Shown one piece after another: positions 1-64,000 of a stretch of DNA of 64,000 nucleotides. Origin of the DNA: an uncultured Acidobacteriia bacterium. Its GTDB lineage: Bacteria; Acidobacteriota; Terriglobia; Bryobacterales; Bryobacteraceae. Position numbers and translations under genes: made by a program. Numbering within the stretch: the stretch's first letter is position 1; the number at the start of each line of letters is the position of its first letter. The notes beneath the pieces are model-generated. The model made no database searches, was not told the DNA's origin, and saw only the letters and a list, made by a program, of their open reading frames with translations. The stretch lies in the NCBI GenBank assembly GCA_903923395.1, contig CAIXXM010000089.1, positions 62,001 through 126,000 of the forward strand, in the 5' to 3' direction.

Positions 1-2
1 CG

Positions 3-287
3 GAAACCGACAGCGCTGCGGCAGTGATCACGCAAAAACTGGAAGTGCTGAAAGACTTCACGCCGGAACTCTGCCGGACAGGCGCGGGGACACTTGTGTT
101 CGTGCACGCGGGCGAGACCTTTGTAGTGTTCTGTGATCAACTGATGCCCTGGCTGATTCTCAACGTGCAACCCACAATCACTCTGGATGACTTACGGGCT
201 ACTCTGGACACTTGTGTACAAACACACATTAGCCGCAGAGATATCCAGGCGGGCCGCAACCAGACTCAAAAACAGGCAACCAGCTGA
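3..287 (+). CDS. Unrecognised protein, C-terminal part (5' end probably outside window)
   Basis: The frame is open from the window edge (codons from base 3) to a TGA at 285-287. The ORF track begins at a GTG at 24, but nothing upstream marks that as a true start, so this is probably the 3' end of a longer gene. The visible part has a hydrophobic middle (LVFVHAG, WLILNVQP) and a polar tail; I recognise no family and see no cysteine clusters or transmembrane helix. It ends 35 bases before the formate dehydrogenase start and runs in the same direction, so it may be in that transcription unit. It does not resemble the FdhD C-terminus or the SelB winged-helix region as I know them. Confidence 0.45.
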   Translation, partial: ETDSAAAVITQKLEVLKDFTPELCRTGAGTLVFVHAGETFVVFCDQLMPWLILNVQPTITLDDLRATLDTCVQTHISRRDIQAGRNQTQKQATS

Positions 288-322
288 TACGCAATTTTCC
301 CGCTCTCATTCATGATGACAAT

Positions 323-3300
323 ATGAATCCCAACCGGCGGCAGTTCCTTCAAACAGCGGCAGGCGCAGGTGCCCTGGCACTTGGTTTTGACTTACAACCG
401 CTGCGGGCTCAGGCGCGGGCGCTCAAGACAGCGAAAACTACAGAGACCCGCTCCAACTGCCCATATTGCGCAGTCTGCTGTGGAGTTATTATTCACACCA
501 TTGGTGACCGTTCGAAGAATGTCGTACCGCAGGTGGTGCACGTCGAGGGCGACCCTGATCATCCCGTGAACCGTGGCACCCTTTGTCCGAAAGGTGCGGC
601 TCTGCTGCAGGATTGCGTCAATGACCGCAGGCTGACAAAGCCGCAAGTCCGGCGCCCGGGGAAGACAGAATGGGAAGACATTTCCTGGGATCAGGCGCTG
701 CAGGAGTTAGCCCGCCGGATCAAAGATGACCGGGACCGCGGCTTTCTGGAATTCGATGAGCATGGCCGCAAGGTAAACCGCTTCCCTAACATCGCCTTCG
801 CGGGAGGTGCAACAGATTCCAATGAATTCTGCTGGATGGCCGTGAAGACCATGGCAGCGCTGGGGGTGATACGCCACGAAAACGTGGCGCGAACTTGACA
901 CGGCCCCTCCGTCCCCAGTTTGGGGGCAACGTTTGGCCGCGGCGCCATGACAAACAGCTGGACCGACATCGCAAATACCGATGTAATGCTCATCATGGGT
1001 GCCAACCCTGCGGAGAATCACCCCTGTGGCTTCAAGTGGGCCTTGGAGGCCAAGCGGAAACGCAATGCACGCATCATCGTAGTGGACCCCCGCTTTACGC
1101 GGACTGCCGCGACCGCCGACTTTCATGTACCGATCCGCGCTGGTTCGGACATGGTCTTCGTAGGCGGCTTGATCCGCTATGCCATCGCGAACAACTTATA
1201 TGCTCATGAGTATGTCACCCACTATTCGAATGCGGCATTTTTGGTTCATCCGGATTTCCAGTTACCCGAAGATGGCGTCTTCTCGGGCTTTCAGGAGGTT
1301 ACTTCTGACTATGACCGGACCACGTGGAGTTACCAAACCAGGCCCGATGGCACAGTCATCACCGACGCCTCCATGCAGCACCCGCATTGCGTCTTCCAAC
1401 TTCTGCGCCGCCATTATTCGCGTTACACACCGGAAATGGTGGAACAGGTAACAGGGGTTCCAATACCACTGTTCCTGCGGGTTGCGGATGAGTTTCTCGG
1501 CATCCGGAAACACGGTGACATGAAACGGACCGGCACCCTGATTTACTCCCTGGGATGGACACACCACTCCACCGGGACGCAAATCATCCGCAGCGGCGCG
1601 ATGTTGCAATTGCTGCTTGGTAATATGGGCCGCCCCGGCGGTGGCGTGAATGCCCTGCGCGGACACTCCAACGTACAGGGTGCCACCGATCTCGCCATTA
1701 CCTGGGACAGCTTACCCGGCTACCTGAAACAGCCAACGGCCTCCGATGGCAGCTTTGAAGCATGGATGAAGCGGACCACTCCGGCAGTTCTCAAACCTGA
1801 GGAAACACAATCACTGAATTACTGGGCGAACACGCCGCGGTTTGCCGTCTCACTAATGAAATCGCTCTACGGGCCCGCAGCCACAAAGGAAAACGGCTGG
1901 GCCTATGATTACATCCCCAAGCCTCCGGATGGACGTGCCTGGTGGGGACTTTCGCAGGAAATGATCCAGGGCAAGGTGCAGGGCATGATTTGCTTCGGCA
2001 TGAATGTACTGGGCCTCATGGCAGGTGCTCACAGAACACAGGCCGCGCTGGGACATTTGGACTGGCTCGCGGTCTGCGAGATCTTCCCGGATGAGACCAG
2101 CGAGTTTTGGTGTGCCCCCGGCATCAGGGCGCACGAGATTCAAACCACAGTGTACCGACTGCCTGGCGTCGGATTCGCGGAAAAATCAGGTACGACTGTA
2201 AACTCCGCACGCATGCTGCAGTGGAAGGACGCCGCTGCGCCTCCGCCCGGTGACGCCCGCATTGATCAGGAGATCCTCGCCCAGTTATTCCTCCGCGTCA
2301 GGGACTTATACATCCAGGAAGGGGGTAAGTTTCCTGAACCGATTTTGAATCTAACATGGGACTATAAGATCGCTGACAAGCCTTCCAGCGAGGAACTCGC
2401 CCGGGAGTTAAATGGCCGGGCACTTGCTGAGGCAACAGATGAATCAGGCAAACGCTCCGTGGCCGCTGGCAAGCAAGTACCCGACTTTACATGGCTTCGC
2501 GACGACGGCTCGACCGCCTGCGCCTGCTGGATCTACAGTGGCTCCTGGACAGAGGACGGCGCGCAAACCAAGCGCAGAAATACGGACGATCCCTCCGGGC
2601 TGGGAATTTTCCCCAATTGGGCCTGGGCGTGGCCTCTGAACCGCAGGGTGTTATATAACCGCGCCTCCTGTGACCCCGCAGGTAAACCCTGGGACCCGAA
2701 ACGGGCATCTCTTTGGTGGAGCGAAAAGGATGGCCGCTGGCTTGGCCCTGATGTTCCCGACTTTAAAGTCACCTCTCCGCCAAGAGACAAGATGGGGCCA
2801 TTTATCATGAACGCCGAAGGTCTGGGGCGCTTCTTCGCACCCGGGGCCCTGATGCTCGATGGACCCTTCCCCGAACACTATGAGCCAATCGAGGGTCCCA
2901 TCGCCAATCCGCTGCATCCGGGAAGATCCACTAATCCGCTTGGCAAGAAGATAGAGACTCCGTTCGACCGCTTTGGCAAGCCCTCCGAGGGCTTTACCGC
3001 TGTCGCGTTCACCATGCGAATGACGGAGCATTATCATTTTTGGACCAAGAATAATCCCGCAAATGTACAGTTAGTGCCGGAACCATTTGCTGAGATCGGG
3101 GAAGACATGGCCAGGGACCTTGGTATCTCCGGTGGTGACTTTATCCGGATCACCAGCGCACGCGGCTATCATATTTGCCGCGCGATGGTCACCAAGCGGC
3201 TGCGCCCGCTGAAGGTTGCCGGCAAAGTGGTCTACCAGGTTGGCATCCCGTTCAACTGGGGCTTCCGCGGCATTGCAGAGGACGCGGGCAAGACGTCCCG

Positions 3301-3409
3301 CACACTGATCAATCACATTACTCCGACCAGTTATGACATCAATACCAGAACACCGGAATATAAGTCCTTCCTGGTGAAAGTGGAGAAAGCCAGAGGTCTG
3401 CGGTCATGA
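323..3409 (+). CDS. fdnG: Formate dehydrogenase-N alpha subunit, selenocysteine-containing, Tat-exported
   Basis: This is the catalytic subunit of a membrane-bound formate dehydrogenase: a periplasmic molybdopterin enzyme that oxidises formate to CO2 and passes electrons to FdnH. The ORF track lists two pieces (323-898 and 920-3409), but they share one frame and are separated only by the TGA at 896-898. Read through, the site is VART-U-HGPSVPS followed by TFGRGAMTN, matching the RV-U-HGPTV active site of E. coli FdnG. Selenocysteine falls at residue 192 of 1028, close to E. coli (196 of 1015). The N-terminus has a Tat motif (NRRQFLQ, then a hydrophobic Ala-rich stretch). CPYCAVCCG (residues about 46-54) and LCPKGAA are the N-terminal [4Fe-4S] ligands. 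The ATG at 323 is the only start that keeps the Tat signal. The stop overlaps fdnH by 4 bases. Confidence 0.95.
896..930 (+). promoter_or_regulatory. UGA selenocysteine codon with putative bacterial SECIS hairpin
   Basis: TGA at 896-898 is in frame within fdnG. Just downstream, CCCC (913-916) pairs with GGGG (922-925) around a five-base loop AGTTT, with further possible pairing below. Bacterial SECIS elements sit immediately 3' of the UGA and carry a small apical loop with a G near its 5' side; both the placement and the loop fit. I cannot fold it here, so the exact stem is uncertain. Recoding is supported independently by the protein alignment on both sides. Confidence 0.75.
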
Positions 3410-4314
3410 GTGAAGAGTCACGCCGTATCCAGAAGATCTCGGCGCATTCCGGCCCCGTGCCGGGTGCTGGTGCTGCGCGGGAACTCAAGGTGGCGAAGCT
3501 GATCGATGTCACTACCTGTATCGGCTGCAAGGCTTGCGAAGTAGCCTGTCAGGAGTGGAATGATCTGCCCTTCGCCGACACAACATTCCAGAATAATCAC
3601 CAGACCATGCCGGATACGGCCTGGAATTACTGGACTTTGATCACGATGGACGAAGTCCAGAAGCCGGATGGCAGCATGAACTGGCTGCTCCGGAAGGACG
3701 GTTGCATGCACTGCGCGGAACCAGGGTGTCTGGCAGCGTGCCCCGCTGAGGGTGCCATTGTGCAGTATGCGAACGGCATCGTAGATTTCAACCACGAACT
3801 CTGCATAGGCTGTCAGTACTGCACAATCGGCTGCCCGTTCAACATCCCGAAATTCAACCCGCAATCGAAGAAGGTTTTCAAATGCACCCTCTGCACGGAC
3901 CGCGTGGAACAGGGTCTCGAACCGGCCTGTATCAAGTCATGCCCGACGGGATGCCTGCAATTCGGCTCGAAGGAAGATATGTTGCACGTGGCTGGAGAGC
4001 GGGCGGCGCAACTCCGGGACCACTCCGGCTTTCCCGATGCAGGTGTGTATGACCCGCCAGGCGTTGGCGGCACAGGAGTTATCTATGTCCTGCACGATGT
4101 CAATACTCCCGAAGCCTACGGCGGCCTGCCGAAGGAACCCCGCATTCCGCGGGCAGTTTGGCTCTGGAAGCAACCCTTGAAGTGGCTGGGAAACGCCGCA
4201 ATGTTAGGCGGGATCCTGGGAATGGCAGCGCACTACTTCCTCTTTGGACCCAAGCCCGAACCGGTGGAGACTAAAGCGCAGAACAGGAACAGGCATGAAG
4301 ATCCGCTGGCATAA
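3406..4314 (+). CDS. fdnH: Formate dehydrogenase beta subunit (four [4Fe-4S] ferredoxin-type), membrane-anchored
   Basis: Electron-transfer subunit carrying electrons from FdnG to the cytochrome b subunit. Four cysteine groups are visible in order: CIGCKACEVAC (about residues 38-48), CMHCAEPGCLAACP, CIGCQYCTIGCP, and CTLCTD followed by ACIKSCP. This is the pattern of FdnH/FdoH and related DMSO-reductase-family iron-sulfur subunits. A single hydrophobic segment near the C-terminus (AAMLGGILGMAAHYFLF) is the expected membrane anchor. At 302 residues it has the usual family length. The ATG overlaps the fdnG stop (ATGA), implying translational coupling, and the 3' end overlaps fdnI by 20 bases. 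Confidence 0.93.
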   Translation: MSEESRRIQKISAHSGPVPGAGAARELKVAKLIDVTTCIGCKACEVACQEWNDLPFADTTFQNNHQTMPDTAWNYWTLITMDEVQKPDGSMNWLLRKDGCMHCAEPGCLAACPAEGAIVQYANGIVDFNHELCIGCQYCTIGCPFNIPKFNPQSKKVFKCTLCTDRVEQGLEPACIKSCPTGCLQFGSKEDMLHVAGERAAQLRDHSGFPDAGVYDPPGVGGTGVIYVLHDVNTPEAYGGLPKEPRIPRAVWLWKQPLKWLGNAAMLGGILGMAAHYFLFGPKPEPVETKAQNRNRHEDPLA

Positions 4315-4951
4315 GCCCGGGCCCGGAAACTTAGTCCGGTATCAATTTCAAGAGCGCGCCACGCACTGGGTTGTGGCGGCCAACTGCATCTATCTCATCG
4401 CGAGCGGCCTGGCGTTGCGTTCTCCGCATCTGTACTGGCTTTCAACGCTGGCAGGCGGTGCCGCCACCATGCGCTATCTCCATCCGATTCTGGGGTTGGT
4501 CTATTTCCTCGCACTGCTCTGGATGTGGTGGCTCTGGCGCAAAGATCTGAAGATACAACCTTATGACAGCAAATGGATGATGCAGATCGAAGCTTACATT
4601 ACAAACCACGACGAAGATCTACCCGGCATTGCACGCTGGAATCCCGGCCAGAAGATCTTCTACTGGCTTATGCTTTCCGCGGGCTTCGGGCTCGTATTTT
4701 CAGGGCTTCTCTTATGGTTCCCGGAACGGATTCCGTGGTCCTGGCAGAGCTTGAAATTCATCGCGATCGTGACACACGCCAGTTGCGCCTATGCCAGCAT
4801 TGGAGGCCTGCTGATCCATGTGTATATGGGTATCTTCCTGGTCAAAGGAGGTTTTGAGCAAATGATCACCGGTGAAGTTACCAAGCCATGGGCCAAGCAC
4901 CACCACAGGCTCTGGTACGCGCGGCTAACCGGAGGCCGGACGGATGACTAA
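4295..4951 (+). CDS. fdnI: Formate dehydrogenase gamma subunit, diheme cytochrome b
   Basis: Integral membrane cytochrome b that takes electrons from FdnH and reduces quinone. The ORF track starts at 4244, inside fdnH. The ATG at 4295 (MKIRWHKPG) is preferred because a purine-rich AACAGGAACAGG precedes it and the family begins at this point. Four hydrophobic helices are visible, with candidate heme histidines in ERATHWVVA, RYLHPILG, THASCAY and LLIHVYMG. The spacing is typical of the FdnI/HybB-like cytochrome b561 fold. The product is 218 residues, matching E. coli FdnI. It overlaps both fdnH and fdhE, so the four genes form one tight operon. Confidence 0.92.
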   Translation: MKIRWHKPGPGNLVRYQFQERATHWVVAANCIYLIASGLALRSPHLYWLSTLAGGAATMRYLHPILGLVYFLALLWMWWLWRKDLKIQPYDSKWMMQIEAYITNHDEDLPGIARWNPGQKIFYWLMLSAGFGLVFSGLLLWFPERIPWSWQSLKFIAIVTHASCAYASIGGLLIHVYMGIFLVKGGFEQMITGEVTKPWAKHHHRLWYARLTGGRTDD

Positions 4952-5684
4952 ACAACCCTGGGCGGCTTGGCATGCGCGTGCGTCCGCGCTTTACCGGCAC
5001 CAACCAAATCTCTTATTGGAGAAGCATCTCCGCCTGCTGCAATTTCAGGCCGACCTCGCCGTGCAGGTCCAACCCGGACCCGGAGAGACTCTGTTCCAAA
5101 GGCTGCAATCCGCAAGCTTTGCCACTGTTCTTTGCATAGCGGTGGATCTAGCCAGGAAACTCGGCCTGCAAGCGGAACATTGCGCTGGCCATGACTCACT
5201 GTGGGAGTATCTTTTCAGCGGCGGGCAAACTACCGAGTATCCCCGTGACTTCATTCCGCGTCTTGTTCTGCAAGTTTTCGCGACGGAATCCAGATTCATC
5301 GGACAGCGCACCATGGAGACACAGGCCAGCTGTTGTCCACATTGCGGCTTCCCTGCATTGCTGCTCGCGCTCCGCCCGGAAGGCGACGGCCGCAAGCGTT
5401 TTGCGGTTTGCTCCCTGTGTGCTGCAGAATGGCCGGCAACGCGTATTGATTGCTTCTTCTGCGGTGAACAGCGCCCGGAACAATTACCGCTGTTCAGCTT
5501 CGAACACGTGCAACACATACACGTGCAGTGCTGTAATACTTGCCAGGGATTCCTCAAGGTTGTAGATATCGCGAGCAGCGGCCTCGCGGTCCCCATGGTG
5601 GATGACATCGCGACTCCCGAAGTTACGCTGTGGGCTCTGGATCAGGGCTACAGGACGGTAACGTCGAACTTGCTGGGAATTTAG
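4944..5684 (+). CDS. fdhE: Formate dehydrogenase accessory protein FdhE
   Basis: Cytoplasmic rubredoxin-like factor needed for active respiratory formate dehydrogenase. Four zinc/iron-type CxxC pairs are visible in the C-terminal half: CPHC (about residue 129), CSLC, CFFC and CNTC, the arrangement typical of FdhE. The N-terminal half is helical and less conserved. It overlaps fdnI by 8 bases, confirming its assignment to the formate dehydrogenase operon. The TAG stop overlaps the stop codon of the convergent kinase pseudogene. No fdhD or selABCD gene is in the window, so selenocysteine machinery must lie elsewhere if the enzyme is functional. Confidence 0.92.
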   Translation: MTKQPWAAWHARASALYRHQPNLLLEKHLRLLQFQADLAVQVQPGPGETLFQRLQSASFATVLCIAVDLARKLGLQAEHCAGHDSLWEYLFSGGQTTEYPRDFIPRLVLQVFATESRFIGQRTMETQASCCPHCGFPALLLALRPEGDGRKRFAVCSLCAAEWPATRIDCFFCGEQRPEQLPLFSFEHVQHIHVQCCNTCQGFLKVVDIASSGLAVPMVDDIATPEVTLWALDQGYRTVTSNLLGI

Positions 5685-6301
5685 CAAGGTATAACAATCT
5701 TCACCTCTGTTCCCTGCCCCGGCTGCGAACGCAGTTCGAATCGCCCCTTGATGAGTTCCACCCGCTCCTGCATACCAACAATCCCCCAATGCGAAGAGGC
5801 GCCGGAAGGCTGAGCACCAAGGGAAAACCTTTGCCATCGTCCCGCACACTGAGTTCGACTGCGGCCTCCAGGAAACGGAGCAGTGCCAACATCTTCGCTG
5901 TTCCGGCATGACGGACCGTATTCCACGGTTGCCGCAGTGCTGCTTCGAGTAACATCAGCAGCGACGGGAAACTTTGCAGAATCGGATCATGCAGTTGCCG
6001 GGTCCGCCAACCCAAAACCTGCCTTTGTGATCTTCCCGCAAGGCACGGATTCGCAGATCACACTTGCCGATATCGATCTTGCGGAACTCAGTTCCATCGA
6101 AGCGGATCAACCCCGCGCCCCCGTACCGAGCCAGAGATAGCCTTCACTGCCCACAATCATGCTGAAAAGCAGTGGATTGGTTAAACCGTCTTTGCCCTGC
6201 CATTGCGAGAGCGCATACTGGTGCAGCCGGAACTTCGGATCCAGGCCAAAGCCAGCGCGGCACAACAAGAGCATCAGGAACCGGCGTGCAGCATGTTTCA
6301 A
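5681..6301 (-). pseudogene. Decayed propeller-type sensor histidine kinase with frameshifts and internal deletions
   Basis: Reading the minus strand across three frames rebuilds a shrunken two-component sensor. The first part (6301 down to about 6107) has a signal-like start and LHQYALSQWQGKDGLTN...GYLWLGTG, the first motif of a regulator propeller. After a one-base shift the next frame gives LIRFDGTEFRKIDI and GRFWVGG. A second shift gives the kinase H-box QLHDPILQSF. This runs almost directly into an N-box remnant NTVRHAGTAKMLALL and VRDDGKGF, so most of the propeller and DHp/ATPase linker is gone. A third shift gives WGIVGMQERVELIKG and the C-terminus PGQGTEVKIVIP, ending at TAA 5681-5683. 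The TTG start overlaps the preceding response-regulator stop, so it was once the third gene of that signalling operon. Confidence 0.85.
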
Positions 6302-6945
6302 TCCACCCTGACGAAGCCCCTCTGAATCGCAAGCACCACGGCTTCGGTCCGCGTACTTACTCCCAGCTTGGCAGAAATATTCTCCACGTGAGTCCGGGCT
6401 GTTGCCTCCGTGACCCCAAGCTCCTGGCCGATTTCCTTATTGCGTAAGCCCCGCGCCATCAAGTGGAGCACTTCCTTCTCGCGGTCTGTCAAATCGACCC
6501 GCGGGCCATGTTCCGCAAGCTTCAGGGCAATGTCCGCGGGAAGATACCGGCGGCCTTCGTGAATGGAACGGATCGCCGTAAACAGACGCTCATCGGCGGT
6601 ATCTTTGATGAGATAGCCCCGCGCGCCCGCTTCGAGCGCACGGTGAATGTTCTCATCACCGCCGTAAGTGGTGAGCACCAGAATCCGCGCCTTGGACCAT
6701 TCTCTGCAAATCGCGCGGATCGCATCAATACCGTCCGTCGCACCCTGCAGCCGCAGGTCCATCAAAACAACATCCGGATGGTGCTGCCGGTACACGCGGA
6801 TCGCCTCTTCGCCTGTAGCGGCTTCCGCCACAAGCTCGAATTCAGGGTTTGTCGCGAGCATGGCAGCCACCCCACGGCGGGCAATCGCATGGTCATCCAC
6901 CGCGACCACACGGATACAGCGTTTCACCGCGGCATTATCTTTCAC
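6298..6945 (-). CDS. NarL/FixJ-family response regulator (REC-LuxR)
   Basis: Cytoplasmic DNA-binding response regulator of 215 residues. The receiver domain (about residues 10-125) shows the acidic pair VVAVDDHA, the phosphoacceptor in VVLMDLRLQ and the conserved Lys in YLIKDTADE. The C-terminal LuxR helix-turn-helix begins at LTDREKEVLHLMARG and includes the recognition segment TEATARTHVENISAKLG. The ATG overlaps the stop of the upstream histidine kinase by 4 bases, so the two are a cognate pair. Both lie downstream of, and in line with, the emrAB/tolC-like genes, making control of that pump a reasonable guess; no target site was identified. Confidence 0.93.
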   Translation of the reverse strand: MKDNAAVKRCIRVVAVDDHAIARRGVAAMLATNPEFELVAEAATGEEAIRVYRQHHPDVVLMDLRLQGATDGIDAIRAICREWSKARILVLTTYGGDENIHRALEAGARGYLIKDTADERLFTAIRSIHEGRRYLPADIALKLAEHGPRVDLTDREKEVLHLMARGLRNKEIGQELGVTEATARTHVENISAKLGVSTRTEAVVLAIQRGFVRVD

Positions 6946-9900
6946 TGCTGCTTCTCCTGCGTGACTTCTCCCCCGGCAGGAAACTCCAACAGAATGGAGG
7001 TTCCCGAACCCGGCTTCGTCGATATCCGCAAATCGGCCTGGATGTGACGGGCCCGTTCCTGAATTCCGGCAAGACCGAAATTCGCGGGGCGCGATAAGGC
7101 TTCCTGCAAGTGGAAACCATTGCCATCATCCTCAACCAGTAGACTTACCTTGCCCGGCAGGAAGGCCAGTGCCAGGCCGATGTGCAACGCGCCGGAATGC
7201 TGCACCGCGTTGCGCAGACCCTCATTCGCTATGCGAACCATATCCTTGGCAACCGCCGGAGGCAACTCCCTGGAACTGCCCGTTTCAGTGAACTCAAATT
7301 GCACCGTGCGCGAGCGTGCCGCGGCTTCCGCACGACCGGCCTCCAGAATCCTGCGGAGGGACGAGGAAAGGTCAATCTTCTCCGTGTTGCGCATGCTGCC
7401 TACCGCGCGCCGGGCTTCCTGTACGGAATCCGTCGCCTGCTGCTCAATATCCGCAAGCAGCACGCGTGAGGCTTCATCCAGCACGGAACGCCGGCCCAGC
7501 GCACGCAGTTGCAGAGTAATGCCGGTGAAGCTTTGCAGCAGCGTATCGTGCAGTTCCCGCGCCAGTGCGGCACGTTCCTCGCTCTTGGCTTTCTCCGCCG
7601 CCTCATTCTGCGCCTCAATCGCGAGTTCCGCCAACCGGATGGCCAGCGTAGCCTGATGCGCGAGTGACTGCGCGAGTTCCACCTGTTCCCGCGGCGGCAC
7701 TTCTGCCGTGCGAACACGGATCTTGAAGGCACCAATCAGCCCCGTCCCCAGAATCAAAGGCACCGTCAACTGCCCGCCAATGCCTTGCGCTGCCATATGA
7801 GCGGCAGCCTCTGGCGAAAGAGAGGAACAGCCGGTCAGCGGATGGAACTCAGGCTTGCCCGGCTGCAGATATTCCGCGAGCCCCGGCTCGGCAACCTCTG
7901 CTTCGAGAGCTGGATTCCCGTTCATAATGGCCTGGAAAAGCTTTTCGTCCCGCACGGAAAGAAGTACAGAGACAGCATCCAGCGTTTCCCGCAGCACCAT
8001 CACAATTCCCTGTAAAAGCAGTGGACCGGAGCGCGCGGCCGCCAGGGAATCCACCGCAGACTTCAGGGCGCGGTTCGCCTTGGCCAACTCCGCGGCACGC
8101 TGCTGCGCAAGCGCTGCCTCCTGTGCCTCATCCGAGAGCATCACCAGCCGCAGGGCGATCGCTGCCTGTTGCGACAGTGCATTCAGCAGCGGCAGATCTT
8201 CCTTCCGCAACGTGCGGCCCCCGGTGAAATGCAGGTGCAGAGTACCCACGGGTTGATCGCCTGCGAACAAGAGAGCAAACACCGCATCTGACGCGTTGAT
8301 GGCTGCCAGCCACTCCATGCCGCCCGGCAGCGCGAATGAGGTCAGCGGAATATCTATTTGCTCGTCCGCCATCGAGACAGCAAAAATTTGGCGCCGCTCC
8401 AGCGCAATGCGGAACGCCGGCGTAATATCCGGACTGAATGGCGCTCCCCAGATCGCGAGCTCGTTTCCCGACATGCCCCAGCGCGGACCCGAAGAATCCT
8501 GATACAGCTCCAATTGCACCTGGTGCGCCTTGCGGTCATAGCGCATCGCGAGGACATTTGTCGCGCCAGTAACCCGCAGAATTTCCGCGAAAACATGGGC
8601 CATGAACTCCCGCATGTCGCTGGTTTCGGAAAGCCGCGCGAGGCTGGAAGTCAGCACCGAGTTCACACTGGCCAGTTCTGTAATCCGGCGCTGGTTCGCC
8701 GCCCCGCGCTCCCGTGAAACAGCCACCTCTTCCAGTTCCCTGGCCATGCGGATCATCTCGAGCGAAAGCGAGATCTGGTTCGAAAGCGTCATCGCCATGG
8801 AACGTTCGCCCGGCGTGAGTGTTCTCTGATCCGGAAAGCCAAGCGCGACACGTCCCAGATGCCGGTTGGCGGCGGAAAGCGGGATGACCGCGAGTGTTTC
8901 TGCTCCCTGCTCTACCAAATGTTCCCGCTCATGGTCCAGCAGCACCTCGGAAGTGGCGACATCCAGCACCAGGATTTCACCCGCAATGAGCCGCTGGTGC
9001 TTCTCCCAGGAAGGCTTATGTTCCGGATTAAAGAAATGCCGCGCATCATGCTGATACCCGGATTGCTCAGGAAGTAACATCCGGCCGCCTGCGTACTCCA
9101 GTTGCAGAGTTACGGAGCCGTCATCGTCGTTGAACTTCCACAAACAGCCGCGGATGGCGCCGAAATACTCCGTTAAGCTCTCCAGCAACACGCCCTGCAG
9201 CGCTTCCAGATCCCGCGCGCGGCCCACCGCATCCAGGGAATTGGTCAATGCGGCATTCGCCTTCGCGCCTTCCGCTGCGCGCCGTTCGGTCTCTGCTTCG
9301 CGCTCACGCGCCACCGCGGCATCTTTAGCCTCTTCGGCCAGCTTTGCGAATTGCACGGCAAGGCCCAGTTGCGTCGCCAGGGATTCCGCCAGAACAATCT
9401 CCGCCTTGGAAAAAGGCCTGTCCTGTAAACGGTAGATGCAGAGGGTGGATGCGCGCAGTCCACCGGTGCCAACGCCGATATTCAATTCCAGTTCCCAGCC
9501 CGCCCCCACCGCAAACGAGTCGAACTCCGGAACATCCGTGCCCTTGACGTGGTCAATCAACGCGGTGCCAGTTGCGGTCGACGGCATACCGAGATAGACG
9601 TCACTCACCGTGAAGCCTTCCGCGAGGCGGCGCACCAGACCATACTTCACCGGATCCAATTGCATGACCTCATCCGGGGAAAGTGTTCTTCCATCCACAT
9701 TCCAATAACGCAGCCAGATGGTACCGGAGGGAGAATTTTCAAACACCGCGCATGAGGTGGCGCTAAACGTTTCCGCCACAATTTTGAGCACCCGCGGGAC
9801 GATGCGGTTGAGATTGCGCTCTTCGCCGAGGGTGTCAATAGTCGCCTGCAAGGCCAGATTGGCATGCGCAAGAGACCGTGCCTGCTCCGCAGCTCTCTCC

Positions 9901-10469
9901 TCCAACCGGCGGCGATGGATGGAAGACCCAATCGCATTGGCGGCAATCGTCATCGCATAGATCTCACCGGAGGAAAATCTGCGGCCTACCACACAATCAT
10001 CGAAGGCGATGCAGCCGCCATAGTTGCCGCCAACAAAGATCGGCACAACACCCATCGACTTCATTCCCGCCAGTTCGAAGGCTTCGCGGAGCGGCGGTCT
10101 CACGTCATCAATCAAATGCCAGATGCTTTTCCCGTTTTTGAGGGGCCGCAGGTAGTCTTCTTCAATGTCAGCGTTGGAAAAGTGGGTGCCAAGAATAGAA
10201 GCCTGCGGCTTGAGATGCGGCGCACACCATTCATACTGCAACTCATGGTGAAAAGCACCGCCGGCCGGTTCCTGCACAATCACCTTGACGCGGTGAACCT
10301 GCGCCGCCCGTCCCACAACTTCCAGAGCGGATAGCACGGCAGCGGGAAATTCGCTGACCGTCAACAGATCACTGAGCGCAGCGGCAACCGCGGCGAGCAA
10401 TTCATTCGATTGCCCCGAGTGTGTCTCACCAGCGATGCTGTGCTCCTGTTCCGGCAATAATCCCCGCAT
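6942..10469 (-). CDS. Soluble sensor histidine kinase with five tandem GAF domains
   Basis: HisKA_3-type kinase of about 1175 residues. Five GAF-like repeats separated by short Ala/Glu-rich helices can be followed, around the segments VHRVKVIVQE, ATSCAVFENS, AIRGCLWKF, ATNVLAMRYD and AVSVLLSV. The phosphorylation motif is ARELHDTLLQSF, followed by an N-box (RIANEGLRNAVQHSG), G1 VEDDGNGF and GLAGIQERAR. There is no transmembrane segment, so sensing is probably cytoplasmic (redox, gas or small molecule). The ORF track starts at 10754, inside emrB; the frame before the ATG at 10469 looks non-coding. ATG 10559 is an alternative start. The stop overlaps the response-regulator ATG. Confidence 0.87.
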   Translation of the reverse strand: MRGLLPEQEHSIAGETHSGQSNELLAAVAAALSDLLTVSEFPAAVLSALEVVGRAAQVHRVKVIVQEPAGGAFHHELQYEWCAPHLKPQASILGTHFSNADIEEDYLRPLKNGKSIWHLIDDVRPPLREAFELAGMKSMGVVPIFVGGNYGGCIAFDDCVVGRRFSSGEIYAMTIAANAIGSSIHRRRLEERAAEQARSLAHANLALQATIDTLGEERNLNRIVPRVLKIVAETFSATSCAVFENSPSGTIWLRYWNVDGRTLSPDEVMQLDPVKYGLVRRLAEGFTVSDVYLGMPSTATGTALIDHVKGTDVPEFDSFAVGAGWELELNIGVGTGGLRASTLCIYRLQDRPFSKAEIVLAESLATQLGLAVQFAKLAEEAKDAAVAREREAETERRAAEGAKANAALTNSLDAVGRARDLEALQGVLLESLTEYFGAIRGCLWKFNDDDGSVTLQLEYAGGRMLLPEQSGYQHDARHFFNPEHKPSWEKHQRLIAGEILVLDVATSEVLLDHEREHLVEQGAETLAVIPLSAANRHLGRVALGFPDQRTLTPGERSMAMTLSNQISLSLEMIRMARELEEVAVSRERGAANQRRITELASVNSVLTSSLARLSETSDMREFMAHVFAEILRVTGATNVLAMRYDRKAHQVQLELYQDSSGPRWGMSGNELAIWGAPFSPDITPAFRIALERRQIFAVSMADEQIDIPLTSFALPGGMEWLAAINASDAVFALLFAGDQPVGTLHLHFTGGRTLRKEDLPLLNALSQQAAIALRLVMLSDEAQEAALAQQRAAELAKANRALKSAVDSLAAARSGPLLLQGIVMVLRETLDAVSVLLSVRDEKLFQAIMNGNPALEAEVAEPGLAEYLQPGKPEFHPLTGCSSLSPEAAAHMAAQGIGGQLTVPLILGTGLIGAFKIRVRTAEVPPREQVELAQSLAHQATLAIRLAELAIEAQNEAAEKAKSEERAALARELHDTLLQSFTGITLQLRALGRRSVLDEASRVLLADIEQQATDSVQEARRAVGSMRNTEKIDLSSSLRRILEAGRAEAAARSRTVQFEFTETGSSRELPPAVAKDMVRIANEGLRNAVQHSGALHIGLALAFLPGKVSLLVEDDGNGFHLQEALSRPANFGLAGIQERARHIQADLRISTKPGSGTSILLEFPAGGEVTQEKQQ

Positions 10470-10560
10470 GGCAGCTTCGTATCCCAGTCCCTGTGCACGG
10501 CACGTTACTGGAGATCCTAATCGTACAAAATTTTGAAGTATCCATGCTTTGGAACCCATT

Positions 10561-12132
10561 TCAATGCATATGGACTTCACCGCCGGCAGCGGGGCGGCGC
10601 ATGAAGAATGCGAGGGGCACCACCACGGCGCAGATGACAGAAAAGACCCAGGCAACATCGATGTAAGCCAGGGCATTCGACTGTCCCTGCAGCGTGAGAT
10701 ACAAACGCCCATAGGCCTGCTGGGTCGCATCTGCAAGTGCGACGCCCTTGGCATTTAACATCCGGGCCAGGGTATCCGCGCTGCTGCGGAAGCCCGGATC
10801 GAAGAGCGTCATTTTTGCGCGGAGAGAGTCCTGATGATGCTGTGCGCGCTGCGCCAGCAGAGTGGTGACCAGAGAAATCCCCACACTCCCGCCGATGTTG
10901 CGGGCCAGATTCGTCATGCCGGAGACGTTGTTGTTCTTTTCCGGGGGAATGCCGACATAGGACATCGTACTGATCGGAACAAACAGGAAAGGCAACCCCA
11001 GCGAGTAACAGGCGCGCAGGAGAGAGGCCGTCTTGAAGTCCATCTGCAGATCGAGACCGGTAGTGACATACAAGCCGACGGAGCTAACCAGAAACCCGAA
11101 CGCAATCATGTAACGCGGGTCGACACGGGATACCATGCGCCCGACCATCGGCATACAGGCAAGAACCACAAACCCGCCAAATGAAAGGGTCATGCCGGCC
11201 TGCTGGGCTGTGTATCCCATCAGCAACTGCAATAGCTGCGGCAACAAGACAGTAGTTCCGAACAGTGACATGCCGAGCGCGAACATCATCACACACGCGA
11301 TGGCGAAGTTACGGTTTTTGAGCAGCTTCAGATCGATGACCGGGTGATCCTCAAAGTACTCCCACACCACCGCGCCCACCAGCGAAACCACAGTAACCAC
11401 CGTGAATGTCTTAATGAATGGAGAACTGAACCAGTCTTCCCGCTCGCCTTTATCCAGCACCACCTGCAAGCATCCGAGTCCCAGGGCAAGCAACCCGAGA
11501 CCGATGTAATCTACTGGATATTTCTTCTTGCGTTCCTCTTCGAGGAACGGCGGATCTTCCACCAGACGGGAGGAAAGCACGAGCGAGAGGATGGCGACGG
11601 GGACATTGATGAAGAAGATCCAGCGCCAGTCAAAGTTATCTGTGATGTAACCGCCGAGAGTGGGTCCTATGGCCGGCGCAAGTACCACGGCGAGGCCGTA
11701 AACCGCAAACGCCATCCCGCGCTTGGCCGGCTCAAAAGTATCTGCCAGAATCGCTTGTTCACTCGGCGCAAGTCCCCCGCCACCCAAGCCCTGCAGGATG
11801 CGGAAGAAGATCAGCCACGGCAAGCTCGGGGCAAGTCCGCAAAGCAGAGAACTAATCCCGAAAACAGCCACGCAAGACATATAGAACCGCTTGCGTCCAA
11901 GCCGCGTCGCCAGCCAGGCACTAATGGGTAGAATGATTGCATTCGAAACCAGATACGACGTCAGTACCCAGGTGCTTTCATCCTGCCCCGCAGATAGCGA
12001 ACCCGCAATATGCGGCAGTGCAACGTTCGCGATGCTGGTATCCAGCACCTCCATGAAAGTCGCCAGAGTGACTGTCAGCGCAATCGCCCATGGATTAAAA
12101 CGGGGCCGCCAGGGAGCGGCAACAGGTGTCAT
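10561..12132 (-). CDS. DHA2-family MFS multidrug exporter, EmrB/QacA type
   Basis: Inner-membrane proton-driven drug exporter with about 14 predicted helices over 523 residues. Typical motifs are visible: LDTSIANVALPHIAG in the first helix (EmrB motif D1), WLATRLGRKRFYM (motif A) and LAPAIGPTLGGYI (motif C). The chosen ATG at 12132 overlaps the emrA-like stop in an ATGA junction; an ATG three codons upstream (12141) is equally in frame. Genes for the matching adaptor and an outer-membrane channel lie directly upstream in the same orientation, so this is a full tripartite pump. Confidence 0.92.
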   Translation of the reverse strand: MTPVAAPWRPRFNPWAIALTVTLATFMEVLDTSIANVALPHIAGSLSAGQDESTWVLTSYLVSNAIILPISAWLATRLGRKRFYMSCVAVFGISSLLCGLAPSLPWLIFFRILQGLGGGGLAPSEQAILADTFEPAKRGMAFAVYGLAVVLAPAIGPTLGGYITDNFDWRWIFFINVPVAILSLVLSSRLVEDPPFLEEERKKKYPVDYIGLGLLALGLGCLQVVLDKGEREDWFSSPFIKTFTVVTVVSLVGAVVWEYFEDHPVIDLKLLKNRNFAIACVMMFALGMSLFGTTVLLPQLLQLLMGYTAQQAGMTLSFGGFVVLACMPMVGRMVSRVDPRYMIAFGFLVSSVGLYVTTGLDLQMDFKTASLLRACYSLGLPFLFVPISTMSYVGIPPEKNNNVSGMTNLARNIGGSVGISLVTTLLAQRAQHHQDSLRAKMTLFDPGFRSSADTLARMLNAKGVALADATQQAYGRLYLTLQGQSNALAYIDVAWVFSVICAVVVPLAFFMRRPAAGGEVHMH

Positions 12133-13322
12133 TGCACCCATACCCTGGGTACCACGGAAAGCCCCACACGCAGGCGGCGTTCCTTATCCTGATCCGGCTC
12201 CAGTTTGATCCGGACGGGAACCCTCTGCACCACTTTCACATAGTTCCCCGTGGCGTTTTCAGGAGGAATCAGGCTGTACTTCGCACCTGTAGCCGCACCG
12301 ATCAACTCCACCGTCCCCTTGTACACGCGGTCATAGGCATCGACACGGAGATCCACCCGTTGCCCGGGCTTCATTCTGCCCAGCTGGGTTTCTTTGAAAT
12401 TGGCGGTAACCCAGATATCATCCACGGGAACAATGGCCATCAACTGCTGCCCGGGAGAAACATTCTGTGCCTGCTCCACGGTCTTCTTGCCAATAATTCC
12501 CGATACCGGAGCATAGATCTTCGTGTAGGAAACATTCAAGCGTGCCTGATCAATTTGGGCTATCCGCTCCTTGACTTGGGCCTCCGCGGAAGTAACTCGC
12601 GCTTTCTGTGAAGCCACCTGCTCATTCCCCGTCATCGCCGACTCGATATTTGCGTCCGTCTGCGCCAGGCGCACCTGCGTTTGCTGAACACCGGCTTCCG
12701 CCGTAACAACGGCTTCATCAGCGGCTCTCAGCGCTGCCTTCTGCGCTTCTACTTCTGCACGCATGGCGAGCGCAGTTTCACGAGCCTGCTCGTACACTTG
12801 CCGCGCCACGTTGTCATGCTCCAGCAGTTTCCTGTAGCGGACTTCGTCGAGCTCCGCCTTGCGCGCATTGGCTTCTGCTTCCTTGATTCGCTCAGCCGCC
12901 GATTCACGGTTCGCCCTGGCACCGGCCAGTTGCCGCTGGGCCGCCTGCAAACCGGCGGAGGCATCCTGCTTGCCCAGCGTCACGAACTTCAAGTTACTGC
13001 CGGTGGTGGCGGCGGTAATCGGAACATTCCAGCGCGTACTTACCACATTCGCCTTCGCATCGGCCAGTGCCGCCTCCGCGTTGGCAAGGGCCACCTGATA
13101 ATCCTTGTCGTCGATCTCCACCAGCAGATCGCCAGCCTTCACCTGCTGCGGTTCGAACACATGCACCTTCGCGACATAGCCGCTGATCCGGGAACTGATG
13201 GCGTTGATGTGCCCGTCAATCTGCGCATCATCGGTGGATTCGTATTGGCTGGCAGCTGACCAGAAATACCAGCCAACGAACCCCAGCAGAATAATCACTG
13301 CCAGTGGAATCAACCGCTTCAT
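12129..13322 (-). CDS. HlyD/EmrA-family periplasmic adaptor of the MFS pump
   Basis: Membrane-fusion protein joining the EmrB-like exporter to the outer-membrane channel. It has one N-terminal anchor helix (PLAVIILLGFVGWYFW), the EmrA-type STDDAQIDGHINAISSR lipoyl start, and a long Ala/Glu/Lys-rich coiled-coil hairpin (about residues 80-230). The second lipoyl half follows (KIYAPVSGIIGKKTVE), then the beta-barrel (VTANFKETQLGRMKPGQ). Length (397) is usual for EmrA. It overlaps both neighbours by 4 bases. Confidence 0.92.
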   Translation of the reverse strand: MKRLIPLAVIILLGFVGWYFWSAASQYESTDDAQIDGHINAISSRISGYVAKVHVFEPQQVKAGDLLVEIDDKDYQVALANAEAALADAKANVVSTRWNVPITAATTGSNLKFVTLGKQDASAGLQAAQRQLAGARANRESAAERIKEAEANARKAELDEVRYRKLLEHDNVARQVYEQARETALAMRAEVEAQKAALRAADEAVVTAEAGVQQTQVRLAQTDANIESAMTGNEQVASQKARVTSAEAQVKERIAQIDQARLNVSYTKIYAPVSGIIGKKTVEQAQNVSPGQQLMAIVPVDDIWVTANFKETQLGRMKPGQRVDLRVDAYDRVYKGTVELIGAATGAKYSLIPPENATGNYVKVVQRVPVRIKLEPDQDKERRLRVGLSVVPRVWVQ

Positions 13323-14824
13323 TTCTTCTCTTCTCCTTGTTTCCTGTCTGCTGTGGTGTAACTTCCCCCCAGCGCGCGGCTAAGTGAACTGCGCGCCACA
13401 CTGAAGTTGTACTTGGCGGCAATCAAAGCCTGTTCCGCTGAAGTTACCTGCTGCTGCGCCTGCACCACCTCCACGGTGTTGGTGACGCCTGCGGCGAAAC
13501 GTTCCCGCGACTGCCCCAGGGACTGATTGGCCAGGTCAACATTCGCCTTCGCCACCTCCACCTGCTGCTGGATGGATTGCAAGTCGAGCAGTGCCGTCCG
13601 GATTTGATAATCCACCTGGCCCTTTAAATCCGCCAGTTCATTCTCCCGCTGCTGCAGCGCAGCCTCCGCCTGCAGAATGTCAGACTGGATACGGCCGCCA
13701 TCGAAGATGTTGAACTTAACGGAACCCGTAACTGTAAACGTGCCGTGTGAGTTCGAAAGATTCGGACCAATCGCGCCATAATTGGCACTTAGGGACAGCG
13801 TGGGGTAACGTTCCGCTTTTGCGGCATCCACGGCAAGACGGGCGGCGAGGACCTGTGCTTCCTGGCTCTTATAATCTGCGCGCGATGCCAGTGCGGTCTG
13901 CAATGCGGCTTCCGGTGACGGAAGATCCAGCCGCGGCTCTGTAACAGCATCCACCAGTACCAGCGACTGACCAAGCGGAATCCCGGTCAACCGTGCCAGT
14001 GTTAACTTATCTTTCTCAAACTGGTCTGTCTGTGCCAGCAACAACTGTTGCTGGGTCTTTAACTGGACCAGCGCGCGGGTTGCATCCAGACCCATGCCGG
14101 TTCCCGCAGCTTGTTGATCCAGCGCCTGAACATGAAGGGCCCGGGCCACTTCAATCTGCGCCTTCAACGACTGGATTTGTGCCGTATCCGCGACTGCCAG
14201 AAAGTAGGCATTTGTAACTGCCTGCACCAGCAGATCTTCTGCATCCTTCCGCGACAATGCCGCCGCCTGCATGCCAGCCTCTGCCGTCTTGAGATTCCTA
14301 TATGCAGTCCAGTCAAAGAGAGTGGCGGAAGCATTCGCCCGGACATCGGTATACCCGAATGGCCCGACGATCTTGGGCGCGAATGGGATCTTAATCCCCA
14401 GCGCCTGCAGGTTGGTTTGCTGCGCATTCTCTGAAGCGCTGCCCGTCACACTGGGTAACAGAGCACTGAGCGCCTTTACGCGCGCGGCCCTCGCCGTGGC
14501 ACTCCCCGAATCCCGCACCAAAATCCCCAAGTTCGCACGAAGCCCACGCGCGATTGCATCACGCAGTGTCAGAGTGAGCGGTTCGCCCGCGGCATTCCCG
14601 GACGCAACGCTGCCTTGCTGCTGCGACAGAGAGAGATTTGGAATTGTAGGTGCGGCCTGCGCCTGCACAGTCGGCGGACCCGACGCACCACCGCCGATTT
14701 GCCCGCATACCGGAAGAACAATAGCCGCAGCCAGGAGCGTAGTAGTGAAAGTTTGGGACGTGCAGCAAGCACCTCGGCGGATCAAGCAGTTTCCCCCACG
14801 CCTCCCAGCGTAGGGAAAGTTCAC
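13319..14824 (-). CDS. TolC-family outer-membrane efflux channel
   Basis: Outer-membrane channel of the tripartite pump; 501 residues as annotated. It contains the two structural repeats of TolC proteins: LTLRDAIARGLRANLGI at about 85-100, and Gln/Ala-rich helices ending in GQSRERFAAGVTNTVEVVQAQ. The N-terminus carries a hydrophobic export signal (TTLLAAAIVLPVCGQ). The first 20 residues, rich in Arg and Cys, look atypical, so the true start may be at a later codon nearer the signal peptide. First gene of the tolC-emrA-emrB-HK-RR run. No regulator-type gene lies upstream. Confidence 0.88.
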   Translation of the reverse strand: MNFPYAGRRGGNCLIRRGACCTSQTFTTTLLAAAIVLPVCGQIGGGASGPPTVQAQAAPTIPNLSLSQQQGSVASGNAAGEPLTLTLRDAIARGLRANLGILVRDSGSATARAARVKALSALLPSVTGSASENAQQTNLQALGIKIPFAPKIVGPFGYTDVRANASATLFDWTAYRNLKTAEAGMQAAALSRKDAEDLLVQAVTNAYFLAVADTAQIQSLKAQIEVARALHVQALDQQAAGTGMGLDATRALVQLKTQQQLLLAQTDQFEKDKLTLARLTGIPLGQSLVLVDAVTEPRLDLPSPEAALQTALASRADYKSQEAQVLAARLAVDAAKAERYPTLSLSANYGAIGPNLSNSHGTFTVTGSVKFNIFDGGRIQSDILQAEAALQQRENELADLKGQVDYQIRTALLDLQSIQQQVEVAKANVDLANQSLGQSRERFAAGVTNTVEVVQAQQQVTSAEQALIAAKYNFSVARSSLSRALGGSYTTADRKQGEEKK

Positions 14825-14979
14825 TTTCCGGCTCTTGCGGGGGATTGCTCCATTTGTTCCTGAATTGCGTCATGCCCCATGAACCCAACTTAATGGTTCC
14901 TTAATGGCAGATTCATCCCCACCCGATACTCTTGGTTCAGACGATCTTTCGTCAGAAAGTTCTCCAGGAGAAAAACACC

Positions 14980-15111
14980 ATGAAAAAGTTTGCCGCAATT
15001 GCCATCGCCCTCGGCCTGATGACCAGCGCCGTTTCGTTCGCTCAGGACACCACCAAGAAGACCACCAAGAAGAAGTCCAAGAAGGCGAAGAAGACCGACG
15101 CCAAGATGTAG
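14980..15111 (+). CDS. Small secreted lysine-rich protein, copy 1 (43 aa)
   Basis: This gene is too short for the ORF track. ATG at 14980 follows a good ribosome-binding site (CCAGGAG, 7 bases upstream). The product has a textbook signal peptide (MKKFAAIAIALGLMTSAVSFA). The mature part is only about 22 residues, nearly all Lys, Thr, Asp and Ser (KKTTKKKSKKAKK), ending in KTDAKM. A near-identical paralogue is at 18435, and the nucleotide identity is highest in the signal peptide and last codons. A perfect 12-bp hairpin follows 13 bases after the stop. Function is unknown; a strongly basic periplasmic or extracellular peptide is what the sequence shows. The presence of two conserved copies, each with its own RBS and hairpin, argues that it is real. 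Confidence 0.8.
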   Translation: MKKFAAIAIALGLMTSAVSFAQDTTKKTTKKKSKKAKKTDAKM

Positions 15112-15124
15112 TGATTCCTGGTTC

Positions 15125-15152
15125 GGGGCAGCCTGGTCTTCCAGGCTGCCCC
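15125..15152 (+). terminator. Perfect 12-bp hairpin after small protein copy 1
   Basis: GGGGCAGCCTGG pairs exactly with CCAGGCTGCCCC around a TCTT loop. No T-run follows, so it could be a Rho-independent terminator without a strong U-tract, or an mRNA-stabilising 3' hairpin. It also lies 20 bases past the stop of the convergent methyltransferase and could serve both. Confidence 0.7.
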
Positions 15153-15171
15153 GCCCATCACCAAACCCCTC

Positions 15172-16187
15172 CTAAACCTGCGGCTTTTTCGCCAAAATCA
15201 ATGGCGGGGGCCCTGGTGCCTCCAATTGACGGGCCTCCACAAACCCTGCCTCCGTCAACCACTCCCTGATCTCCTCAAACGAATACGTTCCGCCCGAATC
15301 TGTGTTGACCAGCATGTTCACCGCAAAGAACAGGCCGCTCCCCGGACCCGTGCGATCCGCATTCACCAGAAACTCCGCAATTGCAATCGTCCCGCCCGGT
15401 GCCAGAGCCCGGAAGGTCTTCGCCAGCAGTGCTTTGCTGCGCGCTTCCCCCTCACTGTGGAGAATGTGGCCCAGCGTCGCCGCCTGATAACCATCGCCGA
15501 AATCGGCCTGCAAGAGATCCCCTTCACGGAAAGAAAAGCGGTCCGCGACACCGAATCGCGCCACGGTCTTCCGCGTCACGGGAATCACGTCTGCCCAATC
15601 CACCGCCGTCACCCGAACCCCCGGGGAGCTTTGCGCCATGGCGATACCCCACACACCGGAACCCGCCGCGAGATCCAGCACCGACGCCTTACCCAATTGC
15701 AGATGCGCCGCCAGAACCTTCGCCGCCGGATAGCTCAAGGGCAGAATGTCATTCACGAATTCCTGAAAGAATTCCGCACCCGGCCCCTCCTGATTCACAG
15801 CACCGGCAGCCTTGCCCGTGCGGACCACTTCATTGAGAGAGCGGCACTTCGGCAGCAGATGCTCGCTGGTGTGGCGGATCATGCCGCCATGAAAGCCCGG
15901 TTTGGTGCTGACCAGAAACGCGGAACTCTCCGGCGTCAACGAGTAATTCCCCGCCTGGTCCTTCGCCAGAAACTGCAGCCCCACGAGCGCATTCATAATG
16001 GCCGCAAGCCCCCCGGTGTGGACGCACCAGTCGCGGAGGCTACTTCTTCAAGGCGCATCGGACCGGAATCCAGCACATCGAACACGCGGTGACGCACCGC
16101 AGCCTCCAGAACCAGCGTGGGGACATAGCCCCAGGCAAATTGCAGGATCCGCTCAGGCGTGAGGGGTTGAGAAGTGGATGTTTCCAT
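15172..16187 (-). pseudogene. SAM-dependent O-methyltransferase (acetylserotonin/hydroxyneurosporene OMT-like), frameshifted
   Basis: Two adjacent minus-strand ORFs form one protein. The upstream piece (16187-15993) is the winged-helix dimerisation domain (RILQFAWGYVPTLVLEAAV, FDVLDSGPMRLEEVASATG). The downstream piece (to 15172) continues it and contains the SAM-binding motif VLDLAAGSGVWGIAMA and an acidic motif II (VTAVDWADVI). The join lies in a G6 run near 16015: one extra G restores the reading ASTPGGLAAIMNALVGL. It is thus either a real one-base deletion, a slippery homopolymer, or an assembly error. Both halves are otherwise intact, suggesting a very recent event. Small-molecule O-methylation is the family role; the substrate is unknown. 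No biosynthetic partner genes are adjacent. Confidence 0.85.
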
Positions 16188-16260
16188 AAGAGCCGCCCGC
16201 CATCATATGGCTCCAATGTTTTCCGCACGGAAGCGCCACTTCTACAGCTAAGATAGACGG

Positions 16261-18306
16261 GTGGAAAAACCCTCGCCCCTCTCGACCGCGCTCTACGGAC
16301 TCACCATTTTCGTCTCAGCCTTCCTGCTGTTTCAGGTACAGCCGGTCATTGCGAAGGTCATCCTGCCATGGTTCGGCGGCTCTTCGGCCGTTTGGAGCAC
16401 CTGCATGTTCTTCTTCCAACTGGTGCTGCTGGCCGGATACGGCTATGCGCACTGGCTGCAAAAACTCTCTGGACGCAAACAGGCAGTGCTGCACGCAGCG
16501 TTACTGGCCGGTAGCCTGGCGCTGCTGCCCATCCTCCCCGGCGACCGCTGGAAACCCACTGGCGCGGGCAATGAATCCACTTCGATTCTTCTGCTGCTGG
16601 CCGCCACCATCGGCGTGCCCTATTTTCTGCTCTCTTCCACCAGCCCGCTGCTGCAAGCCTGGTACAACCGCGAACGCGGCACCGTGCCCTACCGCCTCTT
16701 CGCCCTCTCGAATCTGGCCTCCATGCTAGCCCTGCTCACTTATCCGGTCTGGATTGAGCCCAACTTCCCCACGCGGGTCCAAGGACTCACCTGGTCGGGT
16801 GCCTATGCGCTCTTCGCCGCACTCTGTGCCATCACGGGCTGGAAAGCGACCAAGGTATCCGCCACCGCTGCTGTAGAGGAGAAGTCAGATATTCCCGCGC
16901 CCTCCGCCGGAACGCGCCTGCTCTGGCTCGCCTTCGCCGCCTGCGCTTCCACGCTGCTGCTCACCGTGACGAACTTCCTGACGCAGGACATCGCCGCCAT
17001 CCCGTTCCTCTGGGTTCTGCCGTTGAGTGCCTACCTGCTGACCTTCATCATTTGCTTTGAATCACCGCGCTGGTACAACCGTGCCGTCTTCCTGCCGCTG
17101 GCCGGACTTGGTATCGCCGCCTTCCTGTGGTTCATGACCCGCGGACTCGAACTCGACATGAAAATCGCCATCGTCTGTTCGAATCTCGCCCTGTTTTTCT
17201 GCTGCATGTTTTGCCACGGAGAACTGGTGCGGCGCAAGCCGGACCCCCGCCACCTCACCAGCTTCTACATGTTCATTTCGCTGGGCGGCGCGGTCGGCGG
17301 GATTTTCGTGGGCCTCATCGCCCCGAATCTCTTCAACGCGTATTACGAATTCGATCTCGGTCTGGCCGCCTGCGCGGTGTTGCTGGCCTGGTCCGTCTGG
17401 CAGGCGCTGCGGAATATTCCGGGTCGCTGGCCGAAGATTGCGACGGCGGTAGTTGCGGTGGGCGCAGTCGGCTGCCTGGTCCAACTCGGCATTTTGATTC
17501 GCACAGGCCTTGCGGGCTACCAGGCGGTGGCACGCAACTTCTACGGACAGTTGCGTGTGGCGAACTCCAATACGGACAATCCGGAAACGGCCAACCGCAA
17601 GCTGGTGCACGGGCGCGTCAACCATGGCATCCAGATGCTCAACCCCAAGTACCGCCGTTCTCCGGTGGCATACTTCTGCCCGGAAAGCGGTATCGGCCGC
17701 GCCATGCAGTCCCGCAAAGACGGAGCGCCCTGGGACATGGGGATTCTCGGCCTGGGTGCCGGCGCGCTTGCGGCTTATGGCAAGCCCGGAGACACCATCC
17801 ATCTGTACGAAATCAACCCGCTCGTGCTGGAGATGGCGAAGGCCCACTTCACCTACCTCTCCGATACCCCCGCGAAGATTGAAGTCTCCCTCGGCGATGG
17901 CCGCCTTGCCTTGGACCGCGACAAAGGTAGAAAGTTCGATCTGCTGGTGATGGATGCCTTCTCCGGCGATTCCGTACCGGTGCATCTGGTCACCAAAGAG
18001 GCCTTCGCCATGTACTTCCAGCACATTAAGCCCGGCGGAATTCTGGCGGTCAACATCTCCAACCGCTACCTGGATCTGGAACCTGTGATGGAACGGGCTG
18101 CCGCGGCGTTCGGAAAAAAGGCGCTCGTCGTGGATTTGGAACCTTACGATGATGAATTTCTTTGCTGGGCTTCTTCCTGGACACTGCTCGTCGACGCCGC
18201 AGCGCCAATCCCGCAAACCCTTCAAAATGCTAGGGTTTTGAAGCCCCGCCCCGGCTTCCCGGGCTGGACAGACGACTTTTCGAACATGTTCCAGATCCTC
18301 CGCTGA
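16261..18306 (+). CDS. Integral-membrane spermidine-synthase-like protein
   Basis: 681 residues, starting at GTG 16261. The first two thirds are hydrophobic, with about ten predicted helices beginning at YGLTIFVSAFLLFQVQPVIA. The C-terminal third is a spermidine-synthase-like Rossmann domain: MGILGLGAGALAAYG, then IHLYEINPLVLEMA, SLGDGRLAL and FDLLVMDAFSGDSVPVHL. This architecture is common in bacteria under names such as fused MFS/spermidine synthase; polyamine synthesis has not been shown for most members. No speD-like gene is nearby. It stands alone and is followed by an intergenic region with the promoter of the second small lysine-rich gene. Confidence 0.87.
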   Translation: MEKPSPLSTALYGLTIFVSAFLLFQVQPVIAKVILPWFGGSSAVWSTCMFFFQLVLLAGYGYAHWLQKLSGRKQAVLHAALLAGSLALLPILPGDRWKPTGAGNESTSILLLLAATIGVPYFLLSSTSPLLQAWYNRERGTVPYRLFALSNLASMLALLTYPVWIEPNFPTRVQGLTWSGAYALFAALCAITGWKATKVSATAAVEEKSDIPAPSAGTRLLWLAFAACASTLLLTVTNFLTQDIAAIPFLWVLPLSAYLLTFIICFESPRWYNRAVFLPLAGLGIAAFLWFMTRGLELDMKIAIVCSNLALFFCCMFCHGELVRRKPDPRHLTSFYMFISLGGAVGGIFVGLIAPNLFNAYYEFDLGLAACAVLLAWSVWQALRNIPGRWPKIATAVVAVGAVGCLVQLGILIRTGLAGYQAVARNFYGQLRVANSNTDNPETANRKLVHGRVNHGIQMLNPKYRRSPVAYFCPESGIGRAMQSRKDGAPWDMGILGLGAGALAAYGKPGDTIHLYEINPLVLEMAKAHFTYLSDTPAKIEVSLGDGRLALDRDKGRKFDLLVMDAFSGDSVPVHLVTKEAFAMYFQHIKPGGILAVNISNRYLDLEPVMERAAAAFGKKALVVDLEPYDDEFLCWASSWTLLVDAAAPIPQTLQNARVLKPRPGFPGWTDDFSNMFQILR

Positions 18307-18339
18307 CCCCCTGCGAAGTTTGAATAAGTAAAAGGCTAA

Positions 18340-18353
18340 GTGATTTTAATCAC
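18340..18353 (+). promoter_or_regulatory. CRP/FNR-like inverted repeat upstream of small protein copy 2
   Basis: GTGATTTTAATCAC is an inverted repeat with 6-bp arms (GTGATT/AATCAC) and a 2-bp centre. The GTGA-N6-TCAC spacing is that of CRP/FNR-superfamily sites. It lies 82 bases before the ATG of the small secreted protein, a position suitable for activation. The first copy has no equivalent repeat that I can find. No CRP/FNR gene is in the window. Confidence 0.4.
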
Positions 18354-18434
18354 GAGTTAATGTACTCTTCAACTGGACTTCGCTATTCTGATGCCTGACG
18401 AGTAATCGTTCGAATCAACAAGGAGATCACCACA

Positions 18435-18560
18435 ATGAAAAAGTTCGCCGCCATTGCAATCGCCCTCGGCCTGATGACCAGCGCCGTTTCTTTCGCCAAG
18501 CAGGACGAAAAGAAGACCACCAAGAAGAAGGGCAAGAAGAAGACCGACGCCAAGATGTAG
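18435..18560 (+). CDS. Small secreted lysine-rich protein, copy 2 (41 aa)
   Basis: Paralogue of the gene at 14980, also missing from the ORF track because of its size. ATG at 18435 is preceded by AAGGAG (9 bases upstream). The signal peptide MKKFAAIAIALGLMTSAVSFA is identical in amino acids to copy 1, and the mature part (KQDEKKTTKKKGKKK) ends in the same TDAKM. It is followed by a perfect 11-bp hairpin. The two copies differ mostly at synonymous positions, so the protein has been kept under selection since duplication. Function is unknown. The tail resembles short histone-H1-like or antimicrobial-like basic peptides only in composition. Confidence 0.8.
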   Translation: MKKFAAIAIALGLMTSAVSFAKQDEKKTTKKKGKKKTDAKM

Positions 18561-18576
18561 TTTTCGGGCCATGTGT

Positions 18577-18601
18577 GCGCCCCGGAACTCTTCCGGGGCG
18601 C
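18577..18601 (+). terminator. Perfect 11-bp hairpin after small protein copy 2
   Basis: GCGCCCCGGAA pairs exactly with TTCCGGGGCGC around a CTC loop, 16 bases after the stop. As with copy 1 there is no T-run. The sequence is unrelated to the hairpin after copy 1, so a 3' structure has been kept while its sequence has not. Confidence 0.65.
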
Positions 18602-18653
18602 CCGGCCCAACCCCGCTCCACCCCCTCCCTGCACCACAATCCTCCCCCAAAAC

Positions 18654-18707
18654 TTGACGTATCCCCCCTTCCGGCCTTAATCTCTAGTTGTCACTAGGGA
18701 ATACCCT
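18654..18707 (+). promoter_or_regulatory. Putative promoter and operator of the Rrf2-cysK operon
   Basis: TTGACG (18654) and TAATCT (18678) form a plausible but weak -35/-10 pair with an 18-bp spacer. Directly after the -10 lie two overlapping inverted repeats: CTAGT-TGTC-ACTAG (18684-18697) and AGGG-AATA-CCCT (18696-18707). Their position over the expected transcription start suits autorepression by the Rrf2 protein encoded 31 bases downstream. This is inference from position and symmetry only. Confidence 0.4.
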
Positions 18708-18737
18708 GTTGCGCTTTCGGCACCAACATTTGTCCAA

Positions 18738-19193
18738 ATGAACATCTCTGTCAAAGGCGAATACGCGCTTCTGGCCATCTTCGACCTCTCTGAGCAATCC
18801 ATTGCCTGTCAGACCTCGGTACCTCCTTTAGAGGTGGAACCCGTCAAAATTGGTGACATCGCCAAACGGCAAAAGATCCCGCAAAAATTCCTCGAACTCA
18901 TCCTCGCCGGCCTCAAACAGGGCGGCTTTGTCAGCTCACGCCGGGGCGCTGAGGGCGGATACCTGCTGAATCGACGGCCGGATTCACTCACCGTCGGGGA
19001 AGTCCTGCACTTCGTGGAGGGCCGCCGCGAAGAAAAGAGCAAAGAGCGCCAGGAAGGCTGTTCCCCCTTCTCTGACGTGTGGCAACGGGTTGACGACTCT
19101 GTTGACTCGGTACTGGCTGCGACCACCTTCGCACAAATTGTCCGCGACTGGCGGGAGAAGAACACCCGCTTTGTCCCCAACTGGGAGATCTAA
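18738..19193 (+). CDS. Rrf2-family transcriptional regulator (CymR/CysK-partner type)
   Basis: 151-residue winged-helix regulator. The N-terminus MNISVKGEYALLAIFDLS and the wing segment RRGAEGGYLLNRRPDSLTVGEVL are characteristic of Rrf2. Only isolated cysteines are present, so it lacks the three-cysteine cluster of the Fe-S regulators IscR and NsrR. It abuts the cysK start with no gap, which suggests a cysteine-metabolism role. In Bacillus subtilis the Rrf2 protein CymR is controlled by complex formation with CysK, and the gene pairing here fits the same idea. Confidence 0.9.
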   Translation: MNISVKGEYALLAIFDLSEQSIACQTSVPPLEVEPVKIGDIAKRQKIPQKFLELILAGLKQGGFVSSRRGAEGGYLLNRRPDSLTVGEVLHFVEGRREEKSKERQEGCSPFSDVWQRVDDSVDSVLAATTFAQIVRDWREKNTRFVPNWEI

Positions 19194-20150
19194 ATGTACT
19201 ACCTTGACAACTCTTTGAGCATCGGGCGCACCCCGCTCGTGAAATTGAATCGCGTGCATGACGGTGCCCCCGTCACGCTGCTGGCCAAGATTGAGGGCCG
19301 CAACCCCGCCTATTCCGTGAAGTGCCGCATTGGCGCCTCCATGATTTGGGACGCCGAAGAACGGGGCATCCTGAAACCCGGCAAGGAAATTGTCGAACCG
19401 ACCAGCGGCAACACGGGAATCGCCCTGGCCTTCGTCGCTGCCGCCAGAGGCTATCCCTGCACGCTCACCATGCCGGAGACCATGTCGATTGAACGCCGCA
19501 AAGTCCTCAAAATTTTCGGCGCGAACCTCGTCCTGACGGACGGTTCAAAGGGCATGGGCGGCGCTATCGGCAAGGCGCAGGAACTTCTCGCCAGTGACCC
19601 GGACCGCTACGTCCTCCTGCAGCAGTTCGAAAACCCCGCCAACCCCGCGATCCATGAAAAGACCACCGGTCCGGAAATCTGGGAAGACACCGCCGGGGCG
19701 ATTGACGTCCTGGTCGCCGGTGTCGGCACAGGCGGCACCATCACCGGTATCTCGCGTTACATCAAGAATCAAATGGGCAAGGCGATCACTTCCGTGGCCG
19801 TGGAACCCACCGCCAGCCCGGTCATCACACAGACCCTCTCCGGGGAATCCGTCAAACCGGGACCGCACAAAATCCAGGGCATCGGTGCCGGCTTCATCCC
19901 CCGCAACCTGGGCCTCGACATGGTGGATCTGGTGGAGCAGGTCAGCAACGACGAAGCCATTGAAATGGCCCGCCGCCTTGCGAGAGAAGAAGGCATCCTC
20001 TGCGGCATCTCCTGCGGTGCGGCCGCGGCCGCGGCCGTGCGTCTCGCCAAGCGGGAGGAGTACAAAGGCAAGACCATAGTAGTGGTGCTGCCAGATGCAG
20101 GGGAGCGCTACTTGTCGAGCATTCTATTCGAAGGCATGTTCGACAACTAG
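19194..20150 (+). CDS. cysK: Cysteine synthase A (O-acetylserine sulfhydrylase)
   Basis: PLP enzyme converting O-acetylserine and sulfide to cysteine. It has the CysK hallmarks: [16 protein letters not shown] with the PLP lysine, [12 protein letters not shown], the phosphate-binding loop [11 protein letters not shown], and the C-terminal [13 protein letters not shown]. Length (318) is normal. The ATG follows the Rrf2 stop directly, so the pair is translationally coupled and presumably co-regulated. Confidence 0.95.
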
Positions 20151-20155
20151 CCATA

Positions 20156-20264
20156 TTTTTGCGCCTGTTTCGGTAACATCGCGCAAAAAAGCACCGTCCT
20201 CTAACTAAATCCCCGTTACGACAAGCGGGCGCGCACACCCCTATCACCCTTAGCCGCGCCCGCT
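20156..20264 (+). terminator. Two hairpins downstream of cysK
   Basis: First hairpin: TTTTTGCGC (20156-20164) pairs with GCGCAAAAA (20181-20189), a bidirectional terminator-like shape. Second hairpin: AGCGGGCGCG (20224-20233) pairs perfectly with CGCGCCCGCT (20255-20264) across a 21-base loop. Either could end the Rrf2-cysK transcript before the gene at 20302. Confidence 0.5.
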
Positions 20265-20301
20265 ACCCCTTTCTACGTTTTTGCATTAGAATTCACTTCA
20301 T

Positions 20302-21192
20302 ATGCGGCTGTCTCTGGTCCTCGCAATTTGCGCGTTTTCCGCAGCCGGACAGGAAAAGTCACTCCTTCGCTTTACCGGTGAACCGTTGCGTGTCCCCTAT
20401 GCCTGCACGGCGGAAGACATTCAGGCAGCCGGACTCTCCTGCACCAGGGAAGAACCCTGCGCGGTCTATCTGGAACTAACTGCCGCCATCCCCAATGGAC
20501 GAAAGATTACTGTTGCGGGCAACTTACACACCGAATCCGCAACTTTGTTTTCAGTTCTGCTGCAAAGTGATGACGGCGGCGAAACATGGAAGGAACCGGC
20601 GAAGCGAATTCGTGCCGCGAGTCTGGACCAGTTGGAGTTCTATGATTTCCAAAATGGCTGGGCCGCTGGAGAAATCCTTTACCCGCTCCCCCGCGATCCG
20701 TTCTTTTTCATTACCTCCGATGGCGGCCAATCCTGGCAACAAGCCGCCGTCGGCGAAGAGGGCAGCGCAGGCTCCATCCAGCGCTTCTGGTTCGATTCTC
20801 CAACCCACGGCGAACTGATTGTCGATCACGGCAAGGGCAGCGAAAGTGACCGGTATTCTCTCTACGAATCAGAAAACAGCGGCGGCAGTTGGAACATCCG
20901 CGCGACCTCCGGCAAATTGCCCTTAATCCGCAGGGCACCGGTTGGAGCCGAACATCCTGACTGGCGCATCCAAAGTGCGAAAGACGGCTCGGCCTTCCAC
21001 GTGGAAAAGCGTCTGGGCGACAACTGGACCACCGCCGCAGCCTTCCTGGTGCATGTCTCCGATTGCAAGCCCCCTGAGGTCGAACTCAAGGAACCCACCC
21101 CCGACACGGAGAAAGAACAGAAGGACTTCGTGGAGGAAATGATCCTCAAAGGCACCGACGCAGCCAAGCCTGTTAAAAAGAAGAAACCGTGA
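20302..21192 (+). CDS. Secreted protein with BNR/sialidase-like repeats, function unknown
   Basis: 296 residues with an N-terminal signal peptide (LSLVLAICAFSAAGQ). Two Asp-box-like motifs, SDDGGETWKEP and TSDGGQSWQQ, and a third degenerate one (ENSGGSWNIRA) indicate a short beta-propeller of the BNR/YCF48 type. The C-terminal tail is Lys-rich. The stop overlaps the GTG start of the hydantoinase B gene by 4 bases, so the two are cotranscribed, although no functional link is obvious. I cannot assign an activity. Confidence 0.75.
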   Translation: MRLSLVLAICAFSAAGQEKSLLRFTGEPLRVPYACTAEDIQAAGLSCTREEPCAVYLELTAAIPNGRKITVAGNLHTESATLFSVLLQSDDGGETWKEPAKRIRAASLDQLEFYDFQNGWAAGEILYPLPRDPFFFITSDGGQSWQQAAVGEEGSAGSIQRFWFDSPTHGELIVDHGKGSESDRYSLYESENSGGSWNIRATSGKLPLIRRAPVGAEHPDWRIQSAKDGSAFHVEKRLGDNWTTAAAFLVHVSDCKPPEVELKEPTPDTEKEQKDFVEEMILKGTDAAKPVKKKKP

Positions 21193-22769
21193 CCCGCAGC
21201 CAGACGCGCGCCGTCGATCTTGAAATCTTCCGCAATCTCTTCGTTTCCATCGCCGATGAGATGGGAACTGTTCTCCGCAAAACCGCCTTCAGCGCCAACA
21301 TCAAGGAGCGGCGGGATTACTCCTGCGCCGTCTACGATGCCCAGGGCCTGACGGTCGCCATGGGAGATCACATGCCCGTCCATTTGGGTGCCATGCCGCT
21401 TTCCGTGGCCAGTGCCCTCGCCCGCTTCGATCTGGAGCCGGGCGACGTTGCCATCGTCAATGACCCCTTCGCCGGCGGCACACACCTGCCGGACATCACC
21501 TCCATTTCCGGCGTCTTCCTCGGTGGCAAAGGCTTGGGCGGCCGGAAGAAGCCCGATTTCTACGTCGCCAGCCGCGCGCATCATGCGGATGTCGGTGGTA
21601 TGAGTGCCGGGTCCATGCCGCTCGCCCGCGAAATCTATCAGGAAGGTCTCCGCATCCCCCCGGTCCTGCTGTTCCGCAAAGGCAAAGTGGTGGAGGATGT
21701 GATGCGGATGATCCTGGCGAACGTCCGCACGCCGGAAGAGCGGGAAGGCGACCTCATGGCCCAGATCATGGCGGGCCGCCGCGGCGAAGACCGCTTGCGG
21801 GAGATTGCCGCGCGCTACGGCCTCGCCCGCGTCAAAAGCAGTACGGCCGCGCTGATGGATTACACAGAGCGCGTAACACGTGCCATGCTTTCGAAAATCC
21901 CCGCCGGGACGTACTCCTTCGAAGACTGCCTGGACGGCGACGGCATCACGCCGGACCCCGTCTGGATCCGCGTAGCTCTGCAGATCGCACCGGGCCAGGC
22001 CACAGTGGACTTCACCGGTTCCAGCCCTCAGGTGGGCGGCTCCGTGAATGCCAACTACGCCGTCGCGGTCTCCGCCGCCATGTACTGTTTCCGTTGCCTG
22101 ATCGACGCGGACGTTCCCTACAACAGCGGCCTGTTGCGCCCCATTCAAGTCATTGCCCCGGACCGCAGCATCGTCAACGCAGGTTTGCCCGCCGCCATGG
22201 CCGCAGGCAATGTGGAAACTTCGCAGCGCATCACCGACACTATTCTCGGAGCCCTCGCCAAAGCCCTGCCGGACCGCATTCCCGCCGCCAGTTCCGGCAC
22301 CATGAATAACCTCAGCTTCGGCGGCTGGGACCAACTGCGCCGCAAGCCTTTCGCCTATTACGAGACCATCGCTGGCGGCATGGGTGCTTCCCCGCTCCAC
22401 CCGGGCCGCGCCGCGACGCACACCCACATGACCAACAGTTGGAACACACCTGTCGAGGCCTTCGAGCATGAGTACCCGGTCCGCGTGAAGTCCTACACCG
22501 TCCGCAGAGGCTCCGGCGGCGAAGGCCTCCACCGGGGCGGAGACGGCGTGATCCGTGAATTGCAGTTCCTGGAGCCAGCCGAAGTCACCCTCCTTGCCGA
22601 CCGCAGAGTCCGGGGCCCTTGGGGACTCAGCGGAGGCGAAGCCGGCAAGCCCGGCACCAACCAACGCAACGGGGAGCCAATTCCAGCCAAGTCACGAACC
22701 GCCTTTGAGGCGAACGATATCCTCCGCATCGAATCCCCCGGCGGCGGCGGCTGGGGTGCGAAGCAGTAA
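21189..22769 (+). CDS. hyuB: Hydantoinase B / oxoprolinase-family protein
   Basis: 526 residues of the HyuB family (N-methylhydantoinase beta, related to the acetone carboxylase alpha subunit and 5-oxoprolinase C-terminal half). Family segments include the start VDLEIFRNLFVSIADEMG, GDHMPVHLGAMP, NDPFAGGTHLPDIT and the Gly-rich RRGSGGEGLHRGGDGV. GTG start at 21189 overlaps the upstream gene. The family normally acts with HyuA in ATP-dependent ring opening; no hyuA is adjacent here, so the partner must be elsewhere or absent. It converges on the LysR gene with 11 bases between stops. Confidence 0.92.
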   Translation: MTRSQTRAVDLEIFRNLFVSIADEMGTVLRKTAFSANIKERRDYSCAVYDAQGLTVAMGDHMPVHLGAMPLSVASALARFDLEPGDVAIVNDPFAGGTHLPDITSISGVFLGGKGLGGRKKPDFYVASRAHHADVGGMSAGSMPLAREIYQEGLRIPPVLLFRKGKVVEDVMRMILANVRTPEEREGDLMAQIMAGRRGEDRLREIAARYGLARVKSSTAALMDYTERVTRAMLSKIPAGTYSFEDCLDGDGITPDPVWIRVALQIAPGQATVDFTGSSPQVGGSVNANYAVAVSAAMYCFRCLIDADVPYNSGLLRPIQVIAPDRSIVNAGLPAAMAAGNVETSQRITDTILGALAKALPDRIPAASSGTMNNLSFGGWDQLRRKPFAYYETIAGGMGASPLHPGRAATHTHMTNSWNTPVEAFEHEYPVRVKSYTVRRGSGGEGLHRGGDGVIRELQFLEPAEVTLLADRRVRGPWGLSGGEAGKPGTNQRNGEPIPAKSRTAFEANDILRIESPGGGGWGAKQ

Positions 22770-22780
22770 CTACCGGCCAA

Positions 22781-23713
22781 TTACCCGCCCGAATCCTGCG
22801 GCTCCAGCTTTTTGCCGGTCTCCTTCGTGGCATGATCAATCAACGTCTTCACCAGCAGATTGGGAAATGTACGGCTGGGCGTGATGGCATAGAAACGTTC
22901 TTTCACACCAGGCACGCGGCACCTCTCCACCAATACGCCCGACCGCAGTTCATCCTGCACCACCACCTTTGGCACCAGAGCGACCGCGCGAAGACGCAAT
23001 GCCAGCACGCGCAGCATCGCCATGTCATCCACTTCCGCCGCAATCACCGGCCGGATTCCTGCCTGATCCAATATCAAATCGAACGAGGCACGAATTTCGC
23101 TCTCCAGACTTGGCAGCAGCAGCGGCGTCTTTCGCAGATCTTCGGGAAAACGGAACTCCGCTTTGCTGGCCGAAGGACGGCTCACCAGACTGATCTCCTG
23201 CTCCGCCAACAGATGGCTGTGATGGCCCGTCTCCGCATCCCGCCGCATCGCCTGGTTCGAGAGAACCACATCCACCTCATGATTGCGGAGTTGCGCCATC
23301 AGATCCCGCACCGTGCCGGACCGCAGCACTAACTGCACATCCCGGCTGCTCCGCAATGGCTTCAAAAACTCCCACTGGAAATTGCGTGAAAGCGTTGCCA
23401 CCGTGCCCACGCGCAGCACCTGCCGCGCTCTTGGCGATTGGTGAAGCAGCGTGTCCACCAGTTCATCGCCCGCGCGGAAGATGGAATCCGCATACTGCAG
23501 CGCCAGTTGCCCCGCCTCCGTCAACTGCAGCTTCCGATTCTTCCGCACAAACAGCGGATGCCCCAGACTCTCCTCCAAATGCCGCAACTGAATACTCAAG
23601 GCCGATTGCGCGATATTCAACCGCGCCGCGGCCTTGGTCAAGCCACCCTCATGCGCAATGGCACGGAAGTAACGCAGGTGATGGTAGTTGAGAACGGAAC
23701 CGGAGGAAAGCAT
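22781..23713 (-). CDS. LysR-family transcriptional regulator, divergent from dabBA
   Basis: 310 residues. The N-terminal helix-turn-helix is clear: NYHHLRYFRAIAHEGGLTKAAARLNIAQSALSIQLRHLEE. The effector domain begins near RQVLRVGTVATLS, and the closest style is the NhaR subgroup. It is transcribed divergently from the inorganic-carbon transporter genes across a 73-base gap that holds a LysR-type T-N11-A palindrome. By analogy with other LysR regulators it probably autoregulates and controls dabBA, perhaps in response to a carbon metabolite. Confidence 0.92.
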   Translation of the reverse strand: MLSSGSVLNYHHLRYFRAIAHEGGLTKAAARLNIAQSALSIQLRHLEESLGHPLFVRKNRKLQLTEAGQLALQYADSIFRAGDELVDTLLHQSPRARQVLRVGTVATLSRNFQWEFLKPLRSSRDVQLVLRSGTVRDLMAQLRNHEVDVVLSNQAMRRDAETGHHSHLLAEQEISLVSRPSASKAEFRFPEDLRKTPLLLPSLESEIRASFDLILDQAGIRPVIAAEVDDMAMLRVLALRLRAVALVPKVVVQDELRSGVLVERCRVPGVKERFYAITPSRTFPNLLVKTLIDHATKETGKKLEPQDSGG

Positions 23714-23740
23714 CTTTTTAGTAGAACGTTAGCATATATA

Positions 23741-23759
23741 TCTTCTATTTGAAGAATAG
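23741..23759. promoter_or_regulatory. LysR-type binding box between lysR and dabB
   Basis: CTATT-TGAAG-AATAG (23745-23759) is a perfect 5-bp inverted repeat containing the T-N11-A signature. Overlapping it, TCTTC-TATTT-GAAGA (23741-23755) is a second perfect repeat. The site lies 28 bases from the lysR start and about 28 from dabB. Its AT content contrasts with the GC-rich surroundings. It is the best operator candidate in the window. Confidence 0.6.
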
Positions 23760-23786
23760 GTTCAACCCCGCTACTCTGGCTTGAGG

Positions 23787-25178
23787 ATGCAAAACACAGC
23801 ACAGCAACAAGCCCGCAGCGCCACGGCAGGAGCCATCTTTCCGCTGCTCTGCCTCGCCGGCGCCATCGCCGCAACACCGTTCGTGGACCGCCTCACCAGC
23901 GTCCTGCTGCTGCTCAGCACGCTGCTCTTCGCCGTCATCTGCCGCTACTCGCAGCACTACCTCGCCGGCGACCCCGGCCAGGCCCGCTTCTACTTCTGGC
24001 TCTGCTGCACAGGCAGCTGCGTCTTCGCCCTGATTCTTGCCCGGAATCTGCTCTTCTTCGCTTGCGCCTGGCTCGGCACGAGCCTCAGCCTGCACCAGTT
24101 GCTGCAGTTCTACCCCCACCGCCCCGGCGCTCTGCTCGCCGCACGCAAGAAGTTCTTGATCAGCCGCCTGGGCGATTCCGCCCTCGCCGGAGCACTCTTC
24201 CTCACCTACCGCACCTTCGGCACCTGGGATTTCTCCGCGCTGTTTGCCGCCGCCGATCGCCTGCGCGACTCGCACCAAATCCCCCTGGACGTCAGCGCCA
24301 CCGCCTGCCTTCTGGTCTTCGCGGCGATGCTCAAATCCGCACAATTTCCGTTTCACAGCTGGCTGCCGGACACCATGGAAACCCCCACGCCGGTCTCTGC
24401 ACTGATGCACGCCGGCATTATCAACGCCGGGGGAATTCTGGTGATCCGCCTGAGCCCCATCGTTACGCTCTCTCCCGCGGCGATGACGGCTCTTGCGGCA
24501 GTGGGCGCCTTCACAGCGCTCTTCGGCTCCGTGGTGGCTCTCACGCAGGCCAGCGTGAAACGGTGCCTCGCCTTCTCCACCGTGGCGCAAATGGGCTTCA
24601 TGATGCTCGAATGCGGACTCGGCGCCTTCCACCTCGCGCTGCTGCACCTGCTTGCGCACTCGCTGTATAAGGCTTATTCGTTCCTCTCCTCCGGGAGCGT
24701 GGTCTCCACCGAACCGCAACGCAACCAGACGGCCGCCGGAACGCTCGCCCTCATTGCCGGATTGCTGCCCGCGGGCCTCGCCTGGACCGCTGGCTTGCAC
24801 CAATTCGATCAGCCCGTCCTCAGCGGCATCTTCTTCCTCGCCCTCGCGCAAATGCTCTGGACTCTCAAACCCGGTCTCCAACTCCTCAGTGGACTCGCCG
24901 CCGGAGGTTTCCTCACCGCCGTCTACTTCGGCCTCGAAAAAGCAGCCGCCCAGGTAGTGCAACCCGCCACCGTACCCGCGAACACAGTTCTCTCCGCAGC
25001 GATCCTGCTGCTCTTCCTGCTGACCGCACTGTTCCAAAGCCAACTGCCCCGGCTCCGCCAAAGCAGCGCAGCGACCAGCTTCTATATCCACGCCCGCAAT
25101 GGGTTCTACTTCAACACTCTGGCCAACCGCCTAACCATGGCACTCTGGCCGGCGCAAAACACAGAGAGGACCTTCTAA
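23787..25178 (+). CDS. dabB: DabB: NuoL/MrpA-like proton-channel subunit of inorganic-carbon transporter
   Basis: Membrane protein of about 463 residues with some 13 helices. The proton-channel signature FPFHSWLPDTMETPTPVSALMH is that of NuoL, followed by HAGIINAGGILV. Unlike complex I it is not accompanied by other nuo genes but by dabA, which identifies it as DabB of the DAB CO2/bicarbonate accumulation complex. The ATG at 23787 is chosen; the ORF track's TTG two codons earlier is weaker. The stop overlaps the dabA ATG by one base. Role: couples the proton-motive force to CO2 hydration by DabA. Confidence 0.87.
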   Translation: MQNTAQQQARSATAGAIFPLLCLAGAIAATPFVDRLTSVLLLLSTLLFAVICRYSQHYLAGDPGQARFYFWLCCTGSCVFALILARNLLFFACAWLGTSLSLHQLLQFYPHRPGALLAARKKFLISRLGDSALAGALFLTYRTFGTWDFSALFAAADRLRDSHQIPLDVSATACLLVFAAMLKSAQFPFHSWLPDTMETPTPVSALMHAGIINAGGILVIRLSPIVTLSPAAMTALAAVGAFTALFGSVVALTQASVKRCLAFSTVAQMGFMMLECGLGAFHLALLHLLAHSLYKAYSFLSSGSVVSTEPQRNQTAAGTLALIAGLLPAGLAWTAGLHQFDQPVLSGIFFLALAQMLWTLKPGLQLLSGLAAGGFLTAVYFGLEKAAAQVVQPATVPANTVLSAAILLLFLLTALFQSQLPRLRQSSAATSFYIHARNGFYFNTLANRLTMALWPAQNTERTF

Positions 25179-27415
25179 TGCCCGTCGAGCTACTTGTGAC
25201 CTCAAAAGAAACCATCACCAACGCGATCCAGACGGCCTGCAAGCGGGTTCCGCCCCTGTGGCCCCTGCAGAATTTCGTCGCCGTAAATCCCTTCCTCGGG
25301 CTCACCGGCCGCACGTTTGCCGATGCCGCACGCCTGATCGACCGCGTTGGCCACGGCCCCATGCTCATGCCCGCCGGCTACTATGCGGAAAAGTGCAGCC
25401 AGCAGGCACTGCGCCCGGATCAGATCGCGATCGCCTGCCAGGACTACACCAGCAGCAACGCGCCGGCCGACCCCGAGGAGTGGCTGAAAGCCGAACTCGC
25501 GCGCAGCAGCGACACGACCCGCCTCCTCACCGTCGCGGACTGGCTTGATCACACCAAATCCACATCCTGGGCCATTTTCATCACGGACGAGATCTCGAAA
25601 TGGTGCTCGTCTTACTTCGACCGCGCCCTGAGCTACTGGACCATGCCCGGCCGGGAAGCTACGCTGTACCAGGCTTGGAAACAGGCTGCTTCGATTGACA
25701 GGAACCCCGAAGTCTTCGGTCTGCCCGACTTCCGGACCCTCGTCCGCGCCCTGCCCGACAACGAAGAAGCCGCCATCCACGAACTCCTGGCCCTGCTCGG
25801 CACCCGCGAGGAAGAACTCGAAGACTTCCTGCACCGCCAGTTGATGAGTATCTTCGGCTGGAGCGCCTGGTGCGCCTTCCGCGAGCGTGAAGGAGCGGAA
25901 AACCTCACACGGCAACTACTCGCCATCCGCCTGGCCTACGATGCCGCTCTGCTTACCCTTGCCGAAGGTTTCGACGCAGGCCACGGCGAGACTGCGCCCG
26001 CAACCTTCACCACTGCGAAATACTTGGCACAACTGGCCGCCGAGGGAACATTCCGGGCCAACCTGGCTTCGAAGCTGGCGCACGCGCCTGCAAGCACCTC
26101 GAAGGCCACACGCAAGCGCCTGCAGGCTGTCTTCTGTATCGACGTCCGCTCAGAAGCCTACCGGCGCGCCCTCGAAGCGCAGGCCCCCGGCATAGAAACC
26201 ATCGGCTTCGCGGGCTTCTTCGGCATGGCCATCGACTTTCAGGATTCCGCCCGCTGCCCCGTTCTGCTGGCGCCCCGCTTCACCGTCAACAGCACTGGAA
26301 CGCCCGCGTCGAAGTGGCTCTCCAAGGCGTGGGGCCAGTTGCGCAACTCTGCCTCGGCCTGCTTCCCCGCCGTAGAAACCGGCGGACTCTGGTACGGCGT
26401 CTCCATCGCCAAACGCCTGCTCGGTCTCACAAAGAAGGAAGCCGCAACCCAGCCGCTGCAATGGCAAATCGGGCTGGAAACCCGCGTCCAACTTGTGGCG
26501 GATGCCCTGCGCAACATGAGTCTCGACCCCGCGCAGCTGGCGTCTATCGTCCTCATCTGCGGCCACGGCAGCAGCACGGAAAACAACCCCTACGGCTCCA
26601 GTCTCGATTGCGGTGCCTGTGGCGGACACAAGGGCGATGTCAACGCCCGCTTCGCTGCCGCGCTCATGAATGATCCGGAAGTTCGCGCAGAACTTCAGCG
26701 CCGGGACATCTGCATCCCGGCGGAGACGGTCTTCGTCGCCGGTATGCACATCACCACGACCAACCAGGTGGTGCTCTACGACACCGAACGCCTCACTCCA
26801 GCTCAGTTGCAGGAATTGCAGGGCTGGCTCCAGAAGGCCTCGGCCTCTCTCGATGACGGCGGCACGCAGCGCAGCCGGGACTGGTCTGAAGTCCGTCCCG
26901 AATGGGGCTTGGCTGGCAACGCCGCCTTCATCGCGGCCCCGCGCAGCAGAACCCGCAATCTCGAACTCGGCGGCCGCGCCTTCCTGCATGACTACGATCC
27001 TGCCGCCGACCACGACAACTCGGTGCTGACTCTGATCCTCACCGCTCCGGTCGTCGTCGCCAGTTGGATCAACCTGCAGTACTTCGGCTCCACGGTGAAT
27101 AACGAACTCTTCGGCAGCGGCAACAAAGTGCTGCATAACGTCGTGGGCACCTTCGGCATTTGGGAAGGCAACGCCGGCGACCTGCGGACAGGACTCCCGC
27201 TGCAATCCCTGCACGACGGTACCAATTGGGTCCACGAACCGCTCCGCCTTCAGGTCTTCGTGGAAGCCACACGTGACCGTATCGACGCCGTGCTGGAGGC
27301 ACATCCGCAAGTGAGAGAACTGGTGGAGAATGAGTGGATTTCGCTCATCTCGATGGAAGGCGATGTCTTCCACGAACGTAAGCGCAGCGGGTGGCGCTGG
27401 CTGCCGACAGCTTGA
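25178..27415 (+). CDS. dabA: DabA (DUF2309): carbonic-anhydrase-like subunit of inorganic-carbon transporter
   Basis: 745 residues of the DUF2309 family. The four zinc-site positions of DabA can be placed: Cys and Asp in AVFCIDVRSEAYRRAL, His in LICGHGSSTENNP and Cys in SLDCGACGGHKGDVNARF. The active site, which resembles beta-carbonic anhydrases, therefore looks intact. DabA hydrates CO2 vectorially when bound to DabB. The protein is at the short end for the family. It is known from autotrophs and several heterotrophic pathogens; in a heterotroph it would supply bicarbonate for carboxylases. The gene is last in its operon. Confidence 0.9.
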   Translation: MPVELLVTSKETITNAIQTACKRVPPLWPLQNFVAVNPFLGLTGRTFADAARLIDRVGHGPMLMPAGYYAEKCSQQALRPDQIAIACQDYTSSNAPADPEEWLKAELARSSDTTRLLTVADWLDHTKSTSWAIFITDEISKWCSSYFDRALSYWTMPGREATLYQAWKQAASIDRNPEVFGLPDFRTLVRALPDNEEAAIHELLALLGTREEELEDFLHRQLMSIFGWSAWCAFREREGAENLTRQLLAIRLAYDAALLTLAEGFDAGHGETAPATFTTAKYLAQLAAEGTFRANLASKLAHAPASTSKATRKRLQAVFCIDVRSEAYRRALEAQAPGIETIGFAGFFGMAIDFQDSARCPVLLAPRFTVNSTGTPASKWLSKAWGQLRNSASACFPAVETGGLWYGVSIAKRLLGLTKKEAATQPLQWQIGLETRVQLVADALRNMSLDPAQLASIVLICGHGSSTENNPYGSSLDCGACGGHKGDVNARFAAALMNDPEVRAELQRRDICIPAETVFVAGMHITTTNQVVLYDTERLTPAQLQELQGWLQKASASLDDGGTQRSRDWSEVRPEWGLAGNAAFIAAPRSRTRNLELGGRAFLHDYDPAADHDNSVLTLILTAPVVVASWINLQYFGSTVNNELFGSGNKVLHNVVGTFGIWEGNAGDLRTGLPLQSLHDGTNWVHEPLRLQVFVEATRDRIDAVLEAHPQVRELVENEWISLISMEGDVFHERKRSGWRWLPTA

Positions 27416-27474
27416 AGAAGACGGTCGTGCGCGCTCCCGTGATGGCGTTAAACTCCATTGGTGTGGGGCAAGTA

Positions 27475-27657
27475 ATGATCGTCGCAAATCGAAAAATCAT
27501 GATGGGCAAGCCGACAGTAGCCGGAATCCGGATCACGGTAGAACTGATCCTGGAAAAACTCGCCGGTGGGCAGACGATCGACCAGATCCTGAAGTCGCAT
27601 CCCAGTCTCACGGAAGCGGGCGTACGTGCCGCAATCGGCTTTGCGGCGAAGTCTTAA
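27475..27657 (+). CDS. DUF433 small protein (VapB-like antitoxin family)
   Basis: 60 residues from the ATG at 27475; the ORF track's earlier start overlaps no recognisable domain. IMMGKPTVAGIRITVELILEKL and SHPSLTEAGVRAAI are typical DUF433 segments, a helix-turn-helix-like fold often paired with a DUF5615 PIN-like toxin. No such toxin follows; instead antisense MNT/HepT remnants begin at its stop codon. A second DUF433 gene lies at 51569. It is probably an orphan antitoxin or regulator. Confidence 0.8.
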   Translation: MIVANRKIMMGKPTVAGIRITVELILEKLAGGQTIDQILKSHPSLTEAGVRAAIGFAAKS

Positions 27658-27898
27658 TAGCAGAGGTTGTCTACCACTTCGAACAGATGTTGGTGGCAGC
27701 ACTCCAGCATGTGGTGCAGGTAGAGCCGGTCATCTTTCAAAGCGGCGTAGCCTCCTGGAGGATTCTGTCGCGCACATACCAGTGGAGCGACTTCTCCGTT
27801 CCTACATGGACCTTGGTGCCAAGTAACTCCTGAAGATCCTCGACAAGGCCCGCGTGATCCAGCGACCACCTGCTCACCGGCAAGATCGCCCTCCCCAT
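27654..27898 (-). pseudogene. Remnant of a MntA/HepT-type toxin-antitoxin pair
   Basis: Below the ORF track's size limit. On the minus strand, 27898-27737 encodes 53 residues ending DHAGLVEDLQELLGTKVHV-GTEKSLHWYVRDRILQEA, which match the C-terminal end of MNT-family nucleotidyltransferase antitoxins. The catalytic GSxxR...D core is missing. Overlapping its stop, a TTG-started frame (27740-27654) gives LKDDRLYLHHMLECC, the N-terminus of HepT, and then stops after 28 residues without the RX4-6H motif. Gene order mntA-hepT is thus preserved but both genes are truncated. It is the relic of a locus that has lost its function. Confidence 0.7.
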
Positions 27899-28019
27899 GC
27901 TCACCTGGCAATTGGACAGCAGAGCCGCCGCTGCTGCAAATCAAACCCAAATCCAGCGCGACTCCCCCAAACCAGGCGTTCTGTCGCAGGCGCAGTGATC
28001 CCCGATACAATCAACCTCT

Positions 28020-30011
28020 ATGCGGAAACTGCCCTTCGTCCTGCTCTGCGCCTGGTCCGCGCAAGCCCGTGTTGTCCAACTCACCATCGAACAGCGCCAA
28101 TCGCCGGCCTTCGAAGGCAAGCGCTTCGGCACGGCTGGACAGTACGAACTCCTGCGAGGCCACTTCACCGGCGAGGTCGACCCCAAAGCGCCGCAGAACC
28201 GCATCATCAATGACATTCAGTTGGCCCCGAAGAACGCCCGCGGCATGGTCGAATACACCGCCACCTTCGCCATCGCCCGCCCCCTCGACCCCGCAAAAGC
28301 CAGCGGCATGCTGCTCTACACCGTACCCAACCGCGGACGCGGAGCCGCCGCCGGCAATCCGGATGGCCACATCAGCGTCGTCAGCGGCTGGCAGGGCGAT
28401 GTCACACCCGGTGATGAAGTACAAAGCATCACCGTCCCGATCGCGAAGAACCACGATGGCTCTCCTGTCACCGGACCCGTCACCGCCCTCTTCATTGATG
28501 CCCCCAAAGGCGCGAACACCCTGCGGCTCTCCAGCGCCGTCAGTGCCATCGTTTACCAACTGCCCGCCACGCTGGATACCTCCAAAGCAACCCTATCGCG
28601 CCGCGCCACAGAAGACGGCCCGCGCACAGTAATTCCCGCCACCGCCTGGGCCTTTGCCGATTGCTCCAAAACCCCTTTCCCCGGCAAGCCCGACCCCACG
28701 CGCATCTGCACCAAAGAAGGCTTTGACTCCACACAGCTATACGAACTGACTTACACCGCCAAAGACCCGCTTGTTCTCGGGCTGGGCTATGCCGCCACTC
28801 GCGATTTGAACTCGTTCCTCCGCTATGACACCAGCGCCGCCAACCCTCTGGCAGGCCAGATCAAGTACGCCATCGCGGAAGGCAATTCGCAATCCGGCAA
28901 CTACCTCCGCAGTGCCATCCATCTGGGCTTCAATCAGGATGAGAAAGACCGTATCGTCTGGGACGGCATGAATCCCCACATCGCAGGCCGTCAGCTTGCG
29001 ATGAACTACCGTTTCGCCGTGGCGGGCGGAACCTCGAAGATGTACGAACCGGGCAGTGACGCCGTCGTCTGGTGGAGCCACCACCCGGACACCGGCCGCA
29101 ACCGGCCTGCCGCAGGCATGCTTGACCGCTGCACCGCTTCCCGCACCTGTCCGAAAATCATCGAGACCTTCGGCGGCGTGGAGTTCTGGTTCCTGCGCAT
29201 GTCGCCGGACCTTGTCGGCACCGATGCCAAAGCCGATATCCCGCTGCCCCCGAATGTCCGCCGCTATTACTTCCCTTCCACCACACACGGCGGCGGCGCA
29301 GGCGGCTTCAACATCACCCCGGCCAAAGCACCCGCGGGCTGCGTTCTTCCCGCGAACCCCAACCCGGAACGCGAAACCCTGAACGCCCTGCGCCAAGCCC
29401 TGGTGGAATGGGTCACCAAAGGTACCGAACCGCCCCCCAGCCGCTACCCGAAACTGCATCCTGCTTCCCCCGCGGAAGGCCAGCTTGTCCCCGCCACCCA
29501 AGCGGCCCTGGGCTTCCCGAATATTCCCGGCGCACCGTCACCCGATGGCGTCATCAACTCCCTGCTCGATTACGATTGGGGTCCGGATTTCAATTACATC
29601 GATCTCTCTGGCGTCATCACGAAGACGCCTCCCGCCATCCGCCGCGTTCTGCCGACTCTCGTACCGAAAACGGATGTGGATGGAAATGATCTGGGCGGCG
29701 TTCCCTCCGTACTTCGCGAGGTTCCCCTCGGCACCTACCTCGGCTGGAACATCACCGCGGCAGGGTTCAACAAGGGCAAGGTATGTGGTCTGCAAGGGGG
29801 CTATATCCCCTTCGCCCGCACCACCGCTGAGCGCTTCGCCAACAAGGACCCGCGGCCGTCCGTGGAAGAACGTTATGGGACGCACGAACACTACGTGGAC
29901 CTGGTGAAGGCCGCAGCAGCAAGGGCAGTGAAAGCACGCTTCCTGCTGCCTGAGGATGCGGAAAAACTTATCGAAAAGGCGGAAGCCAGTGACGTACTGT
30001 TAAAGAAGTAA
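28020..30011 (+). CDS. Secreted alpha/beta-hydrolase domain protein
   Basis: 663 residues with a short signal peptide (KLPFVLLCAWSAQA). The fold is recognised from the family known as alpha/beta hydrolase domain (Abhydrolase_10). The nucleophile elbow is AIAEGNSQSGNYLRSA and a late histidine lies in STTHGGGAGGF or ERYGTHEHY. Substrate is unknown; esterase or lactonase activity is possible. It begins 122 bases past the MNT/HepT relic and is followed by the efflux operon. Confidence 0.8.
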   Translation: MRKLPFVLLCAWSAQARVVQLTIEQRQSPAFEGKRFGTAGQYELLRGHFTGEVDPKAPQNRIINDIQLAPKNARGMVEYTATFAIARPLDPAKASGMLLYTVPNRGRGAAAGNPDGHISVVSGWQGDVTPGDEVQSITVPIAKNHDGSPVTGPVTALFIDAPKGANTLRLSSAVSAIVYQLPATLDTSKATLSRRATEDGPRTVIPATAWAFADCSKTPFPGKPDPTRICTKEGFDSTQLYELTYTAKDPLVLGLGYAATRDLNSFLRYDTSAANPLAGQIKYAIAEGNSQSGNYLRSAIHLGFNQDEKDRIVWDGMNPHIAGRQLAMNYRFAVAGGTSKMYEPGSDAVVWWSHHPDTGRNRPAAGMLDRCTASRTCPKIIETFGGVEFWFLRMSPDLVGTDAKADIPLPPNVRRYYFPSTTHGGGAGGFNITPAKAPAGCVLPANPNPERETLNALRQALVEWVTKGTEPPPSRYPKLHPASPAEGQLVPATQAALGFPNIPGAPSPDGVINSLLDYDWGPDFNYIDLSGVITKTPPAIRRVLPTLVPKTDVDGNDLGGVPSVLREVPLGTYLGWNITAAGFNKGKVCGLQGGYIPFARTTAERFANKDPRPSVEERYGTHEHYVDLVKAAAARAVKARFLLPEDAEKLIEKAEASDVLLKK

Positions 30012-30099
30012 CAACAACGTCACCAAACTACACCCGTTGCTGTATTGACTATCCCGGAAACTGCCGGTAGCCTTGTACGTTGCCTTCCATCCTTCGACC

Positions 30100-31449
30100 T
30101 TGAAACGACTTCTCTGCTCCCTTCTCATCACCGGATGCGCCTTCGCTCAGGACCCGCTCACGCTGCGCAGCGCAGTGGAGCAGGCGGCTGCGAAGTATCC
30201 CTCGATTGCCGTCTCACTCGAACAGGTGAAAGCCGCAGCCGAAGGCGTGAACCTGGCGCGCACCGCCTTCCTGCCCAAAGCCGAATTTGCAGCACAAGTC
30301 AACCGCGCCACACACAACAACGTGTTCGGCATCCTGCTTCCCGGCACAGGCTTCCCCAGCCTCTCCGGCCCCGTGCTTCGCACCAACAGCTTTGACACAG
30401 TTTGGGGCTCCGCCGTGGGCGTCAATGTCAGCTGGGAACCCTTTGATTTCGGTCTCCGGCAAGCTGCCGTGAATGCCGCAGGTGCCACCAAAGACCGCGC
30501 CACCGCCGAAGTTGCCGTCACACGTTTCAATGTCTCCGCCGCCACTGCTGATGCTTTCCTCACCCTGCAGGCCGCGCTCGAAGTGGAAAAGGCCGCCAAT
30601 GCAGCCGTCGAACGGGCCAAGCAACTGGACACCATCGTCTCTGCCCTCGCGAAGAGTGAACTGCGGCCCGGTGCCGATGCTTCCCGCAGCCGCGCTGAAC
30701 TCGCCGCAGCGAAGACGCAGGCGATACAGGCACGCCAGGCCATCGCCAATGCCAAAGCCGTCCTCGCGCAGATGACCGGAGCACCCGTCACCGCCATTGC
30801 CGCCGAACAGTTCCTCGAAACCCCGAAAGCCGCTGCACCGGCCACCGAAAATCCGCATCCGGTTCTTACCGCCCAGCAGGCCGCCATCGCGGAAACCAAG
30901 GCCCGCGAAGAGATTCTCAAGAAGTCCTTCATGCCCAAGTTCAATCTCGAAGGTTCCGCCTACGCCCGCGGCACAGGTATTCAGCCCGACGGCCACGATG
31001 GCGGTTTCCTCAGCGGACTCGGCCCCAACTACCAGAACTGGGCTCTGGGCTTCAACGTCACATTCGCACCCACAGATATCTTCCAGCTGCGTGTCAAACG
31101 CAATCTCGAAGCCACACATGAAGCGTCAGACCGCGCCCGCTACCGTCTGCTGGTCACCGAACTCGACGCCCAAACCGCCAAGGCCAAAGCCGCCCTCGAT
31201 GCCGCCCGGGAAATTGCGGAAAACACTCCCGTACAGGTGGAAGCCGCACGCGCCGGGGAAGCCCAAGCCCGCGCCCGCTACCAGGCCGGACTCAGCAATA
31301 TCACGGACCTTGCCGATGCCCAGCGCATCCTCACACAAGCCGAAATCGACAACGCCCTCGCCCGCTTGAACATCTGGCGCGCCATGCTCCAACTCGCCAC
31401 CGCACAAGGCGATCTCGCTTCGTTCCTGCAAGCCGCGGAGGCCAAATAA
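30100..31449 (+). CDS. TolC-family outer-membrane channel of the RND pump
   Basis: Outer-membrane component of a tripartite pump. The ORF track starts at TTG 30073, but the TTG at 30100 gives a clean signal peptide (KRLLCSLLITGCAFA) and a better start, for about 449 residues. LTLRSAVEQAAAKYPSIAVS and the second repeat (ARARYQAGLSNITDLADAQ) are the TolC hallmarks. The stop lies 4 bases before the RND ATG, so the genes are coupled. Confidence 0.88.
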   Translation: MKRLLCSLLITGCAFAQDPLTLRSAVEQAAAKYPSIAVSLEQVKAAAEGVNLARTAFLPKAEFAAQVNRATHNNVFGILLPGTGFPSLSGPVLRTNSFDTVWGSAVGVNVSWEPFDFGLRQAAVNAAGATKDRATAEVAVTRFNVSAATADAFLTLQAALEVEKAANAAVERAKQLDTIVSALAKSELRPGADASRSRAELAAAKTQAIQARQAIANAKAVLAQMTGAPVTAIAAEQFLETPKAAAPATENPHPVLTAQQAAIAETKAREEILKKSFMPKFNLEGSAYARGTGIQPDGHDGGFLSGLGPNYQNWALGFNVTFAPTDIFQLRVKRNLEATHEASDRARYRLLVTELDAQTAKAKAALDAAREIAENTPVQVEAARAGEAQARARYQAGLSNITDLADAQRILTQAEIDNALARLNIWRAMLQLATAQGDLASFLQAAEAK

Positions 31450-31453
31450 CCCC

Positions 31454-34400
31454 ATGCGCCTGATTCTCGCCGCACTCCGCCGCCCCGTCAGCGTCATTGT
31501 CATCATGCTCGCCATCGCAGCCTCCGCCTGGCTCGCGGTCAAGCGCATGAAGATCGATATCTTCCCCAGCCTCGGCGCGCCCGCCATCTACGTCGCACAG
31601 CCTTACAGCGGCATGGACCCCCAGCAAATGGAGGGCTTCATGACCTATTACTTCGAGTACCACTTCCTCTACATCACCGGCATTGAGCATGTGGAGAGCA
31701 AGAGTATCCAGGGCGCGGCACTCATGAAGCTGGTCTTCCACGACGGCACCGATATGAGCCAGGCCATGGCACAGGTCGTCGGCTATGTGAACCGCGCGCG
31801 CTCCTTCATGCCCGCCGGTGTGGTGCCGCCATTTATCGTCCGTTATGACGCTGGCTCCGTGCCGGTCGGCCAGCTGACGTTCTCCAGCCCGAACCGCAGT
31901 CCCAGCGAAATGCAGGATATTGCGCTGAACCGCGTCCGTCCACTCTTCGCCACGCTCGAAGGCGTCTCCGCGCCCCCGCCCTTTGGCGGCAACCAGAAGA
32001 CCATCGTCGTCCGGCTCGATCCTGAGCGTCTCGCCTCGTACCGCGTGTCGCCCGAAGAAGCGATCTCCGCCGTCAGTAAATCCACCATCGTGATGCCCTC
32101 CGGTGTGTTGCGCGAAGGCGATCTTACACGCATTGCTTCCAATAACTCCGTGGTGGCGGGCAATCTCGATGACCTGGCCAACGCCCCCGTGCGCACCGGC
32201 AGCGGACCCGCCGTCTTCCTCCGCGATATCGGCGTCGTCGAAGCCGGCACGGACATCGTGGCCGGCTATGCGCACGTGAACGGAAACCGCACGGTATACA
32301 TCCCGGTGACCAAGCGCGCCGATGCTTCCACGCTCGCTGTGATTGACCGCGTCCGCAAAGCTCTCCCCGCCATGCAGGCCGTCTGCCCGGACGATGTGAA
32401 AGTGGAACTGCAGTTCGATGAATCGAGAGTTGTCACCGGCTCGATCCGCGGTCTCATCACCGAAGGCCTGCTGGGCGCTTTGTTGACTGGCCTGATGGTG
32501 CTCTTCTTCCTGCGCGACTGGCGTTCCAGCATCATCGTCATCACCACCATTCCCTTCGCGCTGCTCTCCGCGGTGGTGGGTCTTTGGATTACAGACAACT
32601 CCATCAACATCATGACCCTCGGCGGGCTCGCCCTGGCCGTCGGGATATTGGTCGATGAAGCCACCGTCGAAATCGAGAACATACACTCCCACATGGATAG
32701 CGGCCTGCGCCGCATGGATGCCATCATCGCTGCCTGTTCGAAAACTGCGCTGCCCCGGCTTCTCTCCATGCTTTGCGTGCTCGCCGTGTTCGTGCCTTCG
32801 TTCTTCATGAGCGGAGTCGGCAAGCAGCTGTTCGTGCCGCTTTCCATCGCCGTCGGCTTTGCGATGATCTCGTCGTATCTGCTCTCCAGCACCCTGGTTC
32901 CAGTGCTGAGCGGCTGGATGATGAAGCCCATGCCTCTGCACTTCGGCCGCGGCAGGAAGTTCGAAAAGTTCACCACCACGCTGGTGAAATCGCGCCTGCT
33001 CGTCGCCCCGGTTTATTTGCTCGCAGCAGCGGCGCTGCTCTACTTTGTAGTGCCGTCACTGCATCTCGAACTCTTCCCCACCGGCGAACCAACATCGTTC
33101 CAGCTTCGCCTGCGCGCGGCTGCCGGCACCCGCATCGAACGCACCGAACTGCTCGCCCTGAAGGCCTACGAAATCGTCAAGCAGGAAGCGGGCCCGGGCA
33201 ATGTCGAAATCGTGACCGACTATGTCGGTGTCCAGCCCGCCAGCTACCCGGTCAACACCATTTACCTCTTCACGAGCGGCCCGCAGGAAGCCGTGTTGCA
33301 GATTGCGTTGAAGCCCGGTGCGCCCGTCAAAGGCGAAGCTTTCCGCGAGAAACTGCGCGCGCGTTTCACTTCGGAACTCACTGGAGTGCAGGCATCATTC
33401 GAAGCCGGCGATATCGTAAACCGCGTGATGAGCTTCGGCGCCCCCACCCCGATTGAGGTCGCAGTGCAGGGTCCGGCGCTCGATCAGGACCGCGCCTTTG
33501 CCGCGAAGATCAAGCCCGAACTCGAAAAGATCAACAGCCTGCGCGATCTCGGCTACGGCCAGCCGCAGGATTATCCGTCCGTACAGATCAATATTGACCG
33601 CGAACGCGCCGGGCAGCTCGGGCTCACCATGGCCGATGTGGCGCACTCTCTCATCCCCGCCACTTCCTCCAGCCGCTTCGTGGACCCCAATTACTGGCGT
33701 GACCCCGCCAGCGGTAATGCCTTCCAGATCCAGGTTGAGATCCCGCAGAACAAGATGAAATCCATGGCGGACCTCGCGAACCTGCCCGTCATGCCCGCAG
33801 GTAAGAGCGATACCCTGCTCGCTGACGTTGCGACGTTGAAGTATGGCAACGTAGTCGGCGAAGTGGACCGCTACAACATGCAGCGGCTCATCAGCCTCAC
33901 CGCCAACCTGCATGGCATCACGCTGGGCGACGCGGTGGAACTGCTGAACGCCGCAGTGAAGAAGGTGGGCGCACCGCCCAAGGGCATCACGGTTTCCGTG
34001 CGCGGCCAAGCCCCGGCGCTCGAGGAAACAGTCAAAGGTCTCAAGACCGGTCTGCTGCTCGCGATCGCGGTGATCTTCCTGCTGCTGGTGGCCAACTTCC
34101 AGTCGGTGCGGCTGGCACTGACCGTGATCCTTTCCGTCCCGGCAGTAGTGGCCGGTTCTGCCATCGCGTTGGTGCTGACCGGAACAACGTTGAACGTGCA
34201 GAGTTTCATGGGCAGCATCATGGCTATCGGCGTCGCGGTGGCGAACTCCATCCTGCTGGTGACCTTCAGCGAAATGTCCCGCCGCGAAGGCTTTGACAGC
34301 GAAGATGCTGCCATCGCCGGAGCCAAAGGCCGCGTCCGCGCCATCCTGATGACGGCCTGTGCGATGATCGCCGGCATGCTTCCCATGGCACTCGGCCTCG

Positions 34401-34582
34401 GGGACGGTGCGCAGCAGAACGCGCCCCTCGGCCGCGCGGTCATTGGCGGGCTGGCCGCCTCTACCCTGGTGACACTGTTTGTGTTGCCCTCAATCTACGC
34501 GATTCTGCAAAACAAAGCCAATCGACATTTCACGCCTTCGCTTGACCCGGGCGACCCACAGAGCAAATACTATGCGCGCTAG
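31454..34582 (+). CDS. RND-family efflux permease
   Basis: 1042-residue inner-membrane RND exporter, with the family's 12 helices and two large periplasmic loops. TM4 carries the proton-relay segment GILVDEATVEIENI (VDEA in place of the AcrB VDDA), and TM10 has GVAVANSILLVTFSE. The absence of the Met-rich motifs of CusA makes heavy-metal transport unlikely; I cannot tell the substrate. Its 3' end overlaps the adaptor gene by 11 bases. Confidence 0.92.
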   Translation: MRLILAALRRPVSVIVIMLAIAASAWLAVKRMKIDIFPSLGAPAIYVAQPYSGMDPQQMEGFMTYYFEYHFLYITGIEHVESKSIQGAALMKLVFHDGTDMSQAMAQVVGYVNRARSFMPAGVVPPFIVRYDAGSVPVGQLTFSSPNRSPSEMQDIALNRVRPLFATLEGVSAPPPFGGNQKTIVVRLDPERLASYRVSPEEAISAVSKSTIVMPSGVLREGDLTRIASNNSVVAGNLDDLANAPVRTGSGPAVFLRDIGVVEAGTDIVAGYAHVNGNRTVYIPVTKRADASTLAVIDRVRKALPAMQAVCPDDVKVELQFDESRVVTGSIRGLITEGLLGALLTGLMVLFFLRDWRSSIIVITTIPFALLSAVVGLWITDNSINIMTLGGLALAVGILVDEATVEIENIHSHMDSGLRRMDAIIAACSKTALPRLLSMLCVLAVFVPSFFMSGVGKQLFVPLSIAVGFAMISSYLLSSTLVPVLSGWMMKPMPLHFGRGRKFEKFTTTLVKSRLLVAPVYLLAAAALLYFVVPSLHLELFPTGEPTSFQLRLRAAAGTRIERTELLALKAYEIVKQEAGPGNVEIVTDYVGVQPASYPVNTIYLFTSGPQEAVLQIALKPGAPVKGEAFREKLRARFTSELTGVQASFEAGDIVNRVMSFGAPTPIEVAVQGPALDQDRAFAAKIKPELEKINSLRDLGYGQPQDYPSVQINIDRERAGQLGLTMADVAHSLIPATSSSRFVDPNYWRDPASGNAFQIQVEIPQNKMKSMADLANLPVMPAGKSDTLLADVATLKYGNVVGEVDRYNMQRLISLTANLHGITLGDAVELLNAAVKKVGAPPKGITVSVRGQAPALEETVKGLKTGLLLAIAVIFLLLVANFQSVRLALTVILSVPAVVAGSAIALVLTGTTLNVQSFMGSIMAIGVAVANSILLVTFSEMSRREGFDSEDAAIAGAKGRVRAILMTACAMIAGMLPMALGLGDGAQQNAPLGRAVIGGLAASTLVTLFVLPSIYAILQNKANRHFTPSLDPGDPQSKYYAR

Positions 34583-35666
34583 ACTTCTCCTTCTTCCTGC
34601 AACAGCACTCCTCCTCGCGGCACAGGCCCGTGAAGCCAAGGTTGTGGATGCGGTCAAAGTTCTTTCGCTGCCCGTGGAACGCCGCGTGGAACTGCCCGGG
34701 GAATTCCAGCCCTACCAGCAAACGGCCATCCACGCCAAAGTGCAGGGTTTCGTGAGCAAAGTGCTGGTGGACCGGGGGTCCCGCGTCAAAGAGGGCGATT
34801 TACTGGCCGAATTGACCGCACCCGAACTCGACGCCCAAATCGCAGAGGCGCAGGCCCGCATTCCCGTCATCGAAGCCCAGAAAGCAGAAGCAGCCGCCAG
34901 TGTGGCCGCCGCGCAGAGCACGCTCGAAAAGCTCAAGACCGCCAACCAAACCCCGGGCGCCGTCGCAGGCAATGAAATTGTCCAGACGGAGAACGTGGTG
35001 AAAGCCGGGAAGGCGCGTATACAGTCTCTGGACCAGTCCATCACCGCGGTCAAGGCCAGCGTGGCCGCCATTGAGGAATTGAAGAGGTACCTCAGCATCA
35101 CGGCACCCTTCACCGGTGTGATCACCACCCGCTATGTTTCGCCCGGCGCATTGGCCAGTCCGCAGAGTGGTCCGCTGTTTGATCTGGAACAACACAACCG
35201 ACTGCGCCTGGTGGTTGCCGTGCCGGAACGCGATGCCGGTGCGATTCCCGCGAAGGGCCAGTTTTCGTTCAAAGTGCCTGCGTATCCCGGTGCCACGTTC
35301 AAGGGCAGTGTGGCGCGCAACTCCGGGGTCATCGATTCGAAGACCCGCAGCATGGCCGTCGAACTCGACGTGCTGAACCCCAAGGGCCAACTTGCCCCCG
35401 GCATGTACCCAACGGTGGAATGGATTGTGGTCTCTTCGGGCACTGTGCTGCTGGTTCCGCCATCGTCCGTCGCCGTGACCACCGAACGGACGTTCGTGAA
35501 CCGCATCCGCAATGGCAAGGTGGAATGGATCGACGTGGTGAAGGGTGCGCCGTCGGGTGACCGCATTGAAGTCCGTTCGCCGCAACTGTTCGAAGGCGAC
35601 ACCATCGCCCGGCGCGGCACCGATGAACTTCGTCCCGGCACTCCCATAGACGCCAAGGTGAAGTAA
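34572..35666 (+). CDS. RND efflux periplasmic adaptor (membrane-fusion protein)
   Basis: 364 residues from the ATG at 34572, which starts a clear signal peptide (RARLLLLPATALLLAAQA). The track's start at 34479 lies inside the RND gene. The lipoyl half YQQTAIHAKVQGFVSKVLVD, a coiled-coil hairpin (about residues 75-160) and the second lipoyl half ITAPFTGVITTRYV are visible, followed by the beta-barrel. Operon order tolC-RND-adaptor is unusual only in having the channel first. Confidence 0.92.
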   Translation: MRARLLLLPATALLLAAQAREAKVVDAVKVLSLPVERRVELPGEFQPYQQTAIHAKVQGFVSKVLVDRGSRVKEGDLLAELTAPELDAQIAEAQARIPVIEAQKAEAAASVAAAQSTLEKLKTANQTPGAVAGNEIVQTENVVKAGKARIQSLDQSITAVKASVAAIEELKRYLSITAPFTGVITTRYVSPGALASPQSGPLFDLEQHNRLRLVVAVPERDAGAIPAKGQFSFKVPAYPGATFKGSVARNSGVIDSKTRSMAVELDVLNPKGQLAPGMYPTVEWIVVSSGTVLLVPPSSVAVTTERTFVNRIRNGKVEWIDVVKGAPSGDRIEVRSPQLFEGDTIARRGTDELRPGTPIDAKVK

Positions 35667-35675
35667 GGTGAAGAG

Positions 35676-36116
35676 ATGATCGCAACCAGCTGGCCGTGGG
35701 CTCTCGTGGGACTCTGCATGCTCCTCGTTCTTTGGAAACAAAGGGCCAGCGCCTCATCCATCTTCGCGACACTGGCACCCAGTCTGCTCTGGATGGCGTT
35801 GTTTTACTGGTCACAGGACCGGCGGTTCTTCTTCCCGTACTGCATGCAATTCGCCGTGCAGCTGGGTTACCAGCTGACCGGAAAAACGGACCGGCCGATG
35901 CTTTACGGCGGCGGTGGAATTGTTGCCCTGTTCACCGCGATCCGCGTCTGGCAGGGAGCAACGGCGTTCGTGCTTTTCGTGGAACTGCTGGTCGCCGCGA
36001 TTATTCTCTATCTCGCCGCCCGCGCAGAGAAGAGAGCGGCATCCGGTCTGGAACTCCGCGCCGTAGCGGGAGTTATCGCCTCATTGCTCGCCTACATTAG
36101 CCTCGCGGTGAATTAG
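35676..36116 (+). CDS. Small integral membrane protein, unknown
   Basis: 146 residues, four or five hydrophobic helices (for example WALVGLCMLLVLW, FVLFVELLVAAIILYLAA, GVIASLLAYISLAV). It follows the RND adaptor by 9 bases in the same direction, so it is probably the last gene of the pump operon. I recognise no family. Confidence 0.7.
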   Translation: MIATSWPWALVGLCMLLVLWKQRASASSIFATLAPSLLWMALFYWSQDRRFFFPYCMQFAVQLGYQLTGKTDRPMLYGGGGIVALFTAIRVWQGATAFVLFVELLVAAIILYLAARAEKRAASGLELRAVAGVIASLLAYISLAVN

Positions 36117-36198
36117 TTTCGGGGTTGGTGACAGAGAGTCCGCGCGTTTCTTGTATTCCCTATTGAGATCCGGAACCGGAGCTCCTGAAGGGAAGCAA

Positions 36199-36948
36199 AT
36201 GTTTCGAAATGTATTTTTCAGTGGATTGCTGACTGTTACCGTTTTCTCCGCTCTTTCATATGGGGATTTCGTGCCTGTTGCGGCGATCCCTGGCAGCGGG
36301 TTGCAAGGCCTCAATGGCGAGTTCTGGCATGGTGTCGGCAGCCAGGGCAGTATTGCGGGCAATGACGCTTACGTGGCAGCCAACCCGGTGCCCACGGAAA
36401 CGTTCCAGATCAACCAGATCAATACGGCGAATGTCGCCGACTCCACCAGCCTGAAATCATTCCTGAACTCTGGAACAAGTGTCGCGACCAACTTCTCCGC
36501 TGGCGATGGCAGTCAGTACGACACGCACCAGAGTTACTTCATCTTCACCGGCTATCTGGCTGTGACGGCGGCAGGAACCTCAACGTGGAACTTTGAAACC
36601 AACTCCGACGACTATACACAGCTGCTGATCAATGGCACCACTGTTCTAGCCCGCACTTCAAGCGATGCACCTACAAAGACGGGAACGGCAGTTTTTGACG
36701 GCCCCGGTCTCTACGCCTTCACTCTCAAGTTCAGCAACAATGGCGGCGGGATCCAGGTGATCGCAGCGGCTGATCAGACTGGCGGCGGCAACTTCAACCC
36801 GATCAGCAGTTCCAGTTTCTACGAAACTACGGCTTCCACCGCGGCCCCCGAACCAGCAGCATGGCAATTACTGACTGCGGGTTGCGTACTGCTGGCCGCA
36901 GGGCTCCGCCAGCGCAAGGCATCGAGGAGTGACAGCATATGCGAGTAA
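36199..36948 (+). CDS. PA14-like PEP-CTERM surface protein
   Basis: 249 residues from the ATG at 36199, which follows a GAAGGGAAG ribosome-binding site; the track's 36151 start adds 16 residues without a signal. It has an N-terminal signal peptide. The middle part resembles a PA14 domain (TWNFETNSDDYTQLLINGT, and FDGPGLYAFTLKF). The C-terminus is a PEP-CTERM sorting signal: APEPAAWQLL, a hydrophobic helix, then RQRKA. An exosortase elsewhere would cleave it. It overlaps the next PEP-CTERM gene by 10 bases. Confidence 0.85.
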   Translation: MFRNVFFSGLLTVTVFSALSYGDFVPVAAIPGSGLQGLNGEFWHGVGSQGSIAGNDAYVAANPVPTETFQINQINTANVADSTSLKSFLNSGTSVATNFSAGDGSQYDTHQSYFIFTGYLAVTAAGTSTWNFETNSDDYTQLLINGTTVLARTSSDAPTKTGTAVFDGPGLYAFTLKFSNNGGGIQVIAAADQTGGGNFNPISSSSFYETTASTAAPEPAAWQLLTAGCVLLAAGLRQRKASRSDSICE

Positions 36949-37715
36949 CGCCGTTCATGCTAACAACGGCTGCTGCGTTGATCTTCGCCGCAGGCGCTCA
37001 CGCTGAGCTGGTGACTTATGTTGGCACCGACTTCGATACTGGAGCCAACTGGCGGAACACCGCGGACTACAAGGGTGTTTACGGCAGTTACAGCGAACTC
37101 GGTCAGGATGCCTGGTTTGTAGCTGGCGCCAGCGGCTCCACGCATATCTCTGCCTCTTATATCTCCGCCATCAGCACCGCAGGGGTGAGCGTGTATCCGG
37201 GCAATGGTGGCTATGTCATGATCGATGACCCGAATTCCACAACCGGGGGATTGATCCGTTCCGGAACGCTGAATCCGAATCCCGGCACGAATAGCTCCAC
37301 CGTGGAGATGACAATCACGTTCGGCGCGAACGCTCCGGCATTGGTGCAGGTTGCCGTGATGATTGACAACCTCGACATCGCGAACTTCAACCCAAATTCA
37401 GTAACATTCAGTCAGGTTGGTGGCAGCGGAACGGCGGCTACGGCAGTGACAACCGGGGCATCCTATTTCAACCGCTCCCCTGACCTTATGTATTTCGACA
37501 TCGCGGGAATCACATCCGGAGATGTATTCAAGCTCAGTGCCACCGGCGGACCAAACGGTACAGCGACAGTTGGCGCGGTGGCATTTGATACGGCAGCCAC
37601 CACAGCGACACCGGAGCCGGGCACGGTAGTGCTTGCGGCAGCAGCCATCATCCTTGTTCTGTTGATGAACCGGGCAAATAAAACAAGAGTCACTGACGAC
37701 GGCAGCCAGATTTAA
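36939..37715 (+). CDS. PEP-CTERM protein, unknown domain
   Basis: 258 residues. It has a signal peptide (MLTTAAALIFAAGAHA), a Thr/Ser/Asn-rich body of mostly beta character, and the PEP-CTERM tail TPEPGTVVLAAAAIILVLLM then NRANKTR. The body has no domain I recognise. Its start overlaps the upstream PEP-CTERM gene, so the two surface proteins are co-expressed. Confidence 0.82.
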   Translation: MRVTPFMLTTAAALIFAAGAHAELVTYVGTDFDTGANWRNTADYKGVYGSYSELGQDAWFVAGASGSTHISASYISAISTAGVSVYPGNGGYVMIDDPNSTTGGLIRSGTLNPNPGTNSSTVEMTITFGANAPALVQVAVMIDNLDIANFNPNSVTFSQVGGSGTAATAVTTGASYFNRSPDLMYFDIAGITSGDVFKLSATGGPNGTATVGAVAFDTAATTATPEPGTVVLAAAAIILVLLMNRANKTRVTDDGSQI

Positions 37716-37852
37716 CAACAGCTTGGTCGTAAACAACGATCGGATCCACGGTTGACCACCGCCCGCCGGTTCAGCAACCTTTTCGTCGGCAGGGCGGTTG
37801 ATTTCCGCAGCGGGTAAGTTTCACTCACTCCAAATATTACAAGTTCGTTAAG

Positions 37853-37874
37853 CCGCCCGGTTTGGGCGGTTTTG
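37853..37874 (+). terminator. Rho-independent terminator in the gap before the TonB receptor
   Basis: CCGCCC (37853-37858) pairs with GGGCGG (37864-37869) around GGTTT, followed by TTTT. It sits 137 bases after the PEP-CTERM stop. The remainder of this roughly 250-base gap holds no gene I can support; it includes the leader of the TonB receptor gene with a clear AAGGAG at 37953. Confidence 0.65.
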
Positions 37875-37964
37875 CGTGTTAGCCTCAAATTATCCATTCA
37901 GGTAAACAGGCAAACCCTTTTTCGGGGGATTTGTGTATTCAATTTGTAATACAAGGAGTAATTG

Positions 37965-40900
37965 GTGAGGAAAGACCACACACATCGCTATAAGTCTTTG
38001 TGCTTGTTCGCGATGCTGCTTCCCGCGGCATTGTACGCACAGACTGCAGGTTCCGGCACCATCGCCGGCACCGTTACGGACCCCGCCGGAGCCAGTGTTC
38101 CGGGCGCTACCGTTGCGGTTCACGGCACGCTGAACGGCATCGACCGCACCGTGCAGACCAGTAACGCAGGTATTTACACAGTTCCCTTCCTTCCCTCGGG
38201 CGCATACACCATTTCCGTGACCAAGTCCGGTTTCGCAAAGACGGAACGCAAGGGCGTGACCATGGAAGTCGGCCGTACGCTGACCATTGATTTTGCTTTG
38301 ACTGTGCAACAGGGCAACGATTCCGTCACCGTGACGGGTGAAGCTCCGGTCGTTGACTCCGAGAAGACTGACGTTTCCCAATCCGTGGATGGCGATCTGG
38401 TGAAGAACCTGCCCATCATCGGCCGCCGCTGGGACAATTTCGTACTGCTGACCCCGGGCACCACGACGGACGGCGGTCTGGTTTCCTACCGCGGTATTTC
38501 CGGTCTCTACAACAACAACTCCGTGGACGGCGCGAACAACAACCAGGCCTTCTTCTCCGAAGCCCGCGGCCGGTCGACGATGCCCTACACCTATTCGCTC
38601 GATGCGATTCAGGAATTCCAGGTCAGCTCCAGCAACTACTCGGCGGAATTCGGCCAGGCTGCGGGCGGCGTGGTGAACGCGATCACGAAGTCGGGCACGA
38701 ATGATCTGCACGGCGATGCCTTCTATTACTACCGCAACCCGGGCTGGAATGCGCTCGATCCGATCAACAAGTCCAAGAGCATCTACACCCAGGCGATCCA
38801 CCAGAACCACCAGTTCGGCGGCAGTGTGGGCGGCGCGGCGATCAAGGACAAGCTGTTCTACTTCTTCAACTACGACGGCAACCGCAAGGTGTTCCCCATC
38901 AGCTACATCAGCACGGCGACGTTCCCGCTGGCCTGCCCGGCTGCAGTTTCCCCCGCGCAGTGCACCGCCGCGAACAACTACCTGAGTGGTTTGACCGGCA
39001 CCTATGCCCGCACCGGCGTGAATGACCTGGCGCTCGGCAAGATTGATTATCAGTTGAACTCCCGCAACCGCATCTCCAGCAACTTCAACTGGGGTGATTA
39101 CCACGCACCGAACGCTTACAACAGCAACGCGACGGTGTCCAACAACTCCGTGACCGCGAATGCGCCGATCATCACGCATACCCGCTTCTTCATCGCCAGC
39201 TGGGATTCCACACTGAGCAGCAACAAGCTGAACAACCTCCGCTTCCAGTGGGGTCTCGACCGCGAAATCGCCGGTGCGAATTCCGGTGGCCCGAGCATCA
39301 CGGTTGCCTCCGTCATGGCGTATGGCATGCCGAACGCACTGCCCCGCCCGGCCTTCCCCGATGAGCACCGCCTGCAGTTTGCCGACACCTTCTCCTGGAC
39401 GCTGGGCAAGCACCAGCTCAAGATGGGCGTGGACGTGAACATCATCCACGAAGTTCTGGAAAACCTCTTCCAGGGCGGCGGTATTTACAGCTACTCCGGG
39501 TCCGCACAGGCTGCCTTCAGCAACTGGGTGCTGGACGTTTACGGCATCAACAACAACGACGGTCTGACCGGCCGCCACTACAGCTCGTTCACGCAGGTGA
39601 CCGACCCCATCACCGGCACCGGCAAAGACGACTTCTACAACAATGACTTTGCGGGCTTCGTGGAAGACACCTGGCGCTTGAAGTCGAACCTGACCTTCAA
39701 CCTGGGCCTGCGCTATGAAATCCAGACCGTGCCGCAGCCGCCCAAGCCGAACACCACCACGCCGCTGAACTCCGCTCTGACGTCTTACATCAACACGGAC
39801 AAGGCGAACTTTGCTCCCCGCCTCGGTATGGCCTGGAATCCGATGAAGGGTCTTGTGGTCCGCACCGGTTATGGCATGTTCTACGCCAAAACCACCAACA
39901 GCACCTTCTACACGATCCGCGTGGAAAATGGCGTGTTCCAGCAGACCTTCGGCTGCTCGCCGACGAGCTGCCCCTCGCTGACTTTCCCCAACGTGATCTT
40001 CACGCCGCCGGGACCGACGCCTGCTGCTCCGTTCGCCGGTGCACTGACTCCCAAGGTCACCACGTTCACACCGCCTTCGAGCACGCAGCTCTCCCGCGGT
40101 TTGACGCATGACTTCCACAACCCGCTGGTGCACGAAGGTGACCTCACCCTCGAAAAGCAGATCTTCGGCAACATGAGCGTTTCCGCTGCATGGCTCTTCA
40201 GCCGCGGCCTGCGTCTGCCGGTCTTCGCCGATGCGAACATCGCGCCTTCAACGCAGACTCACACCTACGCGGTGTTGAACTCCTCCAACGCTTTGGCACA
40301 GACGGTTACGGTGCCCTGGTACACGGCCCGCATTGATGGCCCCACCAGCGGTGACATCCTTACTGGCTACAGCGTGGTCAACTCCTGGTACAACGGCCTG
40401 GCGCTGACGTTCCGCCGCCCGATGAGCCATGGCATTGAAGCCCTGGTCAACTACACCTTCAGCAAGTCCATTGACGACGGTGCTGTGGCCGGTGCGAACG
40501 GCACCTTCAACGGTACGGATTGGCCGCTTGACCCGAAGAACCAGAAGGCGGAAAACTCGCTTTCGGATCTGGATCAGCGGCACCGTTTCACGGGCAGCAT
40601 TGTTTACCAGCCACAGTTCTTCAAGGGCCTGAAAAATGGTTTCGCCAAGCAGGCACTCGATGGCTGGATGGTTTCGACCATCGTGACGGTTGCCTCCGCG
40701 CAGCCCATCTTTGCGCAGATCTCCGGCTTCCCCTCGGGCGGCGTGGATTACGGCGTGACGGGTGGTGAAGTGACGAACACGGGTGGTTCCACCGGTGGCC
40801 GTCCGCCGCAGGTTGGCCGCAACGTGTTCTTCGGTCAGCCGCTCCGCAACGTGGATTTCCGCCTGATGCGTGAATTCACGGTGAAGGAAAAGTATCACCT

Positions 40901-41135
40901 GCAGATGATTGGTGAAGCCTTCAACATCTTCAACCACACCAATATCAGCAGCGTGAACACAACGGCGTTCAACTACACGGCAGTCGGCACCGCACCTTGC
41001 ACCAGCACGGTTGCCGGCAGCGCGAATGGCTGTCTGGTTCCCAACCCCACGTTCCTGGCACCGACTTCTTCGACCTCAACCAACGGCCTCTATGCGGCCC
41101 GCCAGTTGCAGATTTCGGCGAAGTTCGTGTTCTAA
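37965..41135 (+). CDS. Oar-like TonB-dependent receptor with carboxypeptidase-regulatory domain
   Basis: About 1056 residues. GTG at 37965 has AAGGAG six bases upstream, better than the TTG at 37962. After the signal peptide (LCLFAMLLPAALYA) comes a carboxypeptidase-regulatory domain (AGTVTDPAGASVPGATVAV). A plug-like segment follows (FQVSSSNYSAEFGQAAGGVVN), then a large beta-barrel ending in the outer-membrane signal QLQISAKFVF. This type is expanded in Acidobacteriota and is thought to take up large substrates such as glycans or peptides. There is no SusD-like partner. Confidence 0.92.
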   Translation: MRKDHTHRYKSLCLFAMLLPAALYAQTAGSGTIAGTVTDPAGASVPGATVAVHGTLNGIDRTVQTSNAGIYTVPFLPSGAYTISVTKSGFAKTERKGVTMEVGRTLTIDFALTVQQGNDSVTVTGEAPVVDSEKTDVSQSVDGDLVKNLPIIGRRWDNFVLLTPGTTTDGGLVSYRGISGLYNNNSVDGANNNQAFFSEARGRSTMPYTYSLDAIQEFQVSSSNYSAEFGQAAGGVVNAITKSGTNDLHGDAFYYYRNPGWNALDPINKSKSIYTQAIHQNHQFGGSVGGAAIKDKLFYFFNYDGNRKVFPISYISTATFPLACPAAVSPAQCTAANNYLSGLTGTYARTGVNDLALGKIDYQLNSRNRISSNFNWGDYHAPNAYNSNATVSNNSVTANAPIITHTRFFIASWDSTLSSNKLNNLRFQWGLDREIAGANSGGPSITVASVMAYGMPNALPRPAFPDEHRLQFADTFSWTLGKHQLKMGVDVNIIHEVLENLFQGGGIYSYSGSAQAAFSNWVLDVYGINNNDGLTGRHYSSFTQVTDPITGTGKDDFYNNDFAGFVEDTWRLKSNLTFNLGLRYEIQTVPQPPKPNTTTPLNSALTSYINTDKANFAPRLGMAWNPMKGLVVRTGYGMFYAKTTNSTFYTIRVENGVFQQTFGCSPTSCPSLTFPNVIFTPPGPTPAAPFAGALTPKVTTFTPPSSTQLSRGLTHDFHNPLVHEGDLTLEKQIFGNMSVSAAWLFSRGLRLPVFADANIAPSTQTHTYAVLNSSNALAQTVTVPWYTARIDGPTSGDILTGYSVVNSWYNGLALTFRRPMSHGIEALVNYTFSKSIDDGAVAGANGTFNGTDWPLDPKNQKAENSLSDLDQRHRFTGSIVYQPQFFKGLKNGFAKQALDGWMVSTIVTVASAQPIFAQISGFPSGGVDYGVTGGEVTNTGGSTGGRPPQVGRNVFFGQPLRNVDFRLMREFTVKEKYHLQMIGEAFNIFNHTNISSVNTTAFNYTAVGTAPCTSTVAGSANGCLVPNPTFLAPTSSTSTNGLYAARQLQISAKFVF

Positions 41136-41152
41136 GAAGCGTCAAGTTACAC

Positions 41153-41192
41153 AAAAAAGGCCGGAACCTCTTCGGAGGCTCCGGCCTTTTTT
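41153..41192 (+). terminator. Strong Rho-independent terminator after the TonB receptor
   Basis: AAAAAAGGCCGGA (41153-41165) pairs with TCCGGCCTTTTTT (41180-41192), with a small inner stem in the loop. The A-run and T-run make it effective in either direction. Confidence 0.9.
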
Positions 41193-41229
41193 GTTTATGT
41201 GGCAGCGGACGTTATAAGATTTAACTCGC

Positions 41230-42141
41230 ATGGATCAAGCTACCCGCCGAGATTTTTTGGCAGCCGCAGCCGCTGGCGCAATCGCCGCAGGCTCCGGTGC
41301 CGCGCAGACTTCCGAAGCCCGCATCGACGCCCATCACCATATGTGGCGCTATAACGCGAAGGAATATGACTGGATCGAAGGGGATCCAACGCTGGCAAAA
41401 GACTTTCTATTGCCGCAGCTTCGCGAGGTAGCGAAGAGTGCCGGCATTACTGGTTTCGTCTCCGTGCAGGCACGCACGATTACAGAAGAGACTGGCTTCC
41501 TGCTGGATCTTGCTGCGAAGGAACCGCTCATCAAGGGCGTGGTGGGCTGGGTGCCGCTCACCGAAGCGGGCGTGAACAAGACGCTGGAGAAATTCGCCGG
41601 TAACAAGAAGCTCAAAGGCATGCGCCATGTGCTGCAAGGCGAGCCCGATGATTACTGCCTGCGTCCGGATTTCAATAACGGCGTCCGCGCGCTGCTGAAG
41701 GCGGGGCTGCGCTATGACGTTCTCATCAAGGAACAGCAGTTGCCGAATGCGATCAAGTTCGTGGATATGCATCCGAAGATGACCTTCATACTGGACCATA
41801 TCGCCAAGCCGAAGATCAAAGACCACATTGTTTCTCCGTGGAAGGAGAACATGAAGGAACTGGCCAAGCGGCAGAATGTTTACTGCAAGATGTCCGGCAT
41901 GATCACGGAGGCCGATCACAAGAAGTGGACGCCGAAGGATCTGGAGCCCTATGTGATGGGGACGCTCGAAGCCTTCACGCCCAAGCGCATCATGTTTGGT
42001 TCGGACTGGCCCGTGGAGTTACAGGCCGCCCCGACTTACAAGAAGTGGTTTGACACCATCAGCGGGCTGCTGGGCAAGCTCTCCGCAGCCGAGAAACAGC
42101 GCATCTTCAGCGGTACAGCAACAGAAGCCTACGGACTCTAG
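41230..42141 (+). CDS. Amidohydrolase_2-family lactonase-like protein, Tat-exported
   Basis: 303 residues. Tat signal: TRRDFLAAAAAGAIAAG. The metal-binding HxH-type motif is IDAHHHMW, a later histidine lies in FILDHIAKPKI, and the catalytic aspartate in FGSDWPVE. This matches the PF04909 group that includes L-fuconolactonase. It is followed after 12 bases by an aldose 1-epimerase, which suggests a shared sugar-catabolic role. Confidence 0.87.
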   Translation: MDQATRRDFLAAAAAGAIAAGSGAAQTSEARIDAHHHMWRYNAKEYDWIEGDPTLAKDFLLPQLREVAKSAGITGFVSVQARTITEETGFLLDLAAKEPLIKGVVGWVPLTEAGVNKTLEKFAGNKKLKGMRHVLQGEPDDYCLRPDFNNGVRALLKAGLRYDVLIKEQQLPNAIKFVDMHPKMTFILDHIAKPKIKDHIVSPWKENMKELAKRQNVYCKMSGMITEADHKKWTPKDLEPYVMGTLEAFTPKRIMFGSDWPVELQAAPTYKKWFDTISGLLGKLSAAEKQRIFSGTATEAYGL

Positions 42142-42153
42142 AACAGGAATCTT

Positions 42154-43272
42154 ATGAAACTGAACGCCACGCTTGCGCTCGCGCTTGCTGCTCTCACATT
42201 CTCCTGCGGCAGCACCACGAAACCCGCGGAAACCTCCAAGACCTTCGGGACCATTGACGGAACGCCTGTGCAACTCTATACACTCGAAAGCCCGCAATTG
42301 CTGGTGACGATAACCAATTACGGCGGGCGTGTGGTGGAAATCCGCACGCCGGACAAGACGCACACGGACAAGGCCAGCTGGACCAATATCAGCAACGGCT
42401 TTGAGAAGGCAGAGGATTACATTGTTGAGAATCCGTACTTCGGCGCGCTCATTGGCCGTTACGGCAACCGTATCGGGAAGGGTAAGTTCACGCTGGAGGG
42501 CAAGGAATATACTCTGGCGCAGAATAACAATGGCAACAGTCTGCATGGCGGCTTGAAGGGCTTCGACAAGAGAATCTGGAATGCCGTGGTGGACAAGAAC
42601 CAGTTGGTGCTCACTTACACGAGTGCAGACGGGGAGGAAGGTTATCCGGGTAAGTTGACGGCGACCGTGGTCTATTCCGTGGTGGATAACGAACTGCATA
42701 TCGATTACCAGGCAGTGACCGACAAGACCACCGTGGTGAACCTGACCAACCACACTTACTTCAATCTGAATGGTGCGGGCGAGGGTGATGTGCTGGGTCA
42801 TCAGGTGACGATCAACGCCGACAAGTACACCCCGATTGATGCGGGCTTGATTCCCACGGGCGAACTGGCTCCGGTGGAAGGGACGCCGTTTGACTTCCGC
42901 ACGGCACATGCAATTGGGGAAAGGATTGCTGCCAAGGACCAGCAGATTGAGTATGGCAAGGGTTATGACCACAACTGGGTGCTGCGGGATAGCGGTGGGA
43001 AGTCGGCACTGGCGGCTGTGGTTTACAGCCCCGCGAGCGGCCGCAACATGGAGGTTTACACCAACGAGCCAGGTCTGCAGTTCTACACGGGAAACTTCCT
43101 GGATGGCAAGAACAAGGGCATCGGCGGCAAGGCGTACAACTATCGCGGTGCGTTCTGCATGGAAACGCAACACTTTCCGGATTCGCCGAACAAGCCGAAC
43201 TTCCCCAGCACAGTCTTGAAGCCGGGTGATACTTACAAGACGTCGACTTACTATAAGTTCTCAGTGAAGTAA
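42154..43272 (+). CDS. galM: Aldose 1-epimerase (galactose mutarotase), lipoprotein form
   Basis: 372 residues. Catalyses interconversion of alpha and beta aldoses. Family motifs: NYGGRVVEIRTPD, GALIGRYGNRIGKGKF, NSLHGGLKGFDKR with the catalytic His, TNHTYFNLNG with the second His, and QTQHFP-like ETQHFPDSPNKPNFP containing the catalytic Glu side. A lipobox-like LTFSC lies at residues 14-18, so the enzyme is probably a periplasmic lipoprotein, unlike the cytoplasmic E. coli enzyme. The last 79 bases recur at 44132. Confidence 0.93.
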   Translation: MKLNATLALALAALTFSCGSTTKPAETSKTFGTIDGTPVQLYTLESPQLLVTITNYGGRVVEIRTPDKTHTDKASWTNISNGFEKAEDYIVENPYFGALIGRYGNRIGKGKFTLEGKEYTLAQNNNGNSLHGGLKGFDKRIWNAVVDKNQLVLTYTSADGEEGYPGKLTATVVYSVVDNELHIDYQAVTDKTTVVNLTNHTYFNLNGAGEGDVLGHQVTINADKYTPIDAGLIPTGELAPVEGTPFDFRTAHAIGERIAAKDQQIEYGKGYDHNWVLRDSGGKSALAAVVYSPASGRNMEVYTNEPGLQFYTGNFLDGKNKGIGGKAYNYRGAFCMETQHFPDSPNKPNFPSTVLKPGDTYKTSTYYKFSVK

Positions 43273-43273
43273 G
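43195..43273 (+). repeat. 79-bp direct repeat, copy A (galM 3' end)
   Basis: Matches 44132-44210 in 76 of 79 positions. This copy is the functional end of galM, including its TAA stop. No terminator follows it; the convergent DnaJ-like gene ends 3 bases after the galM stop. Confidence 0.93.
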
Positions 43274-43274
43274 C

Positions 43275-44090
43275 TCAGTTCCGCAGGGCGGAGATATCCA
43301 GGGTCAAAGGCGCGTCAGGCAGTGTTATGTCACGTGGCGGGCGGTTCAACAGACTGGCATGGATCTTCTCCGCCCTGCGAATTTGCGTACGGATGTTTTC
43401 GGCCAGTTCCGCGAAGAAATCACGACCCTGCGCGGCTGCGGTTTCCACGTCGCGCCGCAGATGGAAGATCTCCATGCCCCGCAGTGCCCCGAGTTGGCGT
43501 TGCGCGGCAGTATGGCGGGCGCGCGCGTCACGGATTTCATGCACGATTCGGAGAAGTTCCTCTGCCGCCGATTCCGGAACCGTGGTGCCGGGCGCGGATG
43601 CAGAGTAGTGGAAATCTGCGAGGATGCGCTGCAGAGCCTCGACATCGGCGGCTTCATAGGCGCGGTTGGCCTCAGCCATGAAACGGTTGCGCCGTTCCTG
43701 TTCAGCGGGGTCCGAGGCAAGATCGGGATGCAGCTTGCGCGCCGCGTCTCGATAAAGCGCCTTCAGATCGACTGCGGCAGGAGCGTCCGGATTGGCATCG
43801 CATACATCCGGCGGCGCATTCGGATCAGAACAATGCACGTCCGCTGCGGCATCCGGGTTTCCATGCAGCCGCAGTTGCTGTATGCGCGCATTCCAGGCAT
43901 CGAGTTCGAGGTAGAGATCCCCGATCTCCGTGAGATAGCGGTGTTCCAGCGCAAGAAGCTCCTCACGCAAGGTGGCGAGTTCGCTTTCCCGCTCCTCCAC
44001 TTCGGCAAGCAGGGCGGCCAACTCTTCCCGCTTGCGGGGCAACTCTTCGGCGTCAGACACGCGGCTGAATGTAATCGCACCAGACATCAA
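43275..44090 (-). CDS. J-domain-containing protein
   Basis: 271 residues. An N-terminal coiled coil (residues about 15-70, Glu/Leu-rich) precedes a central J-like domain DLKALYRDAARKLHPDLASD with the HPD motif, followed by a C-terminal helical region. J domains stimulate DnaK-type chaperones; the truncated context gives no partner. The gene is flanked on both sides by copies of the 79-bp galM 3' repeat, which suggests that it arrived by insertion or a duplication event. Confidence 0.82.
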   Translation of the reverse strand: MMSGAITFSRVSDAEELPRKREELAALLAEVEERESELATLREELLALEHRYLTEIGDLYLELDAWNARIQQLRLHGNPDAAADVHCSDPNAPPDVCDANPDAPAAVDLKALYRDAARKLHPDLASDPAEQERRNRFMAEANRAYEAADVEALQRILADFHYSASAPGTTVPESAAEELLRIVHEIRDARARHTAAQRQLGALRGMEIFHLRRDVETAAAQGRDFFAELAENIRTQIRRAEKIHASLLNRPPRDITLPDAPLTLDISALRN

Positions 44091-44131
44091 CTATTTCAGG
44101 ATACCGGAGGGCAGTTTAATTCCTCCGTCGA

Positions 44132-44210
44132 CCGAACTTCCCCAGCACGGTCTTGAAGGCGGGTGACACTTACAAGACGTCGACTTACTATAAGTTCTCA
44201 GTGAAGTAAG
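44132..44210 (+). repeat. 79-bp direct repeat, copy B (orphan galM 3' end)
   Basis: Three substitutions relative to copy A. It still encodes the last 25 or so galM residues (STVLKAGDTYKTSTYYKF) and the TAA stop, but no start or upstream part. It is followed at 44239 by a terminator-like hairpin, which copy A lacks. This would suit copy B as the original 3' end, with the DnaJ-like gene placed between. Confidence 0.93.
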
Positions 44211-44238
44211 TCTGCACGGTTTCCAGTTCCGCTCCGTC

Positions 44239-44275
44239 AAACGGGTTGCATGATATCTCTTGCAACCCGTTTTTT
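44239..44275 (+). terminator. Perfect 12-bp hairpin with T-run covering the next gene's start codon
   Basis: AAACGGGTTGCA (44239-44250) pairs exactly with TGCAACCCGTTT (44261-44272), loop TGATATCTCT, then TTT. It has all the marks of an intrinsic terminator and lies 29 bases after the orphan galM stop. The ATG of the following gene (44250-44252) straddles stem and loop. Confidence 0.8.
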
Positions 44276-45719
44276 ATTGCTCGCGCTGGCAGCAGGCACC
44301 GCACAGGGAGCTGTGATTCAAGGCATGGTGATGGAGCAGGAGACTGGCCTGCCTGTGGCGCGAACCTTGATCCGGCTGATTCCCCTGCAGGGTACGCGCG
44401 CGAAGCCAGTGGAGATCTTCGCGACGGACAGAGGCACCTTCGCGGTGATGAATGTGATTCCGGGCTGGTATATTCTGCGGGCCGAAAAGCCCATGTTTGC
44501 CGCTGCGGAAAGCGGACAAATCCGCCCGGGAAGGCCGGGGCATCCATTCCAGGTAGAGAGGGACGAACAATCTTTCTTCATGGAAATGCGGCTCACGCGG
44601 ATGGGTGCGGTGGCGGGTCAAGTAGTGGATGAAAACGGACTGGGGCTGCCCGAGTGGTCTGTGGTGCTGTATTCCGGCGAGCAACCTTACCGGCAGGTTG
44701 CCATGGGCAGGACCGATGACCGTGGTAGCTTCCGTATCTGGGACTTAGCACCGGGCCAGTATCTGGCGCGCTCTGCCGAGGGAATACTGGAAGATAAGAC
44801 AACCTTGCTGCCGACTTATCACCGCTCCGGCATCAACCCCAGCGAGGCATTGCCGGTAACTGTGCGGCTGGGGCAGACTGAGCCGGACCTTCGCATCCAA
44901 CCCGTGAAGGGGAGGCTCTATAGCATCCGCGGCATGGCCACAGGGCAGAGCATCCAGAGTATTACGTTAATTACGGAGTTAGAGAGGCGAACGCTCTCCG
45001 CGCCGAATTTCACCGCAGAGCGCGTGCCTCCGGGGCCTGTAGAGATTCTGGTGGAAGGGATGGGCGTGGGTGGAAAGTGCGGTGGTCTCACGCGTTTGAT
45101 CGTAGACCGGGATTTTGTGGGAGTTACGATACCCTGCCAATCCATCCTGCCGGGTTCCGTGTCGTTCTATCCCAATGGCGCACTGACATCAAAACTGCAG
45201 CCGAATCATATCTGGTACCGGCGCGTGGATCTGGATGGTATCGGGCCGGAGCGGCGCTACAGTGCGGGGGAAACACTGCTGCCGGGGAGATATCAGATAC
45301 AACTGCGTCCGCCCGCGGATGATCTCTGGATGAGTTCGCTGGCGGATGGGCAAAGAGAGCGGGAGATGCAGGATGGATGGTTCGGTACGGAAGCGGGGAA
45401 TTTTCTCCACTGGTTGATTACGGTGCGAGGCGGGGCACCATCACTCAGTGGCGCAGTGACGCAGGAGAAGGCTGCAGTGCCGGGAGCGCCGGTTTATATC
45501 GGGAAGTATGATGCCCAGGGGAACAATCGCCAGCAGCTTTGGCAACTGCGCGCGGATGCCAACGGGCAGTACCGGCTGGCTGGACTCACGCCGGGGGCTT
45601 ACCGCGTGTTGAGCAGTTTTGATTTCGACACCGAAGACCGCTACGCTATGGAAAAGGCTCCGCTGCTCGTGTTGAAAGAAGGCGATAAGACGGTGCACGA
45701 TTTGACGATCAATCCATGA
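44250..45719 (+). CDS. Secreted carboxypeptidase-regulatory-like protein
   Basis: 489 residues. Signal peptide ATRFLLLALAAGTAQG; three carboxypeptidase-regulatory-like domains (about residues 20-115 with GMVMEQETGLPVARTLIR, 125-200 with GQVVDENGLGLPEWSVVLY, and a C-terminal one with GQYRLAGLTPGAYRVLSSFD). These are common in Acidobacteriota as surface or scaffold proteins. The signal peptide supports the ATG at 44250, even though that codon is inside the hairpin above and has no visible ribosome-binding site. It overlaps the next gene by 4 bases. Confidence 0.83.
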   Translation: MISLATRFLLLALAAGTAQGAVIQGMVMEQETGLPVARTLIRLIPLQGTRAKPVEIFATDRGTFAVMNVIPGWYILRAEKPMFAAAESGQIRPGRPGHPFQVERDEQSFFMEMRLTRMGAVAGQVVDENGLGLPEWSVVLYSGEQPYRQVAMGRTDDRGSFRIWDLAPGQYLARSAEGILEDKTTLLPTYHRSGINPSEALPVTVRLGQTEPDLRIQPVKGRLYSIRGMATGQSIQSITLITELERRTLSAPNFTAERVPPGPVEILVEGMGVGGKCGGLTRLIVDRDFVGVTIPCQSILPGSVSFYPNGALTSKLQPNHIWYRRVDLDGIGPERRYSAGETLLPGRYQIQLRPPADDLWMSSLADGQREREMQDGWFGTEAGNFLHWLITVRGGAPSLSGAVTQEKAAVPGAPVYIGKYDAQGNNRQQLWQLRADANGQYRLAGLTPGAYRVLSSFDFDTEDRYAMEKAPLLVLKEGDKTVHDLTINP

Positions 45720-46288
45720 CCCGGTTCGCCTGTATCCCACTCTTCTGTATCCTCACCGCGTGCACGTCCACGCCGGTTTCCAAGCCTGCGGTGGAGGCGA
45801 AGCCCAAAGTGTCGATCGACCAGTTCTACAGCCCCACGCCGCATATTGAGAAGGGCGGCAAGGCGACGCTCTGTTACGGCGTGACGTTTGCGCGGGAGGT
45901 TGCCCTGGCACCGGCAGCGGCGAACGTGTGGCCCGCTGTGTCGCGCTGTGTGGATGTTACGCCGGCGAAGAGCACCACTTACTCGCTGACGGCCAAGGGC
46001 GCGGAGGGTGACGTTGTCACGAAGACAGCGTTGGTTGAAGTGGGTCCGCCACACGCGAAGATTTTCGATATCTGGGCGAGTGGCGTGGATCAACAGGCTG
46101 GCCAGCCGCTGCGGATCTGCTTCAAGACCGAGAACGTCGTGCGGGTGACGGTGTCCGCGGGGAAGTTCGACGCGGTGAAGAATTGCGTGGACGACAACCC
46201 GATGAAGAGCACCTCGTATAAGATCTCGGTATTCGGCGCTGAGGGCGAACCGGCTCTTGGGCAAGTCGATGTGAAGGTGCATCCGTAA
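45716..46288 (+). CDS. Putative lipoprotein, Ig-like fold
   Basis: 190 residues with a lipobox (FCILTAC). Two similar segments, KGGKATLCYGVTFAREVAL and AGQPLRICFKTENVVRV, each followed by a conserved cysteine and a TTYSL or TSYKI strand, indicate tandem immunoglobulin-like repeats. Paired cysteines may form disulfides. It overlaps the upstream secreted-protein gene, so both are exported together. Function is unknown. Confidence 0.75.
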   Translation: MTRFACIPLFCILTACTSTPVSKPAVEAKPKVSIDQFYSPTPHIEKGGKATLCYGVTFAREVALAPAAANVWPAVSRCVDVTPAKSTTYSLTAKGAEGDVVTKTALVEVGPPHAKIFDIWASGVDQQAGQPLRICFKTENVVRVTVSAGKFDAVKNCVDDNPMKSTSYKISVFGAEGEPALGQVDVKVHP

Positions 46289-46324
46289 ACAGGCGTGGCG
46301 CGGACAGGGCACCATGCCATGCAG

Positions 46325-46891
46325 TTACAGGGTCTGGTTGGACTTGGCTGCGCGAATCCGCCGAATCCGCTGGAGCCCGGCGAGTCCAAACAAGCCCGTT
46401 CCACCGAACAGGAACGTTGCAGGTTCGGGCGCAGCCGATGTAATCGTCTCACCGGTCACGGTGTCATTTGAGCTGGTGCAGCACCAGTTGCCGTTGAACC
46501 AGAGGGAAACAGCTACAGTGTCAGTGGCCAGACCTGGAGTGGTCAAAGCGGTGGAGAAGACGAGGTCCAACTGGGGCGCATTGTTGCCGGCCACGTTGCC
46601 GAGAACCAGGATGGTGCTGCGGGTGCCTCCGCTAAATCCGCCGGAGAGTACGTTGCTCCAGGTGGTGGCGCCGATGGTTTGGCCGTACCACGTATCTGAA
46701 GTTGTTGTGATGTTGACGTTGCTGTAAGTTAGCGCGGTTGGGTCATAAGAGAAGCTGCCGGAAACGGTCCCGCCACCACCCAGGGTGAACGGCGTGATGT
46801 TCCACACTTCGGCGGACAGGGCGGACGCGAATGTGGTGGAGAGCAGAGCAAGGCTAAATACTCCCCCAACAATAGACTTGTTGAGTTTCAT
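46325..46891 (-). CDS. PEP-CTERM protein
   Basis: 188 residues from the ATG at 46891, where a signal peptide begins (KLNKSIVGGVFSLALLSTTF) after an AGAAG ribosome-binding site. The track start at 46936 adds an implausible leader. The body is Thr/Ser/Gly-rich and beta-like. The C-terminal sorting signal is APEPATFLFGGTGLFGLAGL followed by a basic patch (QRIRRIRAAK). This is the third PEP-CTERM protein in the window. Confidence 0.83.
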   Translation of the reverse strand: MKLNKSIVGGVFSLALLSTTFASALSAEVWNITPFTLGGGGTVSGSFSYDPTALTYSNVNITTTSDTWYGQTIGATTWSNVLSGGFSGGTRSTILVLGNVAGNNAPQLDLVFSTALTTPGLATDTVAVSLWFNGNWCCTSSNDTVTGETITSAAPEPATFLFGGTGLFGLAGLQRIRRIRAAKSNQTL

Positions 46892-47080
46892 GATTCTTCT
46901 TTCGTGCGTTTTGTCGGCGTGCAACCGGTGCCGCACTTAGGAAAACAGGAAAACTGCGGAATCTGTGTCATCGATTCCTTACTCTTGAAAAAAATGGACA
47001 CGCAGGGCATCGTATAGAATCGTGGGAATGGCACGGGGGAGTGAAACCGGGCACCGGGCTGCGGCCCCAGGGCATATTTG

Positions 47081-48229
47081 ATGTACAAGAGTGTAGCTTT
47101 CACCCTTCTCGGCTTGGCCTTCTCCGCGCTGCTTTCCGCCCAGGAGCTGGTGAACCCGCGCCGGGGCGCTGCGCTCTATGAGGCAATGCTGCAGGAGAAG
47201 ACGCCTCTCGAAGCGCACGTGTATCCGCTTCGGGTCTCGCTGAACTTCAACTTCCGCTTCCAGGCAGGGTATTACTTTGAAACACCGTCGGCACAGTTTT
47301 CCGGTTCGGGGCACAACCTGGCGGTGATGTTACGGGTGGTGCCAGAAGGCAAGCCCGCGGTGTATCTGGGAACGCGGCATACGTTACCTGAGATTCCCGA
47401 GGATAAGAAGTTAAAGGGAAATCATCTGGGCATCGGCGGAGTGTTCTATCTTGGCGATGGGAATTACACGGTCGATTTCGTCTTAATTGATGACCGCGGG
47501 CGTGTGTATCACACGGTACAGAAGATACATGCCAGGCGGACGGGAGCGGAGAAGGATTTGAAGCAGGTCCTGGCGGCAGGGGAGGTAAAGTCGCTGTCCT
47601 CGCTGCGGATGCGGAATCCCGAAGCTGGCGATAACAAGCCGCTGAAGTTAACACTGATGCTGCATGCGGCACCGAATTACGCGCGAAGCACGGTGTTCCG
47701 TCCACAGGATTTGAGCCGGTTGATTGGAGCGATGACCGGGATTCTGGAACAAGTGCCGGTGAAGTCACTGCGGGTGGTGGCGTTTAATTTGGATCAGCAG
47801 AAGGAACTCTACCGGAATGAGGCCTTTGAGCCCGGGCAGTTCGAGAAGCTGGAACAGGCGCTGATGCCGATCCAGTTAGGTACGGTTGATATCAATGTAC
47901 TTAAGAATAAGTCAGGTTACGTTGATTTGCTGGCCGGGATGATCAGCCAGGAGTTACATGCGGCGGATAGTTCAGAGACCGTGATAGTGCTGGGTCCGCC
48001 GTCGAGATTGCAGGATTCGGTGAGGTCCGGGGTGATCGAGGAGAATCCGGCGAATGGGCCGAGGTTCTTTTACTTCGAGTATCATTCGCTGCGGGAGCGG
48101 GGGCAGGCACAGTTTCCGGATACGATCGAATCGGCGATGAAGCGCGTTGGCGGGAAGGTGTTCCATATCTTCACGGCCGGGGATTTTGCGAAGGCGCTGG
48201 CGGAGTTGAAGAGGATGGTGCGGGGGTAG
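47081..48229 (+). CDS. Secreted protein of unknown function
   Basis: 382 residues from ATG 47081 (the track counts a preceding TTG). Signal peptide: KSVAFTLLGLAFSALLSAQ. The body alternates strands and helices, with no cysteine cluster. I recognise no family with confidence. It stands alone between a PEP-CTERM gene and manA, and a GGGGAA/TTCCCC hairpin (48230-48249) follows its stop. Confidence 0.7.
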   Translation: MYKSVAFTLLGLAFSALLSAQELVNPRRGAALYEAMLQEKTPLEAHVYPLRVSLNFNFRFQAGYYFETPSAQFSGSGHNLAVMLRVVPEGKPAVYLGTRHTLPEIPEDKKLKGNHLGIGGVFYLGDGNYTVDFVLIDDRGRVYHTVQKIHARRTGAEKDLKQVLAAGEVKSLSSLRMRNPEAGDNKPLKLTLMLHAAPNYARSTVFRPQDLSRLIGAMTGILEQVPVKSLRVVAFNLDQQKELYRNEAFEPGQFEKLEQALMPIQLGTVDINVLKNKSGYVDLLAGMISQELHAADSSETVIVLGPPSRLQDSVRSGVIEENPANGPRFFYFEYHSLRERGQAQFPDTIESAMKRVGGKVFHIFTAGDFAKALAELKRMVRG

Positions 48230-48269
48230 GGGGAAGCGGGCGATTCCCCAGAAAGACCAGATCGCCTTT

Positions 48270-48376
48270 GTTCGCACGTCATTTTGGCGTGCGCGCTTCT
48301 CTGCGACCGGACACGCGCGCCAGAATGGCGCACGAACATCACCCCGTGCGACCGGGCGCGCGCGCCTGGAGAGTGG
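48270..48376. repeat. GC-rich palindromic (REP-like) cluster
   Basis: This gap holds nested palindromes. GCACG/CGTGC (48274-48292) and GCGCCA-GAA-TGGCGC (48317-48331) are two hairpins, and the outer arms beginning GTTCG (48270) and ending CGAAC (48337) pair imperfectly over about 25 positions. The 9-mer TGCGACCGG occurs at 48302 and 48347, each time followed by a GCGCGC-type tract. Possibly a REP-like element between convergent genes; I cannot check its copy number. Confidence 0.45.
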
Positions 48377-48386
48377 GCTTGGTCCC

Positions 48387-49193
48387 TTACGGTTCCCGCG
48401 TCACCAGGAACACAGCATCTTCTGCATCCACCGAAAACGCCTCTGTCCCCGGTTCCGCTTCAAACGCATCCCCCGCTTCGAACGTCTGTCCCGCGAAGTG
48501 GCCGCTGCCGGACAGGGCGATGTAGAGAGTCGATTTTTCTGGCACCGCGCAGGCCAGTGCACCTTTCACCGCCCAGCGTTCCGTGCGGAAGTATTCGCAT
48601 TCGGCCAGCAGTTCTTTGCCGCCGCCGAGGTCCACGGGGGTTTTCGAAGCATCGTACGGGAACAAGTCCGAAACGGCGATGCTGTCATCAAGATGGAGTT
48701 CGCGAGGGCGGCCGTAATCGTAGAGACGGTAGGTCACATCCGAAAACTGCTGCACCTCGCAGACCACCAAGCCGCCACCGAGGGCGTGAATCGTACCCGC
48801 GGGGGTGAAAAACGTATCGCCGGCGTGGGCCGGGACCCATTCGAGCAGGTCCATGATCTCACCCGACAGCGAAGCTTCGCGGAGGCGCTCCGGGGTGATG
48901 GTCTCTTTCAGGCCGATCGCGATTTTGGCGTCCGCGTCAGCGCGCAGGATGTACCACATTTCGGTCTTGCCGAAGCTGTTGTGGTGTTTCTTCGCGTACT
49001 CATCGCGCGGGTGGACCTGTACCGAAAGGTTATCTGAGGTAAACAGGAGTTTTACCAAGAGGGGTATTTTGTCTGAGGCGCCAAACCAGATTTCTCCGAT
49101 CTTTGAGCCTTCCTGATTGGCGTACCAGGGCTGGGTGTGGGGCGAACCCCACACCTTGTCCAGAACTTTACGGGAAAGTTTTTCGATCGCCAT
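48387..49193 (-). CDS. manA: Mannose-6-phosphate isomerase, class I
   Basis: 268 residues. Interconverts mannose-6-P and fructose-6-P. Type I zinc-binding residues are in LSVQVHPRDEYAKKH (Gln and His), KTEMWYIL (Glu) and PAGTIHALGGG (His). The product is of the short bacterial class. The ATG follows the aminotransferase stop with no gap. Confidence 0.92.
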   Translation of the reverse strand: MAIEKLSRKVLDKVWGSPHTQPWYANQEGSKIGEIWFGASDKIPLLVKLLFTSDNLSVQVHPRDEYAKKHHNSFGKTEMWYILRADADAKIAIGLKETITPERLREASLSGEIMDLLEWVPAHAGDTFFTPAGTIHALGGGLVVCEVQQFSDVTYRLYDYGRPRELHLDDSIAVSDLFPYDASKTPVDLGGGKELLAECEYFRTERWAVKGALACAVPEKSTLYIALSGSGHFAGQTFEAGDAFEAEPGTEAFSVDAEDAVFLVTREP

Positions 49194-50381
49194 TTAGAGC
49201 TTCTCCACAAAGGCTTGTATGCGGTCGAGTCCGCGTTCCAACTCGTGCATCGAGGTGGCGTAGGAGATGCGAATGTGGTGGTCGGTGCCGAAGGCCTCAC
49301 CAGGAACCACCGCTACCTGCGCTTCATTGAGCAGGCGCTCAGAGAGTTCCAGCGTGGTCTTGATACCGCCCTTTTCCATCACGGCTTTGACGTTCGGGTA
49401 GGCGTAGAAGGCCCCGGCGGGCAGGGCGCATTCCACCAGAGGAATCTGACGCAGGCGGGGGACGACGAAATCGCGGCGCTTGCGGTATTCGGCGAGCATG
49501 AGCGGAATGGAGTCCTGTGGGCCGGTGAGCGCTTCCACGGCAGCCTTCTGTGCCACTGAGGTGGGGTTGGAGGTGGAGTGGCTCTGGAGCTTGTTGATGG
49601 CACCGATGATTTCGGCGGGGGCGAGCCCGTAGCCGATGCGCCAGCCGGTCATGGCATAGGTCTTGGAAACGGTTCCTGCGACCAGCACCGTGGACTTGGA
49701 ACCGGGCATGGAGGCGATGGAATAGGGGCTGCTGTCGTAGAGAAAGTGCGAGTAGCACTCGTCTGTGAGCAGGTAGATGCCCTTGGAACTGGTGAGGTGG
49801 TAGATCTTCTCAAACTCTTCGCGGGCCAGCACGGCACCGGAGGGGTTGCAGGGCGAGTTGATGATGACGATCTTGGTCTTCGGCGTGATGTTCTTTTCGA
49901 TCATCGCGGCGGTGAGGGTGAAGCCTTCGGCCTCATCGGTTTCGACGAAGACGCACTTGCCGCCGGCGTAATTGACGATGTCCTTGTAGGTAACCCAGTA
50001 AGGCACGGGGATGATGACTTCATCGCCGGGGTTGACGAGGGCCTGGGTGAAGCCGAAGAGGATGTGCTTGCCGCCGACGCCGATGATGCATTCGGAGGGC
50101 TTGTAATCTGTGCCGTAATCGGCCTTGTGGCGGGCGACGGCGGCCTGTTTGAGTTCGGAGGTGCCGCCGGCGGGGGTGTACTTGGTGAAGTTGCCTTCGA
50201 TGGCGCGGATGGCGGCCTGTTTGATGTTGTCCGGCGTGGGGAAATCGGGCTCGCCGGCGCCGAAGTCGACGACATCGATGCCCTGCTGCCGCAGGCGGTC
50301 TGCCTCGGCGGCAACTTTCATGGTGGAGGACACGCTAATGAGCGAGATCCGGTCAGCGGTTGAGAGTTGTGTTGGGGTCAT
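49194..50381 (-). CDS. Class I PLP-dependent aminotransferase (aspartate aminotransferase-like)
   Basis: 395 residues. The PLP lysine is in SKTYAMTGWRIGY; NSPCNPSGAVL is the substrate-binding Asn motif, and the conserved arginine is in HHIRISYATS. It resembles the AspC/AspB group of the 1-beta subclass, with aspartate or prephenate as a likely amino donor. Start at 50381 overlaps coaD by 4 bases. Confidence 0.92.
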   Translation of the reverse strand: MTPTQLSTADRISLISVSSTMKVAAEADRLRQQGIDVVDFGAGEPDFPTPDNIKQAAIRAIEGNFTKYTPAGGTSELKQAAVARHKADYGTDYKPSECIIGVGGKHILFGFTQALVNPGDEVIIPVPYWVTYKDIVNYAGGKCVFVETDEAEGFTLTAAMIEKNITPKTKIVIINSPCNPSGAVLAREEFEKIYHLTSSKGIYLLTDECYSHFLYDSSPYSIASMPGSKSTVLVAGTVSKTYAMTGWRIGYGLAPAEIIGAINKLQSHSTSNPTSVAQKAAVEALTGPQDSIPLMLAEYRKRRDFVVPRLRQIPLVECALPAGAFYAYPNVKAVMEKGGIKTTLELSERLLNEAQVAVVPGEAFGTDHHIRISYATSMHELERGLDRIQAFVEKL

Positions 50382-50905
50382 TTCTTTAGCAGTTCCAGAT
50401 TGGCCGGGGGTTGTAGGCGGTCGCGGAGGGCGCTTTCGACGTGCGGTGGCACGAGTCCTTCGATGTTGCCGCCGAGGCTGATGACTTCTTTGACAAGGCG
50501 GGAGCTGAGGAAGGAGTAGGCCTCGCCGGCCAGGAGGAACACGGTTTCTGTATCGGGTTGCAGGCGGCGGTTCATGAGGGCCATCTGCAGTTCATATTCG
50601 TAGTCGGAGACAGCGCGGATGCCGCGGAGGATGACTTTGGCACCGCGGCGGGAAGCGTAGTGGGCCAGGAGTCCGTCGAAGGTGTCGACTTCCACGTTTT
50701 CGAAGGGGTGGGCGACGATTTCGAGCATGAGGCGGCGTTCTTCGAGGGAGAAGAGCGGGATTTTGCCTTCATTGCGGAGGACGGCGACGATGAGGCGGTC
50801 GAACATTTTCGAGCCGCGGGCGATCAGATCCACATGGCCGTTCGTGATGGGATCGAACGAGCCAGGGTAGATTGCAGTTACCCCGCCGGTGTGGAAATTC
50901 TTCAT
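50378..50905 (-). CDS. coaD: Phosphopantetheine adenylyltransferase
   Basis: 175 residues. Transfers AMP to 4'-phosphopantetheine, the penultimate step of coenzyme A synthesis. The nucleotidyltransferase motif TxGH is in AIYPGSFDPITNGHVDLI, and the second motif is AYSFLSSRLVKEV. The extra N-terminal eight residues are slightly unusual. First intact gene of the coaD-aminotransferase-manA operon; the truncated vapC lies 20 bases upstream. Confidence 0.95.
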   Translation of the reverse strand: MKNFHTGGVTAIYPGSFDPITNGHVDLIARGSKMFDRLIVAVLRNEGKIPLFSLEERRLMLEIVAHPFENVEVDTFDGLLAHYASRRGAKVILRGIRAVSDYEYELQMALMNRRLQPDTETVFLLAGEAYSFLSSRLVKEVISLGGNIEGLVPPHVESALRDRLQPPANLELLKK

Positions 50906-50925
50906 AAGGGCTAAAGGGAAGTTTA

Positions 50926-51216
50926 TCAGTCCTTTTGAAGAAATAGCTCAATGCGGTCAGAAGTCCACGTGGGGACGCCGCAACCGAAGAAGTCGGTATC
51001 TTCGGTCCAGATGGGACAACTGAGTGCAAGCGCGGTCGCGAGAATCGGCCAATCATCCGCATCGCGGCGCTCAATTCGCTGCAGTGCCAGAACCCGGTAA
51101 GGCGTATAGGTGATTGGATCAATCTGCTGAACGCAGCAGGCGACCAAGTCGAGAGTTTGCAGGAGAAGACGGGTCTGCAGTTTCCGCTGGGCAGCAAATT
51201 TCCGGCAGCCTTCGCC
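50926..51216 (-). pseudogene. Truncated VapC-type PIN-domain toxin
   Basis: The C-terminal half of a PIN-domain protein is clear: RIERRDADDWPILATALAL and PIWTEDTDFFGCGVPTW carry the later acidic residues. The preceding codons (QRKLQTRLLLQTLDLV) continue in the same frame up to the antitoxin stop TGA (51217-51219), but no ATG/GTG start with a DxN N-terminus exists. The N-terminal half with the first catalytic aspartate has been deleted, apparently joining the remainder directly after the antitoxin gene. Confidence 0.75.
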
Positions 51217-51486
51217 TCAAATTCTTACGCTGCGCGCCGCAGCCCGCATTCGCTTGACTTCTGCCAGGATCTCTTCTTCAGACGTACCGGCAGCTGCGAG
51301 CATTTGACGCACTTGTGCTCCGGCGCGCGCGAGTTCCTCAAGCACCGTTGTCCCTGGACGCGGTTTGAGGGGAAGATAAATTCCGATTGTCTCTCTTTGC
51401 TCTGTCACTTCCACAGGCGTGGGGGAGTGAGCATAGCTGGGGAACTGGTCTTGAAAATCAGCGATGCCGATCACAGTTGGCAGCAT
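51217..51486 (-). CDS. Putative antitoxin (VapB-like) of a broken TA pair
   Basis: 89 residues, with a central beta-strand region (REIGIYLPLK-like) and a C-terminal helical tail rich in Ala and Arg (SEEEILAEVKRMRAA). Such small proteins commonly sit just before a PIN toxin of this type. The stop is in the same frame as the downstream PIN fragment. With the toxin truncated it is an orphan. Confidence 0.6.
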   Translation of the reverse strand: MLPTVIGIADFQDQFPSYAHSPTPVEVTEQRETIGIYLPLKPRPGTTVLEELARAGAQVRQMLAAAGTSEEEILAEVKRMRAAARSVRI

Positions 51487-51568
51487 CGGGCCTCCAGTTT
51501 TTTGGTTTAACGCGGCAGGAAGGGGCTACTACCGGGCCGTCTAAACTTTCATCAGCCACAAACTTCAT

Positions 51569-51805
51569 CTAAGAAGCCCGTTGCATGGGATAGACGACGT
51601 CAGACCGAATCGCTTGGAGAGCGAATGAAAGCGCAGCATGGATGGCTTCTCTCGTCAGCCGGGGATGTGCCGGAAGCAGATCAGCCTCCGTCCCGCCGCT
51701 TGCCAGTTTTTCGAGAATCAACACCACAGTGATCCGGGTTCCACGCACCACGGGCTTTCCCGTCATGATTCGCGGATCAGAGACTATCAGCGCAGCGTCA
51801 GTCAT
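51569..51805 (-). CDS. DUF433 small protein, second copy
   Basis: 78 residues. IMTGKPVVRGTRITVVLILEKLA and HPRLTREAIHAALSFAL match the DUF433 gene at 27475 in domain layout. No DUF5615 toxin follows; the downstream gap leads to the VapB-like gene. It has a longer C-terminal tail than the first copy. Confidence 0.82.
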   Translation of the reverse strand: MTDAALIVSDPRIMTGKPVVRGTRITVVLILEKLASGGTEADLLPAHPRLTREAIHAALSFALQAIRSDVVYPMQRAS

Positions 51806-51814
51806 GCTCCCGGT

Positions 51815-52780
51815 TTACCCATGATTGATCCTGCGCGCCTCCTGCAGGAACCGGGTCAGCGGACCAGTCACATGATCGCGGTTATAGGCGAGAGCGAAAG
51901 TGAAATCGGCGCAGGGGTCTTCTATCGGGATGGCCCGGGTGCGCGGCCCGCAGAGTGTTCCGGCGCTCTCGGGGGCGAGGCCCGCGACGCCACCAAGCTC
52001 GACCACCTTCATGAGTTCCTCAAACGAGGAGCAGGTATGTCCAGGCAGCAGAGGCACGCCGCACATGGTGGAGATGCGGCAGTTATGGTCCGTGCCGACG
52101 GCGGTGCGGACGCTGGCCACGGGGTAGCGGGAAAGTTCACGGAGCGCGATGCGGTGACGTGCGGCGACCGGGTGATCGCCAGCGATCAGCGCTACTGCGG
52201 ATTGGCGGAAGAGTGGCTCAATGATCAGCGGCTCACTTTGCTGCACGGGTAACATGAGCAATCCTCCGTCGACGGAGCCGGAGCGGATGAGGCGGCCCTG
52301 ATCGATGGAGTCCACGCGTTGCAGGGCGAACGTGACGCCGGGTTCGTGGCTGGCGAACGCTTCGAGCAAACGGTTGAGCATAGGCACAGGGAAGAACTTG
52401 GTCACTGCGATGGCCAGTTGACCGACTTCGCCAGCGGCAGCGCGGTTGGCGAGATGAACAGCGCGGGTAACGCTATTGAGGATGCCGTGCGCTTCTTTGA
52501 GAAAGGCCTGGCCGCTTTCCGTGAGGGTCACAGTCCTGGCAACGCGGTCAAACAGAGGCACGCCGACGTAATACTCGAGATCACGAATCTGGCGGCTGAG
52601 AGGCGGCTGGGAGATATTCAGGAGCTTAGCGGCCTTGCCGAAGTGCAGGGTTTCGGCCACCGCGACAAAGTAACGCAGGTGGCGCAGTTCGATGCCTGTA
52701 TCGATATCGGGCAGACCGACGTCATGCGGGGACTGGGCTGGATAACCTGTTTTGATGCTGAGGACTGCAGCTGCGGACAT
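51815..52780 (-). CDS. LysR-family transcriptional regulator
   Basis: 321 residues from the ATG at 52780, which has GAGGAG 10 bases upstream; the track start at 52831 would lie in the terminator of the cytochrome operon. Helix-turn-helix: RHLRYFVAVAETLHFGKAAKLLNISQPPLSRQIR. The effector domain follows from about residue 100. It is separated from the cytochrome operon by a strong terminator, so it is not part of it. Target unknown. Confidence 0.9.
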   Translation of the reverse strand: MSAAAVLSIKTGYPAQSPHDVGLPDIDTGIELRHLRYFVAVAETLHFGKAAKLLNISQPPLSRQIRDLEYYVGVPLFDRVARTVTLTESGQAFLKEAHGILNSVTRAVHLANRAAAGEVGQLAIAVTKFFPVPMLNRLLEAFASHEPGVTFALQRVDSIDQGRLIRSGSVDGGLLMLPVQQSEPLIIEPLFRQSAVALIAGDHPVAARHRIALRELSRYPVASVRTAVGTDHNCRISTMCGVPLLPGHTCSSFEELMKVVELGGVAGLAPESAGTLCGPRTRAIPIEDPCADFTFALAYNRDHVTGPLTRFLQEARRINHG

Positions 52781-52829
52781 ACCGGAAATCTCCTCGTTAC
52801 GGGGAGGAGTGATGCACGTGTTTTGCCAC

Positions 52830-52870
52830 AAAAAAAGACCCGTTTTGCGCTTGTTGACGCAGAACGGGCC
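52830..52870 (-). terminator. Rho-independent terminator of the cytochrome/MtrCAB operon
   Basis: On the minus strand CCCGTTCTGC pairs with GCAAAACGGG (one G-T wobble) around a ten-base loop, followed by TC and then seven T. It lies 22 bases after the cytochrome b stop. Confidence 0.9.
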
Positions 52871-52891
52871 ATTGGAGTGAGGCGGTAGACT

Positions 52892-54325
52892 CTATTTCAG
52901 GCTTTCGATGTAGGCAACCAGCGCAGCCAGGTCATCAGCAGGCAGGTCAGAGGGCATCATGCCTCCATCCTGCATGTTCGCGGCCGGCTTCTTCAAAAGC
53001 GCTGTCATCCGTTCGGCATTGTATTTCGAACTGATGCCGATGAGCTTCGGACAGACACCGCCGACACCCTTGTCGCCGTGGCAACCGCTGCAGCCCTGGG
53101 TTTCGAAAAGCTTCGCGCCTTTGGCAAGAACGGGGTCCACCGGCGCGGCGGGAGCAGCACCGCTGACTTCCGGCTCAAAGGGAGCCTTCATGAAGTCTTC
53201 GGAGGCCTTTTCCTGCGCGATGATCTGCTTCGCGTAGACGGGGTTGCTGTGATCGTTGTTGTAACTTACCGCACCCAAGCCGAAGAGGGCGAGGAAGATA
53301 CAAACATAAGTTCCCACTGCGATAGGACGCTTCCAAGGCCGGCGCTCCATGCTGCGGTCGAGAAATGGCAGGCTGGCGAAGGCGAAGGCGACGATACCGG
53401 GAATCACAACGACTCCGAGGAACGAAAGTGCGCCGGGCCAATACTTCAGCCACTGGAAGATAGGAATGTAATACCATTCCGGCCGCGGCAGGTAACTGGT
53501 ATCTGACGGGTTTGCCTTCGGGCCGAGTTCAAAAGGCATGGTCTTCGCGATAAAGGCCATGACCGCGATGATGCCGAGGGAGACAATCGCATCCATCACC
53601 ACCTGGCGGGGATAAAACATTTCGGCAGGCAGTTTCGGTTCGACCGGATGTTCATTGATGGGGCCCGCGGAACCGGCCTTGCGGAAGAACAGCACGTGAG
53701 CTGCGATCACACCGAAGATACCGGCAGGAATCACCATGACGTGTGCCACGAAGAAGCGCGACAGGGTAAGTGTTCCCATATCGACGCCGCCGCGCATCAG
53801 CGACTTGATCCAGGCCCCGACAAACGGCACTTCGCCGGCGATATTCGTGCCGACTGCGGTAGCGAAGTAAGCCTTCTGGTCCCAGGGCAGCAGATAGCCG
53901 GTGAAGGCCATACAGAGCACCAGCGCGAAGAGTACGCAACCGGAGAGCCACAGCACTTCGCGTTTGCCTTTATATGCGCCGTAGAGAAAGGTTTGGGTGA
54001 TGTGGAGTAACAACAGAATCACCATGGCGCTCGAACCATAGGCGTGCACGCTGCGGATGAATCCACCTGCCGCAACCTGCTTGGTGATGTAAGCGACAGT
54101 GGTGTGGGCGTGGTCCGCCGAAGGGACATAGTAGAGCGACAGGAAGATCCCCGTCACCACCTGCGAGAGAAAGATAAAGATCAGGGCCGACCCGAAGACG
54201 TAGGCGAAGCGCGCGCCGCCGGGGATGGGCTCATTCAGGGTTTCGTTGATGAGGGCATCAATGCCGGTCCGCTCATCGAGCCAACCGTAGATGCCTGTGT
54301 GTTTGGTCTTGGCATGTTCGCTCAT
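52892..54325 (-). CDS. Cytochrome b (bc-type complex) with fused C-terminal cytochrome c domain
   Basis: 477 residues. Eight or so helices with the bis-His positions RSVHAYGSSAMVILLLLHITQ and RFFVAHVMVIPAGIFGVIAAH, and the Qo-site motif PRPEWYYIP. After residue about 395 comes a class I cytochrome c domain with the heme motif CSGCHGDKG and a candidate distal Met in GGMMPSDL. Quinol-oxidising core of a bc complex. It is the last gene of the seven-gene operon, with Rieske immediately upstream. Confidence 0.93.
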   Translation of the reverse strand: MSEHAKTKHTGIYGWLDERTGIDALINETLNEPIPGGARFAYVFGSALIFIFLSQVVTGIFLSLYYVPSADHAHTTVAYITKQVAAGGFIRSVHAYGSSAMVILLLLHITQTFLYGAYKGKREVLWLSGCVLFALVLCMAFTGYLLPWDQKAYFATAVGTNIAGEVPFVGAWIKSLMRGGVDMGTLTLSRFFVAHVMVIPAGIFGVIAAHVLFFRKAGSAGPINEHPVEPKLPAEMFYPRQVVMDAIVSLGIIAVMAFIAKTMPFELGPKANPSDTSYLPRPEWYYIPIFQWLKYWPGALSFLGVVVIPGIVAFAFASLPFLDRSMERRPWKRPIAVGTYVCIFLALFGLGAVSYNNDHSNPVYAKQIIAQEKASEDFMKAPFEPEVSGAAPAAPVDPVLAKGAKLFETQGCSGCHGDKGVGGVCPKLIGISSKYNAERMTALLKKPAANMQDGGMMPSDLPADDLAALVAYIESLK

Positions 54326-54349
54326 GGCTGTATCTTCTTTCGTTCGGGC

Positions 54350-54877
54350 TCAGCCGATGACTTCTTTTTCCGGGACCAATTGTTTGAAGTACTTATAGTG
54401 CACCGCAAGGCGTCCATCTTTCACCTGGGCTTCCAGGGTGTCCATGCCGCGCGGCGCGGGTCCGCCGGTGCATTTGCCATCCGGTGAAAAGGCGGCGGAA
54501 TGGCAGGGGCAAACGAAGCTGTTCTTGGCACCGTTCCACTGCACGGAGCAGCCGAGGTGGGGACAGATAGCGGTGAGCACCTGGAGCTTGCCGGACGTGT
54601 CTTTGGTGATGTACACGACCTTCTCCTGCACGGTCTTGCGCCAGCCATCGAGTTGCTCCACAATCACCGGGCGCTGCACGGGCGTGGTGAGGGATTCGAA
54701 GTCAGAAATAGGCCCGATGTCGGACCACTTTTCGGCCTCTCCCTTGGCGCTCATCGGATAAAGCAAAAACTTCACCAATGGCACGCCCATCAATGCTCCG
54801 GTGATGGTGCCGCCGATCGCCAGCAACCACGCCGTAAAGCCTCTCCGGCTCGTCTCGCTTCCTGTTGTTTCGCTCAT
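54350..54877 (-). CDS. Rieske [2Fe-2S] protein of the bc complex
   Basis: 175 residues. Tat-type N-terminus (SRRGFTAWLLAIGG) serving as membrane anchor. The cluster-binding motifs are CPHLGC and CPCHSAAF, spaced as in QcrA/PetC. It transfers electrons from quinol to cytochrome c. It sits 24 bases before the cytochrome b start. Confidence 0.95.
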   Translation of the reverse strand: MSETTGSETSRRGFTAWLLAIGGTITGALMGVPLVKFLLYPMSAKGEAEKWSDIGPISDFESLTTPVQRPVIVEQLDGWRKTVQEKVVYITKDTSGKLQVLTAICPHLGCSVQWNGAKNSFVCPCHSAAFSPDGKCTGGPAPRGMDTLEAQVKDGRLAVHYKYFKQLVPEKEVIG

Positions 54878-54909
54878 GGCGCTTCCGTCCCCTTCTCTGC
54901 TCTCTGCGG

Positions 54910-55242
54910 CTATTGCTTGATGCTGCGGATGTAACCCACAATGCTGGTGATTGTGGCTGCATCCAGCGACTTTTCAAACGCCGGCATCGGGGGCTTGCCC
55001 TTGGCGATGATGGCAGTCAGTTCCGCGTCGGTCTGTTTCTGGACGTCTGCCGAGCGGAGGTCGCGAAGCTTGAATTTCTTGCCCATGGGGGTTTGGCCCG
55101 CGCCATCCTGGCCGTGGCACATGCCGCACTTGGCCTTGTAGGTGTCCTCGCCGGCGGCAAACACTGCGGCGCAGAGCAACGACCCGAGCGCAAGCGCCCG
55201 GATTCCAGTCCTCATTGCGTTTCTCATATCCGTATTCAGCAT
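54910..55242 (-). CDS. Small monoheme cytochrome c
   Basis: 110 residues. A signal peptide (IRALALGSLLCAAVFA) is followed by one heme motif, CGMCHGQDG, and a distal Met candidate in KPPMPAFEKS. A typical small class I electron shuttle of the periplasm; the position between Rieske and the tetraheme gene suggests that it links them. Confidence 0.92.
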   Translation of the reverse strand: MLNTDMRNAMRTGIRALALGSLLCAAVFAAGEDTYKAKCGMCHGQDGAGQTPMGKKFKLRDLRSADVQKQTDAELTAIIAKGKPPMPAFEKSLDAATITSIVGYIRSIKQ

Positions 55243-55243
55243 T

Positions 55244-56350
55244 CTACTTCCTTCCCTTTCTTGTGTTGAGGTAAACGATTAAGTCAGCCATTTCCGAGCC
55301 TTCAAACCTCGGCCATTTGATCTTTTTCTCAAGCATTACCGCGAGCATCTGCGGGCCATGATGCCAAAGGGCAGAGACCATCGTAATGCCGGAAATGTTA
55401 CCGCCGCCGTTGTTGAGATCGGGGGCACCGTTCGCCGCATTGTCATGGCAGGTGGAGCACTGGCGGTTGACGAAGACTTTGCGTCCGCGTCCAGCATCCC
55501 CCCCGCCCTCAAAGAACTTCTCCGCCCAAACGTAACTGATCAGTTCGCGCATTTCGCCGGGGTTCAGGCGGGTGGTCGCTTCGGGCATCTTGAGACCGTG
55601 TCCCCAGAGGTGCGCGGCGACGTCAGTCAGGGTTTCCCCGCTAACGTGTTTGCCAACGGAGGCCTGCGTGGTGTGGCACTTCGCGCAGCCCTTTTCGCGG
55701 AATAACTGGTCGCCATTCCGTCCGGAGGTGGTTTGGAACGAACTGGCGAAGTTTTTCACTTGGGAGAGATTGCGCAGGTAGACGAGCAAATCCGTAAGGT
55801 CCTGACCGCTGACTTCGGGCGGTTTGATTCCCTGGTTGGCAAGTTCGCCGCGCATGTCTGCCGCGTGGTTCCACATCGCTGTGGTCAATGCAATCGGGTC
55901 GCCAATTGAGGCCCATTCGGAGACGGGTTTCGCCAGGGAATTTGGAGTTGCCGCGATGGCGTGGCACTTGGTGCATGACTTCTCCGTGAAGACCCGCTTG
56001 CCGCGGCCCGCATCTCCTGGTTTTTCAAAGAAACGTGCGGAATAGAAGTAGGCGAAGAGGTCTGCCGCGGCTTGGTCATCCATGTTGAAGCCGGCCACGT
56101 TGCGGGAGCGCATGGCACCCCACATTTCCGGCGCGTGATTCCACATGGTGCTGGCCAGCGTGGCCGGAGAGAAGTTGCGGTCCATGTGGCGGCCGAGGTC
56201 TGGGGCAATTCGCCCACCCCTGCCATTGACGCTGTGGCATTCGACGCAATGCTCTGTTTCAAAGAGCTTGGCACCACGCGCGGAATCGGCCTCCAGCACG
56301 GCGGCACCGGCGGGCATGCAGAACAAGAAGACCAGACAGAAACGCTTCAT
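55244..56350 (-). CDS. Four-domain (tetraheme) class I cytochrome c
   Basis: 368 residues with a signal peptide (FCLVFLFCMPAGAA). Four tandem units of about 85 residues, each with a heme motif (CVECH, CTKCH, CAKCH, CSTCH) and a distal methionine in a matching segment (WNHAPEM, WNHAADM, WGHGLKM, WHHGPQM). The units are recognisably related to one another, so the protein arose by internal duplication. It lies between the small cytochrome c and the MtrB-like porin and could bridge the periplasm. Confidence 0.92.
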   Translation of the reverse strand: MKRFCLVFLFCMPAGAAVLEADSARGAKLFETEHCVECHSVNGRGGRIAPDLGRHMDRNFSPATLASTMWNHAPEMWGAMRSRNVAGFNMDDQAAADLFAYFYSARFFEKPGDAGRGKRVFTEKSCTKCHAIAATPNSLAKPVSEWASIGDPIALTTAMWNHAADMRGELANQGIKPPEVSGQDLTDLLVYLRNLSQVKNFASSFQTTSGRNGDQLFREKGCAKCHTTQASVGKHVSGETLTDVAAHLWGHGLKMPEATTRLNPGEMRELISYVWAEKFFEGGGDAGRGRKVFVNRQCSTCHDNAANGAPDLNNGGGNISGITMVSALWHHGPQMLAVMLEKKIKWPRFEGSEMADLIVYLNTRKGRK

Positions 56351-58308
56351 CGCGTATACCTCACTCCAGTGGTGAACAGGCTGCTTCGAAAATCTTCATA
56401 TTGATAGTAGGGTTCGTGGAAGCCGTAGTAGCGCCATTCCGAGAACCATGCGAGTTTCCGGGTGACAGGCAGACTGAGCTTCACCACAGGCTGATAGAAG
56501 CCGGTGGGGCGGCTGCCGGATGTGGTGACAAACGCGCCGCCGAGGGACAGCGCCGGTTTCAGTCCGAAGAGCATGGCTGGTTTCGCTTCGAGGAACCCAT
56601 TGACCGTGTGGACATTCTCACGGTAGCGGTCTGAGAGCTGGACGCCGGTGTAAGGTTCCAGATAAGGCACGTCAGACCGGGTTGTGGCACGTGTATAACT
56701 TCCCTGCAGGCTCCAGCGCTTCTTTTCAGGCGCATAGATGAGGGAGGCACTCAGCTGCTTCGATAGAAATGAGTACCGGCCGGAAGTACCAGCCTGTTGC
56801 GAGGGCGGGTTCTCATTGTTGAGGATACTGGCATCGATAGCAGCTTCCAGACCCGGGCGGAAGTGATACGCGGAACGTATGCGAACCTTCTGGTATTGGT
56901 AGAGGCTGGTGCGGAAGTAAGCGCCATTACTGGCACCGGCTTCCACGTCGCCATGCAAAGAGAGCTTGGCATAGGGCTTATAAGTGATCCCGGCAAGAGC
57001 CACGTTGCGGTGCAGGGTGACGTGGTCCATATAAGCCAGCCCGGCAGCGGGAAGAGTAAGGTCATTCGCATCTGCCCAGACTCTGCGATAGCCGCCGCGC
57101 AGAGCTAACTTCGCCGTGGCGTCAAACAGCACATCGGTCTGCAACTGCGAGTAGTTGGAGGCGAGCGAAGAAGTTAGCAGAGAGGCCGTAGTGACGGGGT
57201 TCTGTTGTGCGGCCGCATTTGAGGCATCATGGAGACGGTCCGTCAGCCAGGATTCGAGAATCTTGACTTTGCGGAAGGGCCGCACTTCAGCACCCGCGCT
57301 GCCGGTTTGATGCGGAAGCTTGGCACCGCTTTGCAGGGCATAACGCTGCGCGGAGTAGAACAGGATCTGACTGGGAATCACGAAACTGCCCGCGTCATTC
57401 ATCTGGTAGTTGACGGTGTTCTTTGGCTGGCTGAAGAAGAACTCTCCGCGAAGGTCCAGCCAGGAAGTTACACGGGCGGAAGCCAGTGCCTTGGAATAGA
57501 TACTAGTGCCACGGACCCCATAGGCTTCCGCGAAACTGCTCAGATAGAGTTGCTGGCCAAAATAAGGAACTGGATTGTTACCGGTATTCGGCTTCCCCGT
57601 GCCCTGGTATTCGGTCTGGTCATCCTTATACTGGGAGCCGCCCTGCTCCAGCGTCAGGTGAAGACGTCGGGCATCAATTCGGACACCGGCGCGTGCGTAA
57701 AGCTGGGAGTTACGAACAACTCCAGGGAGCGCGTATTCATTATTGCCGGTAACAAAGGTGTTAATGGAGTTGCCGGTTTCTGAGGAACGCTCGAACTCAC
57801 TATAAGGTGTGATCCAACTCCATGTAATGAACTCCAGTCGGACGTCCGTCAGGTGTTCATGAACATCTGAGGATTGCTCATTGAGCAGCACGCCGCGCTG
57901 CAGCAGAGGGTCCGCGAAAGATGGCAGGTTGCTGAAGTAGGCGATATCCCGGTAGTTAGTCTCCAGTTCGTAGAGCTTTGCTTTGCGGACCCGTGCGTGT
58001 ACGGTGGCATAAGGTTCACCACCCCAGCCGGAAGCCTGCAGCTCAAAGCGGTCAAAGAGCCGGTGTTTGGGGTCGTTATAACTGAGATCCGCACCAATGA
58101 GTTTGGGACCTTCGCCTAAGTTGATGAGGCTGCGGTAGACATTCCAGTTGCCGCCATTGGCTGTCTGCCAGCGGTAGCCGAGATCCACCCAGCCGGTTAG
58201 CGATTGTTCTGCGGTTGGCACTGGACTGGGCGCCTTGGCGACACCGCCGTCGGTCTGCCCGTGCAACAGCGCGCCGCCCATGAATAAAGTGCTGAGGAGT
58301 TTCTTCAT
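56347..58308 (-). CDS. mtrB: MtrB/PioB-like outer-membrane beta-barrel of an electron conduit
   Basis: 653 residues. Signal peptide KKLLSTLFMGGALLHG, then many alternating strands with aromatic girdles (FDRFELQASGWGG, WLDLRGEFFFSQ). No cysteine is visible, so the N-terminal CxxC of Shewanella MtrB is lacking. The identification depends mainly on its place between an MtrA/DmsE-type decaheme gene and a cytochrome gene, together with length and barrel pattern. Overlaps both neighbours by 4 bases. Confidence 0.8.
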   Translation of the reverse strand: MKKLLSTLFMGGALLHGQTDGGVAKAPSPVPTAEQSLTGWVDLGYRWQTANGGNWNVYRSLINLGEGPKLIGADLSYNDPKHRLFDRFELQASGWGGEPYATVHARVRKAKLYELETNYRDIAYFSNLPSFADPLLQRGVLLNEQSSDVHEHLTDVRLEFITWSWITPYSEFERSSETGNSINTFVTGNNEYALPGVVRNSQLYARAGVRIDARRLHLTLEQGGSQYKDDQTEYQGTGKPNTGNNPVPYFGQQLYLSSFAEAYGVRGTSIYSKALASARVTSWLDLRGEFFFSQPKNTVNYQMNDAGSFVIPSQILFYSAQRYALQSGAKLPHQTGSAGAEVRPFRKVKILESWLTDRLHDASNAAAQQNPVTTASLLTSSLASNYSQLQTDVLFDATAKLALRGGYRRVWADANDLTLPAAGLAYMDHVTLHRNVALAGITYKPYAKLSLHGDVEAGASNGAYFRTSLYQYQKVRIRSAYHFRPGLEAAIDASILNNENPPSQQAGTSGRYSFLSKQLSASLIYAPEKKRWSLQGSYTRATTRSDVPYLEPYTGVQLSDRYRENVHTVNGFLEAKPAMLFGLKPALSLGGAFVTTSGSRPTGFYQPVVKLSLPVTRKLAWFSEWRYYGFHEPYYQYEDFRSSLFTTGVRYTR

Positions 58309-59252
58309 CGCAACAGATTCCTGTCCACGTGACTGCCGTGGATCTTCTGGTGGCAGGTTGTGCAGTTCTGATACCGCGCGGAACGCAGGTCATGGAAGGC
58401 AGGCGGAATAACGCCCGTTACCGCACCCGGCTTCGCCGCAGCGAGGGTACCCTGCAGATTCGCATGACAACTGAGGCATACCAGCCGGACTTCCTGCTGT
58501 GTCAGCATCTTCGGATTCGCGGAACCATGCGGCTCATGGCAGGAGTTACAGCCTTCAAAGCGCACTGGCGCATGCTCAAAGGTGAAGGGTCCACGCTTGT
58601 TTCCGTGACAACTGAAGCAGGGTGGCTCATTCGATGTTGACGTTCTTTGCAGCGGGCTCTTGATGCTGCCGTGGGGATTGTGGCAATCGACGCAGGTCAT
58701 TGCGTTCTGCGTCACCTTATGCGCATGAGGCTTTTCGAATTGTGCCTTGACGGTGAGGTGGCAACTGGAACAGAGCGTGTTGACAGCCTCTGCCTTGCGG
58801 GCCACTAAACCATACGGTCCATTGGCGTGGACTTTGTGGCAGGAGACACAGGCGATCTGGTTCTTTACGTGCGCGCTTTCCACAGGGCCGTCATGCCCGG
58901 GCTTGCTCACGTGACAAGTCACACAGAGCTTGTTACTTTCCGAAGCTACCAGTTTGGCGGGATTGCGGATTTCCTTGGCCTCCGCGGTGCCGGCGTGGTT
59001 GCTTCCGGGGCCGTGACAGGATTCGCAGCCTTTTCCGTCCCAGCCGCGCCTCTTATCGGTCTCAACAATCTGGTGGGGATTTTTCTTGAATGCCGTGCCG
59101 ATATCTTCGTGGCAGGTCATACAGGTTTCTGTACCCACGAAGGTCGCCCTGGCGGGCGGTGCTTCGGGCGGGGTGGAAGCAGCAGCGGCAGCGGGCTTTT
59201 CCTGGCCCGCTGCCGCTATTGTTACTAACAGAAGTGCTATAAGTCGCAGCAA
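58305..59252 (-). CDS. mtrA: DmsE/MtrA-type decaheme cytochrome c
   Basis: 315 residues with a signal peptide (LRLIALLLVTIAAAG). Ten CxxCH motifs are visible: CMTCH, CESCH, CVTCH, CVSCH, CSSCH, CVDCH, CFSCH, CNSCH, CLSCH and CTTCH. The GTETCMTCH start and length match the MtrA/PioA group of periplasmic cytochromes that insert into MtrB. It overlaps the mtrB gene by 4 bases. Confidence 0.93.
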   Translation of the reverse strand: MLRLIALLLVTIAAAGQEKPAAAAASTPPEAPPARATFVGTETCMTCHEDIGTAFKKNPHQIVETDKRRGWDGKGCESCHGPGSNHAGTAEAKEIRNPAKLVASESNKLCVTCHVSKPGHDGPVESAHVKNQIACVSCHKVHANGPYGLVARKAEAVNTLCSSCHLTVKAQFEKPHAHKVTQNAMTCVDCHNPHGSIKSPLQRTSTSNEPPCFSCHGNKRGPFTFEHAPVRFEGCNSCHEPHGSANPKMLTQQEVRLVCLSCHANLQGTLAAAKPGAVTGVIPPAFHDLRSARYQNCTTCHQKIHGSHVDRNLLR

Positions 59253-59261
59253 TGGAAACCT

Positions 59262-61358
59262 CTAATACTGCGCATGCACTTGACTGACCGAATAGGCCTG
59301 GCCGCTGCCGTGGCAAACCACGCAGCTCTCTCCCAGGATTGTTGTGTTGACCAGAGCGTGAGATGCGGTCTGGACACTCGGGTGGCAACCTGTGCAAGCG
59401 CCGGTGATGGGCTGCACAGAGGGGATTGGCCCTTGGGGATCAAGCACGGGAGCCAAACCGAAGGGCAGGTTCTGTTCACTGCCTTTTACGTGGCAGATGG
59501 AGCAGTTCCGCAGGTCGCCGCCATTCCCTTGCGGGCTGAAGGCGGGGTAACGGGTTCCGGAAAAGTCATTGTGGCTTCCGCCGTAACCGACCACCACATA
59601 GGGTTTGCCGCCCTGCGCCACAACGTTGGGGCCGGAGTGGATGCGGTGCACCAGCAGGTTGAAGTTGATTCCCTGCGGAGGCAGCGCCTTGTCGGCGGCA
59701 ACCACAGCGCTGGAGCGGACGCTGACGTCAGAGTTGGACGGGTTATGGCACATCACGCAGTATTCTGTGTTGTTGCGCAAGCCGCCGTGGAGTTGCAGGG
59801 AGACGTGGCAGCCGTTGCAATTATCAATCGCAACCACCTGGCGCCGGGCCTGCACTGGAGTGTTATCCACACTGAAGTAGATCACCTTGTTGCCGCCACC
59901 GTAAGTGACGCTCTGCTGTTTGGTCGTGCCGGGCAGCAGGAGTTCCGTGCGGCGGCCTTCAATGCCGATGGTGTAAGAACCAGTGGCGTTCGCAGGAACG
60001 GCATGGGTAAAGGTGTAAGTACACGTACCGGAGTTATCGCACTTGGAATTGGCAAGTGCATTCTCGGTGACATAGCCGGGGGTTGTCACGTCGCTGCCGA
60101 AGCTGGTGTAACCATAGCCACTGGTCGGACCCGCCATGGTCAGAGACAGTGAGCCGAGTTTGGAGAATGGCACGCCTGCCTTGGAGTTATCCGTAACGGT
60201 GAAAGTAACCGTCGGCTTGCTGCCGGCGACGCCGTTGTCCACCTTGACCATATTGAAGAACAAGCCTTCGAGCATGCTGGAATCTGTGGGCACCACGTGC
60301 GCACCCTTGATAGAGGCATCGAATTCCAGTTCGCCCTGCGGGACGTGGCAAGTGGCGCACTGTTTGTCGTCAGGTTGCGGGCCACCGGGGTGGTTGACGC
60401 CCGTGGCGAGGTTGACGTCGTCATGGCAGGAACCGCAGACAGCAGCGGATGGCTTGGTCAGGTAATTCGTCTTCTGCACTGCGGCCGCCTTCTGGTTGTG
60501 GCAGGTTTCGCAGCGGCGGGGGTCCGCAGGGAAGACTACGGTGGAGAAATCATTGGAGCCACCGAAAGTATACGGCTTGCCGGCAACAACACTGGGAAGC
60601 TGGGAACCCATGTGGATCTTGTGGATCATCACCTTGAAATCAGGATTGCTGCCCGTGGTGGCATCGCCGGTTTGGGGCTGGTGACAAAGCACGCACATGG
60701 CAACGCCGCGGCGGGAACCGCCATGGTGGGAGAGCTGGTCATGGCAGCCGTTGCAACTCGTGTCAGAGACAACGTCACGCGTCGTCACCACCGGAGAGCC
60801 GTTGGGGACGAAGTTGAACGTGGTGCTGGCGTAGTTGATCGTCAAACCATAGGGAGTAAGATCGCGGGACCCATAGATACCGATCGTATGCGTTACGGTC
60901 GGGTCAAAGTTCGCGGGTGCGGTGGTCTTGAACACGTACTTGTAAGTGCCATCCGCCTGGGCAGTCAGGGTACCGCCGGAATCCGCGCCCGCCTGGGTGA
61001 CAGTGCCAAGCGCTCCGGTGGAGGTTCTGGAAGTGTAGGACGTGTACTGCGCCTGCCCTTGCGGGATGTAGGCAGCGATAAAGCTGGTTTTGACGATGCC
61101 GGGAGTCGTGGTGCCGGTATTGTCGAGGTTGAGCCCGTTGGGGTCCGTGATGGAGAAAGTTGCTGTGATGGTGCCATTGGCGGCTACCTGGGCACTCAAT
61201 ACCTTGAATGCCAGACCCGGACGCACGAAGGCGACTACTTCAGGACTGAGGTAAGCGGCCTTGTCATGCGGCCCGGGAACTCTCTTGGGCGACCCGGCGA
61301 GCGCCACGGTTGCAAAAAGTGCGATTGCTCCGATGATGTATCTTTTTATCCGCGTCAT
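59262..61358 (-). CDS. mtrC: OmcA/MtrC-family decaheme surface cytochrome
   Basis: 698 residues. Ten heme motifs lie in two pentaheme groups (CNGCH, CVLCH, CETCH, CGSCH, CATCH at about 205-335; CNGCH, CVMCH, CSICH, CTGCH, CVVCH at about 515-690), with beta domains between them, as in MtrC. The signal peptide (IIGAIALFATVALAGS) has no lipobox cysteine, unlike Shewanella MtrC, so anchoring must differ. First gene of the operon. Terminal electron exit to minerals or other extracellular acceptors, or entry from them. Confidence 0.9.
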   Translation of the reverse strand: MTRIKRYIIGAIALFATVALAGSPKRVPGPHDKAAYLSPEVVAFVRPGLAFKVLSAQVAANGTITATFSITDPNGLNLDNTGTTTPGIVKTSFIAAYIPQGQAQYTSYTSRTSTGALGTVTQAGADSGGTLTAQADGTYKYVFKTTAPANFDPTVTHTIGIYGSRDLTPYGLTINYASTTFNFVPNGSPVVTTRDVVSDTSCNGCHDQLSHHGGSRRGVAMCVLCHQPQTGDATTGSNPDFKVMIHKIHMGSQLPSVVAGKPYTFGGSNDFSTVVFPADPRRCETCHNQKAAAVQKTNYLTKPSAAVCGSCHDDVNLATGVNHPGGPQPDDKQCATCHVPQGELEFDASIKGAHVVPTDSSMLEGLFFNMVKVDNGVAGSKPTVTFTVTDNSKAGVPFSKLGSLSLTMAGPTSGYGYTSFGSDVTTPGYVTENALANSKCDNSGTCTYTFTHAVPANATGSYTIGIEGRRTELLLPGTTKQQSVTYGGGNKVIYFSVDNTPVQARRQVVAIDNCNGCHVSLQLHGGLRNNTEYCVMCHNPSNSDVSVRSSAVVAADKALPPQGINFNLLVHRIHSGPNVVAQGGKPYVVVGYGGSHNDFSGTRYPAFSPQGNGGDLRNCSICHVKGSEQNLPFGLAPVLDPQGPIPSVQPITGACTGCHPSVQTASHALVNTTILGESCVVCHGSGQAYSVSQVHAQY

Positions 61359-61391
61359 AGTGTTTCTTTCCCGGCGTTTCTTTCCAATCCG

Positions 61392-61421
61392 AATCTAGGC
61401 CTTATGCAAGTGAGAGTCCAA
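61392..61421 (-). promoter_or_regulatory. Candidate promoter of the mtrC-cytb operon
   Basis: On the minus strand TTGGAC (-35) and TAGATT (-10) are separated by 18 bases, about 34 bases before the mtrC ATG. The same stretch also contains GG-N10-GC in TTGGACTCTCACTTGCA, which fits the core spacing of a sigma-54 site. I cannot decide between the two. Confidence 0.35.
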
Positions 61422-61565
61422 TACCTGATTTGGCTGCTTTCATGCGCGCGGGGTATCGCTCCAACGTGTTGAGGACACGGGGGATGAACACGGTGCCACG
61501 GAGCGCTGCGCCATTTGGCGCAACCTGCGCCACGGAGTTGCGATAAACTCCTGTTGCCAACTCTT

Positions 61566-62417
61566 ATGCGCCGAATCCTTTTGTCTCTCTGCGCCGCGAC
61601 AGCGCTGACCGCCCAGATTGTCCCGCCGGCACTGGAGTCACCAGCGGCGAGACCGCCGCAAACCGGTCCAAACGGGGAGCAGTATATTGGGATGCCCAAG
61701 TTTCACGATCCCGCGCCATACGACATCAATGAACACACGGGTTACAAGCAGATCTTCAACGGCAAGACTTTCGAAGGCTGGGACGCCGACGCATCGATCT
61801 GGCGGGTGGAAAACGGTCTGATGATCGGCGAGACCCTGGAAGGCAAGCCGAAAGGCAACAACTACATCGTCTACAAAGGGGACAAGACCCGCGATTTCGA
61901 CCTCAAACTGCAAATGAAGATTGAGAAGGGTGGAGGCGGCGGCATTCAATACCGCAGCGTGACGGGCATCCCCTGGACCCGCCGCCAACCCAACGGATTG
62001 CCACCCTACGACCTCAGATATATGATGACGGGACCGCAAGCCGACTTCTGGTTTCCCGTGAATGCGACCGCCGCAGGTCACACCGGGCAATGGTACAGCG
62101 AAAATACGATGCAGGGAATCCTTGCCTACCGGGGCCAGGTCACCCAGGCTCTACCGGGTCAGACGAACCGCCTTGTGGGCAATATCGGAGACAAGCAGGC
62201 GCTGGGTGGCTACGTTAAAGTCAACGAGTGGAATGACTACGAAATTATCGCCAGAGGGCCGGTAATGATGCACATGATGAATGGGCAGTTGATGGCTGTG
62301 TTCATTGACGACAACAAGGATTCGGTCAACAACCAGCCCGGCTATATCGGCTTTGAAATCGAAAGCCAGCCCTGCAAAATCTCCGTGAAGAACATCTGGC
62401 TGAGAAAGTTCGACTGA
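61566..62417 (+). CDS. DUF1080 (3-keto-disaccharide hydrolase-like) secreted protein
   Basis: 283 residues from ATG 61566, which gives a signal peptide (RRILLSLCAATALTAQ); the track's TTG start at 61515 is rejected. The DUF1080 fold is marked by KQIFNGKTFEGWDADASIW and RVENGLMIGE, then FDLKLQMKIEKGG. The family is a LamG-like jelly roll linked to carbohydrate breakdown. It overlaps the next gene by one base and is divergent from the mtrC operon. Confidence 0.87.
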   Translation: MRRILLSLCAATALTAQIVPPALESPAARPPQTGPNGEQYIGMPKFHDPAPYDINEHTGYKQIFNGKTFEGWDADASIWRVENGLMIGETLEGKPKGNNYIVYKGDKTRDFDLKLQMKIEKGGGGGIQYRSVTGIPWTRRQPNGLPPYDLRYMMTGPQADFWFPVNATAAGHTGQWYSENTMQGILAYRGQVTQALPGQTNRLVGNIGDKQALGGYVKVNEWNDYEIIARGPVMMHMMNGQLMAVFIDDNKDSVNNQPGYIGFEIESQPCKISVKNIWLRKFD

Positions 62418-62968
62418 TGCGCTTTCTGTTCGCATTGCTGGCCGTGGCGATGGTTCCGGCGCAGGAAACCCAAGATCCTGTTTTCGGCACTACCGTCTAC
62501 GCAGCGGGTGGTTTCGAAGGCCTGGTTTACAAGCTGGAGCCGGAGACGCAATGGCTCCCGGACTTCAAGAAGCTCACCGCTGTCGGCAAACTCTACACCG
62601 ATGCGATCAATGTGCCGCCACAGACCTTTGAGACGGGCTTTCCGGGTATCTCAGAGAAATTTGAACTCTTCGCAATTGCCTACAGCGCCTTCTTCTATGT
62701 CAGGGAACCGGTAACTTACCAATTCGGCTTGATCTCAGACGACGGTTCAAAGCTCTTTATCGACGGGAAGCTGCTTATCGATAATGATGGACTCCACGTG
62801 CCACGCTTCATCGGGGGCAGGAGGAAGCTGACCGCCGGGACGCACAGCATCCGCGTAGAGTATTTCCAGGGACGCAGGCCGGGCCTGGCGCTGCAGCTGG
62901 GGATTGGCCTGCCGGGAAAGGAGCTGCAGGTCTTCCGGTGCCGGAATTTTCAGCCTCCTCGGGAGTAG
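62417..62968 (+). CDS. Secreted PA14-domain protein
   Basis: 183 residues, nearly all one PA14 domain: signal peptide (RFLFALLAVAMVPAQ), then FGLISDDGSKLFIDGKLLID and HSIRVEYFQGRRPGLALQL. PA14 domains bind carbohydrate. It overlaps the DUF1080 stop (TGATG) and precedes a sulfatase, a group suited to sulfated or decorated glycans. Confidence 0.88.
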   Translation: MRFLFALLAVAMVPAQETQDPVFGTTVYAAGGFEGLVYKLEPETQWLPDFKKLTAVGKLYTDAINVPPQTFETGFPGISEKFELFAIAYSAFFYVREPVTYQFGLISDDGSKLFIDGKLLIDNDGLHVPRFIGGRRKLTAGTHSIRVEYFQGRRPGLALQLGIGLPGKELQVFRCRNFQPPRE

Positions 62969-62986
62969 GATAGTCAGGGAACAAAT

Positions 62987-64000
62987 ATGAACAGAAGAAA
63001 GTTTTTGAAGACCGCTGCAGCGACCGGCATGGCCGCCAGTCTGGGAGCTGCGCCCACGGTAAAACCGAACTTTGTTGTCATCCTGCTGGATGATTCGGGC
63101 TGGGCGGATTTCAAGCCCTTCGGCCATCCACCCTATTCCACGCCCAATGTGGAAAGGCTGGCAAACCAGGGCTGCCGGTTCAATAACTTCTATGTCGCCC
63201 AGGCGATCTGTTCGGCGTCCCGCTCGGCATTGTTGAGTGGCTGCTATCCGAGCCGCACCAAGGTATTCGGTGCTCATGGTCCGGGGGCACGGGGGCTGGA
63301 CCCGGGCTTTGCCACCATGGGCGAAGTATTGCAAAAGCAGGGCTACAAAACCGCTGTTTTCGGGAAGTGGCACATTGGTGACCAGCCGGATACGCGTCCG
63401 CCCGCACGCGGCTTCGATGAATCCTGCGGGTTGATGTATTCGAATGATATGTGGGAGTTTCACCCCGAAAGCCCACAGAATTACAAGGTTCCGCTCCAGT
63501 TCTGGGAAAACGGCAAGGTCAAAGTGGAACGGATGACACCGGAACTTCAGCCGATGCTGACCACGTGGTACACCGAGCATGCCGTGGACTTCATCAACCG
63601 CAACAAGGCGAATCCATTTCTTCTCTATGTGCCGCACTCGATGCCACATGTACCCCTGTTTCGAAGCGAGAAGTTCAAGGGCAAATCGGGCACGGGCGTC
63701 TATGGCGACGTGATGATGGAGTTGGACTGGTCCGTAGGCGAAATCATGAAGGCCCTGAATTTGAATGGCCTGGACGATAACACCTTTGTAATATTCACTT
63801 CGGACAATGGCCCATGGACATCTTACGGGAACCACGCGGGGACCACGCCATTTCGTGAAGCAAAGGGCACTGGCTTCGACGGCGGCACGCGCAGCGCCTG
63901 TATCATGCGCTATCCGGGTAAGATCAAAGCGGGAACCGCATCAAACAAGGCGATGTGCACCATTGATCTGCTGCCAACTTTCGCTCACCTCGCCGGGGCA
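62987..64000 (+). CDS. Sulfatase, Tat-exported (3' end beyond window)
   Basis: Open to the window end and therefore absent from the ORF track. Tat motif NRRKFLKTAAATG. The sulfatase core starts at PNFVVILLDDSGWADF (metal-binding Asp pair). The formylglycine motif is CSASRSALLSG (C-x-A-x-R type), with GKWHIGD and a later SDNGPW metal site. At least 338 residues. Removes sulfate esters, probably from glycans, with the two upstream genes. Confidence 0.92.
   Translation, partial: MNRRKFLKTAAATGMAASLGAAPTVKPNFVVILLDDSGWADFKPFGHPPYSTPNVERLANQGCRFNNFYVAQAICSASRSALLSGCYPSRTKVFGAHGPGARGLDPGFATMGEVLQKQGYKTAVFGKWHIGDQPDTRPPARGFDESCGLMYSNDMWEFHPESPQNYKVPLQFWENGKVKVERMTPELQPMLTTWYTEHAVDFINRNKANPFLLYVPHSMPHVPLFRSEKFKGKSGTGVYGDVMMELDWSVGEIMKALNLNGLDDNTFVIFTSDNGPWTSYGNHAGTTPFREAKGTGFDGGTRSACIMRYPGKIKAGTASNKAMCTIDLLPTFAHLAGA

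Follow-up and report, generated by a model that had tools for sequence, protein, structure and literature searches.

How might an Mtr-type conduit in the outer membrane of an acidobacterium be joined to the respiratory chain in the inner membrane? The question is raised by a single gene in the window, the stretch of 64,000 nucleotides from a member of the Bryobacteraceae that was analysed here. The gene encodes a cytochrome c with four heme motifs. An earlier note described it as four tandem class I units, placed it between a bc complex and an Mtr porin, suggested that it might be a rigid periplasmic wire, and took such a protein to be foreign to the Mtr or Pcc systems known to it. The features of the region are collected in Table 1.

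Table 1. Features of the cytochrome cluster, in window coordinates.
Feature	Position	Strand	Remarks
LysR-type regulator adjoining the cluster	51815..52831	-	sequence only
Cytochrome b with C-terminal fused class I cytochrome c domain	52892..54325	-	PEWY motif, two His pairs
Rieske iron-sulfur protein	54350..54877	-	CPHLG / CPCH cluster motifs
Small monoheme class I cytochrome c	54910..55242	-	PF13442 51 bits; directly behind the tetraheme stop
Four-domain (tetraheme) class I cytochrome c	55244..56350	-	368 aa, Sec-type signal sequence, predicted soluble periplasmic
Unit 4 of tetraheme cytochrome	55253..55495	-	residues 286-366; CSTCH 55445-55459, WHHGPQM 55346-55366
Unit 3 of tetraheme cytochrome, shorter	55517..55729	-	residues 208-278; CAKCH 55673-55687, WGHGLKM 55586-55606
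Unit 2 of tetraheme cytochrome	55757..56014	-	residues 113-198; CTKCH 55961-55975, WNHAADM 55853-55873
Unit 1 of tetraheme cytochrome	56039..56287	-	residues 22-104; CVECH 56234-56248, WNHAPEM 56123-56143
MtrB-type outer-membrane beta-barrel	56347..58308	-	AF2 fold best match 6r2q_B; 4-base overlap with tetraheme gene
DmsE/MtrA-type decaheme cytochrome	58305..59252	-	10 CXXCH; TIGR03508 244 bits, above cut-off
OmcA/MtrC-type decaheme surface cytochrome	59262..61358	-	TIGR03507 505 bits, above cut-off

That one open reading frame holds four tandem class I cytochrome c units is confirmed. It contains exactly four CXXCH motifs (residues 35, 126, 222 and 298) and exactly four WxHxxxM motifs (residues 70, 160, 249 and 329), and the Pfam profiles Cytochrom_C (PF00034, E 8.6e-29) and CBB3 (PF13442, 1.3e-21) each match it above cut-off for the whole protein, in four stretches. 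When the heme motifs are masked, the alignments among units 1, 2 and 4 still score z = 14-18 relative to shuffles, which rules out chance repeats as the source of the pattern. The expectation that all units align holds in full for these three and in weaker form for unit 3, which is ~12 residues shorter than the others (z = 5.6 against unit 4, 3.7 against unit 2 and 2.1 against unit 1, likewise masked). No CXXCH residue varies across 60 homologues, and in WxHxxxM the W is kept in 97-100%, the H in 92-98% and the M in 83-98%; in unit 3, the H is present in 59 of the 60 and the M in 50. Motifs, masked alignments and conservation together therefore put the four-unit pattern far beyond chance. A plasmid search with the protein returned only single-domain cytochromes (32-40% over a quarter of its length), and the profile PF11783 (Cytochrome_cB) had no match anywhere in the genome of the window, the controls likewise being without a match, so that this search is uninformative.

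Structure prediction, which the earlier note had proposed as a check, gives one well-defined, compact four-domain body in a heme-free AlphaFold2 model (pLDDT 88, pTM 0.84). Because of these values, the arrangement of the domains relative to one another can be regarded as a confident prediction; a rigid wire would be a reading of the AlphaFold model only. In units 1, 2 and 4 of the model, the WxHxxxM segment lies within one long helix. A Foldseek search of the whole protein against the PDB found nothing under E 0.001, with weak single-domain matches to NorC and cytochrome c. For a single unit, the closest natural PDB relatives are QcrC-type diheme cytochromes c (E about 3e-10). In the alignment with QcrC, its NMP methionine falls on the M of WxHxxxM, which suggests His/Met ligation of the hemes; yet in unit 3 the H is better kept than the M, and MtoD, a class I cytochrome encoded next to MtoAB, is bis-His (PMC4412085), so that a distal methionine is only a candidate ligand.

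On one side of the gene, mtrC, mtrA and mtrB lie contiguously upstream on the same strand, and its reading frame opens within the final codons of the porin gene, so that the two genes share 4 bases at the porin stop. The porin of the window has no Pfam match of its own, PF11854 (MtrB/PioB) included, a profile matched by 5 of 16 aligned members of the porin family. Its predicted fold (pLDDT 84) is closest to MtrB (6r2q_B) among all PDB chains, with a TM score of 0.68. Together with the MtrA and MtrC profile matches and the Rieske and cytochrome b genes on the other side, this bears out the location between a bc complex and an Mtr porin.

The link with Mtr extends well beyond the window. At E 1e-15, a tetraheme homologue was found in 134 of 200 genomes of the family. 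The co-occurrence that the earlier note had asked about is strong: 125 of these 134 genomes also have the porin (Fisher odds ratio 15.7 over the 200 genomes, in a test that ignores relatedness), with 31 genomes holding the porin without the tetraheme cytochrome and 9 the reverse. A scan of genome contigs gave 80 named loci, nearly all from Bryobacterales, Solibacter or unclassified Acidobacteriota MAGs, of which 74 had enough upstream sequence to be informative. In 59 of the 74, across many genera, the tetraheme gene directly follows the porin gene (mtrB) and shares its strand; the other 15 are solo homologues with no Mtr neighbour, adjoining unrelated genes, and most low-identity homologues are without Mtr neighbours as well. 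On the homologue tree the linkage labels cluster, with 8 changes against 28 in shuffles. The same family also has MtrCAB clusters that lack the tetraheme cytochrome (L248-L259), and clusters with only the porin have NapC-like pentaheme and monoheme genes beside it, or nothing. Because of these porin-only clusters and the genome counts, the tetraheme cytochrome is a frequent but not obligatory part of this type of Mtr system. In three of the MtrCAB or porin clusters (L248-L250), a NapC-like pentaheme gene is found directly behind mtrB, in the place of the four-domain cytochrome.

On the other side, the tetraheme, monoheme, Rieske and cytochrome b genes form one tight run with gaps of 1, 32 and 24 bases, and the Rieske motifs, the PEWY Qo motif and the paired histidines are all intact. 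This bc complex is rare. Relatives of its cytochrome b at 69-71% identity occur in four other genomes (five of 200 with the window), one of which holds a second copy at 60% identity. Most family members have a different type of cytochrome b, ~34-42% identical to that of the window, and none of six sampled loci of this common type, at about 34-38% identity, adjoins mtr genes. Four of the six window-type copies adjoin mtrAB or the tetraheme gene: the window, L237 and L239, in which the bc genes follow mtrA (TIGR03508 above cut-off) and a barrel gene, and L238, where the tetraheme gene is decayed. The remnant in L238 (7688-8425) runs through three frames, frameshifted and partly deleted, and is followed directly by the monoheme, Rieske and cytochrome b genes, which are intact. 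The bc-linked monoheme cytochromes are 46-62% identical in window-type bc loci, against 34-40% in Mtr loci without that bc complex. From the synteny of the six copies and these identities, the tetraheme-monoheme-Rieske-cytochrome b block existed in at least two genera; judged by gene order, the bc block is paired with mtrAB in two further genera. A LysR-type regulator also lies beside the mtrAB-bc cluster of L239 (3565-4524), and L237 has a Crp-type regulator at that place.

The bc neighbour claimed for the cytochrome is thus real in the window, but as a constant partner it is ruled out. It is an exception within the family, adjoining the tetraheme gene here and, as the decayed remnant, in one other genus only, and most relatives are without it. 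Nor is it the only quinol oxidase of its genome, a reading ruled out by an ACIII-aa3 oxidase operon (contig 83) and a second Rieske/b6 pair (end of contig 13). The former appears to be the main oxygen chain, and a second heme-copper oxidase is encoded besides it. Since both the operon and the second pair are present, the bc complex of the window need not be the housekeeping one.

Some relatives have other quinone modules near the Mtr genes. A quinone-type gene is nearby in 27 of 74 non-redundant porin-adjacent loci, an indicative fraction since these loci were partly hand-picked down the ranking. The modules are NapC/NirT-like pentahemes (PF03264), CbcL-like proteins with 9 c-hemes and a cytochrome b561 (PF01292), or Rieske/cytochrome b pairs. 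Near the Mtr cluster of L126, a 719 aa protein with eight CXXCH (13871-16027) is encoded next to genes for cytochrome b6 and a Rieske protein. A second Rieske/cytochrome b6 type occurs with nonaheme and pentaheme genes near the Mtr clusters of L040 and L100, with ExtP/ExtKL-like profile matches in L040, and the pair on contig 13 of the genome of the window is similar to it.

We consider the tetraheme cytochrome to be, more likely than not, the periplasmic relay of the group 5 Mtr systems of Bryobacteraceae, linking an inner-membrane quinone module with MtrA. The evidence consists of sequence and prediction throughout: the units, their conservation, the synteny, the family assignments and the predicted porin fold are what the analysis shows, and the periplasmic location, the electron transfer, its partners and direction and the His/Met ligation are inferred. 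The four fused class I domains would act together as a compact body carrying electrons across the periplasm, with MtrA, seated in the outer-membrane barrel, as its outer partner. The inner-membrane module of the window would be a Q-cycle type Rieske/cytochrome b complex with a fused cytochrome c domain, plus the small monoheme cytochrome; in relatives the same slot would be filled by a NapC/NrfH-like pentaheme or a CbcL-like module, or have nothing nearby. Running outward, electrons would pass from menaquinol through the bc complex and the cytochromes to MtrA, MtrC and an extracellular oxidant. We lean slightly towards this direction over the inward one, because the NapC-like and CbcL-like modules of the relatives are similar to Geobacter menaquinol oxidases (PMC12307469) and a search of the genome found no RuBisCO.

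Inward flow is the alternative to be taken most seriously, even if we hold it to be the less probable. Fe(II), reduced humics or partners would supply electrons, which would enter through MtrC and MtrA and pass by way of the tetraheme and monoheme cytochromes to a terminal oxidase, in part uphill via a reversed bc complex, as proposed for MtoD/bc1 and Acidithiobacillus. Class I His/Met hemes are usually higher in potential than MtrA hemes. Such potentials favour electron uptake, as does the precedent of MtoD, a cytochrome of +155 mV proposed to feed bc1 or an oxidase (PMC4412085), and the genome has both the ACIII-aa3 operon and the second heme-copper oxidase. A further point for uptake is that the two remaining window-type bc copies follow open reading frames that, judged from the sequence alone, have N-terminal heme motif(s) and barrel-like sequence (L240, 251-1378; L241, 4607-6604) and might be cytochrome-porin fusions similar to Cyc2; profile matches to these frames were empty or class I only. 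CymA/MtoC-type proteins are able to work in both directions, so that the resemblance of the relatives' modules to menaquinol oxidases, which counts against uptake together with the RuBisCO result, is not decisive.

Whichever the direction, the preferred reading of a relay to MtrA has to be weighed against that of a general periplasmic carrier or buffer serving NrfD complexes, bc complexes, oxidases and Mtr, whose place behind mtrB would be incidental. Homologues do serve NrfD clusters elsewhere. In Acidobacteriota outside the family, four-unit homologues close clusters that encode pentaheme, molybdopterin-type, 4Fe-4S and NrfD proteins (Act/Qrc-like; profiles were run on L192, L185 and L187, and the others were classified from the sizes and heme counts of their genes). 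Since such a cluster is also a quinone module, it speaks for the relay as well. MtrA-like genes lie beside the NrfD-type cluster in these three loci, and L185 also has an MtrB/PioB barrel. Apparent NrfD-cytochrome fusions of 806-822 aa (L183/L185/L187) were rejected, the N-terminal part in L185 having no Pfam match and looking like an out-of-frame extension. The NrfD-linked homologues, with a full-length unit 3, make up one side of a fully supported branch, and the Mtr-linked and solo homologues the other, unit 3 being shortened on the Mtr side. The earlier note had counted homologues widespread without Mtr genes as evidence against its idea; such homologues exist, in the 15 solo loci, among most of those of low identity and in the NrfD clusters, and they fit a general carrier, but the Mtr link of 59 of the 74 loci stands. 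The immediate same-strand position in many genera, the co-occurrence with the porin and the clustering of labels on the tree make a general carrier improbable. Equally unlikely is a tethered-diffusion carrier with four domains acting singly and no fixed wire, for which the three tethered monoheme domains of PgcA are a precedent (PMC11520253), given the inter-unit gaps of ~7-10 residues, the lack of PT-type linkers and the defined mutual placement predicted for the domains.

A more far-reaching version of the relay, on balance unlikely, is that the Q-cycle, proton-translocating bc complex is dedicated to the Mtr conduit through a four-heme class I wire, which would serve as a common adaptor for swapped bc, NapC-like, CbcL-like and NrfD modules. 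If true, the bc complex would conserve energy from extracellular electron exchange. Acidobacteriota are among the most abundant soil bacteria, and a dedicated bc complex and interchangeable quinone modules, connected by a four-domain cytochrome, would change how much energy their extracellular respiration is taken to yield. The four-domain build and the bc link suggest a distinct wiring of respiration to the cell surface.

Among known systems, the nearest is the group 5 of Baker et al. 2022 (PMC8805035), in the parts of that paper drawn on here. A predicted periplasmic tetraheme cytochrome is described there immediately downstream of mtrB in all Acidobacteriia MtrCAB clusters surveyed, so that the existence and place of the gene are already published and the claim of a protein outside the known Mtr systems is not supported. 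The match is by description and taxon only (predicted periplasmic, four hemes, immediately behind mtrB, Bryobacterales). The same parts of the survey record, by way of description and not as a defining trait, no inner-membrane quinone oxidoreductase near group 5 mtrCAB clusters, the point at which the Mtr link to the respiratory chain in Acidobacteriota is at issue, whereas the window has Rieske and cytochrome b genes (52892-54877) and its relatives have NapC-like or CbcL-like genes. They do not give the domain make-up of the cytochrome, which here is four class I units. Four points are new with respect to these parts and to our literature searches: the architecture of four class I domains, the broad survey, the association with a rare bc complex and the similar arrangement in NrfD clusters. 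The searches found no Mtr-bc link in Acidobacteriota, which does not prove its absence.

MtoD of Sideroxydans is likewise a cytochrome of class I fold whose gene adjoins those of an MtrAB-type conduit, MtoAB, and it has been proposed as a periplasmic shuttle to bc1, an oxidase or CymA (PMC4412085). It has a single, bis-His heme, whereas the protein of the window fuses four units in which H and M are conserved. PgcA of Geobacter also combines several monoheme cytochrome domains in one protein of extracellular electron transfer, with long PT linkers and a reach to the cell exterior (PMC11520253). The protein of the window differs in its four domains, short links and predicted periplasmic position as a neighbour of MtrB. 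The QcrC-type diheme cytochrome c of actinobacterial bc1 resembles it at the level of the single unit. QcrC itself has two domains, is membrane-anchored and is part of bc1-aa3. In Act-type complexes, ActE is monoheme. The likeness to Act/Qrc-type NrfD complexes lies in the homologues with four WNH units that end such clusters in other Acidobacteriota, and the difference in the bc genes that the window carries in place of NrfD genes.
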